A DNA stretch of 64,000 nucleotides from Streptomyces sp. NRRL B-3428 (GTDB taxonomy: Bacteria; Actinomycetota; Actinomycetes; Streptomycetales; Streptomycetaceae). Position numbers and translations under genes: made by a program. Location of the stretch: NCBI GenBank assembly GCA_000721375.1, contig JOGW01000008.1:372001-436000 (forward strand), read 5' to 3'. The notes below the pieces were generated by a model. That model ran no database searches and was not told the DNA's origin. It saw only the letters and a list, made by a program, of their open reading frames with translations. Positions 1-64,000 of this stretch are shown here, piece by piece; the stretch's first letter is position 1, and every line of letters begins with the position of its first letter.

Positions 1-68
1 GCACCGTAAGGTCATAGGAGGTACGTGAGGCAAACAGCCGCGGAACGGACAGCGGAAGGACCAGCTCG

Positions 69-842
69 GTGCCGGTGGAGATCACCTGGTGGGGGCATGC
101 CACCTGCACGGTCGAGGACTCGGGGACACGGATCCTGACGGACCCGCTGTTCGCGCGCCGCCTGGCCCATCTGCGCCGCCGCCGCGGTGACGTACCGCCG
201 CAGCGGGCCGCTGACGCGGACGCCGCGCTCGTCTCGCATCTGCACGCCGACCATCTGCATCTGCCCTCGCTCGCGAAGCTCGCCGACGGTACGCGGGTCG
301 TGCTGCCGCGCGGGGCCGCCGCATCGGTGCCCGGGCTGCGGAAGCTGACCGGGCTGCGGTTCACGGAGGTCGCGCCGGGCGACGAGGTGCGCATCGGCGA
401 GGTGCTCGTACGCGTCGTACCCGCGCGGCACGACGGACGGCGGCTTCCCGTCGGTCCGCATCGGGCGCCCGCGCTCGGATTCGTGGTCGAGGGATCGGCG
501 CGCACGTATTTCGCCGGGGACACCGGCCTCTTCGACGAGATGGCCGCGGAAGTCGGCGAGTTGGATGTGGCGCTGCTTCCGGTGGGCGGCTGGGGTCCGT
601 TCCTCGGGCACGGCCATCTGGACGCGGGGCGCGCGGCCGAGGCCCTCGCCCGGATCGCTCCGCGCAGCGCGGTGCCGGTGCACTTCGGCACGTACTGGCC
701 GATCGGTATGGACGCCGTACGTCCGCATGAATTCCACGCCCCCGGCCAGGAGTTCGTACGGCATGCCGCACAGCGGGCGCCCGAGGTGGCCGTGCATCTC
801 CTCGCCCAGGGCGAGAGTGTGCGGCCGGAGGCCGGCAAGTGA
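69..842 (+). CDS. MBL-fold metal-dependent hydrolase (UlaG/UPF0173-like)
   Basis: A 257-residue cytosolic hydrolase of the metallo-beta-lactamase fold; the substrate is unknown. The N-terminal strand carries WWGHATC. The metal-binding motif HLHADH is at residues 57-62, a GDTG loop at about 150-153, and a late His-containing strand VPVHFGTYW supplies further ligands. No signal peptide is visible. The GTG start at 69 is preceded by a GGAAGGA ribosome-binding site about eight bases upstream. Its stop overlaps the GTG start of the downstream DedA gene (GTGA), so the two are translationally coupled. The family assignment is firm from the motifs, but no specific reaction can be assigned. Confidence 0.88.
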   Translation: MPVEITWWGHATCTVEDSGTRILTDPLFARRLAHLRRRRGDVPPQRAADADAALVSHLHADHLHLPSLAKLADGTRVVLPRGAAASVPGLRKLTGLRFTEVAPGDEVRIGEVLVRVVPARHDGRRLPVGPHRAPALGFVVEGSARTYFAGDTGLFDEMAAEVGELDVALLPVGGWGPFLGHGHLDAGRAAEALARIAPRSAVPVHFGTYWPIGMDAVRPHEFHAPGQEFVRHAAQRAPEVAVHLLAQGESVRPEAGK

Positions 843-1465
843 ACCTGCTCGCGATCGCCGAGTCCGTACCCCCGGAGTCGACCCAGCAGGCCGTCGGGTA
901 CCCGTCGCTCTTCCTGCTCGTGGTGCTCGGTGCGCTGGTGCCGGTGGTCCCGACGGGGGCGCTGGTCAGCTCGGCGGCCGCGCTCGCCTTCCACCATTCG
1001 GCGCCGCAGTCGCAGTTGTACGTGTTCGGGGTGGCGGCGCTCGCCGCGTTCCTCGGGGACTCGGTCCTGTACTGGCTCGGTGCGCGCGGGATGCGCTCGA
1101 AGAACGGTTCACGCTGGCTGAACGCCATCCGCGACCGCGCCCCGCAGGAGCGCCTGGAGCAGGCACAGGCCAAGCTCCACGAGCACGACGTCACGGTGCT
1201 CATCCTGTCGCGGCTCGTCCCGGCCGGACGGCTGCCCGTCATGCTCGCCTGCCTGCTCGCCAAGTGGCCACTCAGACGCTTCGCCCGCGGCAATCTGCCC
1301 GCCTGCCTGGCCTGGGCCGCCACGTACCAGGTCATCGGCATCCTGGGCGGCTCACTCTTCCCCGAGCCCTGGCAGGGAGTGGCGGCAGCCGTCGCGCTGA
1401 CCGTCCTGATCAGCGCGGCACCTGTGGTGTGGCGCCGGGTGCGGGCGCGGCTCAGCCCTGGGTGA
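839..1465 (+). CDS. DedA-family (SNARE-associated/VTT) membrane protein
   Basis: A 208-residue polytopic inner-membrane protein of the DedA/VTT family. This family is linked to membrane homeostasis and lipid-carrier flipping. Hydrophobic segments lie near residues 22-48, 65-85, 115-140, 155-175 and 180-200. The conserved region LSRLVPAGRLPVMLACLLAK is the family's re-entrant F/SR-x3-PxxR-like motif. The GTG start overlaps the stop of the MBL hydrolase gene, so they form an operon. Its 3' end overlaps the convergent MBL gene by 14 bases, leaving no room for a terminator. The family call is confident, but the transported lipid is not known. Confidence 0.88.
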   Translation: MNLLAIAESVPPESTQQAVGYPSLFLLVVLGALVPVVPTGALVSSAAALAFHHSAPQSQLYVFGVAALAAFLGDSVLYWLGARGMRSKNGSRWLNAIRDRAPQERLEQAQAKLHEHDVTVLILSRLVPAGRLPVMLACLLAKWPLRRFARGNLPACLAWAATYQVIGILGGSLFPEPWQGVAAAVALTVLISAAPVVWRRVRARLSPG

Positions 1466-2504
1466 GCGGGTCCGGCTCGATCACCCGCGACGCCCCCACC
1501 GCCAGATCCCACAGATCCGTCCGCGCCCGGCCCGCCGCGCGCCAGGCGGCGCGGGCGCGGTGCAGTGGTTCTAGTACAGGCTCGGCCGAGAGCAGGAACG
1601 TGGCCCAGTGCATGGGCGCCATCCGCCGTGCACCGAGGTCGTCCATCGCGCGTACGGCCTCTTCGGGGTCGCAGTGCACATCGCGCAGCCACCAGCGGGG
1701 TTCGTACGCGCCGATCGGCAGCAGCGCGAGATCGATCCCCGGGTGCCGGGCGCCGATCTGCTCGAACCAGTGGCCGTATCCCGTGTCCCCGGCGAAGTAG
1801 ACCTTCGTGCCGTGCGCATCGGTCAGCACCCAACCGCCCCACAGCGAGCGGCAGGTGTCGGTGAGGGAGCGCTTGGACCAGTGGTGGGCGGGCACGCAGT
1901 CGAAGCGCACGCCGCGCAGTTCGGCCGCCTCCCACCAGTCGAGTTCGGTGACGCAGACGAAGCGCCGGCGGCGGAACCAGCGGCCGAGCCCGGCGGGCAC
2001 GAACACCGGGGTGTGGCGCGGCAGACGCTTCAGGGTGGGGGCGTCGAGGTGGTCGAAGTGGTTGTGGCTGATGACGACGGCGTCCACGGGCGGCAGCGCG
2101 TCCCAGGCGACCCCGGCGGGGGTGACCCGCGCCGGGGTCCCCAGGATCTTGCGGGACCACACGGGGTCGGTCAGCACGGTCAGACCGCCGATGCGCAGCA
2201 CCCAGCTCGCGTGGCCGACCCAGGTGACGGCCACGGTGTCCGCGCCCACCTTCGGCAACGGGCCAGGATCGAAGGGCAGTCGGGGGATCTCGTCCAGGCA
2301 GGTGCGGTCCGGCCGTACGGCGCCTTCGCGCGCGAATCGGGCCAGCGCCTTCACCCCGGGCAGGGGTGCGGTGAGGCGGTCGGCGAACGAGCGGGGCCAG
2401 GTGCGGTGTTCGGCCAGTGGGCGCAGGCCCGTGGGGGGTGCGGCGGGGCGCTCGGCGGCGGGCGTCAGGGACTGCTGCGTCTCCTGGGTGGTCTCCTGGG
2501 TCAT
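1452..2504 (-). CDS. MBL-fold hydrolase, NAPE-PLD-like
   Basis: A 350-residue metallo-beta-lactamase-fold enzyme resembling bacterial NAPE-PLD/UlaG-like hydrolases. It has TWVGHASWVL at about residue 94, the metal motif SHNHFDH at 146-152, a GDTGYG loop near 229 and a C-terminal MHWATF histidine. The N-terminal 30 residues are a Gln/Thr/Pro-rich low-complexity tail. Its ATG overlaps the stop of the upstream aminotransferase-like gene by four bases (ATGA), so the two are co-transcribed. It is a second, divergent MBL protein within 1.5 kb of the first. The substrate is unknown; a lipid phosphodiester or lactone is possible by family. Confidence 0.87.
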   Translation of the reverse strand: MTQETTQETQQSLTPAAERPAAPPTGLRPLAEHRTWPRSFADRLTAPLPGVKALARFAREGAVRPDRTCLDEIPRLPFDPGPLPKVGADTVAVTWVGHASWVLRIGGLTVLTDPVWSRKILGTPARVTPAGVAWDALPPVDAVVISHNHFDHLDAPTLKRLPRHTPVFVPAGLGRWFRRRRFVCVTELDWWEAAELRGVRFDCVPAHHWSKRSLTDTCRSLWGGWVLTDAHGTKVYFAGDTGYGHWFEQIGARHPGIDLALLPIGAYEPRWWLRDVHCDPEEAVRAMDDLGARRMAPMHWATFLLSAEPVLEPLHRARAAWRAAGRARTDLWDLAVGASRVIEPDPLTQG

Positions 2505-3787
2505 CGAGGCGGCTCCATACGCTGGGCATCGGCACGCTTCCCCAAGCTCTCAACTTCGTTCGAGCAGGGGATACCCCACTCCCCGAGTGCGCCCGCCAGG
2601 CCGCTCAGCGCCCGTTCCACATGCGGGAGTTCCAGAGGGTCGGGTGCGGTGAGGCCGGCCAGGCGCTGGCCGGAGTCCGTGCCGAGCAGCGGGCCCACCG
2701 GGATACGGGCGCGCAGCGCGCCGAGTTCGTCGCCGAAGCGGTGGCCGCCGGGCACCGGCATGCCGAGCCGTTCGGTGAGGTGGTCCTCGAGCTCCATCGC
2801 GTCGCTCACCCCTCGGGCCGCGAGAGCGTCGCGCAGCGGACCGAAGTCGGCGTAGAGATGGCGGCCGGCCTGTGGTGCGCGGGCGAAGGCTCCGGCGGTC
2901 AGGAGCGTGCGGTGCACCGCTTCGGCGACGCGTGCGTGCAGCCGTACGGCCGCAGTCAGCCGCTCGCTCACCTCGGCGGGTTCGCCCAGCGCGTACGCGG
3001 CGGCCGCGGCGACGGGCGCCGCAACGGACGAGCCGAGCACGGTCAGTACGTCGAGGGCGCGGGCCCTGAGTGCCGCGCCCTCGGCGGTGTCGGGGAAGCG
3101 GGCGACGGCGGCCGGCCAGTCGGCCGGCAGGAACGCGCCCACGAGGTCGGTGAGGACGGTGACCTGCTGCGGAACCATCTCGGCGGGCCCGATCAGGACG
3201 GTCTGTCCGGGATGGTGCAGGGTGTCGCGCCAGGTCTCGTCCGAGACGATGTGCAGCCCTTCGCCGAGCGCCGCCTCGACGGTGGCGTGCAGCACCTCCG
3301 GCGGCGGCACGGTCGCGGTCGGATCATCGGCCACGGAGAGCACGAGAAGGCGGGGATCGCCGCCCTCGGCGCGCACCCTTCTCACGGTCTCCAGGAGCGC
3401 GTACGGATCGGGCACTCCCCCGCACTCCGCCGGCGTGGGCACATGGAAGGACTGCCGCCCGAGCAGGCGCGCCTGCGGTGGACACCAGGCGGTGCACGGT
3501 CGCGGCAGCAGGACGTCGCCGCCGACCGCGGCGATCACCGCGCACAGCAGCGGCTGGGCGCCCGATGCCGCGGCCAACTGACCGCGCTCGGAGGGCAGAC
3601 CGCGCCGCCGCCAGTAGCCGGCGGCGGCGTCGAGGAGGGCGGGGCTGCCGCCCGGGGGTTCGGTGTGGGCGCGTCCGGCGGACGCGGCGAGCACCGCGGC
3701 CAGTTCGGGGAGCACCGGCAGACCGGGGTCGGGGGCCGGTGGTCCGTAACGCACCGGACCGTGGCCTTCGGGGACCGTCCGCGGCAT
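2501..3787 (-). CDS. Aminotransferase class I/II-fold protein lacking the PLP lysine
   Basis: A 428-residue protein with the layout of fold-type I PLP enzymes. It has a GAQPLL segment (76-81), a cofactor-contact-like SDETW (182-186) and a C-terminal small domain. The region where S-x-S-K should hold the Schiff-base lysine reads DLVGAFLPADWPAAV (214-228) and has no lysine. The only lysine in the whole protein lies in the last 20 residues. It is therefore unlikely to be an active aminotransferase. The last roughly 25 residues derive from a short repeat element (positions 2537-2584), so the native C-terminus was probably shorter. The gene is co-transcribed with the downstream MBL hydrolase. Function unknown. 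Confidence 0.8.
   Translation of the reverse strand: MPRTVPEGHGPVRYGPPAPDPGLPVLPELAAVLAASAGRAHTEPPGGSPALLDAAAGYWRRRGLPSERGQLAAASGAQPLLCAVIAAVGGDVLLPRPCTAWCPPQARLLGRQSFHVPTPAECGGVPDPYALLETVRRVRAEGGDPRLLVLSVADDPTATVPPPEVLHATVEAALGEGLHIVSDETWRDTLHHPGQTVLIGPAEMVPQQVTVLTDLVGAFLPADWPAAVARFPDTAEGAALRARALDVLTVLGSSVAAPVAAAAAYALGEPAEVSERLTAAVRLHARVAEAVHRTLLTAGAFARAPQAGRHLYADFGPLRDALAARGVSDAMELEDHLTERLGMPVPGGHRFGDELGALRARIPVGPLLGTDSGQRLAGLTAPDPLELPHVERALSGLAGALGEWGIPCSNEVESLGKRADAQRMEPPR
2537..2584. repeat. Short palindromic repeat element inside the aminotransferase-like gene
   Basis: On the minus strand this segment begins with a GGGGTATCCCC-type near-palindrome and ends with TTGAGAGCTTGGGGAAG. The interior can fold by pairing GCTC with GAGC and CCCC with GGGG. 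It resembles the element at 22230-22267 at both ends. It lies in frame and supplies the C-terminal residues of the aminotransferase-like protein. From general knowledge, such short G-rich palindromes recur inside and between Streptomyces genes; the mobility mechanism is not known to me. Confidence 0.55.
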
Positions 3788-3919
3788 GCCTGCCTCCGTG
3801 ATCTCGCGCCGGGTGGGTTGGGGTGGAAGCGCCGCCGCCCGTATCTCCGCCCGGCCGCGGGCCGGGGGATACGGGCGGGACGGGCGGGGGCCGTCGGCTC
3901 CGCCGCGGACCGCCCGTCG

Positions 3920-4483
3920 TCAGCTCTCGGACTCGCCCTGGCGCCGCCGGATGACGTAGAAGGTGGCGCCGAGCGCGCCGAGGACGAGTACGGCGCCGGT
4001 GAGCATCGTCTGCGTGGAGTCGCTGAAGCTGCCGCCGATTCCGCCCTGCACGCCGTAGTGGATGGGGGCGCCGCGGTCGACGGAGAAGCTCGCGCTCCAC
4101 TGCGCGCCGCCGGGGCAGGTGCCGTCGACTCCCCACTGCGAGCGGTAGCCCACGCCATTGGGGCCGTCGGAGGAGAAGTCGGCGTGGGAGGCGATCCGGG
4201 CCGTGCCGTTGTAGGCGGGGCCCACGCCGGGGATGGAGGCGTTCTGCACCTGGTGGAGGCGGACCGAGCCGTGTGCGAAGGCCTGGGAGTTCGCGGTGAT
4301 GGAGGACGGGTAGTCACCGCGGTCCGCGTACGGGCAGGAGACGGAGATGGTCACCATGCCGCCGGGTGCGACCGTGCGCGGGCTGACCTCGGCTGCGGTG
4401 TCCCCCGCGTACGCGGCGGGTGCGGCGGCGGCCACGGCGGCGGCGCTGAGCGCGGCGGCGGCGAACACTCGGGCGATACGCAT
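3920..4483 (-). CDS. Secreted, C-terminally membrane-anchored surface protein
   Basis: A 187-residue protein of unknown function. It has a Sec signal peptide (residues 1-26, cleavage after AYA), an Ig-like or adhesion-type extracellular domain with two central cysteines, and a C-terminal hydrophobic helix (AVLVLGALGATFYVI) followed by RRRQGESES. It should be anchored in the membrane with the body outside. The start is ATG with GGAGCC upstream. It is separated from the aminotransferase-like gene by 132 bases and so is probably its own transcription unit. Similar small anchored proteins are common in Streptomyces. No enzymatic motif is seen. Confidence 0.75.
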   Translation of the reverse strand: MRIARVFAAAALSAAAVAAAAPAAYAGDTAAEVSPRTVAPGGMVTISVSCPYADRGDYPSSITANSQAFAHGSVRLHQVQNASIPGVGPAYNGTARIASHADFSSDGPNGVGYRSQWGVDGTCPGGAQWSASFSVDRGAPIHYGVQGGIGGSFSDSTQTMLTGAVLVLGALGATFYVIRRRQGESES

Positions 4484-4613
4484 GGGTGCGGGCTCCTTCT
4501 ACGCCTCGTGCGACGGCGTGGAGATCCGCGCCGCGCACCCATGGAAACCTGACCCCTCATCACCCGCCCGCGCCGACGGGCCATTCGCGCGATGTCTGGG
4601 GCCGGTTGGGTGA

Positions 4614-4630
4614 GCCGAGGTGGCCTCGGC
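4614..4630 (-). terminator. Hairpin downstream of the GAF-ANTAR gene
   Basis: A GCCGAGG / CCTCGGC stem of seven perfect pairs with a three-base loop lies 10 bases past the stop of the minus-strand GAF-ANTAR gene. There is no U-tract, as is usual for actinobacterial terminators. Confidence 0.45.
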
Positions 4631-4640
4631 CCACAGGCTC

Positions 4641-5363
4641 TCAGTTCGCGAGCGTCGCCAGGTGCTTTTCGAGACCACGGCCCCGGCGTCGTACGACCGC
4701 TGCCGCGACCTCGGCGAGCTTCTCGTTGGAGTGCTGCGATATCCGCCGCAGGATCCCGAAGGCCTCGTCGGCGTCGCAGCCGAGCACATGCATCACGATG
4801 CCGCTCGCCTGGTCCACCACGGGCCGCGTGCGCAGCGCCGTGCCGAGCTGGTCGATCTCGGTGAGGGCCGCGCGGTAGCGCTCGTCGCGTACGAGACAGG
4901 TGGCCGCGAGATCGCCGAGTGCGCGGGCGGGGCCGCAGCCGGCCTCGGTGATCGTGCCGCTGCGGAAGCTGTAGAGGCTGAGCACCACGGTCAGGCCCGC
5001 GCGCGGGAAGGGCAGGGTGACGGCGGCGCGGACTCCTGAGTCGAGAGCGTGGGCGCGGAACTCCGGCCAGCGCTCCTCGGACAGGAGATCGTCGGCCGCT
5101 ACGGGCTCACCGGTGGCGATGGCCTCCGGGATGGGGCCTTCGCCCGAGCGCAGTTGGGCCGTGACCACGGAGGCGAGATCGGGGTGGGTGACGGCGACGG
5201 GTCCTTCACGTCCGCTGCGGACTCCCTCGGCACCCGGTTCGATGACCGTCGCGTCGGCGCCACAGCAGTCACTGGTACAGCGCACGGCCTGTTCGGCCAG
5301 CTCTGAGAGCCGACGTCCGGGCAGTACGGTCGCGGGGCAACACCATGCCGGTTCCGGCATCAC
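4641..5363 (-). CDS. GAF and ANTAR domain regulator
   Basis: A 240-residue cytosolic regulator with an N-terminal GAF-type sensor (about residues 15-160) and a C-terminal ANTAR RNA-binding domain (about 170-235). The ANTAR part shows ALRTRPVVDQASGIVMHVLG followed by three helices (DADEAFGILRRISQHSNEKL). ANTAR proteins bind two-hexaloop RNAs to prevent termination. Six cysteines in the first 36 residues, including CC pairs, are unusual and might sense metal or redox. It is divergent from the PAS/GAF sensor across a 114-base intergenic region, so the two probably share control. No ANTAR target RNA was recognised in the window. Confidence 0.83.
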   Translation of the reverse strand: MMPEPAWCCPATVLPGRRLSELAEQAVRCTSDCCGADATVIEPGAEGVRSGREGPVAVTHPDLASVVTAQLRSGEGPIPEAIATGEPVAADDLLSEERWPEFRAHALDSGVRAAVTLPFPRAGLTVVLSLYSFRSGTITEAGCGPARALGDLAATCLVRDERYRAALTEIDQLGTALRTRPVVDQASGIVMHVLGCDADEAFGILRRISQHSNEKLAEVAAAVVRRRGRGLEKHLATLAN

Positions 5364-5477
5364 GGGTTCCTCCCTTCATTGGTTCGCCTTCCCGCAGGAT
5401 CCGACAGGAAACGGGAATGTTGCCCACATCACCGCGGCACCCTGCGCAAACGGGCCCCGAGCGGCTAGCTTTCCGCC

Positions 5478-6596
5478 ATGGCGCAAGCGGATGAGTTCGG
5501 TGAGGATCTCGCGGATTTCCTGCGCCGCCTTGGTGAGTTGAGAGCGGCACGGACGATTCCGGATGGGGATCTGCGCGCCGTCCTGGACACGGCCCTGTTC
5601 GAACTCGGACATGTCGCCGAGCAGTTGTGGCCTCGCTATGAGCAACTGGCCTCGGAGAGCGGCCTGTTCGCCGGACGCCAGGAGGAGCAGCTCCTTCGCG
5701 CCGTCTTCCAGCGGCTGCCGCTGCCCGTCGCCCTGATGGACCGCGACACGGTGGTACGGCGGATGAACTTCGCCGCGTCGGGGCTCACCGGGGTACGGGC
5801 CGGTTATGCCACCGGCCGCCCGCTCGCCGGCATGCTCGCGCACGCCGACCGCGCCGCACTGCGCTCCCAGACGGCGGCGGTGGCGCGCGGAGAGGGGGAC
5901 CGCAGTGTGACCGTCCATCTGCAGCAGCGTCCCGCCGACGGCGTACGGGCGACGCTGACCGCGATCCGACCGGGTACCGAACCCCACACGGTCGTCCTGG
6001 TCGTCCTGCAGCCGGGAGTGTCCCAGCGGCTTCCTCGGCCGGAGCGGCTGTACGGCCCGGCGCCCGATCTGGCGGAGGCCACCCGCAATGCGGCGCATCT
6101 CGATCTGGTCGACACGATGACCACAGAACTGCTTTCGCCGCCCGCAGGAGACCGCTCCGCCGTGCTGCGGCGGGTGGCGCGGGTGCTGCACGGGCGGTTC
6201 GCGGACTGGGTGGTGGCCGACCTGGGTGCGCGCACGCCGGTCCGCACCGAGGTGCTCGCGCCCGAGGGCGCGGCGGGAGCCGAGGACGTCGTACGCCAGG
6301 ACCCCGCCACGTGCCCCCTCGTGGTCGAGGCGGCGCGCGGCGGGTCCACGGCGCTGCAGGTGCGCCCGGAGGACCCGGACGCCTTCGGGCGGGACGCGAA
6401 CGGCACCCCGGTCCTCGTACGGGCCGATGTGACCTCCCTGCTGTGCGTCCCGCTGGCCGGTCCCGAGGGTGGTCCGGTCGAAGGTGTCCTCACACTGTTC
6501 CGCTGCGGGGCGCGGCTCGCGTTCTCGCTGGCGGAGGCGCAGGTGGTGGACGTGATGTCACGTCATATCGCGCTCGCCCTGCGCAGGGTGGGGTGA
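5478..6596 (+). CDS. PAS and GAF domain sensor protein
   Basis: A 372-residue soluble sensor. An N-terminal helical region (1-70) precedes a PAS domain (about 75-175, with VALMDRDTVVRRMNFAASGLTG) and a GAF domain (about 215-370). No kinase, phosphatase (PP2C/SpoIIE), GGDEF or DNA-binding output domain follows the GAF domain. Related Streptomyces proteins usually continue into a SpoIIE-type phosphatase, so this is either a stand-alone sensor or a truncated version; the C-terminus IALALRRVG closes the GAF fold naturally. It sits between the GAF-ANTAR regulator and a SigB/SigF-type sigma factor, suggesting a stress-signalling role. Confidence 0.8.
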   Translation: MAQADEFGEDLADFLRRLGELRAARTIPDGDLRAVLDTALFELGHVAEQLWPRYEQLASESGLFAGRQEEQLLRAVFQRLPLPVALMDRDTVVRRMNFAASGLTGVRAGYATGRPLAGMLAHADRAALRSQTAAVARGEGDRSVTVHLQQRPADGVRATLTAIRPGTEPHTVVLVVLQPGVSQRLPRPERLYGPAPDLAEATRNAAHLDLVDTMTTELLSPPAGDRSAVLRRVARVLHGRFADWVVADLGARTPVRTEVLAPEGAAGAEDVVRQDPATCPLVVEAARGGSTALQVRPEDPDAFGRDANGTPVLVRADVTSLLCVPLAGPEGGPVEGVLTLFRCGARLAFSLAEAQVVDVMSRHIALALRRVG

Positions 6597-6615
6597 CCTG
6601 GGCCGCTTGCGTACG

Positions 6616-7455
6616 TCAGGCCGCGTTCCGCAGCGTGACCTCGGCTTCGGCCTCGTCGGTCTCGTCGCGCATGACCTCCTCACGCATCGCCGCACAGCAG
6701 CGGGTGATCAGCCGGGACACGTGCATCTGCGAGATGCCGAGCTGTTCGGCGATCCGGCTCTGCGTCATGTCACCGAAGAAGCGCATGTACAGGATGGCCC
6801 GCTCGCGTTCGGGCAGGGCCCGCAGCCGCGGCTTGACCGCTTCGCGGTCGACGACGACGTCGAGTGCGGGGTCGGGTGAGCCGAGCGCGTCGCGCAGCGC
6901 GTATCCGTCGTCGCTGCCCGGGAGTTCGGCGTCCAGGGACAGCGCCGTGAAGCTGTCCAGCGCTTCGAGGCCGGTCCGCGCCTCGTCCACGGTCATGCCC
7001 GCGCGCTCCGCGATCTCCTCGATCGTCGGCGCGCGGCCCGAGATGGTCTGGGCGAGGTCCTGGGACGCGAACCGCACGCGGTTGCGCAGGTCCTGCACAC
7101 GGCGCGGCACGTGGAGGGTCCACATGTGGTCGCGGAAATGGCGTTTGATCTCGCCCGTGACGGTGGGCACGGCGTAGCTCTCGAAGGCGTGGCTGCGCTC
7201 GGGGTCGAAGCGGTCTACGGCCTTCACCAGACCGAGAGCCGCGACCTGGCGCAGATCGTCGTAGGACTCGCCACGACCGCGGAAGCGTCCGGCGAGCCGG
7301 TCGGCCATGGGCAGCCAGGCGCAGACCAGTCGCTGGCGCAGGGCGTCCTTCTCGGACCCCTCGGGCAGCGCGGCAAGCTTGCGGAAGTCGGCTGCCGTGT
7401 CGGGGGCGTCGTCGTGCGGATGACGTGAACGGGTGATTCCTGTGGAGGTACGCAT
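6616..7455 (-). CDS. RNA polymerase sigma factor, SigB/SigF/SigG family
   Basis: A 279-residue group-3 sigma-70 factor. Region 2 is seen in YDDLRQVAALGLVKAVDRFDP and FESYAVPTVTGEIKRHFRD. Region 3 is at about 115-190. Region 4 (about 205-265) has RERAILYMRFFGDMTQSRIAEQLGISQMHVSRL, the -35-reading helix-turn-helix. I chose the ATG at 7455 because AGGGAG lies nine bases upstream; an ATG 45 bases further up lacks such a site. Members of this family in Streptomyces are held by anti-sigma factors, but none is adjacent here. It may read the GNNT-N15-GGG(T/C)AC promoters noted elsewhere in the window. Confidence 0.92.
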   Translation of the reverse strand: MRTSTGITRSRHPHDDAPDTAADFRKLAALPEGSEKDALRQRLVCAWLPMADRLAGRFRGRGESYDDLRQVAALGLVKAVDRFDPERSHAFESYAVPTVTGEIKRHFRDHMWTLHVPRRVQDLRNRVRFASQDLAQTISGRAPTIEEIAERAGMTVDEARTGLEALDSFTALSLDAELPGSDDGYALRDALGSPDPALDVVVDREAVKPRLRALPERERAILYMRFFGDMTQSRIAEQLGISQMHVSRLITRCCAAMREEVMRDETDEAEAEVTLRNAA

Positions 7456-7783
7456 GAATCTGCAACTCCCTGAAAGGTGATCGCAGTTGGCGACGGACAC
7501 CGGGGAGGAGCGCGTACGCTACGGAGGCGCGCGGAGCACATCCGCACGGTCGCGACTGCTCCCGCGGATGTGCCTCCGGTCCGAAGCACGAGTAGCGCAT
7601 GCCCGGGAGCATCCGGGTCAAACGCCTTGTGACATGCGGCGGTTGTCACAGAGAGCCGTCGGCCGTACCCGTGTTCACCACGATGCGACCTTCGCATCAG
7701 GAATGGCCGGGCCCTTCGGGGGTACTGCGAGCAGGGCCACCCCGACCTCCCCGTGCACGGGGATTCGCAGGAAAGGGCCTGTC
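7456..7783. promoter_or_regulatory. Divergent control region between the sigma factor and CBS genes
   Basis: This 328-base gap holds no convincing gene. It contains a perfect 10-bp inverted repeat GCACATCCGC / GCGGATGTGC (7536-7545 and 7564-7573, 18-base spacer) some 80-120 bases upstream of the sigma gene. It also contains the CBS-gene promoter candidate at 7701-7725. The sigma gene's ribosome-binding site AGGGAG lies at its left edge. The inverted repeat could be a regulator site or an mRNA hairpin in the sigma leader. Confidence 0.55.
7701..7725 (+). promoter_or_regulatory. SigB-type promoter candidate for the CBS gene
   Basis: GAAT at 7701-7704 and GGGTAC at 7720-7725, separated by 15 bases, fit the GNNT-N14-16-GGGTAC pattern of Streptomyces SigB-family promoters. 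The predicted transcript start (about 7733) lies some 50 bases before the CBS ATG. The -35 element carries little information, so this rests mainly on the -10 match and spacing. Confidence 0.45.
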
Positions 7784-8212
7784 ATGGCCGACATCGTGAG
7801 GGACGTGATGACCCCGGGCGTCGTGAGTGTGCGCCCTGATGCCTCACTGGTGGAAGCCGCGCAGTTGATGCGGGCCCAGGACATCGGCGGCGTGCTCGTG
7901 GCAGCCGGGGGCACCGTGCTCGGTGTGCTGACCGATCGCGACATCACGCTGCGCGCCGTAGCCGACGGAATCGATCCGCTGACCGTGAGCGCCCAGGCCG
8001 TGTGCACTCCGCATCCGGTCGCCATCTCGCCCGACGACTCCGTGCACGCGGCGGCCGCGCTGATGCGGGAGTACGCCGTGCGGCGGCTGCCGGTCATCGA
8101 GGACGGCCGGCCCGTGGGCATGCTGAGTCTGGGCGATCTGGCGGTCGCGCTCGATCCGGCGTCCACGCTCGCGCGGATCAGCGGTATGGCGCCGGACAGC
8201 TGGCCGGGTTAG
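7784..8212 (+). CDS. CBS-domain pair protein
   Basis: A 142-residue stand-alone protein built of two CBS domains (about 8-60 and 72-128), forming one Bateman module that binds adenosyl nucleotides. Domain 1 shows VMTPGVVSVRPDASLVEAAQ and GVLTDRDI. Domain 2 shows VRRLPVIEDGRPVGMLSLGD. It should be a soluble energy or stress sensor with no catalytic domain. The ATG at 7784 follows GGAAAGGGCC. A frame extending far upstream exists but has no ribosome site and unlikely composition. The promoter candidate upstream resembles those read by the SigB/SigF class, whose gene is divergent next door. Confidence 0.85.
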   Translation: MADIVRDVMTPGVVSVRPDASLVEAAQLMRAQDIGGVLVAAGGTVLGVLTDRDITLRAVADGIDPLTVSAQAVCTPHPVAISPDDSVHAAAALMREYAVRRLPVIEDGRPVGMLSLGDLAVALDPASTLARISGMAPDSWPG

Positions 8213-8224
8213 CGGCTCACCGGT

Positions 8225-8402
8225 TCAGGGAACCGAGCGTTCCAGGGCCCCGGGGGCGGCGAAGGCCTCGTGGGCCGCGTGCGAGCTGCGGTCCCGGACG
8301 CCCACGGGGTCGTCGCCGAGGAGATCGCCTTCGTAGGCGTCGCCCACGTCGGCGATTCCCGCCCCGTCCCGTACGAGCGGGAGGACCCAGAGCTGGGTTC
8401 GC
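8225..8402 (-). other. Open, coding-like frame without a start codon
   Basis: The minus strand between the ABC-F stop and 8225 holds an uninterrupted frame ending in a TGA at 8225-8227. Its third codon positions are almost all G or C, and its translation contains YEGDLLGDDPVGVRDRSSH. The frame continues upstream out of phase through the ABC-F 3' end without any ATG, GTG or TTG. It may be a relic of a lost gene or a chance composition effect. I do not call it a gene. Confidence 0.3.
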
Positions 8403-10022
8403 TCAGCGGGCCCGCTCCACCCGTCGTTCGTCCCACACCGGTTCGGTCGACTCGCGCACCTTGCCGTCCGAACCGAACACCAGGTACCGGTCGAAGGACT
8501 TCGCGAACCAGCGGTCGTGGGTGACCGCCAGGACCGTGCCCTGGAAGGACTCGAGGCCCTCCTGCAGCGCCTCCGCGCTCTCCAGGTCGAGGTTGTCCGT
8601 GGGCTCGTCGAGCAGCAGGGCCGTACAGCCCTTCAGTTCGAGCAGCAGGATCTGGAAACGGGCCTGCTGGCCGCCGGAGAGGCGGTCGAAGGACTGCTCG
8701 GCCTGGTTGGTGAGTTCGTAGCGCCGCAGCCTCGACATGGCCGCGCCGCGGTCCTTGGCGTGGTCGCGCCAGAGGATGTCGAGCAGCGTGCGGCCGAACA
8801 GCTCGGGGTGGGCGTGGGTCTGGGCGAAGTGGCCCGGTACGACGCGTGCGCCCAGCTTCCACAGGCCCGTGTGTCCGACCTCGCCGCCGGCGAGCAGGCG
8901 CAGGAAATGGGACTTTCCGGAGCCGTTGGAGCCGAGGACGGCGACCCTCTCCCCGTAGAAGATCTCCAGGTCGAAGGGCTTCATGAGGCGGGTCAGCTCA
9001 AGGTTCTCGCAGGTCACGGCCCGTACGCCGGTGCGGCCGCCGTGCAGGCGCATCGTGATGTCCTGCTCGCGGGGCGGCTCCGGGGGCGGTCCGGCCTCCT
9101 CGAACTTGCGTAGCCGGGTCTGGGCGGCGTGATAGCGCGACGCCATGTCGGGGCTGTTCGCGGCAGCCTGGCGCAGGTTGAGGACCAGCTTCTTGAGCTG
9201 GGCGTGCTTCTCGTCCCAGCGCCTGCGCAGCTCCTCGAAACGGGCGAAGCGGTCCTTGCGGGCCTCGTGGTACGTGGCGAAGGAGCCGCCGTGCACCCAG
9301 GCCTCGGCGCCCTCGGGGCTCGGTTCGACGCTGACGATCTTCTCGGCGGCACTGGCGAGGAGCTCGCGGTCGTGCGAGACGAAGAGAACCGTCTTGCGGG
9401 TCTCCTTGAGCCGCTCCTCCAGCCACCGCTTGCCGGGGACGTCGAGGTAGTTGTCGGGCTCGTCCAGCAGTAGAACCTCATCGGTGCCACGCAGGAGCGA
9501 CTCCAGGACGAGCCGCTTCTGCTCGCCGCCGCTGAGGGTGGACACCTCGCGGAACTGGGCCCGCTCGTAGGGCACGCCGAGCGCGGCCATGGTGCAGACG
9601 TCCCAGTGGGTCTCGGCCTCGTAGCCCCGCGCCTCGGCCCAGTCGGAGAGCGCCTGTGCGTACTGCATCTGGGCGGCCTCGTCGTCGACCGTCATGATCG
9701 CGTGCTCGGCGGCGTCGACGGCTTTCGCGGCTTCCCGGATACGGGGAGTGGCCACGGAGACGAGCAGGTCACGGACCGTGCTCGCGTCGCGTACGGAGCC
9801 GATGAACTGCGGCATGACGCCGAGCCCACCGCTGATGGTGACGCCACCGCCGTGGGGCTGGAGCTCTCCGGAGAGCAACCGGAGCAGGGTGGTCTTGCCC
9901 GCGCCGTTCGGCCCGACCAGGGCGACCACGGCGCCCTCCCCCACCCTGAACGAGACATCACCGAGCAGCGCCCGTCCGTCGGGCAGGTAGTACTCGAGGT
10001 GCGCTGCTTCCAGATGTCCCAT
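8403..10022 (-). CDS. ABC-F family ATPase
   Basis: A 539-residue soluble protein with two ATP-binding cassettes joined by a charged linker (about 240-320) and no membrane segments, the hallmark of ABC-F ribosome-associated ATPases. NBD1 has Walker A GPNGAGKTT (about 37-45), signature LSGGEQKR and Walker B LLLDEPDNYLD. NBD2 has GSNGSGKSHFLR, LSGGQQAR and LLLDEPTDNLD. Members act at the ribosomal E site in translation control, or protect the ribosome from antibiotics; which applies here cannot be told from sequence alone. It is divergent from the PAP2/DAGK fusion across 129 bases. Confidence 0.92.
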   Translation of the reverse strand: MGHLEAAHLEYYLPDGRALLGDVSFRVGEGAVVALVGPNGAGKTTLLRLLSGELQPHGGGVTISGGLGVMPQFIGSVRDASTVRDLLVSVATPRIREAAKAVDAAEHAIMTVDDEAAQMQYAQALSDWAEARGYEAETHWDVCTMAALGVPYERAQFREVSTLSGGEQKRLVLESLLRGTDEVLLLDEPDNYLDVPGKRWLEERLKETRKTVLFVSHDRELLASAAEKIVSVEPSPEGAEAWVHGGSFATYHEARKDRFARFEELRRRWDEKHAQLKKLVLNLRQAAANSPDMASRYHAAQTRLRKFEEAGPPPEPPREQDITMRLHGGRTGVRAVTCENLELTRLMKPFDLEIFYGERVAVLGSNGSGKSHFLRLLAGGEVGHTGLWKLGARVVPGHFAQTHAHPELFGRTLLDILWRDHAKDRGAAMSRLRRYELTNQAEQSFDRLSGGQQARFQILLLELKGCTALLLDEPTDNLDLESAEALQEGLESFQGTVLAVTHDRWFAKSFDRYLVFGSDGKVRESTEPVWDERRVERAR

Positions 10023-10117
10023 GAGGCCGGATTCTGCGTCCTGGGTGCCGGTCGCGGCAAACCGATTTCCTCCTGCTCACCTCGCCCCTTGCCCTCACCC
10101 TTGTCCTCAAGCCCCGG

Positions 10118-10142
10118 GACTCGACATGCGGACTTCGGGTAC
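10118..10142 (+). promoter_or_regulatory. SigB-type promoter candidate for the PAP2-DAGK gene
   Basis: GACT (10118-10121), 15 bases, GGGTAC (10137-10142). The predicted transcript start falls within a few bases of the ATG at 10152, so the mRNA would be nearly leaderless. That would fit the absence of a properly spaced ribosome-binding site. Confidence 0.35.
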
Positions 10143-10151
10143 GCGGGGAGT

Positions 10152-11657
10152 ATGGATAGTCCAGATGTGTTCAGTGATCCGCATGTCAAAGGGCGGGTAA
10201 CCGTGGTGTCTGCCGGCCGGTCGCGGGTGGTCGCGGCCGATCTCCGCTTGTTCGACTCGATCGCGGCGCGGCACTGGCCCGGCGCCGACCCCCTGCTGCC
10301 GTGGCTGAGCCGGGCCGCCGACCACGGCGTGCTGTGGTTCGCCTCGGCCGCGGCGCTCGGCGTGACGCGCTCGCCCCGTGCGCGCAGGGCCGCCGCACGC
10401 GGGCTGGCCTCGCTGGCGCTCGCCTCCGGCACGGTGAACACCTTCGGCAAGCGGGCCGTACGGCGGGCCAGGCCGCTGCGCGACGACGTGCCGTTGATCC
10501 GCCAGCTGAAGCATCAGCCCATCACCACCTCGTTCCCCTCCGGGCATTCCGCCTCCGCCGCCGCGTTCGCCACCGGTGTGGCCCTGGAGTCCCGCCGCTG
10601 GGGCGCGGTGATCGCGCCCGTCGCCGCGGCCGTGGCCCTGTCCCGGATCTACACGGGCGTCCACTACCCGACCGATGTCCTCGCGGGTGCGGCGCTCGGT
10701 GTGGGCGCCGCTTTCGCCGTACGAGGGCTCGTACCCACGCGCGATCAGCACCGCTCCCCCGGCCGGCCGCGCGCCGACGCACCCGCGCTCGCGGACGGCG
10801 AGGGCCTGGTGATGGTGGTCAACGAGGGCGCGAAGACCGCGGACCGCGCACCCCGGGCACTGCTTGCCGCATTGCCTCGCGCCGAGCTGGTGGAGTGTGA
10901 ACCCGCCATGTTCGAGGAGGAGTTGGAGAAGGCCGCCCTGCGGGCGCGCGTACTGGGGGTGTGCGGGGGTGACGGGTCGGTGAACACGGCGGCCCGGGTG
11001 GCCCTGCGGCACGGACTGCCCCTCGCGGTGCTGCCCGGCGGCACGCTCAACCACTTCGCGTACGACCTCGGCGTGGAGGGCGAGCGGGATCTGGCCCGCG
11101 CCCTGACCCGCGGCGAGGCGGTGGCCGTCGACGTGGGGCGCTTCCACGCCGGGGAGACCACCGGCCTCTTCCTCAACACGTTCAGCCTCGGCGTGTACCC
11201 GGAGCTGGTCCGACGCCGCGACCGCTGGTCGCGGCGGATCGGCGGCTGGCCGGCCGGAGTGCTCGCGGCCGCACAGGTGCTCGGCTCCGAGCACCCCCTT
11301 GAGGTCGACATCGACGGCAGGCGGCGGCCGTTGTGGCTGCTCTTCGCCGGCAACGGCACGTATCACCGGATGGGTCTCACCCCGGCGCGCCGTGACGACC
11401 TCGCCGACGGGCTGCTCGACGTCCGGGTGACCCATGGCGGCCGCAGGCCCGGGACCCGGCTGCTCGCGGCCGCGTTCGCCGGACCGCTCAGCCGCTCGCC
11501 CGTGCACGCGGCGGTACGCGTGCGCAGGCTGCGTGTCTCCCGGCTCGCGCCCGGCACACCGCTCGCGTACGACGGTGAAGTGGTCACCGCAGGGGGCGAG
11601 TTGCGGCTCGAGAAGCTGCCTCAGGCGCTGACCGTGTACCGGCCGGAGACGTCCTGA
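10152..11657 (+). CDS. PAP2 phosphatase - diacylglycerol kinase fusion
   Basis: A 501-residue fusion. The N-terminal half is a type-2 phosphatidic acid phosphatase: K100 with RP at 107-108, FPSGHS at 128-133, and SR(164-165)-x5-H171. It includes hydrophobic helices around 55-95 and 130-190. The C-terminal half (from about 217) is a diacylglycerol/lipid kinase catalytic domain with CGGDGSVN and PGGTLNHFAYDLG. Together it could interconvert phosphorylated and free prenyl or diacylglycerol lipids at the membrane. The ATG at 10152 has GGGGAG only one base upstream, too close for normal initiation. The transcript may be leaderless, or a GTG at 10203 may be used. Confidence 0.85.
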   Translation: MDSPDVFSDPHVKGRVTVVSAGRSRVVAADLRLFDSIAARHWPGADPLLPWLSRAADHGVLWFASAAALGVTRSPRARRAAARGLASLALASGTVNTFGKRAVRRARPLRDDVPLIRQLKHQPITTSFPSGHSASAAAFATGVALESRRWGAVIAPVAAAVALSRIYTGVHYPTDVLAGAALGVGAAFAVRGLVPTRDQHRSPGRPRADAPALADGEGLVMVVNEGAKTADRAPRALLAALPRAELVECEPAMFEEELEKAALRARVLGVCGGDGSVNTAARVALRHGLPLAVLPGGTLNHFAYDLGVEGERDLARALTRGEAVAVDVGRFHAGETTGLFLNTFSLGVYPELVRRRDRWSRRIGGWPAGVLAAAQVLGSEHPLEVDIDGRRRPLWLLFAGNGTYHRMGLTPARRDDLADGLLDVRVTHGGRRPGTRLLAAAFAGPLSRSPVHAAVRVRRLRVSRLAPGTPLAYDGEVVTAGGELRLEKLPQALTVYRPETS

Positions 11658-11733
11658 CCATCTGTCAGTCGCGTCTCGAATAGCAAGATGGGGATCTCAT
11701 TATCTGGTTCAGGCGCGTACGGTCTTCCTCAAC

Positions 11734-11757
11734 GCACCGGGCGAAGGCGCCCGGTGC
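11734..11757 (+). promoter_or_regulatory. Perfect hairpin in the methyltransferase leader
   Basis: GCACCGGGCG, a four-base loop AAGG, then CGCCCGGTGC: a perfect 10-bp inverted repeat 22 bases before the ATG at 11780. It leaves the ribosome site (GGAAGGGG) just downstream free. It could be a leader hairpin, a protein-binding operator or an attenuator-like stem. Confidence 0.5.
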
Positions 11758-11779
11758 ACTGCCGGAAGGGGTACCGGTC

Positions 11780-12589
11780 ATGGCCAAGGAGACCGCCGTC
11801 TACACGCACGGACATCACGAGTCCGTACTGCGCTCGCACACGTGGCGCACCGCCGCCAACTCGGCCGCCTACCTCATCCCCGAGATCAAGCCCGACCAGC
11901 GGATCCTGGACGTCGGTTGCGGGCCCGGCACCATCACCGCCGATCTGGCGGCCCTGGTACCGCAAGGTCGCGTGACGGGGGTCGAGCTGGCGGCCGGCGT
12001 GCTCGACCAGGCGCGTGCCGTGGCGGCCGAACGCGGCCTGGCCAACACGGAGTTCGAGACCGCCGACGTACATCAGCTGCAGTACGCCGACGACAGCTTC
12101 GACGTCGTGCACGCCCATCAGGTGCTGCAGCACGTGGGCGATCCGGTGCTGGCGCTGCGCGAGATGCGCCGTGTGACGCGGCCCGGTGGGATCATCGCCG
12201 TCCGCGATTCGGACTACGCGGCCATGACCTGGTATCCGCAACCGCCCGTCCTGGACGACTGGCTGGAGCTGTACCGGCGGGTCGCCCGCGCGAACGGCGG
12301 GGAGCCGGATGCCGGACGGCGTCTCAAGTCGTGGGCACTGCGGGCGGGTTGTGCGGACATCACCGCGACCTCGAGCACCTGGACGTACTCGACGCCCGAG
12401 GAGCGCGCCTGGTGGAGCGGCCTGTGGGCCGACCGCACCACGGGCTCGTCGTACGCGAAGATCGCCGCCGAAGGCGGGCACGCGAGCCCGCAGGACCTGG
12501 AGCGCATCGCACAGGCCTGGCGCGAGTGGGGCCAGGCCGAGGACGGCTGGTTCTGCGTCCTGCACGGCGAACTGCTGATCCGCGTGTGA
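11780..12589 (+). CDS. Class I SAM-dependent methyltransferase (UbiE-like)
   Basis: A 269-residue cytosolic methyltransferase. Motif I is DVGCGPGTITAD at about 44-55, followed by the acidic loop VTGVELA, motif II FDVVHAHQVLQHV, and the post-I DSDYAAM region. The domain order matches UbiE/COQ5-like small-molecule methyltransferases. The C-terminal 90 residues are helical and rich in Trp (ERAWWSGLWADR, REWGQAEDGWF). The ATG follows GGAAGGGGTACCGGTC. It ends 16 bases before the convergent gvpL stop. The substrate is unknown and no biosynthetic cluster surrounds it. Confidence 0.87.
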   Translation: MAKETAVYTHGHHESVLRSHTWRTAANSAAYLIPEIKPDQRILDVGCGPGTITADLAALVPQGRVTGVELAAGVLDQARAVAAERGLANTEFETADVHQLQYADDSFDVVHAHQVLQHVGDPVLALREMRRVTRPGGIIAVRDSDYAAMTWYPQPPVLDDWLELYRRVARANGGEPDAGRRLKSWALRAGCADITATSSTWTYSTPEERAWWSGLWADRTTGSSYAKIAAEGGHASPQDLERIAQAWREWGQAEDGWFCVLHGELLIRV

Positions 12590-12605
12590 TCCGCCGCCCG
12601 CACAC

Positions 12606-13286
12606 TCACCGCTCCCGGTCTCCGCTTCCCCCTTCAGGATCACTGAAGGAGTACGCGGCCCAGGGACCGCCGAGTTCGACGCGCAGCCCCGGCTCCTGCT
12701 CCCCCACGCGCTCGACGTGTGCCACGAACTCCTCGCAGTCCGAACGCTCCACCAGGTAGGACCCGTTGAGGGCGATGCGACCGAAGTCGCGGGAGAGCGA
12801 CGGGGGATGCAGCCGGGTCGCGGCCGAGCGTGCGGTGAGCTCGTCGTGCAGTGCGTGCGCGAAGGATGCGGCGCGCGCCGGGTGAGCCGCCGGCTCGGCG
12901 TACACCTTGACCCCCCACTCCACGCAGCCGTCGATCCGCGAGAGCAGCGTCCGCAGTTGATCACCCTCGTCCTGAAGCATCGTCCGTACGCCGCTGTCGT
13001 CACGGAAGATCGTGCCCAGACGCAGCGGCAGCGGGCAGGTGACCGTGGTCAGGGCGGCGATCACCGCTTGATGCGTGCGGGCGGTCTCGGTGAGCCAGCC
13101 GCTGTCCTCCAAGTGGGCCCGTAACGGCTCATAACCGAAGTCGGCGTAAGGGACAGGGCTGAGCACGGCGACCAGGTCGCCGTGCTCCAGTTGTTCGAGC
13201 GGTGCGCCGCCGACACCCGCGAGGTCCGCCTGCAGGGCGGCCTCGAAGGGCCGGCACACCGCGTACACATAGCGAAGTTGATTCAT
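12606..13286 (-). CDS. gvpL: Gas vesicle protein GvpL (GvpF/L family)
   Basis: A 226-residue GvpF/GvpL-family protein, a minor gas-vesicle assembly factor. It starts LRYVYAVCRP and contains PLRLGTIFRDDSGVR, VEWGVKVYAEP and the C-terminal family signature GGPWAAYSFSD. The ATG at 13286 has an AGGGAGGCG ribosome site. It is the last of three minus-strand gvp genes here (O, F, L). The structural gene gvpA and gvpG, J, S, K, usually interleaved in Streptomyces clusters, are missing from this stretch. Without GvpA nearby its function here is uncertain. It is convergent with the methyltransferase gene. Confidence 0.87.
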   Translation of the reverse strand: MNQLRYVYAVCRPFEAALQADLAGVGGAPLEQLEHGDLVAVLSPVPYADFGYEPLRAHLEDSGWLTETARTHQAVIAALTTVTCPLPLRLGTIFRDDSGVRTMLQDEGDQLRTLLSRIDGCVEWGVKVYAEPAAHPARAASFAHALHDELTARSAATRLHPPSLSRDFGRIALNGSYLVERSDCEEFVAHVERVGEQEPGLRVELGGPWAAYSFSDPEGGSGDRER

Positions 13287-13348
13287 CCAGGTCGCCTCCC
13301 TGTGGGCCGGAGTGTGCGTGATCGGCCACGTACTGACAGGTGCACGGG

Positions 13349-14104
13349 TCAGTGGCCCGCCGTCGGGGCGGCGTGCGGGGCCGGGCCGGGTTCGACGAAG
13401 CTGTAGGGCGGCAGCGGGCCGTTGACCCTGAGGTCCAGATGCGGGTGGTCGTAGCGCAGGCGCTCCACCGAGGCGATGAACTCCGCAGCCGCGTCACGCG
13501 AGACGAGGAAGGAGACATTGGCCAGCCATCCGGCGCTCTGCGGGCCGAGGCTCACTTCGTCGGCGGCCCGTTCGAGCTGCCGCTGTACCGCCACCGCGTC
13601 CGACGTCTCCCGGCCCTGCACCGCCTGGACCACCAGCTCGCCCAGCCTGAGGCGCTGCTCGTAAGTACCGCCCGCAGCCAGGCGGTTGGCCTCCGTGAGG
13701 GTCCGTAGCTCCGGGTTGTCGCTCATCACGCGGCGCAGGACCCCCTCTTCGTCATGGGCGGCCTTCACGTTGAACTCGACCTTCCCCTCGAGCGCCGCCA
13801 GCCGTTCGGTGTAGTGGTCCGCTCGCTCTTCGAGCACGACGGCCACGGTCTTGTCGTCGGGTGCGGTGGAGCCGAAACGCATCGGAAGGACCGGGCCTGC
13901 TTCGCCCGCCTCGCTGAGGACGTTCTGATGAGCGAGGAGGTCGTCGCGCCGGGGCCGCAGCCGCTCCGGTGCCTCGCTGACCAGGGCCGAGAGCTGCCCT
14001 GCGGTGACCATGCGCACAGGGCGTGCCGGATCGCCGATACCGCTGGCGCCGACGGGCGGTGACGGGTGCGAACTGCGCACGATGCCATAGATGTAAGTGG
14101 TCAC
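13349..14104 (-). CDS. gvpF: Gas vesicle protein GvpF (GvpF/L family)
   Basis: A 251-residue GvpF-type protein, in known clusters an accessory assembly factor at the vesicle nucleation tip. It has TTYIYGIVRSS at the N-terminus, PVLPMRFGSTAPD, KVEFNVKAAHDEE and the C-terminal GPLPPYSFVEPG. I chose the GTG at 14104 because GGAGGAAGC lies just upstream; an in-frame extension would read low-complexity Pro/Arg/Gly from a tandem repeat. It lies 62 bases before gvpL and 89 bases after gvpO, the position where gvpA normally sits. Likely co-transcribed with gvpO and gvpL. Confidence 0.87.
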   Translation of the reverse strand: MTTYIYGIVRSSHPSPPVGASGIGDPARPVRMVTAGQLSALVSEAPERLRPRRDDLLAHQNVLSEAGEAGPVLPMRFGSTAPDDKTVAVVLEERADHYTERLAALEGKVEFNVKAAHDEEGVLRRVMSDNPELRTLTEANRLAAGGTYEQRLRLGELVVQAVQGRETSDAVAVQRQLERAADEVSLGPQSAGWLANVSFLVSRDAAAEFIASVERLRYDHPHLDLRVNGPLPPYSFVEPGPAPHAAPTAGH

Positions 14105-14124
14105 TCCGCTTCCTCCTCGCCCTC

Positions 14125-14184
14125 CTCCTGGGTGTCGGTGGACCCTCCTGGGTGTCGGTGGGCCCACCTGGGCGCCGGTCGGCC
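14125..14184. repeat. Three 20-bp tandem repeats between gvpO and gvpF
   Basis: Three head-to-tail 20-bp units (14125-14144, 14145-14164, 14165-14184). The first two differ by one base; the third is diverged at four positions. The core is CTCCTGGGTGTCGGTGG. They fill the 89-base gap where gvpA usually lies and are just upstream of the gvpF ribosome site. Confidence 0.85.
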
Positions 14185-14193
14185 CGCTCCCGG

Positions 14194-14532
14194 TCAGCGC
14201 CCGGGTGTCCGCTGGGCGTCCGCGCGGCCGCGTTCGTAGCGGCGCAGTCGGCGGTAGCCCATCAGCACTCCCCGCGGGTCGAGGTCGACGGAGTAGCTGG
14301 CGAGCAGGCTCATGGTGTCGGGGAAGCGGGTGAGTTCCAGCACCTCTATCTCCAGGTGCCAGCCGTCCTCGGTGCGTTCGAAGGCCGAGACGCTCTCGGC
14401 CTTCATCCCGGTGAACTCGGCCAGCTGCAGTCGGGCCTCACGCAGCACGGCCGCCGGGCCCGCCGTCTGACGGTCTCCGTTGCCGCTGTCCGCGGGCCGG
14501 GTTTCCTTTCGGATCCTGCTGGTATCGGTCAT
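14194..14532 (-). CDS. gvpO: Gas vesicle protein GvpO
   Basis: A 112-residue protein matching GvpO. It has a variable charged N-terminus, then the conserved helix AVLREARLQLAEFTG, then GWHLEIEVLELTRFPDTMSLLASY, and DLDPRGVLMGYRRLRRYERGR near the end. GvpO is an accessory or regulatory gas-vesicle protein that opens actinobacterial gvp clusters. The ATG at 14532 follows GGGAGGTTCTG. A SigB-type promoter candidate lies 19-43 bases upstream, in the 55-base gap behind the transketolase stop. It is first in the reduced gvpO-F-L set. Confidence 0.88.
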   Translation of the reverse strand: MTDTSRIRKETRPADSGNGDRQTAGPAAVLREARLQLAEFTGMKAESVSAFERTEDGWHLEIEVLELTRFPDTMSLLASYSVDLDPRGVLMGYRRLRRYERGRADAQRTPGR

Positions 14533-14550
14533 CAGAACCTCCCGCTCCGG

Positions 14551-14575
14551 GTGCCCCGGACGCCTCTGGTCAAAC
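14551..14575 (-). promoter_or_regulatory. GTTT-N15-GGGCACCC promoter candidate for gvpO
   Basis: On the minus strand GTTT (14575-14572), 15 bases, GGGCAC (14556-14551), followed by CC. The same sequence and spacing occur before the transketolase gene. It differs by one base from the SigB-type -10 GGGTAC. The predicted start is about 10 bases before the gvpO ATG. Confidence 0.5.
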
Positions 14576-14587
14576 CCCTCCCGGCGC

Positions 14588-15538
14588 TCACGGCACCACT
14601 GCGTGTTCCACGAGCAGACGTACGGCTGCGGCGATCGCGGCCGCGTCGATGCCCGCGGAGCGCAGTTGTTCGCCGGGGGTCGCGGAGCCGGGCATGTGCC
14701 GCACGGCGAGGCGTACGAAGCGCGGCACGGGACGGCCGTCGGCGAAGGCTTCGAGCACCGCGTCGCCGAGTCCGCCTTCGGGCCGGTGGTCCTCGACCGT
14801 GATGAGACAGCCGGTCTGCTCGGCGGCCTCCTGAAGGGTGGCGGTGTCCACCGGCTTGACCGAGTAGAGGTCGATGACGCGGCAGGCGATACCGATCGTC
14901 GTCAACTGTTCGGCGGCGGCGAGCGCTTCGTGGACCGTCACGCCGGCCGCGACGAGGGCGACCCGGTCCGCATCCGAGGAACGCACCACCTTGGAGCCGC
15001 CCACCGGGAAGCTCTCGTCGGGCCCGTACAGCACAGGAGTCGCCGCGCGCGTGGTGCGCAGATAGCCGATGCCGGGACGTTCGGCGAGCGTCGCGACGAG
15101 ACGGGAGGTCTGGTTGGCGTCGCAGGGGTACAGGACGGTCGAGTCGTGCAGCGCACGGAACAGTGCGAGATCCTCCAGCCCCATCTGCGAGGGACCGTCC
15201 TGTCCGATGGAGACTCCGGCGTGCGACCCGACGAGGTTGAGGTCGGCGCCGCTGACCGCTGCCATCCGCAGGAAGTCGTGCGCCCGCGTGAGGAAGGCCG
15301 CGAACGACGAGGCGTACGGGGTGAATCCGCGCGCCGCGAGACCCACGGCGGCCGCGACCATCTGTTGCTCGGCGATGTAGCACTCGAAGAACCGCTCCGG
15401 ATGCTCCTTGGCGAACAGCTCCGCCTTGGTGGAGTCGCTCACCTCACCGTCGAGCGCCACCACGTCCCCGCGCGCCGAGCCGATCGCGGCCAGGGCCTGT
15501 CCGTAGGCCTCGCGGGTGGCGATCTCCGCACCCCTCTC
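14588..15538 (-). CDS. tkt: Transketolase, C-terminal half (separated by an in-frame TAA)
   Basis: This frame continues transketolase directly after a TAA at 15541-15539. It begins ERGAEIATREAYGQAL and carries the pyrimidine-binding domain (AEQQMVAAAVGLAARGFTPYASSF, GVSIGQDGPSQM) and the C-terminal domain (VEDHRPEGGLGDAV). There is no ATG or GTG after the stop until 15466, which is already inside the conserved domain. It therefore is not a natural subunit start. A shortened protein from GTG 15466 would be 292 residues. Either the gene is a fresh pseudogene, the stop is a base error, or the TAA is read through. It lies 55 bases upstream of gvpO. Confidence 0.8.
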   Translation of the reverse strand, partial: ERGAEIATREAYGQALAAIGSARGDVVALDGEVSDSTKAELFAKEHPERFFECYIAEQQMVAAAVGLAARGFTPYASSFAAFLTRAHDFLRMAAVSGADLNLVGSHAGVSIGQDGPSQMGLEDLALFRALHDSTVLYPCDANQTSRLVATLAERPGIGYLRTTRAATPVLYGPDESFPVGGSKVVRSSDADRVALVAAGVTVHEALAAAEQLTTIGIACRVIDLYSVKPVDTATLQEAAEQTGCLITVEDHRPEGGLGDAVLEAFADGRPVPRFVRLAVRHMPGSATPGEQLRSAGIDAAAIAAAVRLLVEHAVVP

Positions 15539-15541
15539 TTA
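15539..15541 (-). other. In-frame TAA splitting the transketolase gene
   Basis: The codon sits between LELPR and ERGAEIATREAYG in one uninterrupted frame from 16444 to 14588. Single-chain transketolases, including the human enzyme, have a tyrosine at this place (LPSYKVGDKIATRKAYG), so TAC or TAT to TAA is the simplest explanation. Confidence 0.8.
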
Positions 15542-16444
15542 GCGCGGTAGCTCCAGATGGCCGCTGCGTACGGCGTGCAACATCCGGGCCGCAGGCGGCT
15601 GTTGGATCTCGATCCGCAGATCACTGACCCCGCCGAGCTCCTCGATGGCCTCCTCGGGATGCTTGAGCGGTTTGCCGTGCAGGCCCTCGCGGTCCTCGAC
15701 GTCGGCCACGCCCTTGCCCTTGAGGGTGCGGGCGAGGACAGCGGTGGGCCGGCCCAGTGTGGAGCGCGCCTCGGCGAAGGCCTGGTCGACGGCGTGCACG
15801 TCGTGGCCGTCGCACTCGACGGTGTGCCAGCCGAAGGCCTTGAGCCGACGGGCGTAGGCGGCCAGGTCGTGGCCGTGGCGGGTGGGGCCGCGCTGGCCCA
15901 GGCGGTTGACGTCGACGATCGCGATGAGGTTGTCGAGCTGCTCGTGTCCGGCGTGTTCGGCGGCTTCCCATACGGAGCCTTCGGCGAGTTCACTGTCGCC
16001 GCAGAGCACCCAGACGCGGAAGCCGGACCGTTCCAGGCGCTTGCCGGCGAGCGCCATCCCGACGCCGACCGGCAGCCCCTGGCCGAGCGAGCCGGTGGCG
16101 ACCTCGACCCAGGGCAGCGTGCGCGGCGTCGGATGCCCTTCGAGTCGGCTGCCGAGCATACGGAAGGTCCGCAGCTCGTCGTCCTCGACGAGACCGAGTG
16201 CCTTGTACGCGGCGTACAGCAAGGGTGACGCATGGCCCTTGGACAGGATGAAGCGGTCGTTGCCCGGGTGCTCGGGCCGTGCGAGGTCATGGCGCAGATG
16301 GCGGGTGAGCAGGACGGCCATCAACTCGGCGGCCGACATCGAGGAGGTCGGATGCCCCGATCCTGCGGCCGCGGTCATACGGATCGAGTCCACCCGCAAC
16401 TGCTGCGCGATCCGGGCGAGTTCGGCATCGGACGGTTGCGGCAT
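15539..16444 (-). CDS. tkt: Transketolase, N-terminal (TPP-binding) half
   Basis: A 301-residue reading frame carrying the thiamine-diphosphate-binding domain of transketolase. It has SIRMTAAAGSGHPTSSMSAAE, LSKGHASPLLYAA, and the TPP motif GDSELAEGSVWEAAEH ending in IAIVDVNRLGQ. Transketolase moves two-carbon ketol units in the non-oxidative pentose phosphate pathway. The ATG at 16444 follows GGGAGGCACCAG. The frame ends at a TAA after LELPR, and the same frame continues with the C-terminal half. A SigB-type promoter candidate lies about 75-100 bases upstream. A second housekeeping transketolase probably exists elsewhere in the genome. Confidence 0.85.
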   Translation of the reverse strand: MPQPSDAELARIAQQLRVDSIRMTAAAGSGHPTSSMSAAELMAVLLTRHLRHDLARPEHPGNDRFILSKGHASPLLYAAYKALGLVEDDELRTFRMLGSRLEGHPTPRTLPWVEVATGSLGQGLPVGVGMALAGKRLERSGFRVWVLCGDSELAEGSVWEAAEHAGHEQLDNLIAIVDVNRLGQRGPTRHGHDLAAYARRLKAFGWHTVECDGHDVHAVDQAFAEARSTLGRPTAVLARTLKGKGVADVEDREGLHGKPLKHPEEAIEELGGVSDLRIEIQQPPAARMLHAVRSGHLELPR

Positions 16445-16517
16445 CTGGTGCCTCCCTGGAGTGACGGCCGGGGCGAGGGAACGGGCCCAGTACCAACCGG
16501 CGCGCGGGGCGTTCCGG

Positions 16518-16542
16518 GTGCCCTGCGCCCCGGTCGCCAAAC
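16518..16542 (-). promoter_or_regulatory. GTTT-N15-GGGCACCC promoter candidate for transketolase
   Basis: On the minus strand GTTT (16542-16539), 15 bases, GGGCAC (16523-16518), then CC. It is identical in both boxes and in spacing to the gvpO site at 14551-14575. The predicted leader is about 65 bases. Confidence 0.5.
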
Positions 16543-16631
16543 GTTTCCCGCGCACGGCCCGGGTTACCCGGCGCACACCTCCCCTTCGCGCGGGAAGCAC
16601 ACCTCACCTTCGCCCGAGAGCCGGACCCGCC

Positions 16632-17729
16632 ATGAAGAACACCGTCCCCCTGGAAACACCCGCCGTCTCCGCCTACACCGTCCCCACCGACGCCCCAGAG
16701 GCCGACGGGATCCGCAGCTGGGACACCACTTCGGTGGTGGTCGTCGAGATCGGCGCCGGTGACGCGACGGGCACCGGCTGGACGTACGCGCCCGCGATCG
16801 CCTCCGACGTCGTACGCGAGCAACTGACCGCGGCCGTCGTCGGATTGGACGCCCTGGACATCCCCGCCGCCCACGAGTCGATGCGCGCGGCGCTGCGCGA
16901 GACGGGCCGCGGCGGAATCAGCGTCTGCGCCCTGTCCGCGGTCGACATCGCCCTGTGGGACTTGAAGGCCCGGCTCCTGGAACTGCCCCTGATTCGGCTG
17001 CTCGGCGCAGCACACGACACCGTGCCGGTCTACGGGAGCGGTGGCTTCACCACGTATCACGACACCCATCTCGCGGCGCAGCTCGGCGGCTGGGTGCACG
17101 GACAGCGCATCCCCCGGGTCAAGATCCGCATCGGTGAGCACCACGGCAGCGCGGTGGGCCGCGATCTCGCGCGGGTGCGCGCGGCACGGCAGGTCGTCGG
17201 GGCGCGCACCGATCTGTATGTCGACGCGGGGGGTGCCTACACCCGTAAGCAGGCGGTACGGGTGGGCCGCGCCCTCGCCGAGCTTGAGGTGGGCTGGTTC
17301 GAGTCGCCTGTGGCGGACGACGATCCGAGCGGGCTCGGTCTGGTGCGCGACTCGGTGGTGTGCGACGTGGCCGCGGGCGGGCGCGCCGGCGACCTGGCCG
17401 AAATCGCGCGGACCGTACCGCTGGTGGACTGTGTCCAGGCGGACGCCACCCGGCTCGGCGGGCTCACGGCCTGGCTGCGCGCGGCGGCGCTCGCGCAGGC
17501 GCACGGACTGCAGATCTCGGCGCACGGGGCGCCGCACGCACATGCCGCGGCCGCGGCGTCGGTGCCCAATCTGCGGCACGTCGAGTGGTTCCACGATCAT
17601 GTACGGGCCGAGTCGATGTTCTTCGACGGGGTCCTCGATCCGACCGGTGGAGTGGTCCGCCCCGGCTGCGGGATCGGACATGGACTGCGGCTGCGGGCGG
17701 ACCAGGTCGGGGAGTACCGGGTGGCGTAG
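16632..17729 (+). CDS. Enolase-superfamily protein (MR/MLE-like) with altered active site
   Basis: A 365-residue protein of the mandelate racemase/muconate-lactonizing fold: N-terminal capping domain (1-125) and TIM barrel (130-340). Metal ligands D198 (YVDAGG) and E224 (WFESP) are present. The third-ligand region reads DVAAGGRAG, with glycine 250 where relatives have AAGEYG. The K-x-K motif is KIR (K164-I-R166). The His-containing SAHGAPH segment is kept. Loss of a ligand makes normal catalysis doubtful. The ATG follows a divergent 187-base region shared with transketolase. It is followed two bases later by the P-loop protein gene. Confidence 0.82.
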   Translation: MKNTVPLETPAVSAYTVPTDAPEADGIRSWDTTSVVVVEIGAGDATGTGWTYAPAIASDVVREQLTAAVVGLDALDIPAAHESMRAALRETGRGGISVCALSAVDIALWDLKARLLELPLIRLLGAAHDTVPVYGSGGFTTYHDTHLAAQLGGWVHGQRIPRVKIRIGEHHGSAVGRDLARVRAARQVVGARTDLYVDAGGAYTRKQAVRVGRALAELEVGWFESPVADDDPSGLGLVRDSVVCDVAAGGRAGDLAEIARTVPLVDCVQADATRLGGLTAWLRAAALAQAHGLQISAHGAPHAHAAAAASVPNLRHVEWFHDHVRAESMFFDGVLDPTGGVVRPGCGIGHGLRLRADQVGEYRVA

Positions 17730-17731
17730 GC

Positions 17732-18382
17732 ATGCGGATCTTCGCTTGGCCATTCGGCGGCCCTACGCGTGGCTCCTCGCACGGCTCCTCGCACGGCTCC
17801 TCGCGCGGCTTTTCGTGTGGCGCGCCAGGTCGGTCTCATGCGAACCTCCTGGCCGTGGAGAGCGCGGAGGTGCTGCTGATCGGCGGCCGTTCAGGGGTGG
17901 GCAAGTCCTCGGTCGGATACGAGGTGTCGGCGCGGCTGAGGCAGGCCTCGGTGGCCCATGCCCTGATCGAGGGCGATGTGCTCGACCACATCCATCCGGC
18001 GCCCCCGGACGACCCGGACCGCTCGAAGATCACCCAGCGCAATCTGGCCGCGCTGTGGGCGAACTACACAGAGCTGGGCTGCCGCCGGCTCGTCTACACG
18101 AACACGGCCGCCGTGCTCGGGAGCGAACAGTGGCTGTTCGACGGGGCGTTGGGCGCCGGCTGCAGGTTCTTCCACGTCCTGCTCACGGCAACGGACACCA
18201 CCGCCGCCGAACGCCTGGCCGGGCGCGAACTCGGCTCCGAACTGGAGCAGCAGCTGCGGCGCAGCGCCCACATGGCGCGGCGGCTCGATGAGCACGCCGC
18301 GCCGGGGACGGTGCGCGTCGCGACCGACGGGCGGTCGGTGAGCGAAGTGGCGCGGGCGGTCGTCGCCGTAACCGGCTGGTGA
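17732..18382 (+). CDS. P-loop NTPase, small-molecule kinase-like
   Basis: A 216-residue protein with a clear Walker A GGRSGVGKSS (51-60) in a nucleoside/gluconate-kinase-like fold. It continues with an IEGDVLDHIHP substrate loop and TDTTAAERLAGRELGSEL near the lid. The substrate is unknown. The first 40 residues are low complexity, partly encoded by a GGCTCCTCGCAC tandem repeat (Gly-Ser-Ser-His). The true start may be the GTG at 17855, which begins six residues before the first beta strand, though it has no good ribosome site. It follows the enolase-family gene by two bases, so the two are an operon. Confidence 0.75.
   Translation: MRIFAWPFGGPTRGSSHGSSHGSSRGFSCGAPGRSHANLLAVESAEVLLIGGRSGVGKSSVGYEVSARLRQASVAHALIEGDVLDHIHPAPPDDPDRSKITQRNLAALWANYTELGCRRLVYTNTAAVLGSEQWLFDGALGAGCRFFHVLLTATDTTAAERLAGRELGSELEQQLRRSAHMARRLDEHAAPGTVRVATDGRSVSEVARAVVAVTGW
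17771..17818. repeat. 12-bp tandem repeat coding Gly-Ser-Ser-His
   Basis: GGCTCCTCGCAC at 17771-17782 and 17783-17794, GGCTCCTCGCGC at 17795-17806, and a decayed fourth unit to 17818. It falls in the uncertain N-terminal extension of the P-loop protein, which argues that this stretch may be untranslated. Confidence 0.8.
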
Positions 18383-18922
18383 TCAGCGCTCACCGGGCCG
18401 CGGGGCCGCGGGACCCGTCCGCGGTTCCAGCGGCGGCTCGGCGGGCGGGGGTGCGACCGGCGGGACGGGGGCAGTTGGGGCCATCGCCCCGTAGGCCCGG
18501 GTCCGTTCGGGCATGTCCGCCTCCCGGGTCCGTTCGGGAGTCTCCGCCCCCCGCGTCCGTTCGGGCGTGGCCGTCTCCCGTGCTCCGGCCTCTCGCTCCC
18601 CCTCATGCGACGTGCGCGGGCTGTGCGGGCGGACCGCCCGGCGCAACGCGTAGGCCGCGCCTGCCAGGAGCACACCCATGATCAGGGCGGCCGCCCAGTC
18701 GGGCAGTCCGATCGCGAACACCAGGCCGAGCGCGAGCGCACACGCGGCGCCCGCGTACAGGGCCACGGCGTCCGAAGCGACGTACAGGGAGGCCGCACGC
18801 CGCTGGCTGCGCGCCTGCTTGCGCAACTCCGCACGCACCGTGTCCCTGACGACCCGGGCGAGGGTGTCGGCCACGTTCTTGTCGAGCGGAGCCTGCGTGG
18901 TGGTGCGTCCGGTGCGTTCCAT
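18383..18922 (-). CDS. Holin-X-like small membrane protein
   Basis: A 179-residue protein resembling the actinobacterial phage-holin-superfamily (Holin-X) membrane proteins. A helical cytosolic N-terminus (DKNVADTLARVVRDTVRAEL) is followed by two hydrophobic helices (about 55-78 and 82-102). The C-terminal tail holds three PERTR repeats and Pro/Ala runs. Despite the family name these are chromosomal envelope proteins, not prophage lysis genes. The start is ATG 18922 with no clear ribosome site; a GGGTAC box ends 10 bases before it, so the transcript may be leaderless. Its stop directly abuts the stop of the P-loop gene. Confidence 0.7.
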   Translation of the reverse strand: MERTGRTTTQAPLDKNVADTLARVVRDTVRAELRKQARSQRRAASLYVASDAVALYAGAACALALGLVFAIGLPDWAAALIMGVLLAGAAYALRRAVRPHSPRTSHEGEREAGARETATPERTRGAETPERTREADMPERTRAYGAMAPTAPVPPVAPPPAEPPLEPRTGPAAPRPGER

Positions 18923-18931
18923 GACGGCCGG

Positions 18932-18956
18932 GTACCCCTGCGCCCCGCCCTCTAAC
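18932..18956 (-). promoter_or_regulatory. SigB-type promoter candidate for the holin-like gene
   Basis: On the minus strand GTTA (18956-18953), 15 bases, GGGTAC (18937-18932). The -10 lies about ten bases before the ATG at 18922, implying a leaderless mRNA. The -35 differs from GTTT at one base. Confidence 0.35.
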
Positions 18957-19015
18957 GCGGCGCGGTTGCCACGAACGATCTCCCCGGGCGCCACGCTCCA
19001 ACTACCCTCGGCGGT

Positions 19016-19372
19016 ATGGAGATTCTGGGCACCACGCTGCGTATCTGCGTCGAGGATCTGGACACCTCGGTGGACTTCTACGAGCGGCTCGCGGGCACCA
19101 AGGCGCTCCGCTTCGAGCGGGGCGGGGTGCGGGTGGCCGCGGTCGGCTGCTTTCTGCTGATGAGCGGGCCCGAGGCGGAGCTCGAGGTGCTCCGCAAGGT
19201 CACGGCGACCATCGCGGTCCCCGACGTGGAGGAGGCACAACAGGTGCTCGCCGCCTCGGGCGCCCACATCGTGGCCGGTCCGCTGCCGACTCCGGCGGGC
19301 CGCAATCTGATCGCGGTCCATCCGGACGGCACCGTCTTCGAGTACGCGGATCAGCGGTCCGTACGGGGCTGA
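19016..19372 (+). CDS. VOC-family (glyoxalase/dioxygenase-like) protein
   Basis: A 118-residue single vicinal-oxygen-chelate domain with the paired beta-alpha-beta-beta-beta units. The first is MEILGTTLRICVEDLDTSVDFYERL and the second starts ATIAVPDVEEAQQVLAASG, ending FEYADQR. The usual metal residues are only partly visible (R9, E75-like, E112), so it could be an enzyme, a sequestering resistance protein or a binding protein. The ATG start is 93 bases from the divergent holin-like gene. The end lies in a 22-23-bp repeat shared with the convergent DUF5107 gene. Confidence 0.82.
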   Translation: MEILGTTLRICVEDLDTSVDFYERLAGTKALRFERGGVRVAAVGCFLLMSGPEAELEVLRKVTATIAVPDVEEAQQVLAASGAHIVAGPLPTPAGRNLIAVHPDGTVFEYADQRSVRG

Positions 19373-19421
19373 GCACCGCCTCTCTACGGCGCTGAGCCCG
19401 GCCCCGTACGGCGCTGAGCCC
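19362..19421. repeat. Three imperfect 22-23-bp direct repeats at a convergent junction
   Basis: TACGGGGCTGAGC (19362), TACGGCGCTGAGCCC (19385) and TACGGCGCTGAGCCC (19407) recur at 22-23-base steps, starting inside the last codons of the VOC gene and ending just before the DUF5107 stop. Confidence 0.75.
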
Positions 19422-19424
19422 CGT

Positions 19425-21389
19425 TCACCCCTGCGGACGCATACGGAAGTCGTACGTCTCCGGGAGCGGATCCTCGCTGAGCGCGGCCCAGATCTCGCCC
19501 AGCGTCTCGTCCCCTTCGTACAGGTCGGCGACCTCGAAACCCTCGTCGAAGATCCGTCTGGCCGCCGCCGTCTCGCCCTCGGCCATGAGCAGTTGGACCT
19601 CGCTCAGCCGGAAACGGCCCCGGGTCCGGGTCACCGGCCTCAGCCGTTCCCACACCGAGCGCGCCTCGGCCGGACGGCCCGCGGCGAGCAGCACCGCGAT
19701 GGCCTCGCGTCCGAGCGCCGCGCACGCGGCCGTCCACACCTCGGCCTCACGGCGCTCGGCGCACAGGTCGTCGAAGGCCTCCACATAGCGGTCGGCTGCG
19801 CGCTGGATCTGACCCGCCTCACGGTCGGCGACGGCGAGGCAACGCAGCAACGGCCATACGGAGGGCGCCAGTTCGAGCCCGCGCTCCCAGCTGCGCACCG
19901 CCTGGGAAAGGTCACCGGCGTGCCACTGGGCGATCCCGAGGTGGTACTCCGTGAGCGGTGCGGCGGGCGCGGTCTCCAGCATGTTTCGCCAGTGCGGGGC
20001 CACCAGGGACGGGCCGGGCGGTGCCACCCGGCGCGGTTCGGGATACGAGCCGTTGTGCGACAGCTCGATCCACGGGGCCTGTTCGGCGGAAAGCATGGAC
20101 TCGTCGAAGGGAGTGCCGGGGAGCTTGTGACCGGCGCGCAGCACTTCCAGCGCGCCCCAGCCGGAGCCGGTGGCGAGCCGCTCGCCGGGTTCGGTGTCGG
20201 CGCGGGTCCGCCACTGCTCGTACGCCTTGTGCAACTCGGCCCGCGGAAGCGCCTCTTCGAGCCGCGCGGCGGCCTCCTGTCGTGCGGCGCTCCAGTCGTT
20301 CCCGTGCACGACGGCGGCGTCGGTGGTCAGTGGCCCGTACGCCTCGCACCAGCTCACCTCGCCCTCCGCCTCAAGCCGCACATGCTCCAGCTGGGTGCGG
20401 GCGAGGCCCGCCTGTATCTCCGCGTAGCCGCCGGTGCCCGGTTCCGTCAGCCAGCGCTGCCAGCGACGGCCACCCGCCGAACTGCCCCAGGTGAAGAGCT
20501 TGCGACCGCGCAGCCGGTCGGTGGAGGCCTGGGCGAGTCCATGGCCTTGTTCGTCCAGCGCGGCCATCCAGCGGCGCTCGCCGTCGGGCAGGTCGTAGAA
20601 GAAGTCGGCGGGATGCTCGCTGTTCAGGGGGTAGGTGCGGTCGGCGCCGTCCGAATCCGGGACCGGAAGGCGGCGCAGCGCGTGCTCGTAGCCGAAGTGC
20701 CAGGCCTCCTCAGCGGGTACGAGGACGCGGCGCTCCTCGGGCACGGCGGTGTTCGACCACCAGTAGACGGGCACGGACTTGTCGTGCGGATTGCGGATCC
20801 GCACACCCACGTACAGGAAGTCCGACTCCTCGGGCAGCCAGAGGTCCACCTGGAAGGGGGTGTCACGCAGCCGTTCCCACTCCCACAGGCGCAGCATCTC
20901 TCCCCCGTCGGGCGCCTCGACGCGGGCCGCGTGCACGGGGGCGCAGGACAGGGTGGAGTGGCCGGTGGCGCCGATGTTCCACTCGATGCCGCCGGAGAAC
21001 CAGGCGCCGTTGAGCGCGAAGGCCGCCGGCTGGAACACCGGGTTGGTGTAGAGGAGTTCACGGCCGGTGGGCTTGTGGTGCAGGGAGTGGACCCGTCCAC
21101 CGAACCCCGGCAGGACCGTCGCCCTGAGCCGGGAGTTCTCCAGGACCAGGGTGTCGAGAGTGAGTTCGGCGCGGCTGCGGTCGTAGCCATCGAGCACTTG
21201 GGCCGGCAGCACACTGTGCAGCGGCCCGTAACCGAGCTGGCGCCGCATGTCCAGAGGCAGCTCCTCGCGCAGCCGCTCGTCGACGGAGACGGTCTGGACT
21301 TGATGCGGTGAGAGCAGAGGCGGCAGCGGATTGGCCGGCCCCAAGGGGGCGCCGGGCAGCGTCAGTTCGGCACGTCGGATCGTCGTCAC
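19425..21389 (-). CDS. DUF5107 / TPR domain protein
   Basis: A 654-residue cytosolic protein. The N-terminal two thirds (about 30-400) are a DUF5107-type beta-sandwich domain (RATVLPGFGGRVHSLHHKPTG, WFSGGIEWNIGATGHS), related to galactose-mutarotase-like carbohydrate-binding folds. The C-terminal third has TPR helices (YHLGIAQWHAGDLSQAVRSWERGLEL, DRYVEAFDDL, LSEVQLLMAEGETAAARRIFDEGF). No signal peptide. Family members are often found with sugar-catabolism genes and may act on intracellular oligosaccharides, but their activity is not established. It stands alone here, followed by the arginase-family gene upstream in the same direction. Confidence 0.82.
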   Translation of the reverse strand: MTTIRRAELTLPGAPLGPANPLPPLLSPHQVQTVSVDERLREELPLDMRRQLGYGPLHSVLPAQVLDGYDRSRAELTLDTLVLENSRLRATVLPGFGGRVHSLHHKPTGRELLYTNPVFQPAAFALNGAWFSGGIEWNIGATGHSTLSCAPVHAARVEAPDGGEMLRLWEWERLRDTPFQVDLWLPEESDFLYVGVRIRNPHDKSVPVYWWSNTAVPEERRVLVPAEEAWHFGYEHALRRLPVPDSDGADRTYPLNSEHPADFFYDLPDGERRWMAALDEQGHGLAQASTDRLRGRKLFTWGSSAGGRRWQRWLTEPGTGGYAEIQAGLARTQLEHVRLEAEGEVSWCEAYGPLTTDAAVVHGNDWSAARQEAAARLEEALPRAELHKAYEQWRTRADTEPGERLATGSGWGALEVLRAGHKLPGTPFDESMLSAEQAPWIELSHNGSYPEPRRVAPPGPSLVAPHWRNMLETAPAAPLTEYHLGIAQWHAGDLSQAVRSWERGLELAPSVWPLLRCLAVADREAGQIQRAADRYVEAFDDLCAERREAEVWTAACAALGREAIAVLLAAGRPAEARSVWERLRPVTRTRGRFRLSEVQLLMAEGETAAARRIFDEGFEVADLYEGDETLGEIWAALSEDPLPETYDFRMRPQG

Positions 21390-21437
21390 CCGACCATGGA
21401 ACCCGCTGACCGCGGCGCTGACCAGGGGACCTCCAGG

Positions 21438-22375
21438 TCAGGATTGCGCAAAGCCGACCAGTGCGGTCACCACGAGGTCGGCGAGGAGAGCGCCCGCGGT
21501 GCCGTCGGGGTCGAGGTCCGGGTCGTAGATCGTGATGTTGAGACCGACGCAGTGCTCGGAGGCGGCCAGGGTGCCGAGCAGCGTGACGAGTTCCTCGGGC
21601 AGCAGGCCGCCAGGGTCGGGTGCGTCGACGGCGGGCATCACGGACGGATCGAGGCTGTCGGCGTCGAAGTGCACCCAGAACCCTTCGAGTTCACCGATCT
21701 CCAGTGACTGCCGTACGGCTCCCGCGATCTCGGCCGGACCCCACTCGCGGATCTCGCCGACGCTCGCGTTCGTGATCTTCAGCTCGCGCAGCTCGTCGCG
21801 CTGCGGGTCGTCGTCGCGGATGCCGAAGAGCCGTACGTCCTCGTCCTTGAGGTACGGGCGCAGGCCCTCCAGATCCGTCAGGTCCGGCTGTCCTCGTCCG
21901 GTCGCGAGCGCGAGCTCCTCGCCGCCCGCGGCGCCGACTCGCCCCGAGTTGCCCGGATGGCGGAAGTCGGTGGAACCGTCGATCGCGGCGAGGGCGTAGC
22001 GGCCCATCCGCCGCATCGCGAGGGAGGCGCCAAGCTGGATCGAGCAGTCGCCGCCGAGTACGACCGGGAAGTCGCCGGCGCGCAGATGGTGCTCGATACG
22101 GTCGGCCAGCTTGATCGTGTATGCGGCGATCGCCTCGGCGTTGAAGACCCCGTCGCCCTCCTGCCAGTCGCCACGGTCGTAGCGGGGCGGGACCACCACC
22201 CCGCCCTCGAAGGCGCCGAGCCGCTGCACGATCCTCCCCCACTGCCTCAAGGGCGTGGGGGTACCCCCTGCTCCCTCAGCGCTCCGGCCAGCTTGTAGAC
22301 ACCCGGCACGGTGCCGGGGACCGGAGGGCGCAGGCCCAGGTTGGAGGGGGCGTCGAGGACCACGATGCGTCGCAT
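21438..22375 (-). pseudogene. Arginase/agmatinase-family gene frameshifted by a short repeat
   Basis: The N-terminal 36 codons from ATG 22375 read as a normal start (MRRIVVLDAPSNLGLR, PGVYKLAGALREQG). They then run into an element at 22230-22267 and stop at TGA 22249-22247. The rest of the protein resumes in another frame as IVQRLGAFEGGVVVPPRYDRGDW and runs to the end with GGDCSIQLG, FDADSLDP and TIYDPDLDPDG, the manganese-ligand regions of the ureohydrolase family. The family hydrolyses guanidino groups. Removing 32 bases restores one frame of about 300 residues. It is therefore probably inactive unless rescued. Confidence 0.8.
22230..22267 (-). repeat. Short palindromic repeat inserted in the arginase-family gene
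   Basis: A 38-base segment on the minus strand opens with GGGGTACCCCC, can fold by CCCCCAC with GTGGGGG around a 12-base loop, and ends TTGAGGCAGTGGGGGAGG plus ATC. It shares both ends with the element at 2537-2584. If the ancestral sequence was GAG-CAG-GGG-ATC-GTG-CAG, the net insertion is 32 bases. Confidence 0.65.
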
Positions 22376-22421
22376 ACGGTCCATACTCGGCGACCTGGGG
22401 TCGATCACTCAAGACGCCGGC

Positions 22422-23549
22422 TCAGCCCGCGGTGAACTCCACCACCGCGAGTGCTCCCGCCGGGTGCACGGCGACGAGTTTGAGTCCCGATTCCCCTGCC
22501 AGTTCGGCGAGTTGGCCCGCCGTGCGCTCCTTGCCCGAGAAGAAGACCAGCATCCGCAGATCCATGGCGGTACGCACCTGGGCGCCGTCGCCGCCGATCT
22601 TCTCGATCACGAAGACCCGGCCCGTGCTGCCCGCCGCCTCGGCGCAGCGGCGCAGGACTGCCAGGGCCGAGGCGTCGTCCCAGTCATGGAGGATCGACGA
22701 GAGCAGATAGCCGCCGTATCCGGTGGGGAGTTCGTCGAAGAAGCTGCCCTCGACCGCGTCGGCCCGGTCCTTGAGCCGGTCGCCCGCGAACCGGATACGC
22801 GCCGACTCCGCGGTGCGGTCCCGGTCGAGCACGGTGCCGTGCAGCTCGGGGTGGGCCTTCAGAAGCGCGGACAGGAGCGCACCGTTGCCACCGCCGACGT
22901 CGAGCACGCGGCCGAGCGAGGACCAGTCGTAGGCCGCGGCGACGGCGGGACCGTCGGCGGCGATGTCCCGGCTCATATGCGCGTCGAACCGTTCCTGCCG
23001 CTCCGGCGTGGTGGCCAGGTCGTCCCAGAACGAGGCCCCGTATCTGAGCGGGAAGCCCGGCAACCCGGTGCGTACGGAGTGCAGCAGCTCCACCAGGGAC
23101 AGATCGGCCCGGCCGACCGCGGAACCCATGTCGAGCCAGGGATGGAGCCCCGAGGGGTGCGCGGAGTGCAGCGGGGCGCCGAGCGCGGTGAGCGAGTAGC
23201 GCCCCTCGGCGTCGCGGGCGAGGACCGAGCGGGCCACGAGGTGCAGGAGCATCCGCTCAAGGGCGTCGCTGTCCGCTCCGACCGCGGCGGCCAGCTCACG
23301 CGCCCCCTTGGGTCCGTCGTCGAGCGCCTCCGCGATGTGCAGGGTCACGGCGGCGCGGATGGCCATGGGGGTGGCCAGATCGGCGAGTTCGGCCAGATCC
23401 GCCTGGCGGGGCGGACCGGTCGGCTCCGGCGCGCGGGCTTCGTGGGTTTCATGAACGTCGCGGGCTTCGCGGGTTTCATGAACCTCGTGGGCTTCGTGGG
23501 CTTCGCCTGAGGGGCCCTTGGGCCTGCCGTCCGGGATGTCCGTGGTCAT
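22422..23549 (-). CDS. O-methyltransferase (acetylserotonin-OMT-like)
   Basis: A 375-residue class I methyltransferase of the plant-type/actinobacterial O-methyltransferase family. The dimerisation winged-helix domain (about 45-150) has TPMAIRAAVTLHIAEALDDG. The SAM domain follows, with VLDVGGGNGALLSALL and the catalytic-region LHDWDD. Such enzymes methylate phenolic or polyketide hydroxyls. I chose ATG 23549 because GAGAGGA lies just upstream. Residues 14-36 are a Glu/His/Ala repeat (EAHEAHEVHE) from a 27-bp DNA duplication and probably disordered. No polyketide genes are adjacent, so the substrate is unknown. Confidence 0.85.
   Translation of the reverse strand: MTTDIPDGRPKGPSGEAHEAHEVHETREARDVHETHEARAPEPTGPPRQADLAELADLATPMAIRAAVTLHIAEALDDGPKGARELAAAVGADSDALERMLLHLVARSVLARDAEGRYSLTALGAPLHSAHPSGLHPWLDMGSAVGRADLSLVELLHSVRTGLPGFPLRYGASFWDDLATTPERQERFDAHMSRDIAADGPAVAAAYDWSSLGRVLDVGGGNGALLSALLKAHPELHGTVLDRDRTAESARIRFAGDRLKDRADAVEGSFFDELPTGYGGYLLSSILHDWDDASALAVLRRCAEAAGSTGRVFVIEKIGGDGAQVRTAMDLRMLVFFSGKERTAGQLAELAGESGLKLVAVHPAGALAVVEFTAG
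23444..23497. repeat. 27-bp tandem duplication coding an Ala/His/Glu tail
   Basis: Two 27-bp units, 23444-23470 and 23471-23497, each built on GGGTTTCATGAAC followed by TCG(C/T)GGGCTTCG(C/T), with flanking half units. They encode the HE-rich N-terminus of the O-methyltransferase. Confidence 0.75.
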
Positions 23550-23610
23550 GGCGCGTCCTCTCCCCAGCTCCCCCGGGCCCCCTCTCCGGCACCGGACGTC
23601 GCAGCGTCCG

Positions 23611-24171
23611 CTACCGGACCATTTCCCGTGTGAGGGCCCACCGCTCATGGTCGCGCCACGCCCCGTCGATGTACAAGAAGTCCGGCGAGAACCCCTCCAG
23701 GCGGAATCCGCAGCGGCGGGCGAGCGCGATCGACGCGGCGTTGCGCGGCTGCACGTTGATCTCGAGCCGGTGCAACGCGAGTGCGGGTCCGAAGGCGTAC
23801 GCGATGACGAGCCCCATCCCCTCCGTCATCAGGCCCTTGCCCGCGGCGTGCGCGAAGGCACCGTAACCGAGCGCGCCGCACCGGAAGGCGCCCTCGACGA
23901 TGTTGTTGATGTTGATGTAGCCCGCGATCCGGCCGCCGTCCCGTTCGCAGATGAGGAACCCGGCGCGCGAGGAGTCCTCGATCAGCTGCTGCGCGTAGGC
24001 GGCGTAGTGCTCGGCGGTGACGGGCGGCGCGAGCCAGGGACGGTGGAGTTCCCGGCTGGCGCGGGCGAGCGCGGTGAAGGCCTCGCTGTCGGCGTACGTG
24101 AAGTGACGTATGCCGACCCGAGGCCCCACGGCCAGATATGTCGTGCTGTTCTGCGTGGTGCTGTCAGCCAT
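23611..24171 (-). CDS. GNAT acetyltransferase (RimJ/RimL-like)
   Basis: A 186-residue GCN5-family N-acetyltransferase. The acetyl-CoA-binding region shows LGYGAFAHAAGKGLMTEGMGLVIAYAFGPALALHRLEINVQPRNAASIALARRCGFRLEG, a classic RimJ/RimL pattern (motif A, beta-5 HRLEINVQP and the N-A-S-x-x-L helix). Family members acetylate ribosomal-protein N-termini, amino-glycoside antibiotics or small amines. The ATG start is followed by a Ser/Thr/Gln-rich tail. It precedes the O-methyltransferase gene in the same direction by 61 bases. The substrate cannot be assigned from sequence. Confidence 0.87.
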   Translation of the reverse strand: MADSTTQNSTTYLAVGPRVGIRHFTYADSEAFTALARASRELHRPWLAPPVTAEHYAAYAQQLIEDSSRAGFLICERDGGRIAGYININNIVEGAFRCGALGYGAFAHAAGKGLMTEGMGLVIAYAFGPALALHRLEINVQPRNAASIALARRCGFRLEGFSPDFLYIDGAWRDHERWALTREMVR

Positions 24172-24215
24172 GGTCGAACCCTAGAACCAGGGCGACTGCG
24201 CTCCCACCGGTACCC

Positions 24216-24563
24216 CTAGCTGGGGGTGGGCTTCGGGGTGGGCTTCGGAGCGGCCTTGGGGCAGGTCTCCGTCTTCTTCACGACGCCGATGTCCAGCGAC
24301 TGTCCGGTCAGCTCGACGCCCGGTGCGGGTGACTGGGTGCAGACCTTCCAGTTCAGCGGCCACAGGATGTTGCGGTTGAAGCCGCTGACGTCGCGCAGGT
24401 CCACGCGGGTGCGGTAGTCCACGGTCTGGAAGACGTCCATCAGGGCCTTGCCCCTGAAGTCCGGCATCGGCGGACCGGCCGCGGCGGCGGCGGTCACGGT
24501 GAGGGCCGTGGTGGCGAGCACGGTGCCGGTGAGTACGGCGGCGCGCTGGATGAGTGAGGTCAC
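24216..24563 (-). CDS. Secreted PASTA-domain protein
   Basis: A 115-residue exported protein. The signal peptide (residues 1-29, ending TAAAAAG) precedes one PASTA-like domain (MPDFRGKALMDVFQTVDY... CTQSPAPGVELTGQSLDIGVVK) and a Lys/Pro-rich tail (KAAPKPTPKPTPS). PASTA modules bind muropeptides or beta-lactams. Two cysteines may form a disulfide. The GTG start overlaps the stop of the LapA-like gene (GTGA), so the two are coupled. An extracellular cell-wall-associated role is likely. Confidence 0.72.
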   Translation of the reverse strand: MTSLIQRAAVLTGTVLATTALTVTAAAAAGPPMPDFRGKALMDVFQTVDYRTRVDLRDVSGFNRNILWPLNWKVCTQSPAPGVELTGQSLDIGVVKKTETCPKAAPKPTPKPTPS

Positions 24564-24793
24564 TTCCGTCTCCTGATGAGGTAGGCGCCGCACAGCGCAC
24601 CGATCACACCCGTGAGGAGCAGCGCCATCCACAGCGGCATGGTCACTTCGGGGATCAGCAGGCGGATCTTGGTGCTGCGGGTGTTCTCGAAAATGAAGAT
24701 GAGGCCGAGGATGCCGATGGCGGCAACGGTCAGACGTCCGGGCGTCATCAGCCCCTTGGCCTTGCCGCTCTTGGCGTTGTCGTTGGAGCTCAT
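24560..24793 (-). CDS. LapA/DUF1049-like small membrane protein
   Basis: A 77-residue protein with two transmembrane helices (about 20-38 and 52-70) and the DUF1049 pattern FIFENTRSTKIRLLIPEVTMPLWMALLLTGVIGALCGAYLIRRRK. LapA-type proteins are inner-membrane envelope factors. The ATG at 24793 has GGAAGG six bases upstream. It is co-transcribed and coupled with the downstream PASTA-domain gene. Confidence 0.75.
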   Translation of the reverse strand: MSSNDNAKSGKAKGLMTPGRLTVAAIGILGLIFIFENTRSTKIRLLIPEVTMPLWMALLLTGVIGALCGAYLIRRRK

Positions 24794-24996
24794 GCGGGAC
24801 CTTCCGTCCGGAGTGACTCCTTGGCCCCCTGAGGTCAGCATGAGCAGGTGGGCGCCGGGGTCGCACCTGGCCGGTGCCCCTGCGGGTGGCGCTATGGGCC
24901 TAACGGGTGAGGGCGGGTGGCCGCGCGGCCGCGGTGCTGGCTCACTGGGACGACGGCGGACGCACGGCGCGTCCCCGGCCGGAACGGAGCGGGTCC

Positions 24997-25833
24997 ATGA
25001 CGCAGCAGGTGCACGTCGGCCAGGAGCTCGGCCAGGTCAAGGAGACGCTCCTGATGACGCTGTATCTGCGCGCGGTCGACAACCGCCGTGCCCGGCCGGT
25101 GCTCGGCGACCCGTACGCGCAGCGGATCATGGAACAGATCGACTACGACTTCGGACGGCTGCGCGGGCTGCGGGGCAGTGCGTCGCTGGTCGCCGTGCGG
25201 GCACGGCGGTTCGATCTGTGGACCGCCGAGTTTCTGCGGGAGCATCCGGACGGTCTGGTGCTGCATCTGGCGTGCGGTCTGGACAGCCGTCCGCTGCGGG
25301 TGGCGCGGCCGGCCACGGCGCTGTGGATCGATGTGGACTATCCGGAGGTCGTGTCGTTGCGAGAGCGGCTGTACGGGCCGATCGAAGGGGTGCGCACCCT
25401 GGGTGCCTCGGTCACGGAGTCCGCGTGGTGGTCACAGGTGCCGCGTGACCGGCCTGCGCTGGTGGTGGCCGAGGGGCTGCTGATGTATCTCTCGCCGGAG
25501 GACGTCAGCCGGCTGGTGAACAGGGTCGTCGGCCACTTCTCGACGGGCCGGCTCGCCTTCGACGGTGTGGCTCCCTGGGTCAGGTCCGTCTCGGGGCTGC
25601 ATCCGGCGCTGCGTCGCGCGGGCACGTCGTTCCGCTGGGCGCTGCCCGCACCGGAGGTCTTCGCCCGTGCGCATCCGCCGCTGCGGCTGCTCGGCGAGGT
25701 GTCGGGCGTCGACGAGATCGGCCGCCGCGCCCACTCCTCGGCGGCCCGCGCCACGGTCCGCGCACTCGCCAAGGTGCCGATGGTGGGAGAGGCGCTGCGA
25801 GTGGTGAAGTACGGCTTCGCGGTGACGTCCTGA
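24997..25833 (+). CDS. LCMT/TcmP-family class I methyltransferase
   Basis: A 278-residue SAM-dependent methyltransferase of the leucine-carboxyl-methyltransferase/TcmP-like family. The N-terminus has ETLLMTLYLRAVDNRRARPVLGDPYAQRI. Motif I is LHLACGLDSRPLRV, the acidic strand is WIDVDYPEVVSLR, and a later signature is LVVAEGLLMYLSPEDV. TcmP relatives act in tetracenomycin-type polyketide tailoring, others on small carboxylates. The ATG follows GGAGCGGGTCC. It is convergent with the S66 peptidase gene, 19 bases away, and has no biosynthetic neighbours. Confidence 0.85.
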   Translation: MTQQVHVGQELGQVKETLLMTLYLRAVDNRRARPVLGDPYAQRIMEQIDYDFGRLRGLRGSASLVAVRARRFDLWTAEFLREHPDGLVLHLACGLDSRPLRVARPATALWIDVDYPEVVSLRERLYGPIEGVRTLGASVTESAWWSQVPRDRPALVVAEGLLMYLSPEDVSRLVNRVVGHFSTGRLAFDGVAPWVRSVSGLHPALRRAGTSFRWALPAPEVFARAHPPLRLLGEVSGVDEIGRRAHSSAARATVRALAKVPMVGEALRVVKYGFAVTS

Positions 25834-25852
25834 GCCCCGTACGGAGGCGGCT

Positions 25853-26827
25853 TCACCTCAGCGCCGGTACCTCCAGCCGAAGTTCCGCTCCGTCCGGGCC
25901 CGCGTCCAGGACGGCCGGAACTCCGAGCGGCACGGTGAGCGCGCCGTCGCAGTGTCCGAAACCGGACTCCTCCACCACCGGTACGCCGAGCTCCCCGAGC
26001 CGGTCCGCGAACACCGCGCGCACCCCGTCGTAGGGACCGCACTCCTCCCACGAGCCGAGCAGCACACCCGCCACCCCGTCCAGCCAGCCACTGCGCAGGA
26101 GTTGGGTGAGCATACGGTCGAGCCGGTAGTCCTCCTCACCGATGTCCTCCAGGCACAGCAGTCCGCCGCGCGCGCCCGGGCGGGCGTACGGAGTGCCGAG
26201 GTCGGCCGCGAGCAAGCAGAGGCAGCCGCCGAGGGTCACACCGGCTGCGCGTCCGGGCATCAGGGTGCGGCCCGCCGAGATGGTCCGAACCGACTCCGGG
26301 GTGAACAGCGTCGCCCTCAAGTGGTCCTGCGCCCGGGCGTTCTTGATGAAGTCGGCCGCCGCCGTCATGGGACCGTACAGCGTCACCAGACCCAGCCGCG
26401 TCGCGAACGCCTCGTGCAGGGCGGTGATGTCGCTGTACCCCACGAACACCTTCGGGCCCGCCGCCCGCATCGCGTCCCAGTCGAGCTGATCCACCATGCG
26501 CTGCACGCCGTAGCCGCCCCGCGCGCAGAACACGGCGGAGACGGACGGGTCGCACCAGGCCGCCTGCAGGTCGGCCGCGCGCTCGCGGTCGCTGCCCGCG
26601 AGGTAGCTCAACTCCGAGTGTGTGGACAGGACATGGGGCCCGACGACCGGGTCGAGGTCCCAGCCGCGCAGCACGTCGAGGCCTGCCTCAAGGCGCTCCT
26701 CGGGCACGGGCCCGCTGGGTGCGACGACGGCCACGCGCGCGCCGGGCGCGAGCCGCCGGGGCCGGGTGAGCGGGGCGACGCCCCGCGTCGGTGCGGGATC
26801 GTCCCAGCCGCTCGCACCACTCGTCAT
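25853..26827 (-). CDS. S66-family LD-carboxypeptidase
   Basis: A 324-residue cytosolic serine peptidase of family S66 (LD-carboxypeptidase A/MccF). Key regions are VAVVAPSGPVPEERL at the N-terminus, FCARGGYGVQR, the nucleophile loop VGYSDITALH, the catalytic Glu region LLCLEDIGEEDYR and the His region GFGHCDG. Known members cleave the L-lysyl/D-alanyl bond of murein tetrapeptides or inactivate microcin C. It is the last gene of a four-peptidase operon, 17 bases after the S9 gene, which supports a role in recycling D-residue-containing peptides. Confidence 0.88.
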   Translation of the reverse strand: MTSGASGWDDPAPTRGVAPLTRPRRLAPGARVAVVAPSGPVPEERLEAGLDVLRGWDLDPVVGPHVLSTHSELSYLAGSDRERAADLQAAWCDPSVSAVFCARGGYGVQRMVDQLDWDAMRAAGPKVFVGYSDITALHEAFATRLGLVTLYGPMTAAADFIKNARAQDHLRATLFTPESVRTISAGRTLMPGRAAGVTLGGCLCLLAADLGTPYARPGARGGLLCLEDIGEEDYRLDRMLTQLLRSGWLDGVAGVLLGSWEECGPYDGVRAVFADRLGELGVPVVEESGFGHCDGALTVPLGVPAVLDAGPDGAELRLEVPALR

Positions 26828-26844
26828 GGGCTCCCCCTCGCGTC

Positions 26845-28860
26845 TCACTTGCTCAGCTCCAGCGTCTCGATACCTGGCGGGCGCAGCCCGAACACCTGGG
26901 CGTACAGCGAAAGTTCCGCCTCCAGTGCCCGGATCATGGTGTCCGCTCGACGGAAGCCGTGCCCCTCGCCTTCGAAGGCGAGGTAGGCGTGCGGAACCCG
27001 TCGGCCCGCCATCCGCGCCAGGAACCGCTCGCACTGCGCCGGCGGGCAGATCACGTCGTCGAGCCCCTGCAGCAGCAGGAACGGCGCGGTGATGTGCTCG
27101 GCCTGCGCCACCGGTGAACGCTCCGCATAGCGGCCCGGGACCTCGGCGATCGGTCCGACCAGCGATTCGAGGTAGTGCGACTCGAAGTCGTGAGTCTCCC
27201 CGGTCGCCCAGCCTTCGAGGTCGAGCACCGGATAGATGATGGTGCCGCACGCGTAGACATCGGTGGCGGCGAGGGACGCGGCCGTCGTCCAGCCGCCCGC
27301 GCTGCCGCCGCGGATGGCAAGGCGGTCCGGGTCGGCGGTGCCCTCATCGGCGAGTGCGCGGGCCACGGCCGCGCAGTCCTCGACATCCACCACGCCCCAT
27401 TGCTCACGCAGCCGTTCACGGTAGGCGCGCCCGTAGCCGGTGGAGCCGCCGTAGTTGACCTCGGCCACGCCGATACCGCGCGAGGTGAAGTAGGCGATGG
27501 CGAGGTCGAGCACCAGCGCGGCATGCCCCGTGGGTCCGCCGTGTGCCCACACCACATAGGGCGGCAGGGCGTCGTCGGGTCCGCGGAAGCCTGGGTTGTG
27601 CGGTGGATAGATGTGCGCGTGGATGTCCCGTCCGAGCGGTCCGGCGAAGGTGCGGATCTGGGGTTCCGGGTAGTACGCCGGATCCACGGGGTCGTCGTGC
27701 GCGGCGCCGATCACACGGGTGCGCCCGGTGCGGATGTCGAGTTCGACGACCTCCGCCGCGCTGCGCGGACTGGCCGCGGTGCCCACGATCCGCGAGCCGT
27801 GTGCGGCGAGCGTGGCCGACCAGGCGGTCCAGGGCCCCGCCACGTCCACGACATCGCTGGTCTCGGGGTCGAGGACGCCGAGCGAGGTGGTGCCCACGCC
27901 GTGTACGACGGCCACCGTGCCGTTCTCCAACGGCGCGAACCACCGATGCCCGATCTGCCACAGGGGTCCGGCGAACTCCTCGGCACGAGGACAGAGCTCG
28001 GTGACCACGGCCGACCCACCGGGCCCGGAACCCGTTGCGCCCACCTCGGTGCGGCAGAGGTTCCACCACCCGCTGCGGTCAGAGGCGAACAGCAGCCCGC
28101 CGTCGTGCGCCCACTCGACCTGGGCGATCGCCTCCTCGGGTCCACCAGCGACGACCCGCGCCTGCTCGAACGTGCCGCCCTCGGCCACGTCGGCGACGAG
28201 CAACTCGGTGCCGTCCCAGGGCATCCGCGGATGATCCCAGGCGATCCACGCGGCGAGCCTGCCGTCCGGCGACACCCGGGGCGCTGTCACGAACCGGTGG
28301 CGGCCGTCGGACAGGTCACGCACCGCACCCCGGTCGTCGGCGGCCGAACCGTCGAGGGGCACCGCCGCGAGCACCCGCCGCAGATCCTCGGGCCCCTCCC
28401 CCAGGAACTCCTCCAGAACGCACCAGACTTCGCCGCGGTCGACCCTGATCTGCGGATCGACCCAGCGCAGCCCGCCACCCACCGGTGTCACCGGCGTCAG
28501 CGGCACGGGCACGGCTCCTGGCACATCCGGCTCGTACGCGTAGAGCCGCTGGTCTGCGAAGTCGCTGAAGACCACCAGCGCGCCCGATGGCCCGCTCACC
28601 CCGGCCCAGGGCCGGCCGCCGTACTCGACGACGCGGCTGCGCACATTCCAGGGCGCCGGCAGCACCGACTCCTCGCGCCCGTCGGAGCGTCGGCGCACCA
28701 GCGCGCGGCGGCCCGCCTCGGCCGGGCGCGGCTCGGTCCACCACACTTCGTCGCCGACAAACCCGACCCATTCAGGACGGCCGTCGTGCGAGGCCGCGAG
28801 CGCGGCGTCGATGGGCGAGGCCCAGTCCCCGTACGGCTCGGTGCGCACCATGTCCCCCAT
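26845..28860 (-). CDS. S9-family prolyl oligopeptidase-like peptidase
   Basis: A 671-residue cytosolic serine peptidase. The N-terminal two thirds form a beta-propeller (WVGFVGDEVWWTEPRPAEAG, RVSPDGRLAAWIAWD). The C-terminal alpha/beta-hydrolase domain holds the nucleophile elbow GGSAGG, the Asp region LQGLDDVICPP and the His region EGEGHGFRR, giving a complete triad. It removes dipeptides or cuts short oligopeptides. The ATG at 28860 lies four bases after the M20 stop; a second ATG nine bases in (28851) also has a purine-rich stretch upstream. It belongs to the M55-M20-S9-S66 operon. Confidence 0.88.
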   Translation of the reverse strand: MGDMVRTEPYGDWASPIDAALAASHDGRPEWVGFVGDEVWWTEPRPAEAGRRALVRRRSDGREESVLPAPWNVRSRVVEYGGRPWAGVSGPSGALVVFSDFADQRLYAYEPDVPGAVPVPLTPVTPVGGGLRWVDPQIRVDRGEVWCVLEEFLGEGPEDLRRVLAAVPLDGSAADDRGAVRDLSDGRHRFVTAPRVSPDGRLAAWIAWDHPRMPWDGTELLVADVAEGGTFEQARVVAGGPEEAIAQVEWAHDGGLLFASDRSGWWNLCRTEVGATGSGPGGSAVVTELCPRAEEFAGPLWQIGHRWFAPLENGTVAVVHGVGTTSLGVLDPETSDVVDVAGPWTAWSATLAAHGSRIVGTAASPRSAAEVVELDIRTGRTRVIGAAHDDPVDPAYYPEPQIRTFAGPLGRDIHAHIYPPHNPGFRGPDDALPPYVVWAHGGPTGHAALVLDLAIAYFTSRGIGVAEVNYGGSTGYGRAYRERLREQWGVVDVEDCAAVARALADEGTADPDRLAIRGGSAGGWTTAASLAATDVYACGTIIYPVLDLEGWATGETHDFESHYLESLVGPIAEVPGRYAERSPVAQAEHITAPFLLLQGLDDVICPPAQCERFLARMAGRRVPHAYLAFEGEGHGFRRADTMIRALEAELSLYAQVFGLRPPGIETLELSK

Positions 28861-28864
28861 TCCG

Positions 28865-30214
28865 CTAGGCCGTTCGCAGAAAGCGGCTCAGTACCCGGGC
28901 GCCGAAGTGCAGTCCCTCCACGGGCACCCGCTCGTCGACACCATGGAACATCGCCGCGTAGTCGTAGTTCTCGGGGAGCTTCAGGGGTGAGAAGCCGTAC
29001 CCGGTGATGCCGAGGCGGGAGAACTGCTTGGCGTCCGTCCCTCCTGACATACAGAACGGCACGACATGCCCGTCCGGTTCGAACTCCTCGACCGCTGCCC
29101 GCATCTTGCGGTACGTGGCCGAGTCCACGGGCGCTTCGAGGGCGACCTCGCGGTGGTGGAACTCCCACTCGACGTCGGGCCCGGTGAGCGCGTCGAGGGT
29201 CTGGCGGAACTCCTCCTCGCCGCCCGGCAGATAGCGCCCGTCGACATAGGCGACGGCCTCGCCCGGAATCACGTTGACCTTGTATCCGGCCTGCAGCATC
29301 GTCGGGTTGGCGCTGTTGCGCACCGTGGGCTCGACCAGTGCGGCGGCCCGACCGAGCTTGCTCAGGAGCGCATCCACGTCGAAGTCCGGTGCGTGGACAT
29401 CCGTCTCGACTCCGTGCAGCTTGGCGAGTTCGGTGAGCGCCGCCCGTACGGTCGCGGTCAGCCGCACCGGCCACTGGTGCTCGCCGATCCGCGCGATGGC
29501 CTGGGCGAGGTGAGTGACCGCATTGGCCCGGTTCACCTTGGAGCCATGGCCGGCCCGGCCGCGCGCGGTGAGCTTGAGCCAGCCCGTGCCGCGCTCACCG
29601 GCCGCGATCGGGTAGAGCGCCATACCGGGACCGGCGTGGAAGGTGAACGCGCCGGATTCACTGATCCCTTCGGTGCACCCTTCGAAGAGACCCGCATGCC
29701 GGTCCGCGAGGAAGCCGGAACCGTCCTCGGCGCTGGCCTCCTCGTCCGCGGTGAACGCGATGACCAGGTCACGCCGTGGGCGGATGCCCTGGCGGGCCCA
29801 GGAGCGGACGACGCTGAGGATCATCGCGTCCATGTTCTTCATGTCGACCGCGCCACGGCCCCAGACGACGCCGTCGCGGATCTCCCCGGAGAACGGGTCG
29901 ACCTGCCAGTCCTTGGCCTCCGCGGGCACCACGTCCAGATGACCGTGCACGAGCAGGGCCTCGGCGGAGGGATCGGTGCCCTCGATCCTGGCCACGACAT
30001 TGGCGCGCCCCGAAGTGCGCTCCAGAAGTGTGGGTTCCAGGCCCGCGCCCGCGAGTTGTTCCGCCGCGTACTCCGCGGCGGGCCGCTCACGGCAGTCGCC
30101 GCCGCCCCGGTTGGTGGTGTCGATCCGGATCAGCTCGGAGGTGAACCGGACCACCTCGTCGAGCCCGGCCTCGTCGATCCCGCTGTCCGTCATCTGTGCA
30201 CTGTGCTCAGCCAT
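28865..30214 (-). CDS. M20-family metallopeptidase
   Basis: A 449-residue zinc peptidase of the M20/M25/M40 family. The metal-ligand motifs are all visible: LVHGHLDVVPA, WGRGAVDMKNMD, FTADEEASAEDGSG and the late CMSGGTDAKQFSR. A dimerisation lid lies between (GRAGHGSKVNRANAV). It probably cleaves dipeptides or N-acyl amino acids in the cytosol. I chose ATG 30214 because GAGGAGCAGT is immediately upstream. Its first eight bases overlap the end of the M55 gene, so the genes are translationally coupled. Confidence 0.9.
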   Translation of the reverse strand: MAEHSAQMTDSGIDEAGLDEVVRFTSELIRIDTTNRGGGDCRERPAAEYAAEQLAGAGLEPTLLERTSGRANVVARIEGTDPSAEALLVHGHLDVVPAEAKDWQVDPFSGEIRDGVVWGRGAVDMKNMDAMILSVVRSWARQGIRPRRDLVIAFTADEEASAEDGSGFLADRHAGLFEGCTEGISESGAFTFHAGPGMALYPIAAGERGTGWLKLTARGRAGHGSKVNRANAVTHLAQAIARIGEHQWPVRLTATVRAALTELAKLHGVETDVHAPDFDVDALLSKLGRAAALVEPTVRNSANPTMLQAGYKVNVIPGEAVAYVDGRYLPGGEEEFRQTLDALTGPDVEWEFHHREVALEAPVDSATYRKMRAAVEEFEPDGHVVPFCMSGGTDAKQFSRLGITGYGFSPLKLPENYDYAAMFHGVDERVPVEGLHFGARVLSRFLRTA

Positions 30215-31040
30215 ACTGCTCCTCGACCGCGGCGGAGACGACCGTGGTGACCGCCTTGAACGTACGAATCCCCTCATACATGGTCGGGCTGGTGTAGGCG
30301 ACTCTCCGCTCCCCGGAGCGCTCCACCCCGGGCACCACCGTGGCCGCGAGCGTCAGGTGTTCGGCGTCGAACTCCAGCTCCACGGTGAAAGGCCCGCCGT
30401 GCACCGGCTCATGACGCACCGCCAGGGCGGCCGCCTCCTTGGCGGCGGCCCGGATGTCGGCGGCGGTCCGCCGGGGCGTACGGCACACCGCCGCATACCG
30501 CGACACATGGTCCTTCACGGCGACCTTGAGGGCGCCCGGTGCGTACCCGAGAGCGTCCTCGCAGGTCAGATCGTCGCCCGTGACCAGCACGACCGGCACC
30601 CCGAACTCGGCGACCACATGCGAGTTGAGCAGTCCCTCGCTCGCCCGTACATCGTTCACCCACACCCCGGTGATGGAGTTGGCCAGATACGTATGGGCCA
30701 GGACCCCTTCCGTACCCGCGCCCGTGTGGTACCCGATGAAGGCGATCCCGTCCACGTCCCCGTGCTGCACACCTTCGACCATGCTGAGCGACTTGTGCCG
30801 GCCGGTGAGCATCTCGGCCCGGTCGTCGAGCTGTTCGAGCAGCAGATTGCGCATGGACCAGTGCGCCTCGTTGATGAGCACCTCATCGGCGCCGCCGTCG
30901 AAGAAGCCGAGCACCGCGGCGTTCACGTCCGAGGTGAACAGGGAGCGGCAGCGCTCCCACTGCGCATGGCCCGGCAGCACATCGGCAGGCCAGGTCACAC
31001 CGGTGGCGCCTTCCATGTCGGCGCTGATGAGGATCTTCAT
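30207..31040 (-). CDS. dppA: M55-family D-aminopeptidase (DppA-like)
   Basis: A 277-residue zinc peptidase of family M55, typified by the Bacillus self-compartmentalising D-aminopeptidase DppA. The ligand motifs are MKILISADMEGATGV (Asp, Glu), INEAHWSMRN (His), GYHTGAG (His) and the Glu region RASEGLLNSHVVAEFGVPVVLVTGDD. It releases N-terminal D-amino acids from short peptides. It opens the four-peptidase operon and is divergent from an Asp/Glu racemase gene across a 173-base region with an inverted repeat and DnaA-box-like sites. This pairing points to D-amino-acid peptide use. Confidence 0.9.
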   Translation of the reverse strand: MKILISADMEGATGVTWPADVLPGHAQWERCRSLFTSDVNAAVLGFFDGGADEVLINEAHWSMRNLLLEQLDDRAEMLTGRHKSLSMVEGVQHGDVDGIAFIGYHTGAGTEGVLAHTYLANSITGVWVNDVRASEGLLNSHVVAEFGVPVVLVTGDDLTCEDALGYAPGALKVAVKDHVSRYAAVCRTPRRTAADIRAAAKEAAALAVRHEPVHGGPFTVELEFDAEHLTLAATVVPGVERSGERRVAYTSPTMYEGIRTFKAVTTVVSAAVEEQYG

Positions 31041-31080
31041 GCGGAAGACCGTACGCGCCGAGCCGAGGCCTCACCAGCCC

Positions 31081-31122
31081 TGTGGATAACTGTCGCTGGA
31101 CTGGACCTCTGGCTTTTCCACA
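31081..31122. promoter_or_regulatory. Pair of DnaA-box-like sequences in the divergent region
   Basis: TGTGGATAA at 31081-31089 is the exact reverse complement of the DnaA box TTATCCACA. TTTTCCACA at 31114-31122 differs from it by one base and faces the other way. They lie between dppA and the racemase gene. Two sites are far fewer than an origin; they may be a titration or regulatory site or chance. Confidence 0.4.
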
Positions 31123-31143
31123 GGGCCCGCCACGGGCCCTGTG
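31119..31143. promoter_or_regulatory. Perfect 10-bp inverted repeat, operator-like
   Basis: CACAGGGCCC, five bases GCCAC, then GGGCCCTGTG, between the M55 gene and the racemase gene. It is placed about 70-95 bases before the racemase ATG and 80-100 before the dppA ATG, as expected for an operator controlling both. Confidence 0.5.
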
Positions 31144-31213
31144 CACCCCCCTGCACCACAGCAAAGGAACGCTTATGGGGCACAGTGACGCCACAGGCAA
31201 CAGAAGGGGCGAC

Positions 31214-31909
31214 ATGAAGACCATCGGGCTGATCGGCGGCATGAGCTGGGAGTCCAGCGCGGAGTACTACCGGCTGCTCAACGAGTTCACCCGCGAGCGG
31301 CTCGGCGGGCTGCACTCGGCACGCTGCGTGCTCTACTCCGTGGACTTCGCGGAGATCGAGGCGCTGCAGGTCGCCGGGGAGTGGGAGGCGTCCGGGAAGA
31401 TCCTCGCGGACGCCGCGCGCAGCGTGGTGGCCGCGGGCGCGGACATGGTGCTGATCTGCACCAACACCATGCACAAGGTCGCGGACCAGGTACAGGCGGC
31501 GGTGCCCGTGCCGTTGGTCCACCTTGCCGACACCACCGCGCTCGCCGTACGGGCCGCAGGGATGCGCCGAGTCGGCCTGCTCGGCACGGCGTTCACGATG
31601 GAACAGGACTTCTACCGCGGCCGGCTCGCCCGGCACGGGCTGGACGTGCTGGTCCCGGACACCGAAGAGCGGGCTCTCGTCCACCGCGTCATCTACGACG
31701 AGTTGTGCCTCGGCGTCGTACGGGAGGAGTCGCGCGACGCGTATCGGACGGTCATCGACCGGCTCATCGCCGAGGGTGCGGAGGGCATCGTCCTGGGTTG
31801 TACGGAGATCGAGCTGCTCATCGGCCCCGAGGACAGCCCGGTCCCCGTCTTCCCGACGGCCCGGCTGCATGCCGAGGCCGCGGTGGAGCTGGCCTTGGCC
31901 GAGAACTGA
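31214..31909 (+). CDS. Aspartate/glutamate racemase family protein
   Basis: A 231-residue cofactor-independent racemase of the Asp/Glu family. Both catalytic cysteines are present: ICTNTMHK in the N-terminal lobe and LGCTEIELL in the C-terminal lobe. The start GGMSWESSAEYY is typical of the aspartate-racemase subgroup. It interconverts L- and D-forms of an acidic or broad-range amino acid. I chose ATG 31214 (MKTIGLIGG) after AAGGGGCGAC; an upstream in-frame ATG at 31172 is less likely. It is divergent from the peptidase operon and probably under the same control. Confidence 0.87.
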   Translation: MKTIGLIGGMSWESSAEYYRLLNEFTRERLGGLHSARCVLYSVDFAEIEALQVAGEWEASGKILADAARSVVAAGADMVLICTNTMHKVADQVQAAVPVPLVHLADTTALAVRAAGMRRVGLLGTAFTMEQDFYRGRLARHGLDVLVPDTEERALVHRVIYDELCLGVVREESRDAYRTVIDRLIAEGAEGIVLGCTEIELLIGPEDSPVPVFPTARLHAEAAVELALAEN

Positions 31910-31973
31910 GATCCGAGAGCCCGCTCACGAACATGACCCGCCAACCGCAGGAACCACCTGACGCAAGCCTCGC

Positions 31974-32393
31974 CTACCGCACCCCGGCAACAGCGCGCCC
32001 CGCGGGCTGCAGCTGACGTACCAGAAACTGCTCGGTGTCCGCGGTGAAGAATCCGGAGATACCGCGCAGCAACTGCAGTGCCGCTACGACCCGTCCGGGC
32101 AGCGGACGTGGCAGTACGGCCAGCGGCAGCGCCTCCGTACGCGGACCGGTCGCCGCCGCCTCCAGGGCCAGCCGGGCCTGGCCGGTCTCCCCCGCGCGCA
32201 CCAGCGCGAGTGCACGCCGCGCGCCACCGGCGGCCCGCTCCACCACGGCGAGCAGCGCGGTGATGCCCCTCAGATCCGCGACACCCGCCGGGGAAGTCGC
32301 CCCCAGCTCCCGCGCCTCCAAGCGCAGTTGAGCACCCGCGTGGTCGAGGATCTTGACGATCGCGCACAGCCGTCCGGTGTCGAATGACGCCAT
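31974..32393 (-). CDS. Small helical hypothetical protein
   Basis: A 139-residue cytosolic protein with no domain I recognise. It is mostly alpha-helical, alanine- and leucine-rich (LRGITALLAVVERAAGGARRALALVRAGETGQARLALEAA) with no signal peptide, membrane helix or metal motif. The ATG has AAGGAG seven bases upstream and codon use is typical of the genome, so it is a real gene. Its upstream region has three 9-bp ATCTGTGCC repeats. It is convergent with the racemase gene and divergent from the VanZ-like gene. Confidence 0.6.
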   Translation of the reverse strand: MASFDTGRLCAIVKILDHAGAQLRLEARELGATSPAGVADLRGITALLAVVERAAGGARRALALVRAGETGQARLALEAAATGPRTEALPLAVLPRPLPGRVVAALQLLRGISGFFTADTEQFLVRQLQPAGRAVAGVR

Positions 32394-32422
32394 GGGAGCA
32401 CTCCTTCGCTGAAGTGACTGAA

Positions 32423-32449
32423 GGCACAGATGGCACAGATGGCACAGAT
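32423..32449. repeat. Three 9-bp tandem repeats upstream of the small helical protein
   Basis: GGCACAGAT at 32423-32431, 32432-32440 and 32441-32449, perfect copies, 30-56 bases before the ATG at 32393 on the other strand (where they read ATCTGTGCC). They could be an iterated operator or slipped-strand tract. Confidence 0.8.
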
Positions 32450-32635
32450 GGGAAAGAAGCACTGAAAGCCTGGACCACTCAATCGCGCGCATACGCACGC
32501 CTTCAGACCTATCACCCGCACACGTACCGCCCGAACCCTCCTCAGGGGGCGCACTCCCTGCGCAGAGGCGCATGCCTCAACTGCCTCCGGGTACACGGGA
32601 CTTACCGACCACTCAGCCACCCTCGGAGGGAAGTG

Positions 32636-33283
32636 ATGGCTCAGACCGCGACCCGGGGCACCCCCCGCAAGAGCGGGCGCCGCCAAGCACGGTCATCCGC
32701 CACCTCACCGCGCGCACCCGCCCCCTGGCCGGTGCGCGCCCTTGCCATGCTGCTCGCCTGCGCCGCGATGGTGGCCTTCGGCGTGCTGCTGGCACGCCTC
32801 ACCTTGCAGCCGTCCACGGCCTCGGTGCCGCTCACCCACACCAATCTCCGGCCGGGTGACTCGATCCGGGACTATCTCGCCCAGCCCGCGTTCCGCGACA
32901 CCGTCAAACAGCTTGGCGGCAACATTCTGCTCGGAGTCCCCTTCGGCGTACTGCTGCCGGTGATCGCCCCCAAGGCGCGCGGGGTCCTGCGTGTGGTCGC
33001 CGTCACGACCTTCGTGATGCTGGGTGTCGAGGTGGTGCAGGGCGCGCTCATCACCGGCCGCGCCTTCGACATCGACGACGTGGTCCTCAACACCGGCGGG
33101 GCACTGCTCGGTTATCTGCTGATCGGCCGGCGGCTTTCGCGCCGCATCCACCCACCGCGCCGGCGCCGGTTCCGGTGGTACGGAAGGCCGGCCGACCCAC
33201 CGACGACACCCACCCGCAGGAAGGTGTCGGGTCTCCGCAGGAAGAGGGCTCCCCAAAAGGCACAACCCGGCCAGAAGAAGTGA
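32636..33283 (+). CDS. VanZ-like membrane protein
   Basis: A 215-residue protein with about four hydrophobic helices (residues 33-56, 88-110, 118-140, 150-165) and the VanZ-type core VKQLGGNILLGVPFGVLLPVI plus FDIDDVVLNTGGALLGYLLI. VanZ relatives can reduce teicoplanin binding, but most are general envelope proteins. The N-terminus and the C-terminal 50 residues are strongly basic. The ATG has CGGAGGGA just upstream. A strong bidirectional terminator follows its stop. Confidence 0.8.
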   Translation: MAQTATRGTPRKSGRRQARSSATSPRAPAPWPVRALAMLLACAAMVAFGVLLARLTLQPSTASVPLTHTNLRPGDSIRDYLAQPAFRDTVKQLGGNILLGVPFGVLLPVIAPKARGVLRVVAVTTFVMLGVEVVQGALITGRAFDIDDVVLNTGGALLGYLLIGRRLSRRIHPPRRRRFRWYGRPADPPTTPTRRKVSGLRRKRAPQKAQPGQKK

Positions 33284-33285
33284 CG

Positions 33286-33320
33286 CGGCCCGGGCTCACG
33301 CGCGGCGTGGGCCCGGGCCG
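33286..33320. terminator. Strong bidirectional terminator hairpin
   Basis: A 16-bp stem with a single G-T wobble (33286-33301 with 33305-33320) and a three-base loop lies between the convergent VanZ-like and acetylesterase genes, starting three bases after the VanZ stop. Confidence 0.85.
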
Positions 33321-33334
33321 TGTACGGCAGTCGC

Positions 33335-34378
33335 TCAGCTCGATCGCACCAACCCCTGCGCGACGAGCTCCTGGTGGACAAGTCCCGCGAACTCGGTCGC
33401 CCCGCGCACGGAGGTGTGCGTGTTGTCGCGCTTCTCGTTGTAGAGGAACAGCGGCTTGGAGGCCTCGGGGCCCAGCTCCTCGACCCGCTGCTTGGTGAGC
33501 GCCGTCAGATCGATCAGCGGGACCTCCGCTGCTACGGCGAGGGCGCGCATCTCGGCCGGGAGATCGACTCCGAGACCGTTCACATTCAGAGCGACGCCAT
33601 TGTTCAAAGTGCCGTCCGAGTTGAACCAGCGGCGCACGATCGGCGTGACCAGGACGGGCCGTCCGCCCTCGGCCCGAATGCCCTCGATCATGGTGGTGAG
33701 GTTGGCGCGGTAGACATCGGCAGGTGTCTGCTTGTCGTTGTGGGCGAGCTGGATCAGCACCACGTCGTCGCGCCCGATCCGCTCCCGTACCGCCGCGAAG
33801 AGCGCCGGATTGTCCAGGAACGACTGCGAACCCTCGCCCGAGTCCGCGTAGTTGGCGACCACGGGACCACGGCCGAGCAGCTGCGGCAGCTGCTGGCCCC
33901 AGCCGGAATAGGGATCGCCCGGCTGGTCGCACACGGTCGAGTCGCCGATGAGCAGCAGCTGACGGACGTGGTGGGCGGGCTTCACGCGCAGCGCGGACAG
34001 CTGTGGTGCCGTGCCGGCGAAGACCAGGTCGAGGCCGGGGCTGCCGCTCGGTCCGGTCGGCTCACCCTCCGGCTCGCGGACGTCCACGGTGAAGCTGCGG
34101 TGCAGTCGCTGCCCGGGTTCGGTGGCGGTCTCGGCCAGCATGGTGCGCCGGGTCTCGGCGGTCACCGTGGTGCTGCCCGCGCTGTCACCTCCGAGGAGTA
34201 CGGAGACGGTGTACACACCGGGGGCGACGTCGAAGTGGCAGGTCACCGGAGCCGTGCCGGTGCAGTGGTCGAGGCCGCGGGAGTCAGCCTCGGGTGGCGA
34301 GTCCGCGTGGGCCGGAACCGCCGACAGGGCTCCCAAGACCGTGACTGCCGCCAGAACCAAGCTAGTTGCGCGTCTCAT
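33335..34378 (-). CDS. Secreted rhamnogalacturonan acetylesterase (SGNH/GDSL, CE12-like)
   Basis: A 347-residue exported esterase. The signal peptide (1-25, PAHA) precedes a beta-domain (30-130) and an SGNH hydrolase domain with block I LLLIGDSTVCDQ, block II region YADSGEGSQSFL, block III LIQLAHNDKQ and the catalytic DNTHTS near the end. This pattern fits rhamnogalacturonan acetylesterases, which remove acetyl groups from galacturonate in RG-I so that lyases can cut. The ATG follows GAGGGAACGACG. It is the last gene of the RG-I operon, 13 bases after the PL26-type lyase. Confidence 0.85.
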   Translation of the reverse strand: MRRATSLVLAAVTVLGALSAVPAHADSPPEADSRGLDHCTGTAPVTCHFDVAPGVYTVSVLLGGDSAGSTTVTAETRRTMLAETATEPGQRLHRSFTVDVREPEGEPTGPSGSPGLDLVFAGTAPQLSALRVKPAHHVRQLLLIGDSTVCDQPGDPYSGWGQQLPQLLGRGPVVANYADSGEGSQSFLDNPALFAAVRERIGRDDVVLIQLAHNDKQTPADVYRANLTTMIEGIRAEGGRPVLVTPIVRRWFNSDGTLNNGVALNVNGLGVDLPAEMRALAVAAEVPLIDLTALTKQRVEELGPEASKPLFLYNEKRDNTHTSVRGATEFAGLVHQELVAQGLVRSS

Positions 34379-34391
34379 CGTCGTTCCCTCC

Positions 34392-37154
34392 TCAGCCCGG
34401 GATCTTGTCGCCGACGAGGGCGAGGTTCTGGATGGCGGCAAGTCCGAAGAGCGCGGTCTCGTTGGTGTTGACCTTGAGGTTCTCGTAGCCGGGCACCAGC
34501 ACCGCCGGGCCCTCCAGCTTGGCCTTCTCCCAGTTGGAGGCCTCGGTGTAGCCGTCGGAGCGGTAGAACTTCGTCCACGCCCTGGCCGTCAGCTTGTCGT
34601 CCTTCAACTGGGCCGCGGCGTAGGCGTCGAGGCGTGAGTGGCCCTGGAAGAGCAGCAGGGTGCCGAAGTTGGCGCCGTAGCGTGCGGCCTGTTCGGCCTT
34701 GGTGGCGTTGAAGTAGCGGCAGTAGTCGAGCCAGGCCTCCTTGAAGGCGGGCAGGTCGATCAGGCCGATGAGTTCGGCGCACATCTCGACGAGGCCGAAC
34801 ATCGCTGAGAGATGCGAGACCCCCACGGCAGGCTTCTCGGCGACCGCGAACCTGCCCGTATCCAGGTCGTACAGACCGGTGCCCTGCACAAAGCCGTTGG
34901 GCTGCGCGGCGATGGTCTCCATGGTCGAGCGCAGCCGCGCCTCGGCCTTGTCGGCCTTGGGTCCGCGCCGCTCCCACTCGGTGAGCCAAGCCGCCGCGAG
35001 TCCGCTCCAGTCGGTGCCGAAGCCGATGGACAGAGCGTGCCGGTCGGGGGTGTACGGCTCGGTGCGGATCTTGCGGATCGGGTCGAGGCCGAGGAAGGTC
35101 TCGTCCGAGTCGACCAGTGCGTGCATCAGGTCGCCGACGCGTTCGTCCGCCGTGAGGAAGTAGTACTGGCGGCGGTAGACCGCGGTCGAGATGCGCTGCT
35201 GCTTGGCGCTGCACCCGTAGTGCTGGACGCCGTGCCGGGTGCCGAGGCCGGCCCACTTGCCCAGGTGGTAGACGTCGACCTCGCCGGTGTGGCGGGTCAT
35301 CGCCTCGGCGAAGCGGAAGATGTCGGAGCGGCCCGAGCGCAGATACGCGTACCAGAGCCAGAGGTCGGGCGACAGCTCGGAGTTGTCCCAGGCGTAGCCG
35401 CCGATGTCGTAGCGCCACTGGTGACGGTCGCTGTCGTAGGTGTGCATGATGTCGCCGTAGTCCCAGAAGCCGTACCAGCGGCGCTGTTCGACCTGGTCCT
35501 TGTAGTACGTGAACAGGAAGTCGAGCTGGTCCTCGATCTTCGCCTTGGCCGCGGTGGAGCGGTCGACCGGGGCGAAGAGTCCGCCGAAGACACCGGCCTT
35601 GGCCAAGTCCGCCGGTCCTGCGGCCAGTTGCGGCGGAACGCGGACGGCCTCCGCCTGGTCGACCAGCGTGGCGGCGCTCGGGGTCTTGTCGTTGGCCCAG
35701 AACATCAGCTCGCTGGTACGGGCGATGCCGTACGGGGTGCCGAAGCCCGGCTCGTAGTCCTCGTAGGTGATGTTGAGGCCTTCGAGCTGCTCGGGGTAGG
35801 TGTCCTGGCCCATGCCGTCGTGGTAGAAGCGCAGGTCCATGGGCTGGGCCTCGGGCGACCAGAGCCACAGGGTGACCTCGGCCTCGTCGCTCGCGGCGCC
35901 GCGGATGTCGAGCTGGGCGGGGTGCTTGTGCCAGAAGTCGCGCAGGCCGAAGGAGAGTCCGCCGCTGACGCCGCCCACGTATCCGAAGCCGTTCGCGCGG
36001 CCGCCGCCGCCCGCGGTGATCCAGCCGTGGCCCGCCTCGGTCCGCTTGCGCAAGGTGAATCCGTCGGCGCTGAGCTGGCTGAGGGTGTAGTCACCCCACG
36101 TGGGGATGTACTGCAGGCGCGTGGTGACCCGCTGGTCCCAGGTGCTGGGGTCGGGCAGCTTCTCGCCCTTGACCTGTGCGGTGCGCACCGCGGCGCCGGG
36201 GTCCCTGCGCAGTCCCGTGATGCCCTTGACGGCCTCGGTGAGGAAGCCGGTCGTGGGCGCGGAGCCCTCGCCCGCGATACGGATGTGGCGGTCGTACATC
36301 TCGTCCCGCATCGGCACCGAGAAGCGGACCCCGAGGCCGCGGATGAAGTCCTCGTTCTCATCACCGTCGAAGGTGATCGTGTGCACCATACGGAAGGACT
36401 CGGCGCCCGCGTAGAAGTAGAGGCGGACGCTGAACGGCAGCCAACTACGGCTCCCCCTGCGGTGCTTGCCGTCGATCCGGACCACGGCGCGGACCGGACC
36501 GTCCTGCTCGACGGTCGCCCCGCCGATGTCACCGTCGAAGCGCTTCCACTTGGCGTTGCCCTCGTCGTTGTCCTCCACGGCGTCCTGACGGTGCAGGACC
36601 AGCCGGCCGTTCCTGGCGATGGTGGTGGACCCGCGGGTCACGGTCTCGACGAGCTGCTCGCCGTCCTTGCGGATGACCGCCTTGATCACGCCGGTGTCGA
36701 CGGTGATCCGGCTGCTGGTCTCGCTGACCGCGATCTTCTGCTCGGCGGCCGCCGGGGCGCCCTTGGCCAGCGTGAACTTCTCCGCTCCCGCGGCGCCCGC
36801 GCCGACCGCGTGGGCGGTCCACTTGAGTGTGCCGTCGGGCCAGTAGGCGGTCGGCCAGGTCTGTACGGGGACGTCCTTGCCGTCCGCGGTGGCGAGTTGG
36901 AACTCGGTGCCGGCCGCGTGGGTGCCCTTGGGCCAGGGCACGCCGAAGGTGGAACCGGCGGCCGCACCCAGACCGCCGTCCTCGAGCCAGCCGATCGTGA
37001 CCGGGTCGTCGGCGGTGCTTACGGCGCCGGGGTTTGCTGCCTGCGCGGCCTGTGCGGCCTCGGGGCCGAGCACCCAGCCGACCTGACTGGCGACGCCCGC
37101 CGCCGCGGCCATTCTCAGCAGGGATCTACGGGGCAGGTGCGGGATGCCGGACAT
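34392..37154 (-). CDS. Exo-rhamnogalacturonan lyase-like protein (PL26-type), Tat-exported
   Basis: A 920-residue exported protein. The N-terminus LPRRSLLRMAAAAGVASQV is a twin-arginine signal. The body resembles large PL26-type exo-unsaturated rhamnogalacturonan lyases: an N-terminal beta-sandwich (VTIGWLEDGG, GTLKWTAHA) and a C-terminal helical toroid (YDIGGYAWDNSELSPDLWLWYAY, HYGCSAKQQR). It would trim RG-I oligosaccharides. I chose ATG 37154 because AAGGAG lies four bases upstream; ATG 37175 has none. It lies in an operon with the importer, YesL-like and acetylesterase genes. The PL26 assignment is by resemblance and context. Confidence 0.75.
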   Translation of the reverse strand: MSGIPHLPRRSLLRMAAAAGVASQVGWVLGPEAAQAAQAANPGAVSTADDPVTIGWLEDGGLGAAAGSTFGVPWPKGTHAAGTEFQLATADGKDVPVQTWPTAYWPDGTLKWTAHAVGAGAAGAEKFTLAKGAPAAAEQKIAVSETSSRITVDTGVIKAVIRKDGEQLVETVTRGSTTIARNGRLVLHRQDAVEDNDEGNAKWKRFDGDIGGATVEQDGPVRAVVRIDGKHRRGSRSWLPFSVRLYFYAGAESFRMVHTITFDGDENEDFIRGLGVRFSVPMRDEMYDRHIRIAGEGSAPTTGFLTEAVKGITGLRRDPGAAVRTAQVKGEKLPDPSTWDQRVTTRLQYIPTWGDYTLSQLSADGFTLRKRTEAGHGWITAGGGGRANGFGYVGGVSGGLSFGLRDFWHKHPAQLDIRGAASDEAEVTLWLWSPEAQPMDLRFYHDGMGQDTYPEQLEGLNITYEDYEPGFGTPYGIARTSELMFWANDKTPSAATLVDQAEAVRVPPQLAAGPADLAKAGVFGGLFAPVDRSTAAKAKIEDQLDFLFTYYKDQVEQRRWYGFWDYGDIMHTYDSDRHQWRYDIGGYAWDNSELSPDLWLWYAYLRSGRSDIFRFAEAMTRHTGEVDVYHLGKWAGLGTRHGVQHYGCSAKQQRISTAVYRRQYYFLTADERVGDLMHALVDSDETFLGLDPIRKIRTEPYTPDRHALSIGFGTDWSGLAAAWLTEWERRGPKADKAEARLRSTMETIAAQPNGFVQGTGLYDLDTGRFAVAEKPAVGVSHLSAMFGLVEMCAELIGLIDLPAFKEAWLDYCRYFNATKAEQAARYGANFGTLLLFQGHSRLDAYAAAQLKDDKLTARAWTKFYRSDGYTEASNWEKAKLEGPAVLVPGYENLKVNTNETALFGLAAIQNLALVGDKIPG

Positions 37155-37243
37155 CGCTCTCCTTGACTTAGACATGACATAAAAGGGTGTGGGGCGGCGC
37201 AGCCTGGGTGGCACAGCCGGGACGGGGCGCCGACGGACAGGAC

Positions 37244-37834
37244 TCAGCCGGTGCGCCGGCGCTCCACCGCGATCGCCGCCGCCGTGACCATCCCCAGCGC
37301 GGGCGCGAGAAGCGGCGCGGCGAACCAGGCGGAGGCCGCGATCACCGCGAACCCGCAGACCAGGACCATCGATCCGGCAGGGTCACGCAATGTGTGCCGT
37401 GCCCCGGCGGCGAACAGCTCGCGCCAGGACGCGCCAGGACGCCACCGCACGGCCGCCCGCAGTCCGCCGACGACCACCACCACGGCTGCGCCCACACCGA
37501 CCGCGCCCACGAAGGGTCCGCCCGGCAGTCCCGCGCGTACGGCCGCGAAGTCCGCCCACAGGAGCGCCAGAACGCCCCATCCCGCGAGCCCGGCGAGCCA
37601 TCCGCGACGTACCGCCGAGCGCCAGTCGGCCACGAACTGCCGCCAGCCGGACTCCTCATGGGCCAGATGGCGCCGCAGATGCGCGGCCCCCGCCGCGCAC
37701 GCGGCGGGCAGCGTGACCAGCGGCAGCGCGCCCAGGAAGATCCATACCCCGGTCAGCAGACACTCGGCGAAAACCCCGAACGCCCGCTGAAACGCCGACT
37801 GCTCACCTTGAACCCTGGCGGTCGTCGTGGTCAT
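37244..37834 (-). CDS. YesL-like (DUF624) membrane protein
   Basis: A 196-residue integral membrane protein with four to five hydrophobic helices (about 22-48, 78-100, 105-130, 155-190) and the YesL pattern (VFAECLLTGVWIFLGALPLVTLPAACAAGAAHLRRHLAHEESG). YesL/DUF624 proteins sit beside pectin or rhamnogalacturonan importers in many bacteria; their role is unknown and may be transporter assembly. It follows the permease gene by six bases and precedes the PL26-type lyase gene. Confidence 0.8.
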   Translation of the reverse strand: MTTTTARVQGEQSAFQRAFGVFAECLLTGVWIFLGALPLVTLPAACAAGAAHLRRHLAHEESGWRQFVADWRSAVRRGWLAGLAGWGVLALLWADFAAVRAGLPGGPFVGAVGVGAAVVVVVGGLRAAVRWRPGASWRELFAAGARHTLRDPAGSMVLVCGFAVIAASAWFAAPLLAPALGMVTAAAIAVERRRTG

Positions 37835-37840
37835 TTCCGC

Positions 37841-38740
37841 TCAGCCCTTCAGACCCGAGGTGGCCATACCCTCGATCAGATACCGCTGGAAGGCCAGGAA
37901 GAAGAGGACCACCGGCGCAAGCGCCACCAGGGACATGGCGATCATGCCGCCGTAATCGGCCACACCCTCCTGGTCGACGAACATCTTCAGGCCCAGCGCG
38001 ACGGTGTACTTCTCAGGAGTGTTGACGTAGATCAACGGGCCCATGAAGTCGTTCCAGGTGTTGATGAACGTGAAGATCGCGCTGGTGATCAGGGCGGGCC
38101 GGCACAGCGGCAGCACGATCGACCAGTAGATCCGCAGATGCCCGCAGCCGTCCAGACGGGCCGCCTCGTCCAGCTCCTTGGGCAGATTCCGCATGAACTG
38201 CACCATCAGGAAGACGAAGAAGGCCTCCGTCGCCAGGTACTTGCCGAGCAGCAGCGGTGTGTACGTGTCGATGACGTCCATCTTCTGGAACAGCACGTAC
38301 TGCGGGATGAGCAGGACGTGGTACGGCAGCAGCAGCGTGCCGATCATCAGGACGAAGAGCAGATTGCGGCCTGCGAACCGGATCCGGGCGAAGGCGTAGG
38401 CCGCGAGCGAGCACGACAGGAGTACGCCGACGACCGAACCCACCGCCAGGAACAGCGAGTTGTAGAAGAAGGTGGAGATCGGGATGTCCGCGATGCCGTC
38501 GGCGAGCCGGGTGTAGTTGCGGATGATCGGGTCCGTGGGCAGCAGTTGCAGACTGCCCACGATCTCGTCGCCCTGCTTGAACGAGGCGCCGATCAGCCAG
38601 ACGACCGGGTAGAGCACCACCGCGAGTACGGCGAGCGCACCCAGATGCCAGGCGAGCGAGCCCCTCGCGCGGCCTCCCCGGCCCTGCCGGCCCCCCCGGC
38701 CACCCGGACGAGCAGCGGTGAGCATGGGCTGTGCGGTCAT
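37841..38740 (-). CDS. Carbohydrate ABC transporter permease (MalG-like)
   Basis: A 299-residue inner-membrane permease of the CUT1 class with about six helices. The EAA loop, contacting the ATPase, is PKELDEAARLDGCGHLRIYWSIVLPLCRP. The first 28 residues are Gly/Arg-rich. The ATG overlaps the stop of the partner permease (ATGA). No ATPase gene is present in the operon; CUT1 importers in Streptomyces typically share the MsiK ATPase encoded elsewhere. From its neighbours, the cargo is probably unsaturated rhamnogalacturonan oligosaccharides. Confidence 0.92.
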   Translation of the reverse strand: MTAQPMLTAARPGGRGGRQGRGGRARGSLAWHLGALAVLAVVLYPVVWLIGASFKQGDEIVGSLQLLPTDPIIRNYTRLADGIADIPISTFFYNSLFLAVGSVVGVLLSCSLAAYAFARIRFAGRNLLFVLMIGTLLLPYHVLLIPQYVLFQKMDVIDTYTPLLLGKYLATEAFFVFLMVQFMRNLPKELDEAARLDGCGHLRIYWSIVLPLCRPALITSAIFTFINTWNDFMGPLIYVNTPEKYTVALGLKMFVDQEGVADYGGMIAMSLVALAPVVLFFLAFQRYLIEGMATSGLKG

Positions 38741-39747
38741 CGGCCGCCCTCCTCGTAGTGCACCCAGCGCTTCTGCGACCAGAACAGAACGGCTGTGACC
38801 AGCGCGACCGCGACCAGAAGCATCCAGGCCATCGCGGAGGCCATCCCCATCCGGCTGTTCTCGAAGCCCTGGACGTACAGGTAACAGGTGTAGACCATGG
38901 AGCCGTCCGCCGGCCCGCAGCTGCCGCCCGCTCCGCTGCCGACGATGTACGCGGAGGCGAAGATCTGGAACGAATGGATGGTCTCCAGCAGGACGTTGAA
39001 GAAGAGGACCGGGGAGATCATCGGCAGGGTGATGCTCCAGAACCGGCGCCAGGGCCCGGCCCCGTCCACCTCGGCCGCCTCGTACAGCTCGCGCGGCACC
39101 TGCTTGAGACCCGCCAGGAAGATCACCATCGGTGCGCCGAACTGCCAGACGGTGAGCGCCACCAGGGCGTACACGATCCACTCGGGATCACCGATCCAGC
39201 CGCCGACGTCGATGCCGAAGAGCGAGGACTGCGCCCGGTCGACAAGGGCGTCGTCCGAGAAGATCGCCTTCCAGACCACCGCCACGGACACGCTCGCGCC
39301 GACCAGTGAAGGGGCATAGAACGCGGCACGGTAGAAGCCCTGTCCCCGCCGCTTCTGTGCGAGCAGCAGCGCCACACCGAGGGCGAGAAGCAGTTTGAGC
39401 GGGGTGCCGACGACGACGTACCAGAGCGTCACCGAGACCGAGTGGCGCCAGCGGGGATCGCCGAACATCTCGGTGAAGTTCGCGAAGCCGATCCAGTTCG
39501 GGGCGTCGAAGAGGTTGTAGTCGGTGAACGCGAAGTAGAGCGAGGCGATCATCGGACCCGCGGTGAGCAGCAGGAAACCGGCGATCCAGGGGGACATGAA
39601 GAGATAGCCGGCGAGGTTCTCCCTGCGGCGGCGCCGCTTGAGAGCGGCGCCGGAGGGCAGCGGCCGGGCGCCGCGCGGGCCGGGCCCCGGTATCTTCCCG
39701 GGGCCCACCGCGTGTGCCTGTCGTACGTCTGTCACGGTCGGACCCAT
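38737..39747 (-). CDS. Carbohydrate ABC transporter permease (MalF-like)
   Basis: A 336-residue permease, the partner of the MalG-like one. It has six predicted helices and the EAA loop PRELYEAAEVDGAGPWRRFWSITLPMISP. The cytosolic N-terminus (1-45) is long and basic (ALKRRRRRENLAGY). Its ATG overlaps the stop of the solute-binding protein gene by one base and its stop overlaps the next permease start, so the importer genes are tightly coupled. It is part of the RG-I operon. Confidence 0.92.
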   Translation of the reverse strand: MGPTVTDVRQAHAVGPGKIPGPGPRGARPLPSGAALKRRRRRENLAGYLFMSPWIAGFLLLTAGPMIASLYFAFTDYNLFDAPNWIGFANFTEMFGDPRWRHSVSVTLWYVVVGTPLKLLLALGVALLLAQKRRGQGFYRAAFYAPSLVGASVSVAVVWKAIFSDDALVDRAQSSLFGIDVGGWIGDPEWIVYALVALTVWQFGAPMVIFLAGLKQVPRELYEAAEVDGAGPWRRFWSITLPMISPVLFFNVLLETIHSFQIFASAYIVGSGAGGSCGPADGSMVYTCYLYVQGFENSRMGMASAMAWMLLVAVALVTAVLFWSQKRWVHYEEGGR

Positions 39748-41030
39748 CAGCTGCCGAGAGCCGTCTTCGACTCGGTGAAGAACTGCTTGACCGCGTCGTC
39801 CACGTCGCGCGTCTTGAGGCCGACCTCTTCGGCAAGGCGCATGAAGGCCATCTCGCAGACATCCGCGCCCGCCGGGTGCGGGGTGATGGGCTCAAGGACG
39901 CCCGACGCGACCAGGGATTCCTCGTACGCGGCGATCTCCTTGGCGACCGGGTCGCTGGGCACGAACGCCTCGTACTGCGCGGTGGTGGCCGGGACCCCGC
40001 GGTCATAGCCCATGATCTTGGCGACCTCGGGGTCATGGACCATGAAGTCGATGAACTGGGCGACTTCCTTGGGGTGCTTGGTGCGCTTGGAGGCGCTCAG
40101 CATCAGCGAGCCCAGGTACTGGCCGGTCTTCTTGCCGTCCGTGGTCGGGATGGGCGCGAGGCCGTACTCGCTCTTGCCCTCCGCGCTGTAGCGGTTGGTG
40201 AAGTTGTCCCAGGTGAACTCGCCGGCCGCGAGCTCCGCGGTGACCGCGGACTTGGGCTTGGCCTGGACGACCTTCTTGGTGCTTGCGACGACGCCTTCCT
40301 CACTGCCCTTGAGGCCCTTGCCCCACCACTGCTCGAGGTCGGCCTCGTCGAAGCCGAGACCCTTCTCGGTGAAGAAGGCCTTGCCGTTCTGGCGCAGATA
40401 CAGGTCGTACAGGTACATGACCCCGTACATGCCGCTGTCGCCCGCGCGTCCGGTCTTGTCATGGATGGCTTTCAGCGCGGCGTCGAAGTCGTCCCAGGTC
40501 CAGCCCTGTTCGGGCTTGATGCCGGCCTTGGTGTAGACGGGCTTGTCGATCACCAGGGCCATGGAGTTGCTGCCGACGGGGATGCCGAGCAGCTTGCCGT
40601 CGACCTCGCCGAACTTCTCCAGGCCGGCGCGGAAGCCCTCTGTGCGGAGGTTGCCCGCCTTGACCTGCTCGCTCAGGTCGAGCAGCACGTTCTTCGCGTC
40701 GTACTTGCGCAGGAACCCGATGGCGTTCTGGAACACGTCGGGCGGGTTGCCGCCGCTGGCCTGCGTGTTGAACTTCTTCCAGAAGTCCGGGTAGGGCTGG
40801 AAGTCCGTCTTGATCTTGATCTTCGGGTACTTCTTCTCGAAGAGTTTTATCGTTTCATTGATCTTCTTGGCACGGTCGTCGGCACCCCACCAGGAGTACC
40901 GGATCGTCACGACACCATCGCCCGAGCCGGATCCCGACCCGCACCCCGCCACCGTAAATCCCAAGGCCACGCCGGTGCCTCCGGCGATTTTGAGCAGCCC
41001 TCGTCGATCAATGCTCCCTGAAACAGGCAC
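39747..41030 (-). CDS. Extracellular solute-binding lipoprotein, carbohydrate ABC importer
   Basis: A 427-residue binding protein. The N-terminus IDRRGLLKIAGGTGVALGFTVAGCGSG combines a twin-arginine motif with a lipobox (VAGC), so it is a Tat-exported lipoprotein. The mature part is a CUT1-type substrate-binding protein (TIRYSWWGADDRAKKINETIKLFEKKYP, NPPDVFQN). The GTG start at 41030 has no good ribosome site. It is the first gene of the RG-I operon. A promoter-like TTGACC / TATAAC pair flanking a GCAAGCGCTTGC palindrome lies 30-55 bases upstream, so a LacI-type repressor probably controls it. Confidence 0.88.
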   Translation of the reverse strand: MPVSGSIDRRGLLKIAGGTGVALGFTVAGCGSGSGSGDGVVTIRYSWWGADDRAKKINETIKLFEKKYPKIKIKTDFQPYPDFWKKFNTQASGGNPPDVFQNAIGFLRKYDAKNVLLDLSEQVKAGNLRTEGFRAGLEKFGEVDGKLLGIPVGSNSMALVIDKPVYTKAGIKPEQGWTWDDFDAALKAIHDKTGRAGDSGMYGVMYLYDLYLRQNGKAFFTEKGLGFDEADLEQWWGKGLKGSEEGVVASTKKVVQAKPKSAVTAELAAGEFTWDNFTNRYSAEGKSEYGLAPIPTTDGKKTGQYLGSLMLSASKRTKHPKEVAQFIDFMVHDPEVAKIMGYDRGVPATTAQYEAFVPSDPVAKEIAAYEESLVASGVLEPITPHPAGADVCEMAFMRLAEEVGLKTRDVDDAVKQFFTESKTALGS

Positions 41031-41065
41031 AGTTGAACCCCCAGCCCATGGATTGAATCGTTATA

Positions 41066-41077
41066 GCAAGCGCTTGC
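41066..41077. promoter_or_regulatory. LacI/GalR-type operator between -35 and -10
   Basis: The perfect palindrome GCAAGCGCTTGC, with the AAGCGCTT core of LacI/GalR operators, sits exactly between the TTGACC and TATAAC boxes of the importer promoter. A bound repressor would block polymerase. The spacer is only 14 bases unless the -10 is shifted to TAACGA. Confidence 0.75.
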
Positions 41078-41131
41078 CGGGTCAACGTAGGGACCGATGG
41101 TGTGGGCGTCAACATCCCGGGAGGTATCAAT

Positions 41132-41145
41132 TCGAAGCGCTTCGA
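41132..41145. promoter_or_regulatory. Second LacI/GalR-type operator in the RG-I control region
   Basis: The perfect 14-bp palindrome TCGAAGCGCTTCGA shares the AAGCGCTT core with the site 66 bases away. It lies toward the PL11 gene and may control that direction or allow looping between the two sites. Confidence 0.72.
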
Positions 41146-41149
41146 CGCA

Positions 41150-41163
41150 TTCGAGATCTCGAA
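41150..41163. promoter_or_regulatory. TTCGAGATCTCGAA palindrome, possible IclR-type site
   Basis: A perfect 14-bp palindrome immediately beside the second LacI-type operator. Its half site TCGAA and an ATCTCGAAC copy at 41175-41183 resemble the CGAAATTTCGAA sites near the window's IclR gene but carry G/C in the centre. Confidence 0.5.
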
Positions 41164-41393
41164 CGTCGCATGACATCTCGAACATGGCCACGGTAAGAGC
41201 GTGTTACGCCCTGGTCAACGGCCGGTACCGGAGAGGCAGTCGGGGTCTGAGCGGCCTGACGGCCGTCACTCGGGCCGCAGCAGAATCTGCCCGCACCACG
41301 GCAACCTCTGCCCGCCCCGCGGCAACCCCAGATCACCTCGCACTTCCCCCACCCGGCCCATCGGATCCCCGAGGGGCCCACCCAGGAGGCACC

Positions 41394-43295
41394 GTGCAGC
41401 AACCACCCGCACCCCACGCAGGTTTGCTTACGCATCGCAGACGACGCTCATGGCGCGGCCGTGCCCTGATCGCCGGCGCCCTGTGCTCGACGGTCGCGGC
41501 GGCCGGTCTCCACGTCTTCGACGGCACCTCGGCCGCCGCCGTCGCCCGCCAGGCCGAGAAGCTCGACCGCGGCCTGGTCAGCGTGCACAACGACAGTGGC
41601 AACCTGGTCAGTTGGCGCTGGCTCGGCACCGACCCGGACACGGTGTCGTTCAACGTCTACCGGGCCGGAACCAAACTCAACACGAGCCCGATCACCGGCT
41701 CGACCAACTACCTCCACGCGGGCGCCCCGAGCTCCGCCGACTACACGGTGCGCGCCGTGGTCGACGGCCAGGAGCAGGCCGACTCCCCGCATGCGATCCA
41801 GTTCCGCACGGGCTACAAGGACGTGCCCCTCACTCCCCCGGCCGGCGGCACCGCGCCCGACGGTGTCGCCTACACCTACGAGGCCAATGACGCCTCCGTC
41901 GGCGATCTGGACGGCGACGGCACGCTCGAGTTCGTCCTCAAGTGGCAGCCGACCAACGCCAAGGACAACTCCCAGTCCGGCTATACGGGCAACACCTATG
42001 TCGACGCCCTCAAGCTGGACGGCACCCGCCTGTGGCGGATCGACCTGGGCCGCAACATCCGCTCGGGCGCGCACTACACCCAGTTCCAGGTGTACGACTA
42101 CGACGGCGACGGCAGGGCCGAGGTGGCCATGAAGACGGCCGACGGGACCGTCGACGGCCGGGGCACGACGATCGGCGACGCCTCGGCGGACCACCGCAAT
42201 TCCAGCGGGTACATCCTCACCGGGCCCGAGTTCCTGACCATGTTCAACGGGCAGAGCGGCGCCGCGATGGGCACGGTCGACTACGTACCGGCACGCGGCT
42301 CGGTGTCCTCCTGGGGCGACAGCTACGGCAACCGTGTGGACCGCTTCCTCGCTGGGACCGCCTATCTCGACGGCAGCCGCCCCTCGCTGATCATGGCCCG
42401 CGGCTACTACACCCGTACGGTCCTCGCGGCCTGGGACTGGCGCGACGGCCGGTTCACCCGGCGCTGGACCTTCGACTCCAGCTCGTCGACCAACGCGGGC
42501 AAGGGCTACGACGGACAGGGCTCGCACAGCCTCTCCGTCGGTGATGTCGACGGCGACGGCAAGGACGAGATCGTCTACGGCGCCATGGCGGTCGACGACA
42601 ACGGCGCGGGTCTGTGGACCACGAAGACCGGGCACGGCGACGCCCAGCACCTCGGAGATCTCGATCCCGCCACGCCGGGCCTCGAGTACTTCAAGGTCTC
42701 GGAGTCGAGCAGCCGGCCGGCCGAGCTGTACATCGACCCGGCCACCGGATCGGTCCGTTGGAGCCTGGCCGCCTGCTGCGACAACGGCCGCGGAGTCGCG
42801 GCCGATATTTACTCGGGCAACGACGGCGCGGAGGTCTGGTCGTCGGCCGACTCCTCGATCCGTGACGAGGGCGGCGCCACGAAGGGACGTGAGCCCTCGT
42901 CCACGAACTTCGTCTCCTGGTGGGACGGCGACACCACGCGGGAGCTCCTGGACGGCACCCGTATCGACAAGTACGGGCCGACCGCGGACACCCGGCTCCT
43001 GACCGGCTCCGGTGTCTCCTCCAACAACTCGACGAAGGCCACCCCTTCGCTGTCCGGCGACATTCTCGGCGACTGGCGTGAGGAGGTCGTCTGGCGCACC
43101 TCCGACAACCGGGCCCTGCGGATCTACTCGACCCCGGTCGAGACCGGTACGCGGATCACCACGCTGCTCCACGACACGATGTACCGCACCGCTCCGGCCT
43201 GGCAGAACACCGCGTACAACCAGCCTCCGCACCCCAGCTTCCACATCGGCGCGGGGATGCGGACGGCGCCCCGGCCGCTGCTCGTCACACCCTGA
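41394..43295 (+). CDS. Rhamnogalacturonan lyase, PL11 family, secreted
   Basis: A 633-residue exported enzyme matching PL11 rhamnogalacturonan lyases (YesW/YesX type). After a signal peptide (THRRRRSWRGRALIAG, then hydrophobic to about 50) come the family features EKLDRGLVSVHNDSGNLVSWRWLGTDP, several calcium-binding DxDxDG loops (GDLDGDGTLEF, YDYDGDGRAEV, GDVDGDGKDEI) and LLHDTMYRTAPAWQNTAYNQPPH near the end. It cleaves the Rha-GalA backbone of RG-I by beta-elimination. I chose GTG 41394 because AGGAGG lies four bases upstream; an in-frame ATG at 41184 would add a non-signal leader. It is divergent from the RG-I importer operon. Confidence 0.9.
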   Translation: MQQPPAPHAGLLTHRRRRSWRGRALIAGALCSTVAAAGLHVFDGTSAAAVARQAEKLDRGLVSVHNDSGNLVSWRWLGTDPDTVSFNVYRAGTKLNTSPITGSTNYLHAGAPSSADYTVRAVVDGQEQADSPHAIQFRTGYKDVPLTPPAGGTAPDGVAYTYEANDASVGDLDGDGTLEFVLKWQPTNAKDNSQSGYTGNTYVDALKLDGTRLWRIDLGRNIRSGAHYTQFQVYDYDGDGRAEVAMKTADGTVDGRGTTIGDASADHRNSSGYILTGPEFLTMFNGQSGAAMGTVDYVPARGSVSSWGDSYGNRVDRFLAGTAYLDGSRPSLIMARGYYTRTVLAAWDWRDGRFTRRWTFDSSSSTNAGKGYDGQGSHSLSVGDVDGDGKDEIVYGAMAVDDNGAGLWTTKTGHGDAQHLGDLDPATPGLEYFKVSESSSRPAELYIDPATGSVRWSLAACCDNGRGVAADIYSGNDGAEVWSSADSSIRDEGGATKGREPSSTNFVSWWDGDTTRELLDGTRIDKYGPTADTRLLTGSGVSSNNSTKATPSLSGDILGDWREEVVWRTSDNRALRIYSTPVETGTRITTLLHDTMYRTAPAWQNTAYNQPPHPSFHIGAGMRTAPRPLLVTP

Positions 43296-43337
43296 GCTTG
43301 CGGAACAGCCTCGTGGGGCGACTTCGCGGGACGGCCT

Positions 43338-43371
43338 CCGGGGCCGGTCGATACGCTTCGACCGGCCCCGG
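43338..43371. terminator. Bidirectional terminator hairpin between PL11 and GH6 genes
   Basis: A perfect 14-bp stem CCGGGGCCGGTCGA / TCGACCGGCCCCGG with a six-base loop, midway between two convergent genes. Confidence 0.87.
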
Positions 43372-43413
43372 GCCCACACAATTACGCGCTCACGCACCTA
43401 CGCGCCGACGCAC

Positions 43414-45117
43414 CTACAGCGCGGGATAGGCATTCTTCAAAAGCTCCTGGAACTGCGCCGAGAACCAGTGCCCCGACAGCGGCGCACCGGGCAGCGCCCC
43501 CGACATGTGGTTGTTGTTCCTGGGATTTCCGGTGTACGTCGGGTCGCACATCCGGTCGAAGCCCTTGCCCTCGTTGTTCGGGATCTCCGTGCTGGCCCCG
43601 TCGGACTCGCCCGGCGGCTTGACCCAGACGTACGCGTCGATCCCGGCGGCCGGCGCCGCCTTCGGCCGCTCGCCGAGGCCTGCCCCGGACTGGTTGCACC
43701 AGTTGCCGAGATGGATCCGGCGGTCGTAGCGGCCGCCGTCCACGTACGCGTCCACGGAGGTGCTCGGTCCGGGACCGGCGGGCCGTGCCGTACCGCCCCA
43801 GCCGTTGCGCGAGGTGTCGATCAGCATGCCGAGGCCGCTGTCGAAGCCCAGCGAGACCAGCTTGGTGCGCATGGCCTGGGCGTACGAAAGCTCGTCGGTG
43901 TAGCGGTTCCAGTCCACCCACTTGGACTGGCGGACCGAGACCCCGTTCACCGAGTCTCCGATCGCGAAGTGCTCCTCCTTGAGCGCGCTGTAGTTCGCGG
44001 TGTTCACGATGAAGCCGTGCACATCGTCGAGGCTCGCCCCGGCGGAGGTGGCGGCGGTCTTGAACAGCTCGGCCGAGGCGCCGAAGTTGTCGTCCCAGCC
44101 CAGCCAGCCGTGGTGGCCCGCGTCCACGTAGTTGTAGACGTTGGGCACGGCGCCCAGCTTGCCCAGGGCGTAGCCGACGCCCTCGATGTAGTTGCCGTTG
44201 GCCTTCATCACATCGCAGGCGGGTGTGGCGGTCGGGCGCGGGGTGACGTTGGTGACCAGGTTGGGCAGCGAGTCGATCTCGACGGTGGTCACGATGCGCA
44301 GGCCGGCGTACTTCGCGTCGGCGAGGATCGCGGCGATCGGGTCGATGTACGCGCTCTTGTAGCGGCCGATCTCCGTCGGGCCGAGCTCTCCGTTGGAGGC
44401 CAGGGCGGCGCAGTCCCGTCCCGGCAGGTTGTAGATCACCAACTGGACGACGCCCGCGCCCTGTTGGAGCGCCGCGTCCAGGTGGTCGCGCAGGCCCATG
44501 CCCTCGCCGACACCCTCGATGGCGGCGATGCGGTCGAGCCACACGGCGGTCGGCTGGTTGGAGACGGCGCTGCCACCCGGTTCGGCGGCGGCCTTGGCGG
44601 ACCACTCGGGGTTCACATAGACCTTCGCGCCGGCATACGGGTTGTCCACCCGGTCACCGGGCGGGTCGGTCGGGGGGTCGGTGGGCGGGTCCGTCGGGCC
44701 GCCCGGGTCACCGTTACAGGTCACACCGTTCAGCTTGAACGTGGCCGGCGCGGCATTGCTGCCGCTGTACGAGGCGTTGAACCCGAAGGTCGCGGAGGCA
44801 CCCGTGGCGAGCGAGCCGTTGTACGAGACGTTCTTCGCGCTGACGGCGGCTCCGCTCTGGGTGATCGCGGCGTTCCAGCCCTGGGTGACCTGCTGGTTGC
44901 CCGCGTAGGACCAGGTCAGGTCCCAGCTGGTCACCGGGTCACCGGTGTTGGTGACCTTCACTCCCGCGGTGAAGCCGGAGCCCCACTGGTTCTGCACGGT
45001 GTACTCGACGAGGCAGCCGGGCGCGGCCGCGGCGTTCGCGGCGGTCAGGGCGCCTGCGGTGGTGGTGGCGGCCGCTACCAGGGTCGCGGCCGCGAGAAGC
45101 GCGGTACGGGATCTCAT
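43414..45117 (-). CDS. Secreted GH6 cellulase with N-terminal CBM2
   Basis: A 567-residue exported cellulase. A signal peptide (1-31) is followed by a CBM2 (about 33-137; GCLVEYTVQNQWGSGF, paired terminal cysteines), a Thr-Asp-Pro-Pro linker (140-155) and a GH6 catalytic domain. The GH6 hallmarks are NPYAGAKVYVNPEWS, VVQLVIYNLPGRDCAA, IVTTVEIDSLPNLV and DTSRNGWGG near the catalytic aspartates. At this length it resembles exo-acting cellobiohydrolases of the family. It lies seven bases after the GH5 gene and shares its CebR-type control. Confidence 0.93.
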   Translation of the reverse strand: MRSRTALLAAATLVAAATTTAGALTAANAAAAPGCLVEYTVQNQWGSGFTAGVKVTNTGDPVTSWDLTWSYAGNQQVTQGWNAAITQSGAAVSAKNVSYNGSLATGASATFGFNASYSGSNAAPATFKLNGVTCNGDPGGPTDPPTDPPTDPPGDRVDNPYAGAKVYVNPEWSAKAAAEPGGSAVSNQPTAVWLDRIAAIEGVGEGMGLRDHLDAALQQGAGVVQLVIYNLPGRDCAALASNGELGPTEIGRYKSAYIDPIAAILADAKYAGLRIVTTVEIDSLPNLVTNVTPRPTATPACDVMKANGNYIEGVGYALGKLGAVPNVYNYVDAGHHGWLGWDDNFGASAELFKTAATSAGASLDDVHGFIVNTANYSALKEEHFAIGDSVNGVSVRQSKWVDWNRYTDELSYAQAMRTKLVSLGFDSGLGMLIDTSRNGWGGTARPAGPGPSTSVDAYVDGGRYDRRIHLGNWCNQSGAGLGERPKAAPAAGIDAYVWVKPPGESDGASTEIPNNEGKGFDRMCDPTYTGNPRNNNHMSGALPGAPLSGHWFSAQFQELLKNAYPAL

Positions 45118-45124
45118 GACGAAC

Positions 45125-46639
45125 TCACTCTCCGTCCAGGGCGCGCAGATGGTCGCGCAGCCCGATGCCGAATGCGGTGGGGGTGCCGTCGTATGCGCTG
45201 ATCAGTGCGGGACCCGCGGAGCAGTCCCAGGTGTTCCAGGTCCAGCCCAGATAGGACTGGCCGCGGTCGTCGAACCACTTCATGACGCGGTCGACGAAGG
45301 AGTGCGAGCAGGTGTTCTCGCCGATCTCGCCTGCCACGAGCGGGACTTGAGCGGCCACGGGGGCGAGCTGGGAGTCCCAGCAGCTCTCCGTGTTGCAGAC
45401 GTTGAAGTTGTAGATGTGCCAGGCGGCGGCGAGATTGCCCGCCGGATCGGTGGGCTTGTGCTGCAGCCACTGGCTGAGGTCGTTGGAGTAGGCGATGCCG
45501 GGCACCAGGACCAGATTGCGGGCGCCGGTCGCCCGTACCGCGTCGAGCAGGTCCTGCATCCCGGCGACCTCGTAGCCGATCCCCGGGCAGGTACCGCCGT
45601 CGCGCCAGCAGGTCCAGGCCTCGGCGGCGGTGGATGTGGCGCGGTCCGGATAGGGCTCGTTGAACAGGTCGAAGACGACGGCCGGATCGTCCTTGAAGGT
45701 GTTCGCCACCGAGGTCCAGAAGCCGGGCGTGTACCGCATGTTCGGCATCGGCTTCTGGCAGCTGGCGTGGACGTCGGAGCAACCGGCGGAGTTGCCGGTG
45801 TACTGCCCGTACGACCAGTGCAGTTCGACCACCGGGGTCATGCCGTGTGCCTCGACCCGCTGGACGAGTTCCTTGACGGCCCGGATGTAGTTGGCGCCCG
45901 CGTACTCGGGCTTGATGTTGTCAAGGCCCAGCCAGCACTCCTCGTTGAGCGGGATACGGACGGTGTTGGCCTCCCAGTCGGCGATGGCCTTGACGGCCGC
46001 GTCGTCCACCGGGCCGTCGAAGATTCCGTAGCCCTGGACGCACATGAACTCACCGCCGGAGCGGTTGACTCCGAGCATGCGGCGTGTGGTGCCGTCCGCG
46101 TCGACCAGCTTGTTGCCGGAGGCGCGCAGAACCGGGGCGGTGCCGGGGTCCGGCGGATCGGTCGGATCCGGCGGATCGGTCGGGTCGGGCGGATCGGTCG
46201 GATCCGTCCCGTCCTCGTTGCAGGTCACGCCGTTCAGCTTGAAGACGGACGGCGCGGAGTTGCTCCCGCTGTACGAGGCGAGGAACCCGGCCGTGACACT
46301 CGCCCCGGACGCGAGTGCGCCGTTCCAGGACTCGTTGACAGCGGTGACCGACGTTCCGGTCTGCGACCACTTGGCGTTCCAGCCCTGGGTCACCTTCTGA
46401 CCGTCGGGGAAGTCGAAGGTCAGGCTCCAACTCTCCAACGCAGTGCTGTTGTTGGTGATCGTCACAGCACCCTGGAAGCCGGTGCCCCAGGGCTGGCCGG
46501 CCGAGTACTGCACTGCACAGGCAGGTGCCGCGGCGGCCGCGGTACCGGTGCCGAGCAGAGCGACAGAGCCGGCGGACATGCCGACCAGGGCCAGTCCGGC
46601 CACGGTCAACAGGACGGATAAGTGCGGGGGGTGGCGCAT
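45125..46639 (-). CDS. Secreted GH5 cellulase (endoglucanase) with N-terminal CBM2
   Basis: A 504-residue exported endoglucanase. After the signal peptide (1-38) comes a CBM2 (about 39-142), a repetitive Asp-Pro-Thr-Asp-Pro linker coded by 18-bp repeats, and a GH5 catalytic domain (from about 165). The GH5 domain shows VRIPLNEECWLG, DLFNEPYPDRAT with the acid/base Glu, and a nucleophile region LVAGEIGENTC. It cuts beta-1,4-glucan internally. It is the first gene of the GH5-GH6 operon, with a -35 TTGTTC, 17 bases, -10 TAGCTT and a near-perfect CebR box between the -10 and the ATG. Confidence 0.93.
   Translation of the reverse strand: MRHPPHLSVLLTVAGLALVGMSAGSVALLGTGTAAAAAPACAVQYSAGQPWGTGFQGAVTITNNSTALESWSLTFDFPDGQKVTQGWNAKWSQTGTSVTAVNESWNGALASGASVTAGFLASYSGSNSAPSVFKLNGVTCNEDGTDPTDPPDPTDPPDPTDPPDPGTAPVLRASGNKLVDADGTTRRMLGVNRSGGEFMCVQGYGIFDGPVDDAAVKAIADWEANTVRIPLNEECWLGLDNIKPEYAGANYIRAVKELVQRVEAHGMTPVVELHWSYGQYTGNSAGCSDVHASCQKPMPNMRYTPGFWTSVANTFKDDPAVVFDLFNEPYPDRATSTAAEAWTCWRDGGTCPGIGYEVAGMQDLLDAVRATGARNLVLVPGIAYSNDLSQWLQHKPTDPAGNLAAAWHIYNFNVCNTESCWDSQLAPVAAQVPLVAGEIGENTCSHSFVDRVMKWFDDRGQSYLGWTWNTWDCSAGPALISAYDGTPTAFGIGLRDHLRALDGE
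46152..46205. repeat. Three 18-bp repeats coding the GH5 linker
   Basis: GGCGGATCGGTCGGATCC at 46152-46169 and 46188-46205, with a two-base variant at 46170-46187. On the coding strand they specify the Asp-Pro-Thr-Asp-Pro-Pro units of the linker. Confidence 0.85.
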
Positions 46640-46688
46640 GAGCGACTCCTTGGCAGGTCGGTACGGCCGGGGTGGCCGGGTCGACTGA

Positions 46689-46702
46689 TGGAATCGCTCC
46701 CA
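46689..46702 (-). promoter_or_regulatory. CebR-type operator of the GH5-GH6 operon
   Basis: TGGAATCGCTCCCA matches the CebR box TGGGAGCGCTCCCA at 12 of 14 positions. It lies 13 bases downstream of the -10 TAGCTT (46720-46715) and about 50 bases before the GH5 ATG. The -35 TTGTTC is at 46743-46738, spacer 17. Confidence 0.75.
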
Positions 46703-46813
46703 CTGATGCGACCGAAGCTAGCGCCGGTCACATAGGTGAACAAGATGTTCCACGATGATTTCTGAAAACAACCCTGGCCGACGCTGTCGAATGAGTTCGA
46801 CTCTTCAAGACTC

Positions 46814-46842
46814 TTGACCGGGACATGCCCCACACCCACGAT
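46814..46842 (+). promoter_or_regulatory. Promoter candidate of the GH48 gene
   Basis: TTGACC (46814-46819), 17 bases, CACGAT (46837-46842). The -10 touches the CebR box, so binding would block initiation. Confidence 0.55.
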
Positions 46843-46855
46843 GGGAGCGCTCCCA
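46842..46855. promoter_or_regulatory. Perfect CebR operator before the GH48 gene
   Basis: TGGGAGCGCTCCCA, the exact 14-bp palindrome bound by the cellobiose-responsive repressor CebR in Streptomyces and Thermobifida. It lies about 80 bases before the GH48 ATG, at the predicted transcription start. Confidence 0.9.
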
Positions 46856-46937
46856 CTGATGCACGGCTTGTTGTCCGGTGCCCCTCCCCGGCACCGGTCT
46901 CCCCACCTGCAAGAGCCGCAAGGAGGAGCGAATCCCC

Positions 46938-49877
46938 ATGCCTTCCCGCACGAGACGCTCAATCACCAGCCCAACCAGAGGCCGCACCAGAGGCCGATTG
47001 TGGACCGCGGCCGTGGCCGCCTTCACGCTGCCTCTGACGATGCTCGCCCTCAATCCGGCGCCCGCCCAGGCCGCCGCGATCGCATGCAGTGTCGACTACA
47101 AGACCAATGACTGGGGCTCCGGCTTCACAGCCGAACTCACCCTCACCAACCGGTCGTCCGAAGCCCTCGACGGCTGGACGCTGACCTACGCGTACGGCGG
47201 AAACCAGCAGCTCGGCAACGGCTGGAACGGCGTCTGGTCCCAGTCGGGCAAGAACATCACCGTCAAGAACACCGACTGGAACAAGACAGTCGCGGCGGGC
47301 GCGGCCGTGACCGCCGGCGCCCAGTTCGCCTACAGCGGCGCCAATGCGGCGCCGACCTCCTTCGCCGTCAACGGCACCACCTGCACCGGCGCCCATCAGC
47401 CGCCGATCGCGGTCCTGACCAGCCCGGCGCCGGGCGCCGTCTTCACGGCGGGCGATCCGGTGCCGATGGCCGCGACCGCAGCGGCGGCGGACGGCGCGAG
47501 CATCTCGAAGGTCGAGTTCTACCGCGACACCGTGCTGCTCGGCACCGACACCACCGCGCCGTACACCTTCACGGCCGAGGGCCTCACGGCCGGCGACCAC
47601 TCCCTGTACGCCACGGCGTACGACAGCCAGGGCGCCTCCGCCGAATCCGCGCCGGTCGGCATCAAGGTCACGAGCGGGCCGGCCCTCGTCGCCACCCCCG
47701 CCCAACTCGCCATCCAGCAGGGCCAGTCGGGCACGTTCGAGCTGAAGCTGTCCACGCAGCCGTCCACAAATGTGACCACCACCGTGTCCCGCACCTCCGG
47801 AAACACGGGACTCTCGATCTCCGCCGGCGCGTCCCTCACCTTCACCCCGGCGAACTGGAACACCGCCCAGAAGGTGACCGTCGCAGCGGACGCCACGGGC
47901 ACCGGCTCCGCGGTGTTCACCGCGAGCGCGCCCGGCCACACCAAGGCCGAGGTGACCGTGACGGAACTGGCCGGCGCCAAGGTGTACGACGCGCGCTTCC
48001 TGGAGCTGTACGGGAAGATCACCGACCCGGCCAACGGCTACTTCTCCCCCGAGGGCGTCCCGTACCACTCGGTCGAGACGCTGATCGTGGAGGCGCCGGA
48101 CCACGGGCACGAGACCACCTCGGAGGCGTACAGCTATCTGATCTGGCTGCAGGCCATGTACGGCAAGGTCACCGGGGACTGGACGCGGTTCAACAACTCC
48201 TGGGAGACCATGGAGAAGTTCATGATCCCCACGCATGCGGATCAGCCGACGAACTCCTTCTACAGCGCTTCGAAGCCGGCCACGTACGCCCCCGAGTACG
48301 ACACCCCGAACGAGTACCCGGCCAGGCTCGACCCGGCCGTCGCAGCGGGGTCCGACCCGATCGCCGCCGAGCTGAAGAGCGCGTACGGCACGGATGACGT
48401 GTACGGAATGCACTGGCTGCAGGACGTCGACAACATCTACGGGTACGGCAACGAACCCGGCAAGTGCCAGGCCGGACCGACCGCCACCGGACCCTCCTAC
48501 ATCAACACCTTCCAGCGCGGCCCGCAGGAATCCGTCTGGGAGACCGTCCCCCACCCGACCTGCGACAACTTCGGCTACGGCGGGACCAACGGCTACCTCG
48601 ACCTGTTCACCGGTGACTCCTCGTACGCCAAGCAGTGGAAGTTCACCAATGCGCCCGATGCCGACGCGCGCGCCGTACAGGCCGCCTACTGGGCGGATCT
48701 GTGGGCCAAGGAGCAGGGCAAGGGCTCTGCGGTGTCGGCGACCGTCGGCAAGGCCGCGAAGATGGGCGACTATCTGCGGTACGCGATGTTCGACAAGTAC
48801 TTCAAGAAAATCGGCAACTGCGTAGGACCGGCCGCCTGCCCGGCGGGCTCCGGCAAAAACAGCTCGCACTATCTGCTCTCCTGGTACTACGCGTGGGGCG
48901 GCGCCACCGACACCTCGGCGGGCTGGGCCTGGCGGATCGGTTCAAGCCACACCCACGGCGGCTACCAGAACCCCCTGGCCGCCTACGCCCTCAGCTCGTA
49001 CGCCCCGCTGAAGCCCAAGTCGGCCACCGGACAGGCGGACTGGGCCACTTCGCTCGACCGTCAGCTGGAGTTCTACCGCTGGCTGCAGTCCAGCGAGGGC
49101 GCCATCGCCGGCGGTGCGACCAACAGCTGGCAGGGCCGGTACGCGACCCCGCCGAGCGGGACGCCTGCGTTCTACGGGATGTTCTACGACGAGAAGCCCG
49201 TGTACCACGACCCGGCCTCCAACCAGTGGTTCGGCTTCCAGGCCTGGTCGATGGAGCGGGTCGCCGAGTACTACCAGCAGAGCGGTGACGCGGACGCCAA
49301 GGCGGTGCTCGACAAGTGGGTGGACTGGGCGCTGTCCAAGACCACCATCAACCCGGACGGCACCTACCGCATCCCCTCCACGCTCCAGTGGTCGGGCAAG
49401 CCCGACACCTGGAACGCGGCAAGTCCCGGCGCCAACGCAGCACTTCACGTCACCGTCGCCGACTACACCGATGACGTCGGAGTGGCGGCCGCGTACGCCA
49501 AGACCCTGACGTACTACGCGGCGAAGTCCGGTGACGCCGACGCCGAGCGGGTGGCCAAGGCGCTGCTCGACGGGATGTGGGACCACCACCAGGACCCGCT
49601 GGGTATCGCGGTGCCGGAGACACGGGCGGACTACAACCGCTTCGACGACCCGGTGTACGTGCCGTCCGGCTGGACGGGCGACATGCCCAACGGCGATACG
49701 GTGAACGGCAGTTCCACGTTCGCCTCCATCCGCTCCTTCTACGCGGACGACCCGGCCTGGCCGAAGGTCGAGAGCTATCTGCGGGGCGGCGCGGCGCCGG
49801 TCTTCACGTACCACCGGTTCTGGGCCCAGGCCGATATCGCACTGGCCATGGGCTCGTACGCGGAGCTCATCGAATAG
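46938..49877 (+). CDS. Secreted GH48 cellobiohydrolase with CBM2 and Ig-like domains
   Basis: A 979-residue exported reducing-end cellobiohydrolase. In order: a long basic signal peptide (1-46, ending AQA); CBM2 (about 48-150); a bacterial Ig-like domain (153-250, [23 protein letters not shown]); a second beta-domain (255-345); and a GH48 catalytic domain (about 350-979). The GH48 domain shows [21 protein letters not shown] and [16 protein letters not shown]. Usual Streptomyces GH48 enzymes have CBM2 plus one FnIII-like module, so the second beta-domain is extra. It acts with the GH5 and GH6 enzymes on crystalline cellulose. The ATG follows AGGAGGAGCG. Confidence 0.94.
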
Positions 49878-49896
49878 CCCCGTAGCTCCGCGTAAC

Positions 49897-49933
49897 GGCC
49901 GGGCAGCCCTAACCTCCCACGGGCTGCCCGGCC
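49897..49933. terminator. Bidirectional terminator between GH48 and GH51 genes
   Basis: A perfect 13-bp stem GGCCGGGCAGCCC / GGGCTGCCCGGCC around an 11-base loop, between convergent genes. Confidence 0.87.
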
Positions 49934-49957
49934 ACTCCCCTGTCCCCGCCCCCGGCC

Positions 49958-51472
49958 TCAGGCCAGCCGGATCACGTTCCACGACAGCGGTTCGAGCACG
50001 GCCGAAAGGACACCGTCCGTGAGGCTCGTGCCCTCGACCGTGTGCGTGCCGACCCGCTCCGGCTCGGTGAGCGTGTTGCGTGCGTCGGGGTCGGCGTCCG
50101 CGAGTGCCTCGTGCTCGACGACGGTGGTCAACCCGAGGGAGCCCAGGGCGACTTCGAGCGGCAGGGCCTCGGTGCGGCTGCGGTTGACGGCGAAGACGGT
50201 GACCGTGCCGTCCTCCGCCTGGACGGCGGTGGCGTGCAGCAGATCGGCGGTCCCGTACTTCTTCGTCTCGTACGTGGGCGAGTCGACGCGTACGTCGAGG
50301 ACCTTGCCGCGCCCGTACTTCGACGCGGCCGCGAACGGGAAGAACGTCGTCTGCTTCCAGGCCGCGCCACCGGGCTCGGTCATGATCGGCGCGATCACGT
50401 TCACGAGCTGCGCGAGACAGGCGACCGTGACGCGGTCGGCGTGCCGCAGCAGCGCGATGAGCAGCGAGCCGAAGACCACCGCGTCCGTGACGCTGTAGTT
50501 GTCCTCGAGGAGGCGAGGCGCCTCGGGCCAGTCGAGGGGGTCGTTCTCGGCCTGCTCCTGGCTCTTGGAGAGGTACCAGACGTTCCACTCGTCGAAGGAG
50601 AGGTTGATCTTCTTCTGGGACTTGAGGCGGGCGCCCACGTGGTCGCAGGTGGCGACCACGTTCTCGATGAAGGACTCCATGTCGACGGCCGAGGCCAGGA
50701 AGGAGTCGACATCGCCGTCGAGCGGCTCGTAGTAGGCGTGCAGGGAGATGTAGTCGACGACGTCGTACGTCTCCTTAAGGACCGTCGCCTCCCACTCGGC
50801 GAAGGTCTCCATGGACTGGCCGGAGGACCCGCAGGCCACGAGTTCGACATCGCGGTCGATCTGGCGCATCGCGCGGGCCGTCTCGGCGGCGAGGCGGCCG
50901 TACTCCTCGGCGGTCTTGTGGCCGGTCTGCCAGGGTCCGTCCATCTCGTTGCCCAGGCACCACAGGCGGATGCCGAACGGGTCCTTGTCGCCGTGCGCGG
51001 CGCGCAGATCCGAAAGGGCCGTGCCGGCGGGGTGGTTGGCGTACTCCTGCAGTTCGATGGCCTCGGCTACGCCGCGCGTGCCGAGGTTCACGGCCATCAT
51101 CGGCTCGGCCTCGGGGCCGACCTTCTTGAGGAAGTCCATGAACTCGGAGAGCCCGAACCGGTTGGTCTCCGTCGAGCGCCAGGCCAGGTCGAGGCGGCGG
51201 GGCCGCTCCTCGGCCGGGCCCACGGAGTCCTCCCACTTGTAGCCGGAGACGAAGTTGCCGCCGGGGTAGCGGATGGCGGTGACGCCCAGCTCGCGGACGA
51301 GTTCGAGGACGTCGGTGCGCAGTCCCGCCTCGTCGGCGCTCGGGTGGCCGGGCTCGTAGATACCGGTGTAGACACAGCGGCCCAGGTGCTCGACGAAGGA
51401 GCCGAAGAGGCGGGGGTCGACCTTGCCCACGGTGAAGGCCGGGTCGAGGGTGAAGCGGGCGATGCTGGACAT
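49958..51472 (-). CDS. abfA: GH51 alpha-L-arabinofuranosidase
   Basis: A 504-residue enzyme with no signal peptide, therefore intracellular. It matches GH51 throughout: FTVGKVDPRLFGSFVEHLGRCVYTGIYEP at the N-terminus, IRYPGGNFVSGYKWEDSVGP, acid/base region LWCLGNEMDGPWQTG, nucleophile region NLSFDEWNVWY, and a C-terminal beta-sandwich. It releases L-arabinose from imported arabino-oligosaccharides. It is the last gene of the arabinan operon, 39 bases after the secreted GH43 enzyme. Confidence 0.93.
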   Translation of the reverse strand: MSSIARFTLDPAFTVGKVDPRLFGSFVEHLGRCVYTGIYEPGHPSADEAGLRTDVLELVRELGVTAIRYPGGNFVSGYKWEDSVGPAEERPRRLDLAWRSTETNRFGLSEFMDFLKKVGPEAEPMMAVNLGTRGVAEAIELQEYANHPAGTALSDLRAAHGDKDPFGIRLWCLGNEMDGPWQTGHKTAEEYGRLAAETARAMRQIDRDVELVACGSSGQSMETFAEWEATVLKETYDVVDYISLHAYYEPLDGDVDSFLASAVDMESFIENVVATCDHVGARLKSQKKINLSFDEWNVWYLSKSQEQAENDPLDWPEAPRLLEDNYSVTDAVVFGSLLIALLRHADRVTVACLAQLVNVIAPIMTEPGGAAWKQTTFFPFAAASKYGRGKVLDVRVDSPTYETKKYGTADLLHATAVQAEDGTVTVFAVNRSRTEALPLEVALGSLGLTTVVEHEALADADPDARNTLTEPERVGTHTVEGTSLTDGVLSAVLEPLSWNVIRLA

Positions 51473-51511
51473 GAGGTCCTTTCAGGAATCGTTCTGTTGG
51501 GGGGACCGGGG

Positions 51512-52477
51512 TCAGCGGACGGTCGGCCAGCCGTCCGCGCCCCAACTGAGCTCGTTCAGACCGAGCTTGGGCGTGCCGTTGTCGTCCCCGTCGTAGTAGT
51601 GGTACGCGAGCACGTCACGGCCCTCGTCCCGCAGCACCGACTGCCCGCCGGGCCCGTAGAACTTGCCGTGTCCCGCGAGCAGCAGGTCGCCGCCGCCTTC
51701 GAGCATCGGCTTGCCCATGGAGTCGGTGTAGGGCCCGGTGACCGAGGTGGAGCGACCGACCTTGATCTTGTACGTGGAGTTGGTGCCCGAGCAGCACGCG
51801 TCGTACGACGCGAAGAGGTAGAAGTACCGGCCGTGCTTGACGATCTCCGGGCCCTCGACGGCGTAGGGCAGATCGGGGCGCGTGGCCAGGTGGCCGACCT
51901 CGGCGCCCGGCACGGACTTGCCGGTGGCCGGGTCGAGTTCGACGATCCGTATGCCGGACCAGTAGGAGCCGAAGGCCATCCACAGCTTGCCGCCGGCCTT
52001 GATGACGGACGCGTCGATGGCGTTCCAGGTGTCGGTCGTCTCGGAGGAGAAGACCTTGCCCTGGTCGCTCCAGCTGCCCGGCAGTCCGGTGGGCGAGGTG
52101 GCGACGCCTATCGCGGAGTGGTTGGTGCCCCAGGAGGAGACGGCGTAGTACAGCCAGTACGTGCCGCCCCGGTAGGTGATGTCGGGCGCCCAGGGGTCGG
52201 CCTTGTCGTTGTACTCGTACCACCAACTGGGCGGTGTGGCGAAGGCGTTGCCCGCGTCGTCCCACTGCTTGCGGTCCTTGGACAGGCGCGCGCCGATGAT
52301 GCCGCCGGTGGAGTAGGCGACATAGGTGCCGTCCGCCAGCTTGATGACGGCCGGGTCGTGGATGATCTCCTGGCCGGTGATCTCCTGCGGGTCCGGGTAG
52401 GTCACGGCCTGCGCGTTGGCAGGCAGCAGGGTGAGCAGCGCCATGGCACCGGCCGCGGCGAGTCTGAAGCGCTTCAA
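51512..52477 (-). CDS. Secreted GH43 arabinan endo-1,5-alpha-L-arabinosidase
   Basis: A 321-residue exported enzyme. A short signal peptide (1-24, NAQA) precedes a five-bladed propeller of GH43. Landmarks are IIHDPAVIKLADGTYVAYST with the catalytic Asp, WAPDITYRGGTYWLYYAVS, TWNAIDASVI and AVEGPEIVKHGRYFYLFAS with the acid Glu. It cuts arabinan side chains of pectin. The start is a TTG at 52477, eight bases after AAGGAA. A perfect TGAAGCGCTTCA palindrome covers the TTG start codon and the first four codons, so a LacI-type regulator may act here. Confidence 0.9.
   Translation of the reverse strand: MKRFRLAAAGAMALLTLLPANAQAVTYPDPQEITGQEIIHDPAVIKLADGTYVAYSTGGIIGARLSKDRKQWDDAGNAFATPPSWWYEYNDKADPWAPDITYRGGTYWLYYAVSSWGTNHSAIGVATSPTGLPGSWSDQGKVFSSETTDTWNAIDASVIKAGGKLWMAFGSYWSGIRIVELDPATGKSVPGAEVGHLATRPDLPYAVEGPEIVKHGRYFYLFASYDACCSGTNSTYKIKVGRSTSVTGPYTDSMGKPMLEGGGDLLLAGHGKFYGPGGQSVLRDEGRDVLAYHYYDGDDNGTPKLGLNELSWGADGWPTVR
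52465..52476. promoter_or_regulatory. LacI-type palindrome over the GH43 start
   Basis: TGAAGCGCTTCA, sharing the AAGCGCTT core with the RG-I operators, overlaps the TTG start and codons 2-4 of the GH43 gene inside the arabinan operon. It could be an internal operator (roadblock) or a coincidence of coding. Confidence 0.5.
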
Positions 52478-52523
52478 CGTAGCGATTCCTTACGGGAGTT
52501 GCGCGGCAGTGCCGCACAGGACG

Positions 52524-53405
52524 TCACTGGCCGGCGAGACCGGTGTGCGCGACACCGGCCACGATCTGGCGCTGGAAGAACACGAAGACGACGATCAGCG
52601 GCAAGCCCGCCATCAGCCCGCCGGCCATGAGCTGGGCCCACTGGATGCCGTAGGAGTTCATGACGGTCGCAATGCCGTTCGGCATGGTCATCAGGTCGGG
52701 GTTGTTGGTCACCATGTACGGCCACAGGAAGTTGTTCCACGAGGCGATGAAGGTGAAGATGCCGACCGCCGCGAGGGAGGGGCGGGCCAGCGGGACCACG
52801 ATGGTGAAGAAGACCCGCCAGCGGCCCGCGCCGTCGATGAAGGCGGCCTCCTCCAGTTCGCGCGGAACGCCCTGGAAGAACTTGTAGAGGATGTAGACCA
52901 TCGCGGCGGGCGCGCACTGCGGCAGGATCATGCCCCAGTAGGTGTCGACCATCCCCATCTGCTGGACCGTGGTGAACAGGGGGACGCCGAGGACGGCCGG
53001 GGAGATCATCAGGCCGGCCATGACGAGGCCGAGCAGGACGCTCTTGCCGCGGAACTCGGTGCGGGCGAAGCCGTATCCGGCGAGCGCGCTCACCACGAGC
53101 ACGATGGCCGTGACGCAGACCGAGACCACGAACGAGTTGACGAACCAGTTGGTGATGTTGCCGGACTCGAAGAGCGACGACCAGGCCTGGCCGGTCCACT
53201 CGACGGGCGCCCAGTGCGGCGGGATCGCGGCCGCCTCGGTCTCGGACTTGAACGAGGTGAGCAGGGCAGCGACGATCGGCGCAAGGAAGAGCGCGGAGAC
53301 GGCGACACCGACAACGGTCAGGACGATCTGGCTCGGGGTCCAGGAACTGCGGGGCTTGAGCCGGATCTCAGTGCCGCTCTTGAGGCGTATCTGATTGCTG
53401 CTCAT
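52524..53405 (-). CDS. Carbohydrate ABC transporter permease (MalG-like)
   Basis: A 293-residue CUT1-type inner-membrane permease with six helices and the EAA loop PRELEEAAFIDGAGRWRVFFTIVVPLARP. It pairs with the MalF-like permease, whose stop its ATG overlaps (ATGA). The arabinan operon context (GH43 and GH51 downstream) suggests arabino-oligosaccharide uptake. No dedicated ATPase gene is present, so a shared MsiK-type ATPase is likely. Confidence 0.92.
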   Translation of the reverse strand: MSSNQIRLKSGTEIRLKPRSSWTPSQIVLTVVGVAVSALFLAPIVAALLTSFKSETEAAAIPPHWAPVEWTGQAWSSLFESGNITNWFVNSFVVSVCVTAIVLVVSALAGYGFARTEFRGKSVLLGLVMAGLMISPAVLGVPLFTTVQQMGMVDTYWGMILPQCAPAAMVYILYKFFQGVPRELEEAAFIDGAGRWRVFFTIVVPLARPSLAAVGIFTFIASWNNFLWPYMVTNNPDLMTMPNGIATVMNSYGIQWAQLMAGGLMAGLPLIVVFVFFQRQIVAGVAHTGLAGQ

Positions 53406-54346
53406 CGGGCGCCCTCCTCACGGGTGCGCAGCAGCCACATGCGCGCCAGGGCGACGACTGCGATGATCACGAAGAAGATGACGGACATCGCGGAGGCGTA
53501 GCCCACGCGGTAGCTGGTGAAGCCCTGTTCGAGGGTGTACTGGACGAACGCGCGGGTGGAGAGCTCGGGTCCGCCGCCGAAGTCCATCATCACGACCGCC
53601 TGGTCGAAGAGCTGGAGCGAGGCGAGGATCTGCAGCGCGATCACCAGGCCGGTGATGTTGCGCAGCAGCGGCAGCGTGATGTGGACCATACGGTGCCAGG
53701 CGTTCGCGCCGTCGAGCTTGGCGGCCTCGTACAGGTGGTCGGGGATGCCCTGGAGCGCGGCGAGGTAGAGCAGGAAGCTGAAGCCGACCGTCCACCACAG
53801 GGTGGCGATGACGATGGCGAGCATGGCGTACGACTTGTCGGTCAGCCAGGGCGTCTCGATGCCGAGGGTGTCGTTGAACAGGCCGATGCCCTGCTTGAAC
53901 AGCCACTCCCAGATGTTGCCCACGACCGTGGAGGGCAGCAGGAACGGCGCGAAGAAGCACAGCCGCCACAGCCACTTTCCGCGCTCGATGTTGTGGGCGA
54001 GCATCGCGAGCAGGAACGCGAGCACCGTGATGCAGGGGACGACGAGGAGCGTGAAGTAGGCGCTGTGTCCGAGCGCGTCCCACATCGCCGTATCGCCAAG
54101 GGCCTCGCGGTAGTTGTCGAGGCCGACGAAGCTGGCGCCCTCGCCGGAGATGTTGGAGTCGGTGAAGCTGAGGTAGATGCCGCGAAGCAGCGGCCAGATC
54201 ACGAACAGGGCGAAGAGCGCCAGGAACGGGGCGACAAACCAACCGCCGTGCTGGAAGCCCTGCTTGCGGCGGACGGTCACGGTGGCCGTCGCGGTCTTGG
54301 CGGTCCTGGCCGGTGCGAGGACAGTCTCCGTACTGGTGGTTGTCAT
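53402..54346 (-). CDS. Carbohydrate ABC transporter permease (MalF-like)
   Basis: A 314-residue CUT1-type permease with a Thr/Ala-rich cytosolic tail (1-35) and six helices. The EAA loop is PDHLYEAAKLDGANAWHRMVHITLPLLRN. I chose ATG 54346, which overlaps the stop of the solute-binding protein gene (ATGA), over longer alternatives. It is part of the arabino-oligosaccharide importer with the genes on either side. Confidence 0.92.
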   Translation of the reverse strand: MTTTSTETVLAPARTAKTATATVTVRRKQGFQHGGWFVAPFLALFALFVIWPLLRGIYLSFTDSNISGEGASFVGLDNYREALGDTAMWDALGHSAYFTLLVVPCITVLAFLLAMLAHNIERGKWLWRLCFFAPFLLPSTVVGNIWEWLFKQGIGLFNDTLGIETPWLTDKSYAMLAIVIATLWWTVGFSFLLYLAALQGIPDHLYEAAKLDGANAWHRMVHITLPLLRNITGLVIALQILASLQLFDQAVVMMDFGGGPELSTRAFVQYTLEQGFTSYRVGYASAMSVIFFVIIAVVALARMWLLRTREEGAR

Positions 54347-55692
54347 GCTCCCGCACCTCCCTGCGCGGCGGTGCTGCCGTCCATCGGGTTCTTGGACGCG
54401 AGCAGCTTGGTGAGCCGGTCCTTCATCTGCCGCGCGACGGCGTCCGGCTTGGCGGAGCCCATCGTCGAGGAGACGACGACGGGGCCGAGGTCCTGGGCGA
54501 GTACGCCGGTGGAGCCCGCGAACCAGACCTTGGGCTCGACGCCCTGGTGGTCCATGGCGCTCGCGTACTCGTTCTGCGGCGCGAGCTTTTGGTACTCGGG
54601 CGTGGACAGGGTCGGCGTGTACGCCGGTATGTGACCGCCGGCCGCCCACTGCTGGGCGTTCTTTACGATGTAGGCGGCGAGCTGGTGCGCGGCCTCGTTG
54701 GTGTCACCGCCGCGGCCCGACTGGTGCGGCAGGACGAAGGCGTGCGACTCGGCGTGCGTGGCCTGCGTGCCGAAGACGGGTGGCAGCGGGGCAGCGCCGT
54801 ATGCGAGCTTCGCGCCGGAGAAGACCGGCACGGACCAGTTGCCCTCCCAGGTGAAGGGGGCGCCGTTGAGGAACTGCTCACCGGTGGGCGCACCGGGAAT
54901 GGTGTAGCCGTCGGTGACGTGCTGGCGCAGGAAGTCCAGGACCTGGGTGGCCTTGTCGGGGTCGAAGGTGACCTCGGTGCGGGCGTCGTTGAACCAGGTG
55001 CCGCCGAGCTGGCTGTAGAAGGCGACGAAGAACCACCACTGGAAGTTCTGGTCGTTGGCCCAGAAGCCGATGGTCTGCAGACCCTTCTTCTGCACCTGCT
55101 TCGCCTTCTTCAGGACGTCGAACCACTCGGTGGTCGAGGTGACCGGGATCATCCGGCCGTCGTCGCCGAGCAGGTCCGCCTTCTTCAGAACGTCCTTGCG
55201 GTAGAAGCAGAGCTGTACGTGGATGTCGAGCGGCAGGGCGTAGACCTTGCCGCCGATCACGCCTCGGTTCCACAGCGCGGGGCTGAAGTCCTCTTTGCGC
55301 ACGCCGTACTTGGCGAGGAGGTCGATGTCCCACGGGTCGAGGAGGCGGCCCGGCGAGAAGCCCGCGACCCGGCCCATGTGCATGACACCGAGTTCCGGTG
55401 CGCGGTTGCCCGCGGCCGCCATGGCGAGCTTGGTGTAGAAGGGGTTGCCCCACTGGAGCGTGGAGTCCTTGACGTCGATGCCGGGGTTCGCCTTACGGAA
55501 GGCGTCCAGCATCGCGATCATGTTGCTGCCGTCGCCACCGGAGAAGAGATTCCAGTAGCGCACCCGCGTCGCGGCCGATGAGGCGAGTTCCGCGGCGCCG
55601 CTGCCGGCCGCGGCGAAACCGAAGCTGCCCGCTACGGCGAGTCCTCCGGCTGCGGCGAGCAGGTTTCTGCGTGTCAGGTCAGGCCGTCCCAT
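54343..55692 (-). CDS. Extracellular solute-binding protein, arabinan operon
   Basis: A 449-residue Tat-exported CUT1 binding protein. LTRRNLLAAAGGLAVAGSFGFAAAG is a twin-arginine signal, but unlike most Gram-positive binding proteins it has no lipobox cysteine, so how it stays at the cell is unclear. The mature part shows VRYWNLFSGGDGSNMIAMLDAFRKANP and the conserved GLQTIGFWANDQNFQWWFF. It is the first gene of the arabinan operon. The promoter is TTGACG, 17 bases, TACGGT, with a 17-bp CTGTCCG-type operator downstream and two more copies or half sites upstream. Confidence 0.9.
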   Translation of the reverse strand: MGRPDLTRRNLLAAAGGLAVAGSFGFAAAGSGAAELASSAATRVRYWNLFSGGDGSNMIAMLDAFRKANPGIDVKDSTLQWGNPFYTKLAMAAAGNRAPELGVMHMGRVAGFSPGRLLDPWDIDLLAKYGVRKEDFSPALWNRGVIGGKVYALPLDIHVQLCFYRKDVLKKADLLGDDGRMIPVTSTTEWFDVLKKAKQVQKKGLQTIGFWANDQNFQWWFFVAFYSQLGGTWFNDARTEVTFDPDKATQVLDFLRQHVTDGYTIPGAPTGEQFLNGAPFTWEGNWSVPVFSGAKLAYGAAPLPPVFGTQATHAESHAFVLPHQSGRGGDTNEAAHQLAAYIVKNAQQWAAGGHIPAYTPTLSTPEYQKLAPQNEYASAMDHQGVEPKVWFAGSTGVLAQDLGPVVVSSTMGSAKPDAVARQMKDRLTKLLASKNPMDGSTAAQGGAGA

Positions 55693-55703
55693 GCCCTGCC
55701 TTA

Positions 55704-55720
55704 CTGTCCGAGATTTCGAA
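55704..55720. promoter_or_regulatory. IclR-type operator copy 1 (arabinan operon leader)
   Basis: CTGTCCGAGATTTCGAA, between the predicted start (about 55736) and the ATG at 55692. It matches the copies at 55809-55825 and 60033-60049 in 16 of 17 positions. Confidence 0.7.
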
Positions 55721-55742
55721 TGATGATCGTGACTGCGAACGG

Positions 55743-55771
55743 ACCGTAGGATCGATCACCCTGCTCGTCAA
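55743..55771 (-). promoter_or_regulatory. Promoter candidate of the arabinan operon
   Basis: On the minus strand TTGACG (55771-55766), a 17-base spacer and TACGGT (55748-55743). The same TACGGT -10 occurs before the dehydratase gene at 57684-57689. Confidence 0.7.
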
Positions 55772-55808
55772 TGGATTACGCAGGCTCAATTCGAAATTAC
55801 GGCCAAGG

Positions 55809-55825
55809 TTCGAAATCCCGGACAG
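55809..55825. promoter_or_regulatory. IclR-type operator copy 2 (upstream of the arabinan promoter)
   Basis: TTCGAAATCCCGGACAG, the inverse orientation of copy 1 with one difference. A further half site TTCGAAATT lies at 55790-55798, so three sites bracket the promoter. Confidence 0.68.
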
Positions 55826-55860
55826 CGCTGGTCAGTTGACTCACTGCACGAACAGGGCAT

Positions 55861-56721
55861 TCAGCCCTGGAAAGCCGTCCCTGGCATTCCCTGACCGGCG
55901 TCCGCCACCACGAGCAGGGATCCGGACAGCGGATGCGGTCGCTCAAGACCGACGCGGGCCGTGGAGACATACAGGTCACGCAGGGCCGCACCACCGAAAG
56001 CGCAGGCCGTGGGGCGGCGCACAGGGAGCTGGATCGTACGGTCGAGAGTGCCGCTCGGGGTGTAGCGACGGATCTGTCCGCCGTCCCACAGGGCCACCCA
56101 CACACAGCCCTCGGCGTCGACGGTCAGGCCGTCGGGGAAGCCGGCGCCTTCCTCGATCTGAGCCAACGGGCGTCGGTCCACCGGGACTTGACCGTGCGGC
56201 CCGATCTCCGTACGGCAGACATCGATACGGCGGGTGGGACTGTCGATGTAGTACATCAGCTTGCCGTCGGGGCTCCACCCCGTGCCGTTGCTGACCGTCA
56301 CGCCCTCCGTCGCGAACACATCGAAAGCCGCACCGTCGGGAGCGATCCGCGTGAGCCCGCCCCCTCCGGCCCGTTCGTCGTAGCGCATCGTGCCCGCCCA
56401 CAGCGCACCGTCGGGCGCCACTGCCGCATCATTGCCACGCCGCCCTGCGACCGGTTCGCGCACCAGCCAGGAGAAGGTGCCGTCCGCGCCGTACAGGCCC
56501 ACCCCGTCGCGGAGGTTGACCACCAGGCCGCCGCCCACCCGGGGTTTCACCGCGCCCACATGCTGCTCGGTGGCCATCACCGTGCGCCGTCCCGTATCCG
56601 GCGCATAGGTATGGATACGGGAGCCGAGGATGTCCACCCACAGGAGCCGTCCGGACGCCGGGTCCCATGTGGGACCCTCGCCCAGTTCCGCGTACTCCCT
56701 GACGGCGACGTCCCAAGTCAT
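55861..56721 (-). CDS. SMP-30/gluconolactonase-family sugar lactonase
   Basis: A 286-residue cytosolic six-bladed propeller enzyme of the SMP-30/LRE family. It has LGEGPTWDPASGRLLWVDILGSRIH (metal Glu), GNDAAVAPDGALWAGTM, TVSNGTGWSPDGKLMYYIDSP with the Asn and Asp ligands, and GFPDGLTVDAEGCVWVALW. It hydrolyses a sugar lactone to the aldonate. Its ATG-side end overlaps the IclR gene stop (ATGA), so regulator and lactonase are one transcript. With the divergent dehydratase and zinc dehydrogenase it would form an oxidative sugar pathway. Confidence 0.88.
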   Translation of the reverse strand: MTWDVAVREYAELGEGPTWDPASGRLLWVDILGSRIHTYAPDTGRRTVMATEQHVGAVKPRVGGGLVVNLRDGVGLYGADGTFSWLVREPVAGRRGNDAAVAPDGALWAGTMRYDERAGGGGLTRIAPDGAAFDVFATEGVTVSNGTGWSPDGKLMYYIDSPTRRIDVCRTEIGPHGQVPVDRRPLAQIEEGAGFPDGLTVDAEGCVWVALWDGGQIRRYTPSGTLDRTIQLPVRRPTACAFGGAALRDLYVSTARVGLERPHPLSGSLLVVADAGQGMPGTAFQG

Positions 56722-57494
56722 CGGACTCCCCCGCGATAGCCGAGGGCCACCGACAGGTCCCCGGCGCCTTTGACCGCAAGCTCGGCGAGCTCGGCCTCGC
56801 GCTCCTCGGTCCAGCGAATCATCGGGACGGAGATGGACAGCGCGGCGACCACCCGGCCCGCCCGGTCGCGTACGGGGGCGGCCACACAGCTGACGTCCGG
56901 GTTGGACTCGCGGTGCTCGGCGGCCACGCCGCGCTCGCGGATCCCGGCGAGCGCGGCCCGCAGCGCGCCGTGCTCGGTGATGCTGTTGTGCGTCATCGCA
57001 TCGAGCTCACCGGCCTCTTCGAGGCGGGTGTTGAGCTCGTCGATGGAGAGCGAGGCGAGCAGCATCTTGCCCACCGAGGTGCAGTGCGCGGGCAGCCTGC
57101 GGCCCGCGGCCGAGACCATACGGACCGCGTGGGTGGAGTCGACCTTGGCGATATAGATGACATCGAGGTCTTCGAGGATCGCGACATGCACCGTCTCGTC
57201 GCAGGTCTCGGCGACTTCGCGGGCCACGCGCTGCCCCTCGGCGGCGAGATCGAGCTGCTCCGCGTACCGGCTGCCGAGCTGATAGCTGCGCACCCCGAGC
57301 CGATAGCGGCCCTGCTGCTCCGCAATCGGCACCAGGTAAGAGCGGGCCGACAACGTGGTCACCAGTTCGTGCACCGTGGTGCGCGGGAGCCCCAGCTTGC
57401 GGGTGATGTCCGGAGCGGAGAGCGTGCCGTCCCCCTCAAGGAAGAGCTCCAATATGTCCAGTGCCCTGGTCACCGCGGGAACCAGTCGCCCCAT
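56718..57494 (-). CDS. IclR-family transcriptional regulator
   Basis: A 258-residue IclR-type regulator. An N-terminal winged helix (about 5-65, ALDILELFLEGDGTLSAPDITRKLGLPRTTVHELVTTL) is followed by an effector domain (75-250; LGSRYAEQLDL, PAHCTSVGKMLLASL, SCVAAPVRDRAGRVVAALSISVP). I chose ATG 57494, preceded by GAGGG. It is co-transcribed with the SMP-30 lactonase and divergent from the dehydratase gene. Repeated CGAAAT/TTCGAA motifs nearby are its probable operators, implying control of the arabinan operon, the dehydratase/ADH operon, the U32-like gene and itself. Confidence 0.9.
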   Translation of the reverse strand: MGRLVPAVTRALDILELFLEGDGTLSAPDITRKLGLPRTTVHELVTTLSARSYLVPIAEQQGRYRLGVRSYQLGSRYAEQLDLAAEGQRVAREVAETCDETVHVAILEDLDVIYIAKVDSTHAVRMVSAAGRRLPAHCTSVGKMLLASLSIDELNTRLEEAGELDAMTHNSITEHGALRAALAGIRERGVAAEHRESNPDVSCVAAPVRDRAGRVVAALSISVPMIRWTEEREAELAELAVKGAGDLSVALGYRGGVR

Positions 57495-57524
57495 GGCCCT
57501 CACCCACCCCACTCGTTCGATACC

Positions 57525-57581
57525 CCGGTCAGTGACCGGTATGACGAACATAGGCTAGTCACAGCCCCGTTCGCCGGGCAA
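57525..57581 (-). promoter_or_regulatory. iclR promoter and leader palindrome
   Basis: On the minus strand TTGCCC (57581-57576), an 18-base spacer and TAGCCT (57557-57552) form a plausible promoter. Downstream, CCGGTCA-G-TGACCGG (57525-57539) is a 15-bp palindrome in the leader. Just beyond it, TATCGAAC (57522-57515) matches a half site of the IclR-type operators, suggesting autoregulation. Confidence 0.5.
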
Positions 57582-57659
57582 TGGCCGCGCAGCCACGGAC
57601 CTCACCGATGGGTCGATCACAGAGCCATGGTGCTGCGCGAACGACCTCTGCGCGAGCCA

Positions 57660-57725
57660 TTGACACTGCCGGGACGAGAAGCCTACGGTCACGCCAGCAT
57701 TTCGAACGTGTGACGAAATATCGAA
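57660..57725 (+). promoter_or_regulatory. Promoter and IclR-type operators of the dehydratase operon
   Basis: TTGACA (57660-57665), an 18-base spacer and TACGGT (57684-57689). At and just after the predicted start lie CAGCATTTCGAA (57696-57707) and GACGAAATATCGAA (57712-57725). They include an ATTTCG / CGAAAT inverted pair and the same half sites as the 17-bp copies near 55.7 and 60.0 kb. Confidence 0.65.
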
Positions 57726-57757
57726 CAACCCGGACACAGACTCTAGGGGCAACTGCC

Positions 57758-58918
57758 GTGCGTATCACGGGAATCAGCACTCACGTCGTCGGGACTCCCT
57801 GGCGCAACCTCACCTATGTTCTCGTCCACACCGACGAGGGCCTCACCGGTGTCGGTGAGACCCGCATGCTCGGCCACACGGACGCGCTCATCGGGTATCT
57901 GCGCGAGGCCGAGGCCAACCACATAGCCGGATCCGACCCGTTCGCCATCGAAGACCTCGTCCGTCGCATGAAGTACGGCGACTACGGGCGGGCCGGCGAG
58001 ATCGTGATGTCCGGTATCGCCGTGATCGAGATGGCCTGCTGGGACATCAAGGGCAAGGCGCTCGGCGTTCCCGTGTGGCAGCTGCTCGGCGGCAAGGTCA
58101 CCGACAAGGTGAAGGCGTACGCCAACGGCTGGTACACGACGGAGCGGACCCCGGAGGCGTACCACAAGGCCGCACAGACGGTCATGGAGCGCGGATACAA
58201 GGCGCTCAAGATCGACCCGTTCGGCACCGGGCACTTCGAGCTGGATCATGAGCAGAGCCTGTACGCGGTGTCGCTGATCGAGGCCGTAAGGGATGCGATC
58301 GGGCCCGACGCCGAGCTGATGCTGGAGATGCACGGCCGCTTCTCCCCCTCGACCGCGGTGCGGCTCGCGAAGGACCTGGCCCCGTTCAAGCCGGCCTGGC
58401 TGGAGGAGCCGGTGCCGCCGGAGAACCTCAAGGCCCTGGAGAAGGTGGCCGCGAAGGTGGACATACCGGTCGCCACGGGCGAGCGGATCCATGACCGCAT
58501 CGAGTTCCGCGAGCTCTTCGAGAGCCAGGCCGTGGACATCATCCAGCCGGACGTCGGCCACATCGGCGGCATCTGGGAGACCCGTAAGCTCGCCGCCACC
58601 GCCGAGACCCACTACATGCTGGTCGCGCCGCACAACGTGGGCGGGCCCGTACTCACCTCGGCCTCACTCCAAGTCGGCTTCACCTCGCCGAACTTCAAGA
58701 TCCTCGAGCACTTCAACGACTTCGCGGACGCGGACATCAAGAAGGTCGTCAAGGGTGCGCCCGAGGTGGTCGACGGATACTTCCACCTGTCCGACGCACC
58801 GGGCCTCGGTGTCGAGCTCGACATCGACGCGGCCGCCGAGTTCCCGCAGCAGCAGGCCCGGTTCGACCTGTGGGCCGAGGGCTGGGAGCAGCGCAAGCCG
58901 AAGGGTGCGCAGAAGTGA
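57758..58918 (+). CDS. Enolase-superfamily sugar acid dehydratase (MR/MLE family)
   Basis: A 386-residue TIM-barrel enzyme of the mandelate racemase/galactonate dehydratase type. The capping domain is RITGISTHVVGTPWRNLTYVLV. Barrel residues include YKALKIDPFG (Lys motif), LMLEMHGRFSP, WLEEPVPPENL and ATGERIHDR as metal ligands, DVGHIGGI, and the APHNVGGP histidine. All catalytic positions are filled, unlike the enolase-family protein at 16.6 kb. It probably dehydrates an aldonate made by the lactonase. GTG 57758 follows AGGGGCAACTGCC. Operon with the zinc dehydrogenase (GTGA overlap). Which sugar acid is unknown. Confidence 0.88.
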   Translation: MRITGISTHVVGTPWRNLTYVLVHTDEGLTGVGETRMLGHTDALIGYLREAEANHIAGSDPFAIEDLVRRMKYGDYGRAGEIVMSGIAVIEMACWDIKGKALGVPVWQLLGGKVTDKVKAYANGWYTTERTPEAYHKAAQTVMERGYKALKIDPFGTGHFELDHEQSLYAVSLIEAVRDAIGPDAELMLEMHGRFSPSTAVRLAKDLAPFKPAWLEEPVPPENLKALEKVAAKVDIPVATGERIHDRIEFRELFESQAVDIIQPDVGHIGGIWETRKLAATAETHYMLVAPHNVGGPVLTSASLQVGFTSPNFKILEHFNDFADADIKKVVKGAPEVVDGYFHLSDAPGLGVELDIDAAAEFPQQQARFDLWAEGWEQRKPKGAQK

Positions 58919-59919
58919 GCGCATCGGTCGTGATCGACGCGCCGGGCGAGCACCGCCTCGTCCCGCACGAGCCCCGGCCGCCCGAGGCCGGCCAGGCGCT
59001 GGTGCGCGTCCACGCCGTGGGCATCTGCGGCAGCGACCGCGAGGTGTACCAGGGCAACCGACCCGAGGGATATGTCTGTTACCCGCTGACGCCCGGACAC
59101 GAGTGGTCGGGCACGGTCGAGGCTGTGGGCGCAGGTGTGCCGGCGGAGCTCGTCGGCCGCAAGGTCGTCGGCGAGGGCTTCCGCAACTGCCAGGTCTGCG
59201 ACCGCTGTCACGCGGGCGAGACAACGTTGTGCACGGCCGGCTACGAGGAGACCGGGTTCACGCAGCCCGGCGCGATGGCGGCCACGCTCACGTTGCCGGC
59301 CCGCCTCCTGCACGTACTCACCGACGACTCCGACCTCACGGCGGCCGCCCTCCTTGAACCGGCCGCCTGTATCGCGGCCGCCGCGATCAAGGCGAACGCA
59401 CGGCCCGGTGAGCGGGTCGCGGTGGTCGGCACCGGCACGCTCGGGATGTTCGCCGTCCAGTTCCTGAAGGCGGGCTCCCCCGCCGAGCTGCTGGTCGTCG
59501 GCACCCGCGGCGACCGCGAGGCACTGTCGCGGCAGTACGGCGCCACCGACTTCCGTACGAAGGACCAGCCGCTCCCCGACGACTTCGACGTCGTCATCGA
59601 GACCGCGGGCTCGGCGTCCGCCGCGCGCACGGCGGCATCCCTGCTCAGGCGCGGCGGCCGCCTGGTCCTCACCGGCATCCCGGCGCCGGGCGCCGACGGG
59701 CTCGACCCGACCGACCTGGTCGTACGGCAGCTGGAGGTGCACACCGTCTTCGGCGCACCGCCCGCCGCCTGGGCGCACACCGTGCGCGTCTTCGGCGCCG
59801 GACTGCTCGATCCGCTGCCCCTGGTCACGCATGAGCTCCCACTGACCGGGTTCGCCGAGGCCATCGATCTTGTCGGCTCGGGCGACCCCAAGGTCGGCAA
59901 GGTCCTGCTCCGCCCCTGA
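58915..59919 (+). CDS. Zinc-dependent alcohol/sugar dehydrogenase (MDR family)
   Basis: A 334-residue medium-chain dehydrogenase. Catalytic zinc ligands are in VGICGSDREVYQG (Cys) and PGHEWSG (His, Glu). Four structural-zinc cysteines lie in NCQVCDRCHAGETTLC. The cofactor motif is VVGTGTLGMFAVQ. It oxidises a sugar or 2-keto-3-deoxy-acid hydroxyl with NAD(P). Its GTG start overlaps the dehydratase stop. With the lactonase and dehydratase it suggests a non-phosphorylating pathway for a pentose or deoxyhexose. Confidence 0.9.
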   Translation: MSASVVIDAPGEHRLVPHEPRPPEAGQALVRVHAVGICGSDREVYQGNRPEGYVCYPLTPGHEWSGTVEAVGAGVPAELVGRKVVGEGFRNCQVCDRCHAGETTLCTAGYEETGFTQPGAMAATLTLPARLLHVLTDDSDLTAAALLEPAACIAAAAIKANARPGERVAVVGTGTLGMFAVQFLKAGSPAELLVVGTRGDREALSRQYGATDFRTKDQPLPDDFDVVIETAGSASAARTAASLLRRGGRLVLTGIPAPGADGLDPTDLVVRQLEVHTVFGAPPAAWAHTVRVFGAGLLDPLPLVTHELPLTGFAEAIDLVGSGDPKVGKVLLRP

Positions 59920-59949
59920 GTCCCCTCTTCGCACCACCCCCTCAAGGCC

Positions 59950-59994
59950 GTACGGCGGTACCCGGAAGTCCTGACGGCCCGGCTGCCGCCGTAC
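59950..59994. terminator. Inverted repeat after the dehydrogenase gene
   Basis: GTACGGCGG (59950-59958) and CCGCCGTAC (59986-59994), a 9-bp stem with a long 27-base loop, 30 bases after the stop. It is a weak terminator candidate separating this operon from the U32/chvE unit. Confidence 0.35.
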
Positions 59995-60032
59995 CCCGAA
60001 CCAGGGGCGTACTCCGCCCAAGAACTCGAATG

Positions 60033-60049
60033 CTGTCCGAAATTTCGAA
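60033..60049. promoter_or_regulatory. IclR-type operator copy 3 (before the U32-like gene)
   Basis: CTGTCCGAAATTTCGAA lies 12 bases before the GTG at 60062, covering the ribosome-site side of the leader. Its centre CGAAATTTCG is a perfect palindrome, making it the best copy of the motif. Confidence 0.72.
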
Positions 60050-60061
60050 CATGGGAGTCCT

Positions 60062-61045
60062 GTGACCGCCCCGTCATCACCCCGCCGACCCGGAGCCGAA
60101 GCACTGGCCCGGCTCGGGCACGCCGTGCCCGCTCTGGACACGGCCGACACCTCACCGCACACGTTCCCCGACGGTGGCACCTGGCGCACCGAGATCCCCT
60201 CCGTCGAAGGCCCCGAGGCGCTCTCCGTAGTACTCAAGGAGAGCTCGCGCCTCGACGTCCCGATCCACCGCATCAGCCAGGGCAGCGGCATCTGGATGCT
60301 GTCCGACGCCGAGATCACCGAGATGGTGGAGTCGACCGGCGAACGCGATATCGAGCTCTGTCTGTTCACCGGCCCGCGCGGCACCTGGGACACCGGCGCC
60401 TCGGTGCGCACCGACTCCCGCGGTGCGGGCCTGCGCGCCCGCGGCCACGACGCCCTGGCCGGATGCGTCGAAGACGCCGTCCGGGCAACGGAGTTGGGCG
60501 TCAAGTGCCTGCTCGTCGCCGACGAGGGCGTCCTGTGGACCCTGCACCGCGCCCGCCTCGAAGGGGTCATCCCCGCCGACACCACGCTCAAGGTCTCCGC
60601 ACTGATCGGCCCGGTCAACCCGGCCTCGTACGCGGTCTACGAACAGCTCGGCGCGGACTCGCTCAACGTCCCCTCCGACCTGACGCTCGACCATCTCACC
60701 GAGATCCGCCGGGTCTCCGGCGCACCGATGGACATGTACATCGAGGCGCCCGACGACCTCGGCGGCTACATCCGGATGTACGAGGTCGCCGAGCTCATCC
60801 GGCGCGGCGCACCGCTCTACCTCAAGTTCGGCCTGTCGAAGACCCCTGGGATCTACCCGTACGGGGCGCATCTGCGCGATCTCACCCTCGCCACGGCCCG
60901 CGAGCGCGTCCGCCGCGGCCGCCTCGCGCTCGATCTGCTCGCCCGGCACGGGGCGGACGGCGGGATGTCGCCGCTCGGCTCGCGCCTGCCCGGCGAGTTG
61001 AACCGCTTCACCGCACCTGACGCCGGAACCACCACCGCACCGTAA
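60062..61045 (+). CDS. U32-peptidase-like TIM-barrel protein in a sugar operon
   Basis: A 327-residue cytosolic protein I place only loosely. The barrel-like pattern ([65 protein letters not shown]) resembles U32-family proteins, which include peptidases and hydroxylation factors. No clear U32 cysteine or metal cluster is seen, so a peptidase activity is doubtful. Its place, under an IclR-type operator and 53 bases before chvE, suggests a sugar-catabolic enzyme such as an aldolase or lyase. The GTG at 60062 has GGGAGTCC upstream. Confidence 0.6.
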
Positions 61046-61098
61046 GCCCGCACGACCCCCGGCACCCGCACCGCCGACCCCCGTACAGACAAGGACTC

Positions 61099-62211
61099 AT
61101 GACCATGCGCAGCAGAATCTCCACCACGGCGGCGCTCGCCTCGCTCGCCCTGTGTCTTTCGCTCACCGCCTGCGGCCAGGACAGCGAGGGCGGCAGCGAC
61201 GAGAAGAAGGACCCGAAGGAGGCCACGGTCGGTATCGCCATGCCGACCAAGTCCTCCGAGCGCTGGATCTCGGATGGCGCGAATGTCGAGAAGGACCTCA
61301 AGGCCAAGGGGTACAAGACGAAGCTCGTGTTCGGCGAGGACAAGCCGGACCAGCAGGTCTCCCAGATCGAGGGCATGATCGCGCAGGGCGTGGACGCGCT
61401 GGTGATCGCCGCGATCGACAACAAGTCCCTCGACAGCGTCCTGCAGCAGGCCGCCGACGCCAAGATCCCGGTGATCTCCTACGACCGGCTGATCCTGGGC
61501 TCGAAGAACGTGGACTACTACGCGTCCTTCGACAACGAGAAGGTCGGCCGTCTTCAGGCCACCTACATCATCGAGCAGCTCGGCCTGGACAAGGGAGAGA
61601 AGGGCCCGTTCAACATCGAGCTGTTCGCCGGCTCCAACGACGACAACAACACCCGCTACTTCTTCGACGGCGCGATCAAGGAGCTGCAGCCGTACATCGA
61701 CAAGAAGCAGCTGGTCGTGCAGTCGGGTCAGACCCAGCTCAACCAGGTCACCACCCTGCGCTGGGACGGCGGCACCGCCCAGAAGCGCATGGACGACCTG
61801 CTGACCTCCTCGTACGGCGGCGACAAGCGCGTCGACGCGGTGCTCTCGCCGTACGACGGCATCTCCATCGGCATCCTCTCGGCGCTGCGCGGCGACGGCT
61901 ATGGCTCGAGCTCCAAGCCGTGGCCCGTGGTCACCGGGCAGGACGCCGAGGTCGCCTCGGTGAAGTCGATCATCGCGGGTGAGCAGCGCCAGACCGTCTA
62001 CAAGGACCTGCGCCAGCTCGCCGAGGTCGCCACGAACATGGTGGACGCCGCGCTCAACGGCAAGAAGCCCGAGGTCAACGACACGAAGTCGTACGACAAC
62101 GGCGCGAAGGTCGTGCCCTCGTACCTCCTGGACCCGGTCAGCGTCGACAAGGAGAACTACAAGAAGGAGCTGATCGACACCGGCTACTACAAGGAGAGCG
62201 ACCTCAACTAG
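61099..62211 (+). CDS. chvE: Multiple-monosaccharide ABC transporter substrate-binding lipoprotein
   Basis: A 370-residue CUT2-type periplasmic-like binding protein closest to ChvE/MmsE. The signal peptide ends in the lipobox LTAC (Cys25). The mature part has [76 protein letters not shown] and [20 protein letters not shown]. ChvE-type proteins bind L-arabinose, D-galactose, D-xylose, D-glucose and D-fucose. The ATG is just after AAGGACTC (a second ATG is six bases on). It is followed by mmsA and mmsB. Confidence 0.92.
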
Positions 62212-62253
62212 CCGGTCCCGCCCATCACTCAAGGCAGACAGAAAGGCACGACC

Positions 62254-63822
62254 ATGGCGGGACCCGTCCTGGAAATGCGCTCGATCGTCAAGACCTTCCC
62301 CGGCGTCAAGGCGCTCTCGGACGTCACCCTGACCGTCCACCAGGGCGAGGTCCATGCCATCTGCGGGGAGAACGGCGCCGGCAAGTCGACCCTCATGAAG
62401 GTCCTCTCCGGCGTCCATCCGCACGGCAGTTACGCGGGGGACATCCTCTTCGAAGGGGAGGTCTGCCGGTTCGGCGACATCAGGGCGAGCGAGCAGCGCG
62501 GCATCGTGATCATCCACCAGGAGCTCGCCCTGGTGCCGTATCTCTCGCTCGCGGAGAACATCTTCCTCGGCAACGAGCACGCCACCCGTGGCGTCATCAA
62601 CTGGCGCGACACCCTGCGCCACGCCGGCGAGGTGCTGCGCCGGGTGGGTCTCGACGACCACCCGGAGACCCGCGTAGCCGACATCGGCGTGGGCAAGCAG
62701 CAGCTGGTGGAGATCGCCAAGGCGCTCTCCAAGAAGGTGAAGCTCCTGATCCTCGACGAGCCGACCGCGGCGCTCAACGACGAGGACAGCGGCAAACTCC
62801 TGGATCTGATCCTGGAGTTGAAGCAGCAGGGCATCACCTCGATCATCATCTCGCACAAGCTGAACGAGATCGCCCGGGTCGCCGACTCCGTGACGATCCT
62901 GCGCGACGGCCGCTCCATCGAGACGCTCGACGTGAAGGCGGCCGAGACCACCGAGGAGCGGATCATCAGCGGCATGGTGGGCCGCGACCTGGACCACCGT
63001 TTCCCCGAGCGCACCCCGCACACCCCCGAGGCGGGCGCCGCTCCCGCCCTGGAGATCCGCGACTGGACGGTGCGCCATCCGATCGACCGGGACCGCAAGG
63101 TCGTCGACAACGTCTCGCTGAACGTACGGCGCGGGGAGATCGTCGGCATCGCCGGCCTGATGGGCGCGGGCCGCACGGAGCTCGCGATGAGCGTCTTCGG
63201 GCGTACGTACGGTCGTTATGCGGGTGGCACGGTGCTCAGGGACGGCCGTGAGATCCGTACGAAGACGGTGCCCGAGGCGGTCGGCCACGGCATCGCGTAC
63301 GTGACCGAGGACCGCAAGCACTACGGCCTCAACCTCATCGACACCATCGGCCGCAATATCTCGCTCAGCGCCCTGTCCAAGGTCTCGCGGCGCGGCATCG
63401 TCGACGAGCACGAGGAGCGGCAGGTCGCCGAGGGCTATCGCACCAGCATGAACATCAAGGCGCCGACGGTCTTCGAGCAGGTCGGCAGGTTGTCGGGCGG
63501 CAACCAGCAGAAGGTCGTGCTCAGCAAGTGGATCTTCGCGGGCCCCGAGGTGCTGATCCTCGACGAGCCGACGCGCGGGATCGACGTCGGCGCGAAGTAC
63601 GAGATCTACACGGTGATCGACCAACTGGCCGCCCAGGGCAAGGCAGTTGTCTTCATCTCCTCCGAACTCCCCGAGCTGCTCGGCATGTGCGACCGCATCT
63701 ACACGATGTCCGCCGGCCGGCTCACCGGCGAGGTGTCACGGGCCGAGGCCACCCAGGAAGAGCTGATGCGTCGGATGACGAAGGCCGGCCAGGACGACAA
63801 GAACAAAGAGGTAGCGCGATGA
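62254..63822 (+). CDS. mmsA: Multiple-monosaccharide ABC transporter ATP-binding protein
   Basis: A 522-residue CUT2 ATPase with two cassettes, as in GguA/MmsA and RbsA. NBD1 has Walker [33 protein letters not shown], signature-region [15 protein letters not shown] and [18 protein letters not shown]2 has [26 protein letters not shown] and [13 protein letters not shown]. It powers monosaccharide import with ChvE and MmsB. Its stop overlaps the mmsB ATG (ATGA). Confidence 0.94.
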
Positions 63823-64000
63823 GTACGAATCTGACGGCTGATTCCTCGGCGGACCCCGCGGACGCGCCGCCCCCGTCCGGCGGCGAGCGCACGGGCAAGG
63901 CCCCCGGCGGGCTGCTCGGTCTGATGCTGACGGGTCTGCGCCGCAATATGCGCCAGTACGGGATGCTGATCGCGCTCGGTCTGATCGTGGCCCTGTTCAC
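63819..64000 (+). CDS. mmsB: Multiple-monosaccharide ABC transporter permease (partial, runs off the window)
   Basis: Only the first 60 residues are in the window. A hydrophilic Ser/Asp/Pro-rich tail (1-35) is followed by [21 protein letters not shown], the start of the first membrane helix and the typical opening of MmsB/GguB permeases. The ATG overlaps the mmsA stop. Order and coupling to chvE-mmsA support the assignment. Confidence 0.9.

Follow-up and report, generated by a model that had tools for sequence, protein, structure and literature searches.

Among the closest described counterparts of the locus analyzed here are transketolases encoded by two genes. The split-gene transketolase of Carboxydothermus hydrogenoformans (PDB 6yaj/6yak) is described as active on mixing of its subunits and as lacking the linker; residues 1 to 162 of its C subunit (ChTK-C) are assigned to the Pyr domain, again with the linker missing, and the same account describes both transketolase domains as required for thiamine diphosphate binding (PMC7661550). 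A candidate split SF transketolase has been described in gut Faecalicatena (PMC11659671), and in view of this example we dropped the idea that split transketolases are confined to thermophiles and archaea, as described in PMC7661550. As far as these accounts describe them, both enzymes resemble the present locus in that a PP frame is followed by a Pyr plus C-terminal frame, with the cut in the same linker. They differ from it in consisting of two genes, whereas a single gene is found here, a candidate only, without a canonical second start; the linker that is absent from the Carboxydothermus enzyme is here retained on the N-terminal part. In Streptomyces coelicolor, SCO6497 is listed as a transketolase and SCO6499 to SCO6508 as a gas-vesicle cluster (PMC6629963). 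Streptomyces also uses NTC start codons, namely ATC in infC, a start reported in the literature, and GTC in sigR, a start shown by experiment (PMC5472188).

The transketolase gene of this study (tkt) lies in a window of 64,000 nucleotides, the whole stretch of DNA that was analyzed, from Streptomyces sp. NRRL B-3428 (genome G000). A sequence-only reading of the window had claimed a single frame from 16444 to 14588 that is open except for one TAA, and translation of the minus strand bears this out: 301 sense codons, the TAA, 316 sense codons, and a terminal TGA, which places the stop at codon 302 of 618. The flanking residues, LELPR before the stop and ERGAEIATREAYG after it, were likewise as that reading gave them. 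The best solved match, over residues 9 to 618 of the read-through frame, is the human-type short transketolase (PDB 4kxu and others), which is a full-length single chain, unlike the tkt of this genome. The read-through frame scores 941.4 bits against the transketolase equivalog NF004559 (PRK05899.2-5), for which the cut-off is 488 bits, while the actual pieces score 437.4 and 483.7 bits and both fall under it. The PF02779 match in the second piece begins at the fifth residue of that piece. The stop separates the PP and Pyr domains, as in split transketolases, and the second piece is devoid of the canonical start before the Pyr domain that a second gene would have; the first in-frame ATG, GTG, or TTG past the TAA is the GTG at 15463 (codon 328), in agreement with the earlier statement that neither ATG nor GTG occurs before the next domain. 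TAA terminates 2 of 110 long open reading frames (ORFs) in 400 kb of the genome and is thus a rare yet ordinary terminator here.

The position equivalent to codon 302 is a sense codon in all 138 aligned loci (TGG in 66, TAC in 51, TTC in 19, and CAC in 2), and the best aligned tkt frame is free of stops in every one of them. These loci comprise 29 found in relatives, 29 obtained by a DNA search of the genus, and 80 on GTDB contigs, the latter being the best 80 of 331 in a scan that may omit the window's own record, and some genomes are counted twice. The nearest relative with DNA (G229) has TAC at codon 302, one transversion from TAA, and S. indicus has TTC. The residue is therefore aromatic (W, Y, or F) and rarely His across the loci; tyrosine, which had been named as the residue of relatives, does occur but is not fixed. 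The genus search matched tkt in 255 of 392 genomes at E ≤ 1e-150, the own genome included, and a count by eye of the 150 matches listed found an internal stop in G000 alone. The comparison with close Streptomyces relatives proposed by the sequence-only reading has thus been carried out, and the finding that would have told against its account, relatives with the gene split at this point, was not encountered in any of the 138 loci. The TAA is private to G000 among the genomes examined, and this absence of the inactivating lesion from relatives is the pattern of a young pseudogene.

TABLE 1 Features of the tkt locus and the adjoining gas-vesicle remnant (window coordinates)
Feature	Position	Strand	Remarks
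tkt 5' part, codons 1-301, PP (thiamine-diphosphate-binding) domain and linker	15542..16444	-	PF00456 residues 11-264
In-frame TAA, codon 302	15539..15541	-	Sense codon in 138/138 homologous loci
Shine-Dalgarno-like AGAGAGGGGTG, overlapping the stop by its final A	15529..15539	-	Duplex -15.0 kcal/mol with 12-base 16S tail
ATC, codon 308, hypothetical non-canonical start for a C-terminal subunit	15521..15523	-	
GTG, codon 328, within the Pyr domain; earliest canonical in-frame start past the stop	15461..15463	-	
tkt 3' part (Pyr plus C-terminal domains), codons 303-618 with TGA	14588..15538	-	PF02779, PF02780
gvpO, open frame	14194..14532	-	PF05800
gvpF, open frame, gvpA missing ahead	13349..14104	-	
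gvpL, open, faster-evolving; gvpG-gvpJ missing ahead, gvpS and gvpK behind	12606..13286	-	
Methyltransferase; same DNA just past the gvp cluster in G229, the old cluster edge	11780..12589	+	

Selection on tkt was analyzed with a purpose-written codon model on six taxa and 609 tkt codons. The omega value is 0.059 on the G000 branch (upper 95% limit, 0.096) versus 0.052 elsewhere, and neutrality on that branch is rejected (2dlnL 44.85). The 3' part alone gives an omega of 0.057 with an upper limit of 0.128, and by this model both halves of the gene remain strongly constrained. If the branch is divided into constrained and neutral periods, the neutral share is at most about 5% for the whole gene and about 9% for the 3' part. 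Relaxed constraint was thus not detected on the G000 branch, a result that fits only a young lesion, and it follows that any null allele arose recently, unless some product is still made. The test is noisy, since the MR/MLE gene neighboring tkt in G229 gave an omega of 0.517 versus 0.057 (2dlnL 4.86), and the gene trees differ.

The gene is typically part of a gas-vesicle neighborhood, tkt being followed downstream by gvpO and gvpA in 69 of the 80 loci. In G000, the cluster (window 12606-14532) is down to gvpO, gvpF, and gvpL, all with open frames; gvpA, gvpG through gvpJ, gvpS, and gvpK are gone between flanks shared with G229, a genome in which all these genes are present. GvpA was sought as a protein, because the PF00741 profile matched no control genome, and was not found anywhere in G000, while 32 of 61 genomes have it in a search set that included G000. 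A protein search of G000 for GvpJ, run without a control, was empty, and gvpS, gvpK, and gvpG were not found within 400 kb. Constraint on gvpL is relaxed on the G000 branch (omega 0.204 versus 0.067; 2dlnL 8.61), and no significant change of omega was seen on this branch for gvpF or gvpO (2dlnL 1.08 for gvpO). We take the accessory tkt to be orthologous to SCO6497, and as at the S. coelicolor locus, the transketolase here stands beside a gas-vesicle cluster; the two loci differ in the break at codon 302 of the G000 frame and in the loss of most gvp genes from G000. The suggestion that gas-vesicle loss explains the loss of tkt is weakened by 11 of the 80 loci, which are without gvpO or gvpA in the flank examined and have no stop in tkt, so that erosion of the cluster alone does not account for the stop.

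A second transketolase, the search for which had also been proposed, is encoded elsewhere in the genome: a full-length housekeeping enzyme of 695 amino acids (aa), from G000:C2:181353 onward. Ortholog-grade matches to the 3' part of tkt occur in 24 of 36 other same-genus genomes (E ≤ 3.2e-140) and are lacking in the other 12, and 137 of the 392 genus genomes are without a match at E ≤ 1e-150; the accessory tkt is thus missing from about a third of the genus. The broken tkt is an accessory gene that is naturally dispensable.

We favor, with a probability of roughly two in three, the interpretation that this accessory, gas-vesicle-linked transketolase was recently inactivated by a single-base nonsense change. 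The change would have created the TAA at codon 302 very recently, the C-terminal half would no longer be made, and the allele, presumably null, would be tolerated because the enzyme is dispensable; loss of function of tkt would be the outcome. We count in favor of this interpretation a second broken gene in the window, which carries a net 32-bp insertion. Counted against it are the lack of relaxation on the branch, the position of the stop in the only linker that might tolerate a cut, and the outlying Shine-Dalgarno (SD)-like site that adjoins the stop. A young nonsense allele would be ordinary, yet it captures an accessory enzyme being lost as a gas-vesicle locus erodes.

The frequency of broken genes was surveyed in 400 kb with 197 S. 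indicus ORFs that have counterparts, and all 26 flagged ORFs were checked for position and overlap. Eleven of these have their stop within 10% of an end, 8 overlie another comparable ORF, and 3 further ones were dismissed by eye as a frame shadow, a fused junction, and an N-terminal extension. These 22 amount to shadow frames or extensions at an end, and what remains besides two clear breaks is a pair of short frames (150 and 164 aa). With only the breaks in tkt and an arginase-family gene and these two short frames among 197 ORFs, the idea of a generally poor assembly was rejected. The arginase-family gene (PF00491; window 21438-22390) is frameshifted by the net 32-bp insert at about 22233-22267, which holds the inverted repeat CCCCCACGCCCTTGAGGCAGTGGGGG, and the S. 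indicus copy of the gene is uninterrupted. A search with a loose text pattern found the repeat once in 400 kb of G000 and nowhere in 400 kb of S. indicus.

Five bases separate the SD-like AGAGAGGGGTG behind the tkt stop from the ATC of codon 308, which lies at the very beginning of the Pyr domain. The duplex of -15.0 kcal/mol compares with -10.9 at the tkt start, -13.0, -12.3, and -11.3 at the starts of gvpO, gvpF, and gvpL, a median of -7.4 over 110 aligned starts, and -11.6 at infC of G000 (GAGGAGG-ATCC-ATC), which is weaker than the tkt site. Sites at least as strong precede 8 of 13,297 in-frame start-like codons within conserved ORFs, the tkt site being among those scanned, and occur in 2 of the 138 homologous tkt loci. 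The corresponding segment of the relative used for comparison has -8.7, and -15 is attained by 1.0% of random sets of four substitutions made to it. A restart at the GTG at 15463 was considered as a source of active enzyme and rejected because its SD duplex is weak (-3.9) and Arg311 of the ATR motif, which we take to be the substrate-phosphate residue, would be lost; the neighboring GTG at 15460 has a duplex of -5.7.

An error in the consensus could have produced the TAA with a sense codon still present in the cell, considering that the stop rests on a single draft assembly of 74 contigs. No same-species protein is available for comparison among the best 120 listed, the nearest full-length match being 87% identical, the 301-aa fragment has one member sequence, which is the fragment of this genome itself, and constraint on tkt shows no relaxation. 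Such stops can also be artifacts elsewhere, as a database fragment (P0151) that ends at the same residue suggests. We nonetheless consider a base error unlikely, as the G000 assembly is 100% complete and 0.03% contaminated, the change is a substitution with no homopolymer slip, and the survey left 2 clear breaks and 2 short frames from 26 flagged ORFs. Translation through the TAA, by read-through or recoding, would also yield a full-length enzyme and would explain a frame that is open and constrained on both sides of the stop, at a site where W, Y, F, and H all occur among the loci. This is highly improbable: the stop is shared with no relative examined (0 of 138 loci), whereas conservation would mark a read-through site, TAA is an ordinary terminator in this genome and generally the least leaky stop codon, and the sole check for a recoding element, one local fold at the stop, gave a z-score of 0.69 and thus no unusual RNA folding. 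Among the explanations offered by the sequence-only reading, a fresh null mutation and a base error accordingly remain the leading ones, while read-through is left without positive support.

That reading had further concluded from the missing ATG or GTG that the locus is not a two-subunit enzyme. The premise stands, as no canonical start precedes the Pyr domain, but the conclusion is unsafe given the ATC start of infC, the GTC start of sigR, and the position of ATC 308, after a strong SD-like site, at the start of a natural C chain. Conceivably, tkt is a newly split gene for a two-subunit transketolase, in which the TAA ends the N subunit and a ribosome guided by AGAGAGGGGTG, a run that would have gained strength in this lineage, resumes 15 nucleotides on at ATC codon 308; the resulting C subunit (Pyr plus C-terminal domains) might pair with the N subunit by analogy with Carboxydothermus, and its start might be kept low by IF3, as with infC and sigR. 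The cut matches a natural split, since codon 308 is where the alignment with the C chain of PDB 6yaj begins, at residue 33 of the 341 in that chain, and if the surplus chain residues are an N-terminal tag, the first residue of ChTK-C would lie about three before codon 308. Arg311 would be retained, ATC serves as the start codon of Streptomyces infC (PMC5472188), and both halves of tkt are under strong constraint, which a young stop predicts equally well. Judging from the sequence, a working start at ATC 308 is possible; it is a candidate only, in contrast to the starts described for infC and sigR. The codon was, however, picked post hoc as one of 6 candidate starts listed in codons 303-340, and the purine-rich local coding motif E-K/R-G favors SD-like runs, with 12 of the 138 loci at -11.8 or lower. 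IF3 represses ATC starts, the split is seen in no relative examined, and the housekeeping transketolase leaves little need for a split enzyme. We therefore regard the two-subunit origin as doubtful, and a recent nonsense mutation as the preferred account. If true, one base would have split a one-chain transketolase into two subunits, gene fission at its first step, producing by one change what the split transketolases of other bacteria and archaea spread over two genes, and the restart would be a third NTC start in Streptomyces besides infC and sigR, of a kind that gene callers overlook.

Three further observations were made in the course of these comparisons. P0151 is a 305-aa transketolase fragment ending in LELPR from another genome (10.54-Mb contig); it contains a frameshifted-looking stretch, so its stop is likely due to a sequencing fault. 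It was not traced to DNA, the closest loci being 78% identical. Upstream of tkt, a kinase-like gene (window 17855-18382) has a raised omega on the G000 branch (0.220 versus 0.064; 3 taxa, 2dlnL 6.45). Finally, in 8 of the 80 loci, all in Streptomyces (L111, L127, L129, L131, L136, L142, L147, and L149), a gvpL-like gene follows tkt in a flank where no gvpO, gvpA, or gvpG was detected; these loci represent repeated retention of GvpL near the transketolase without the shell gene.
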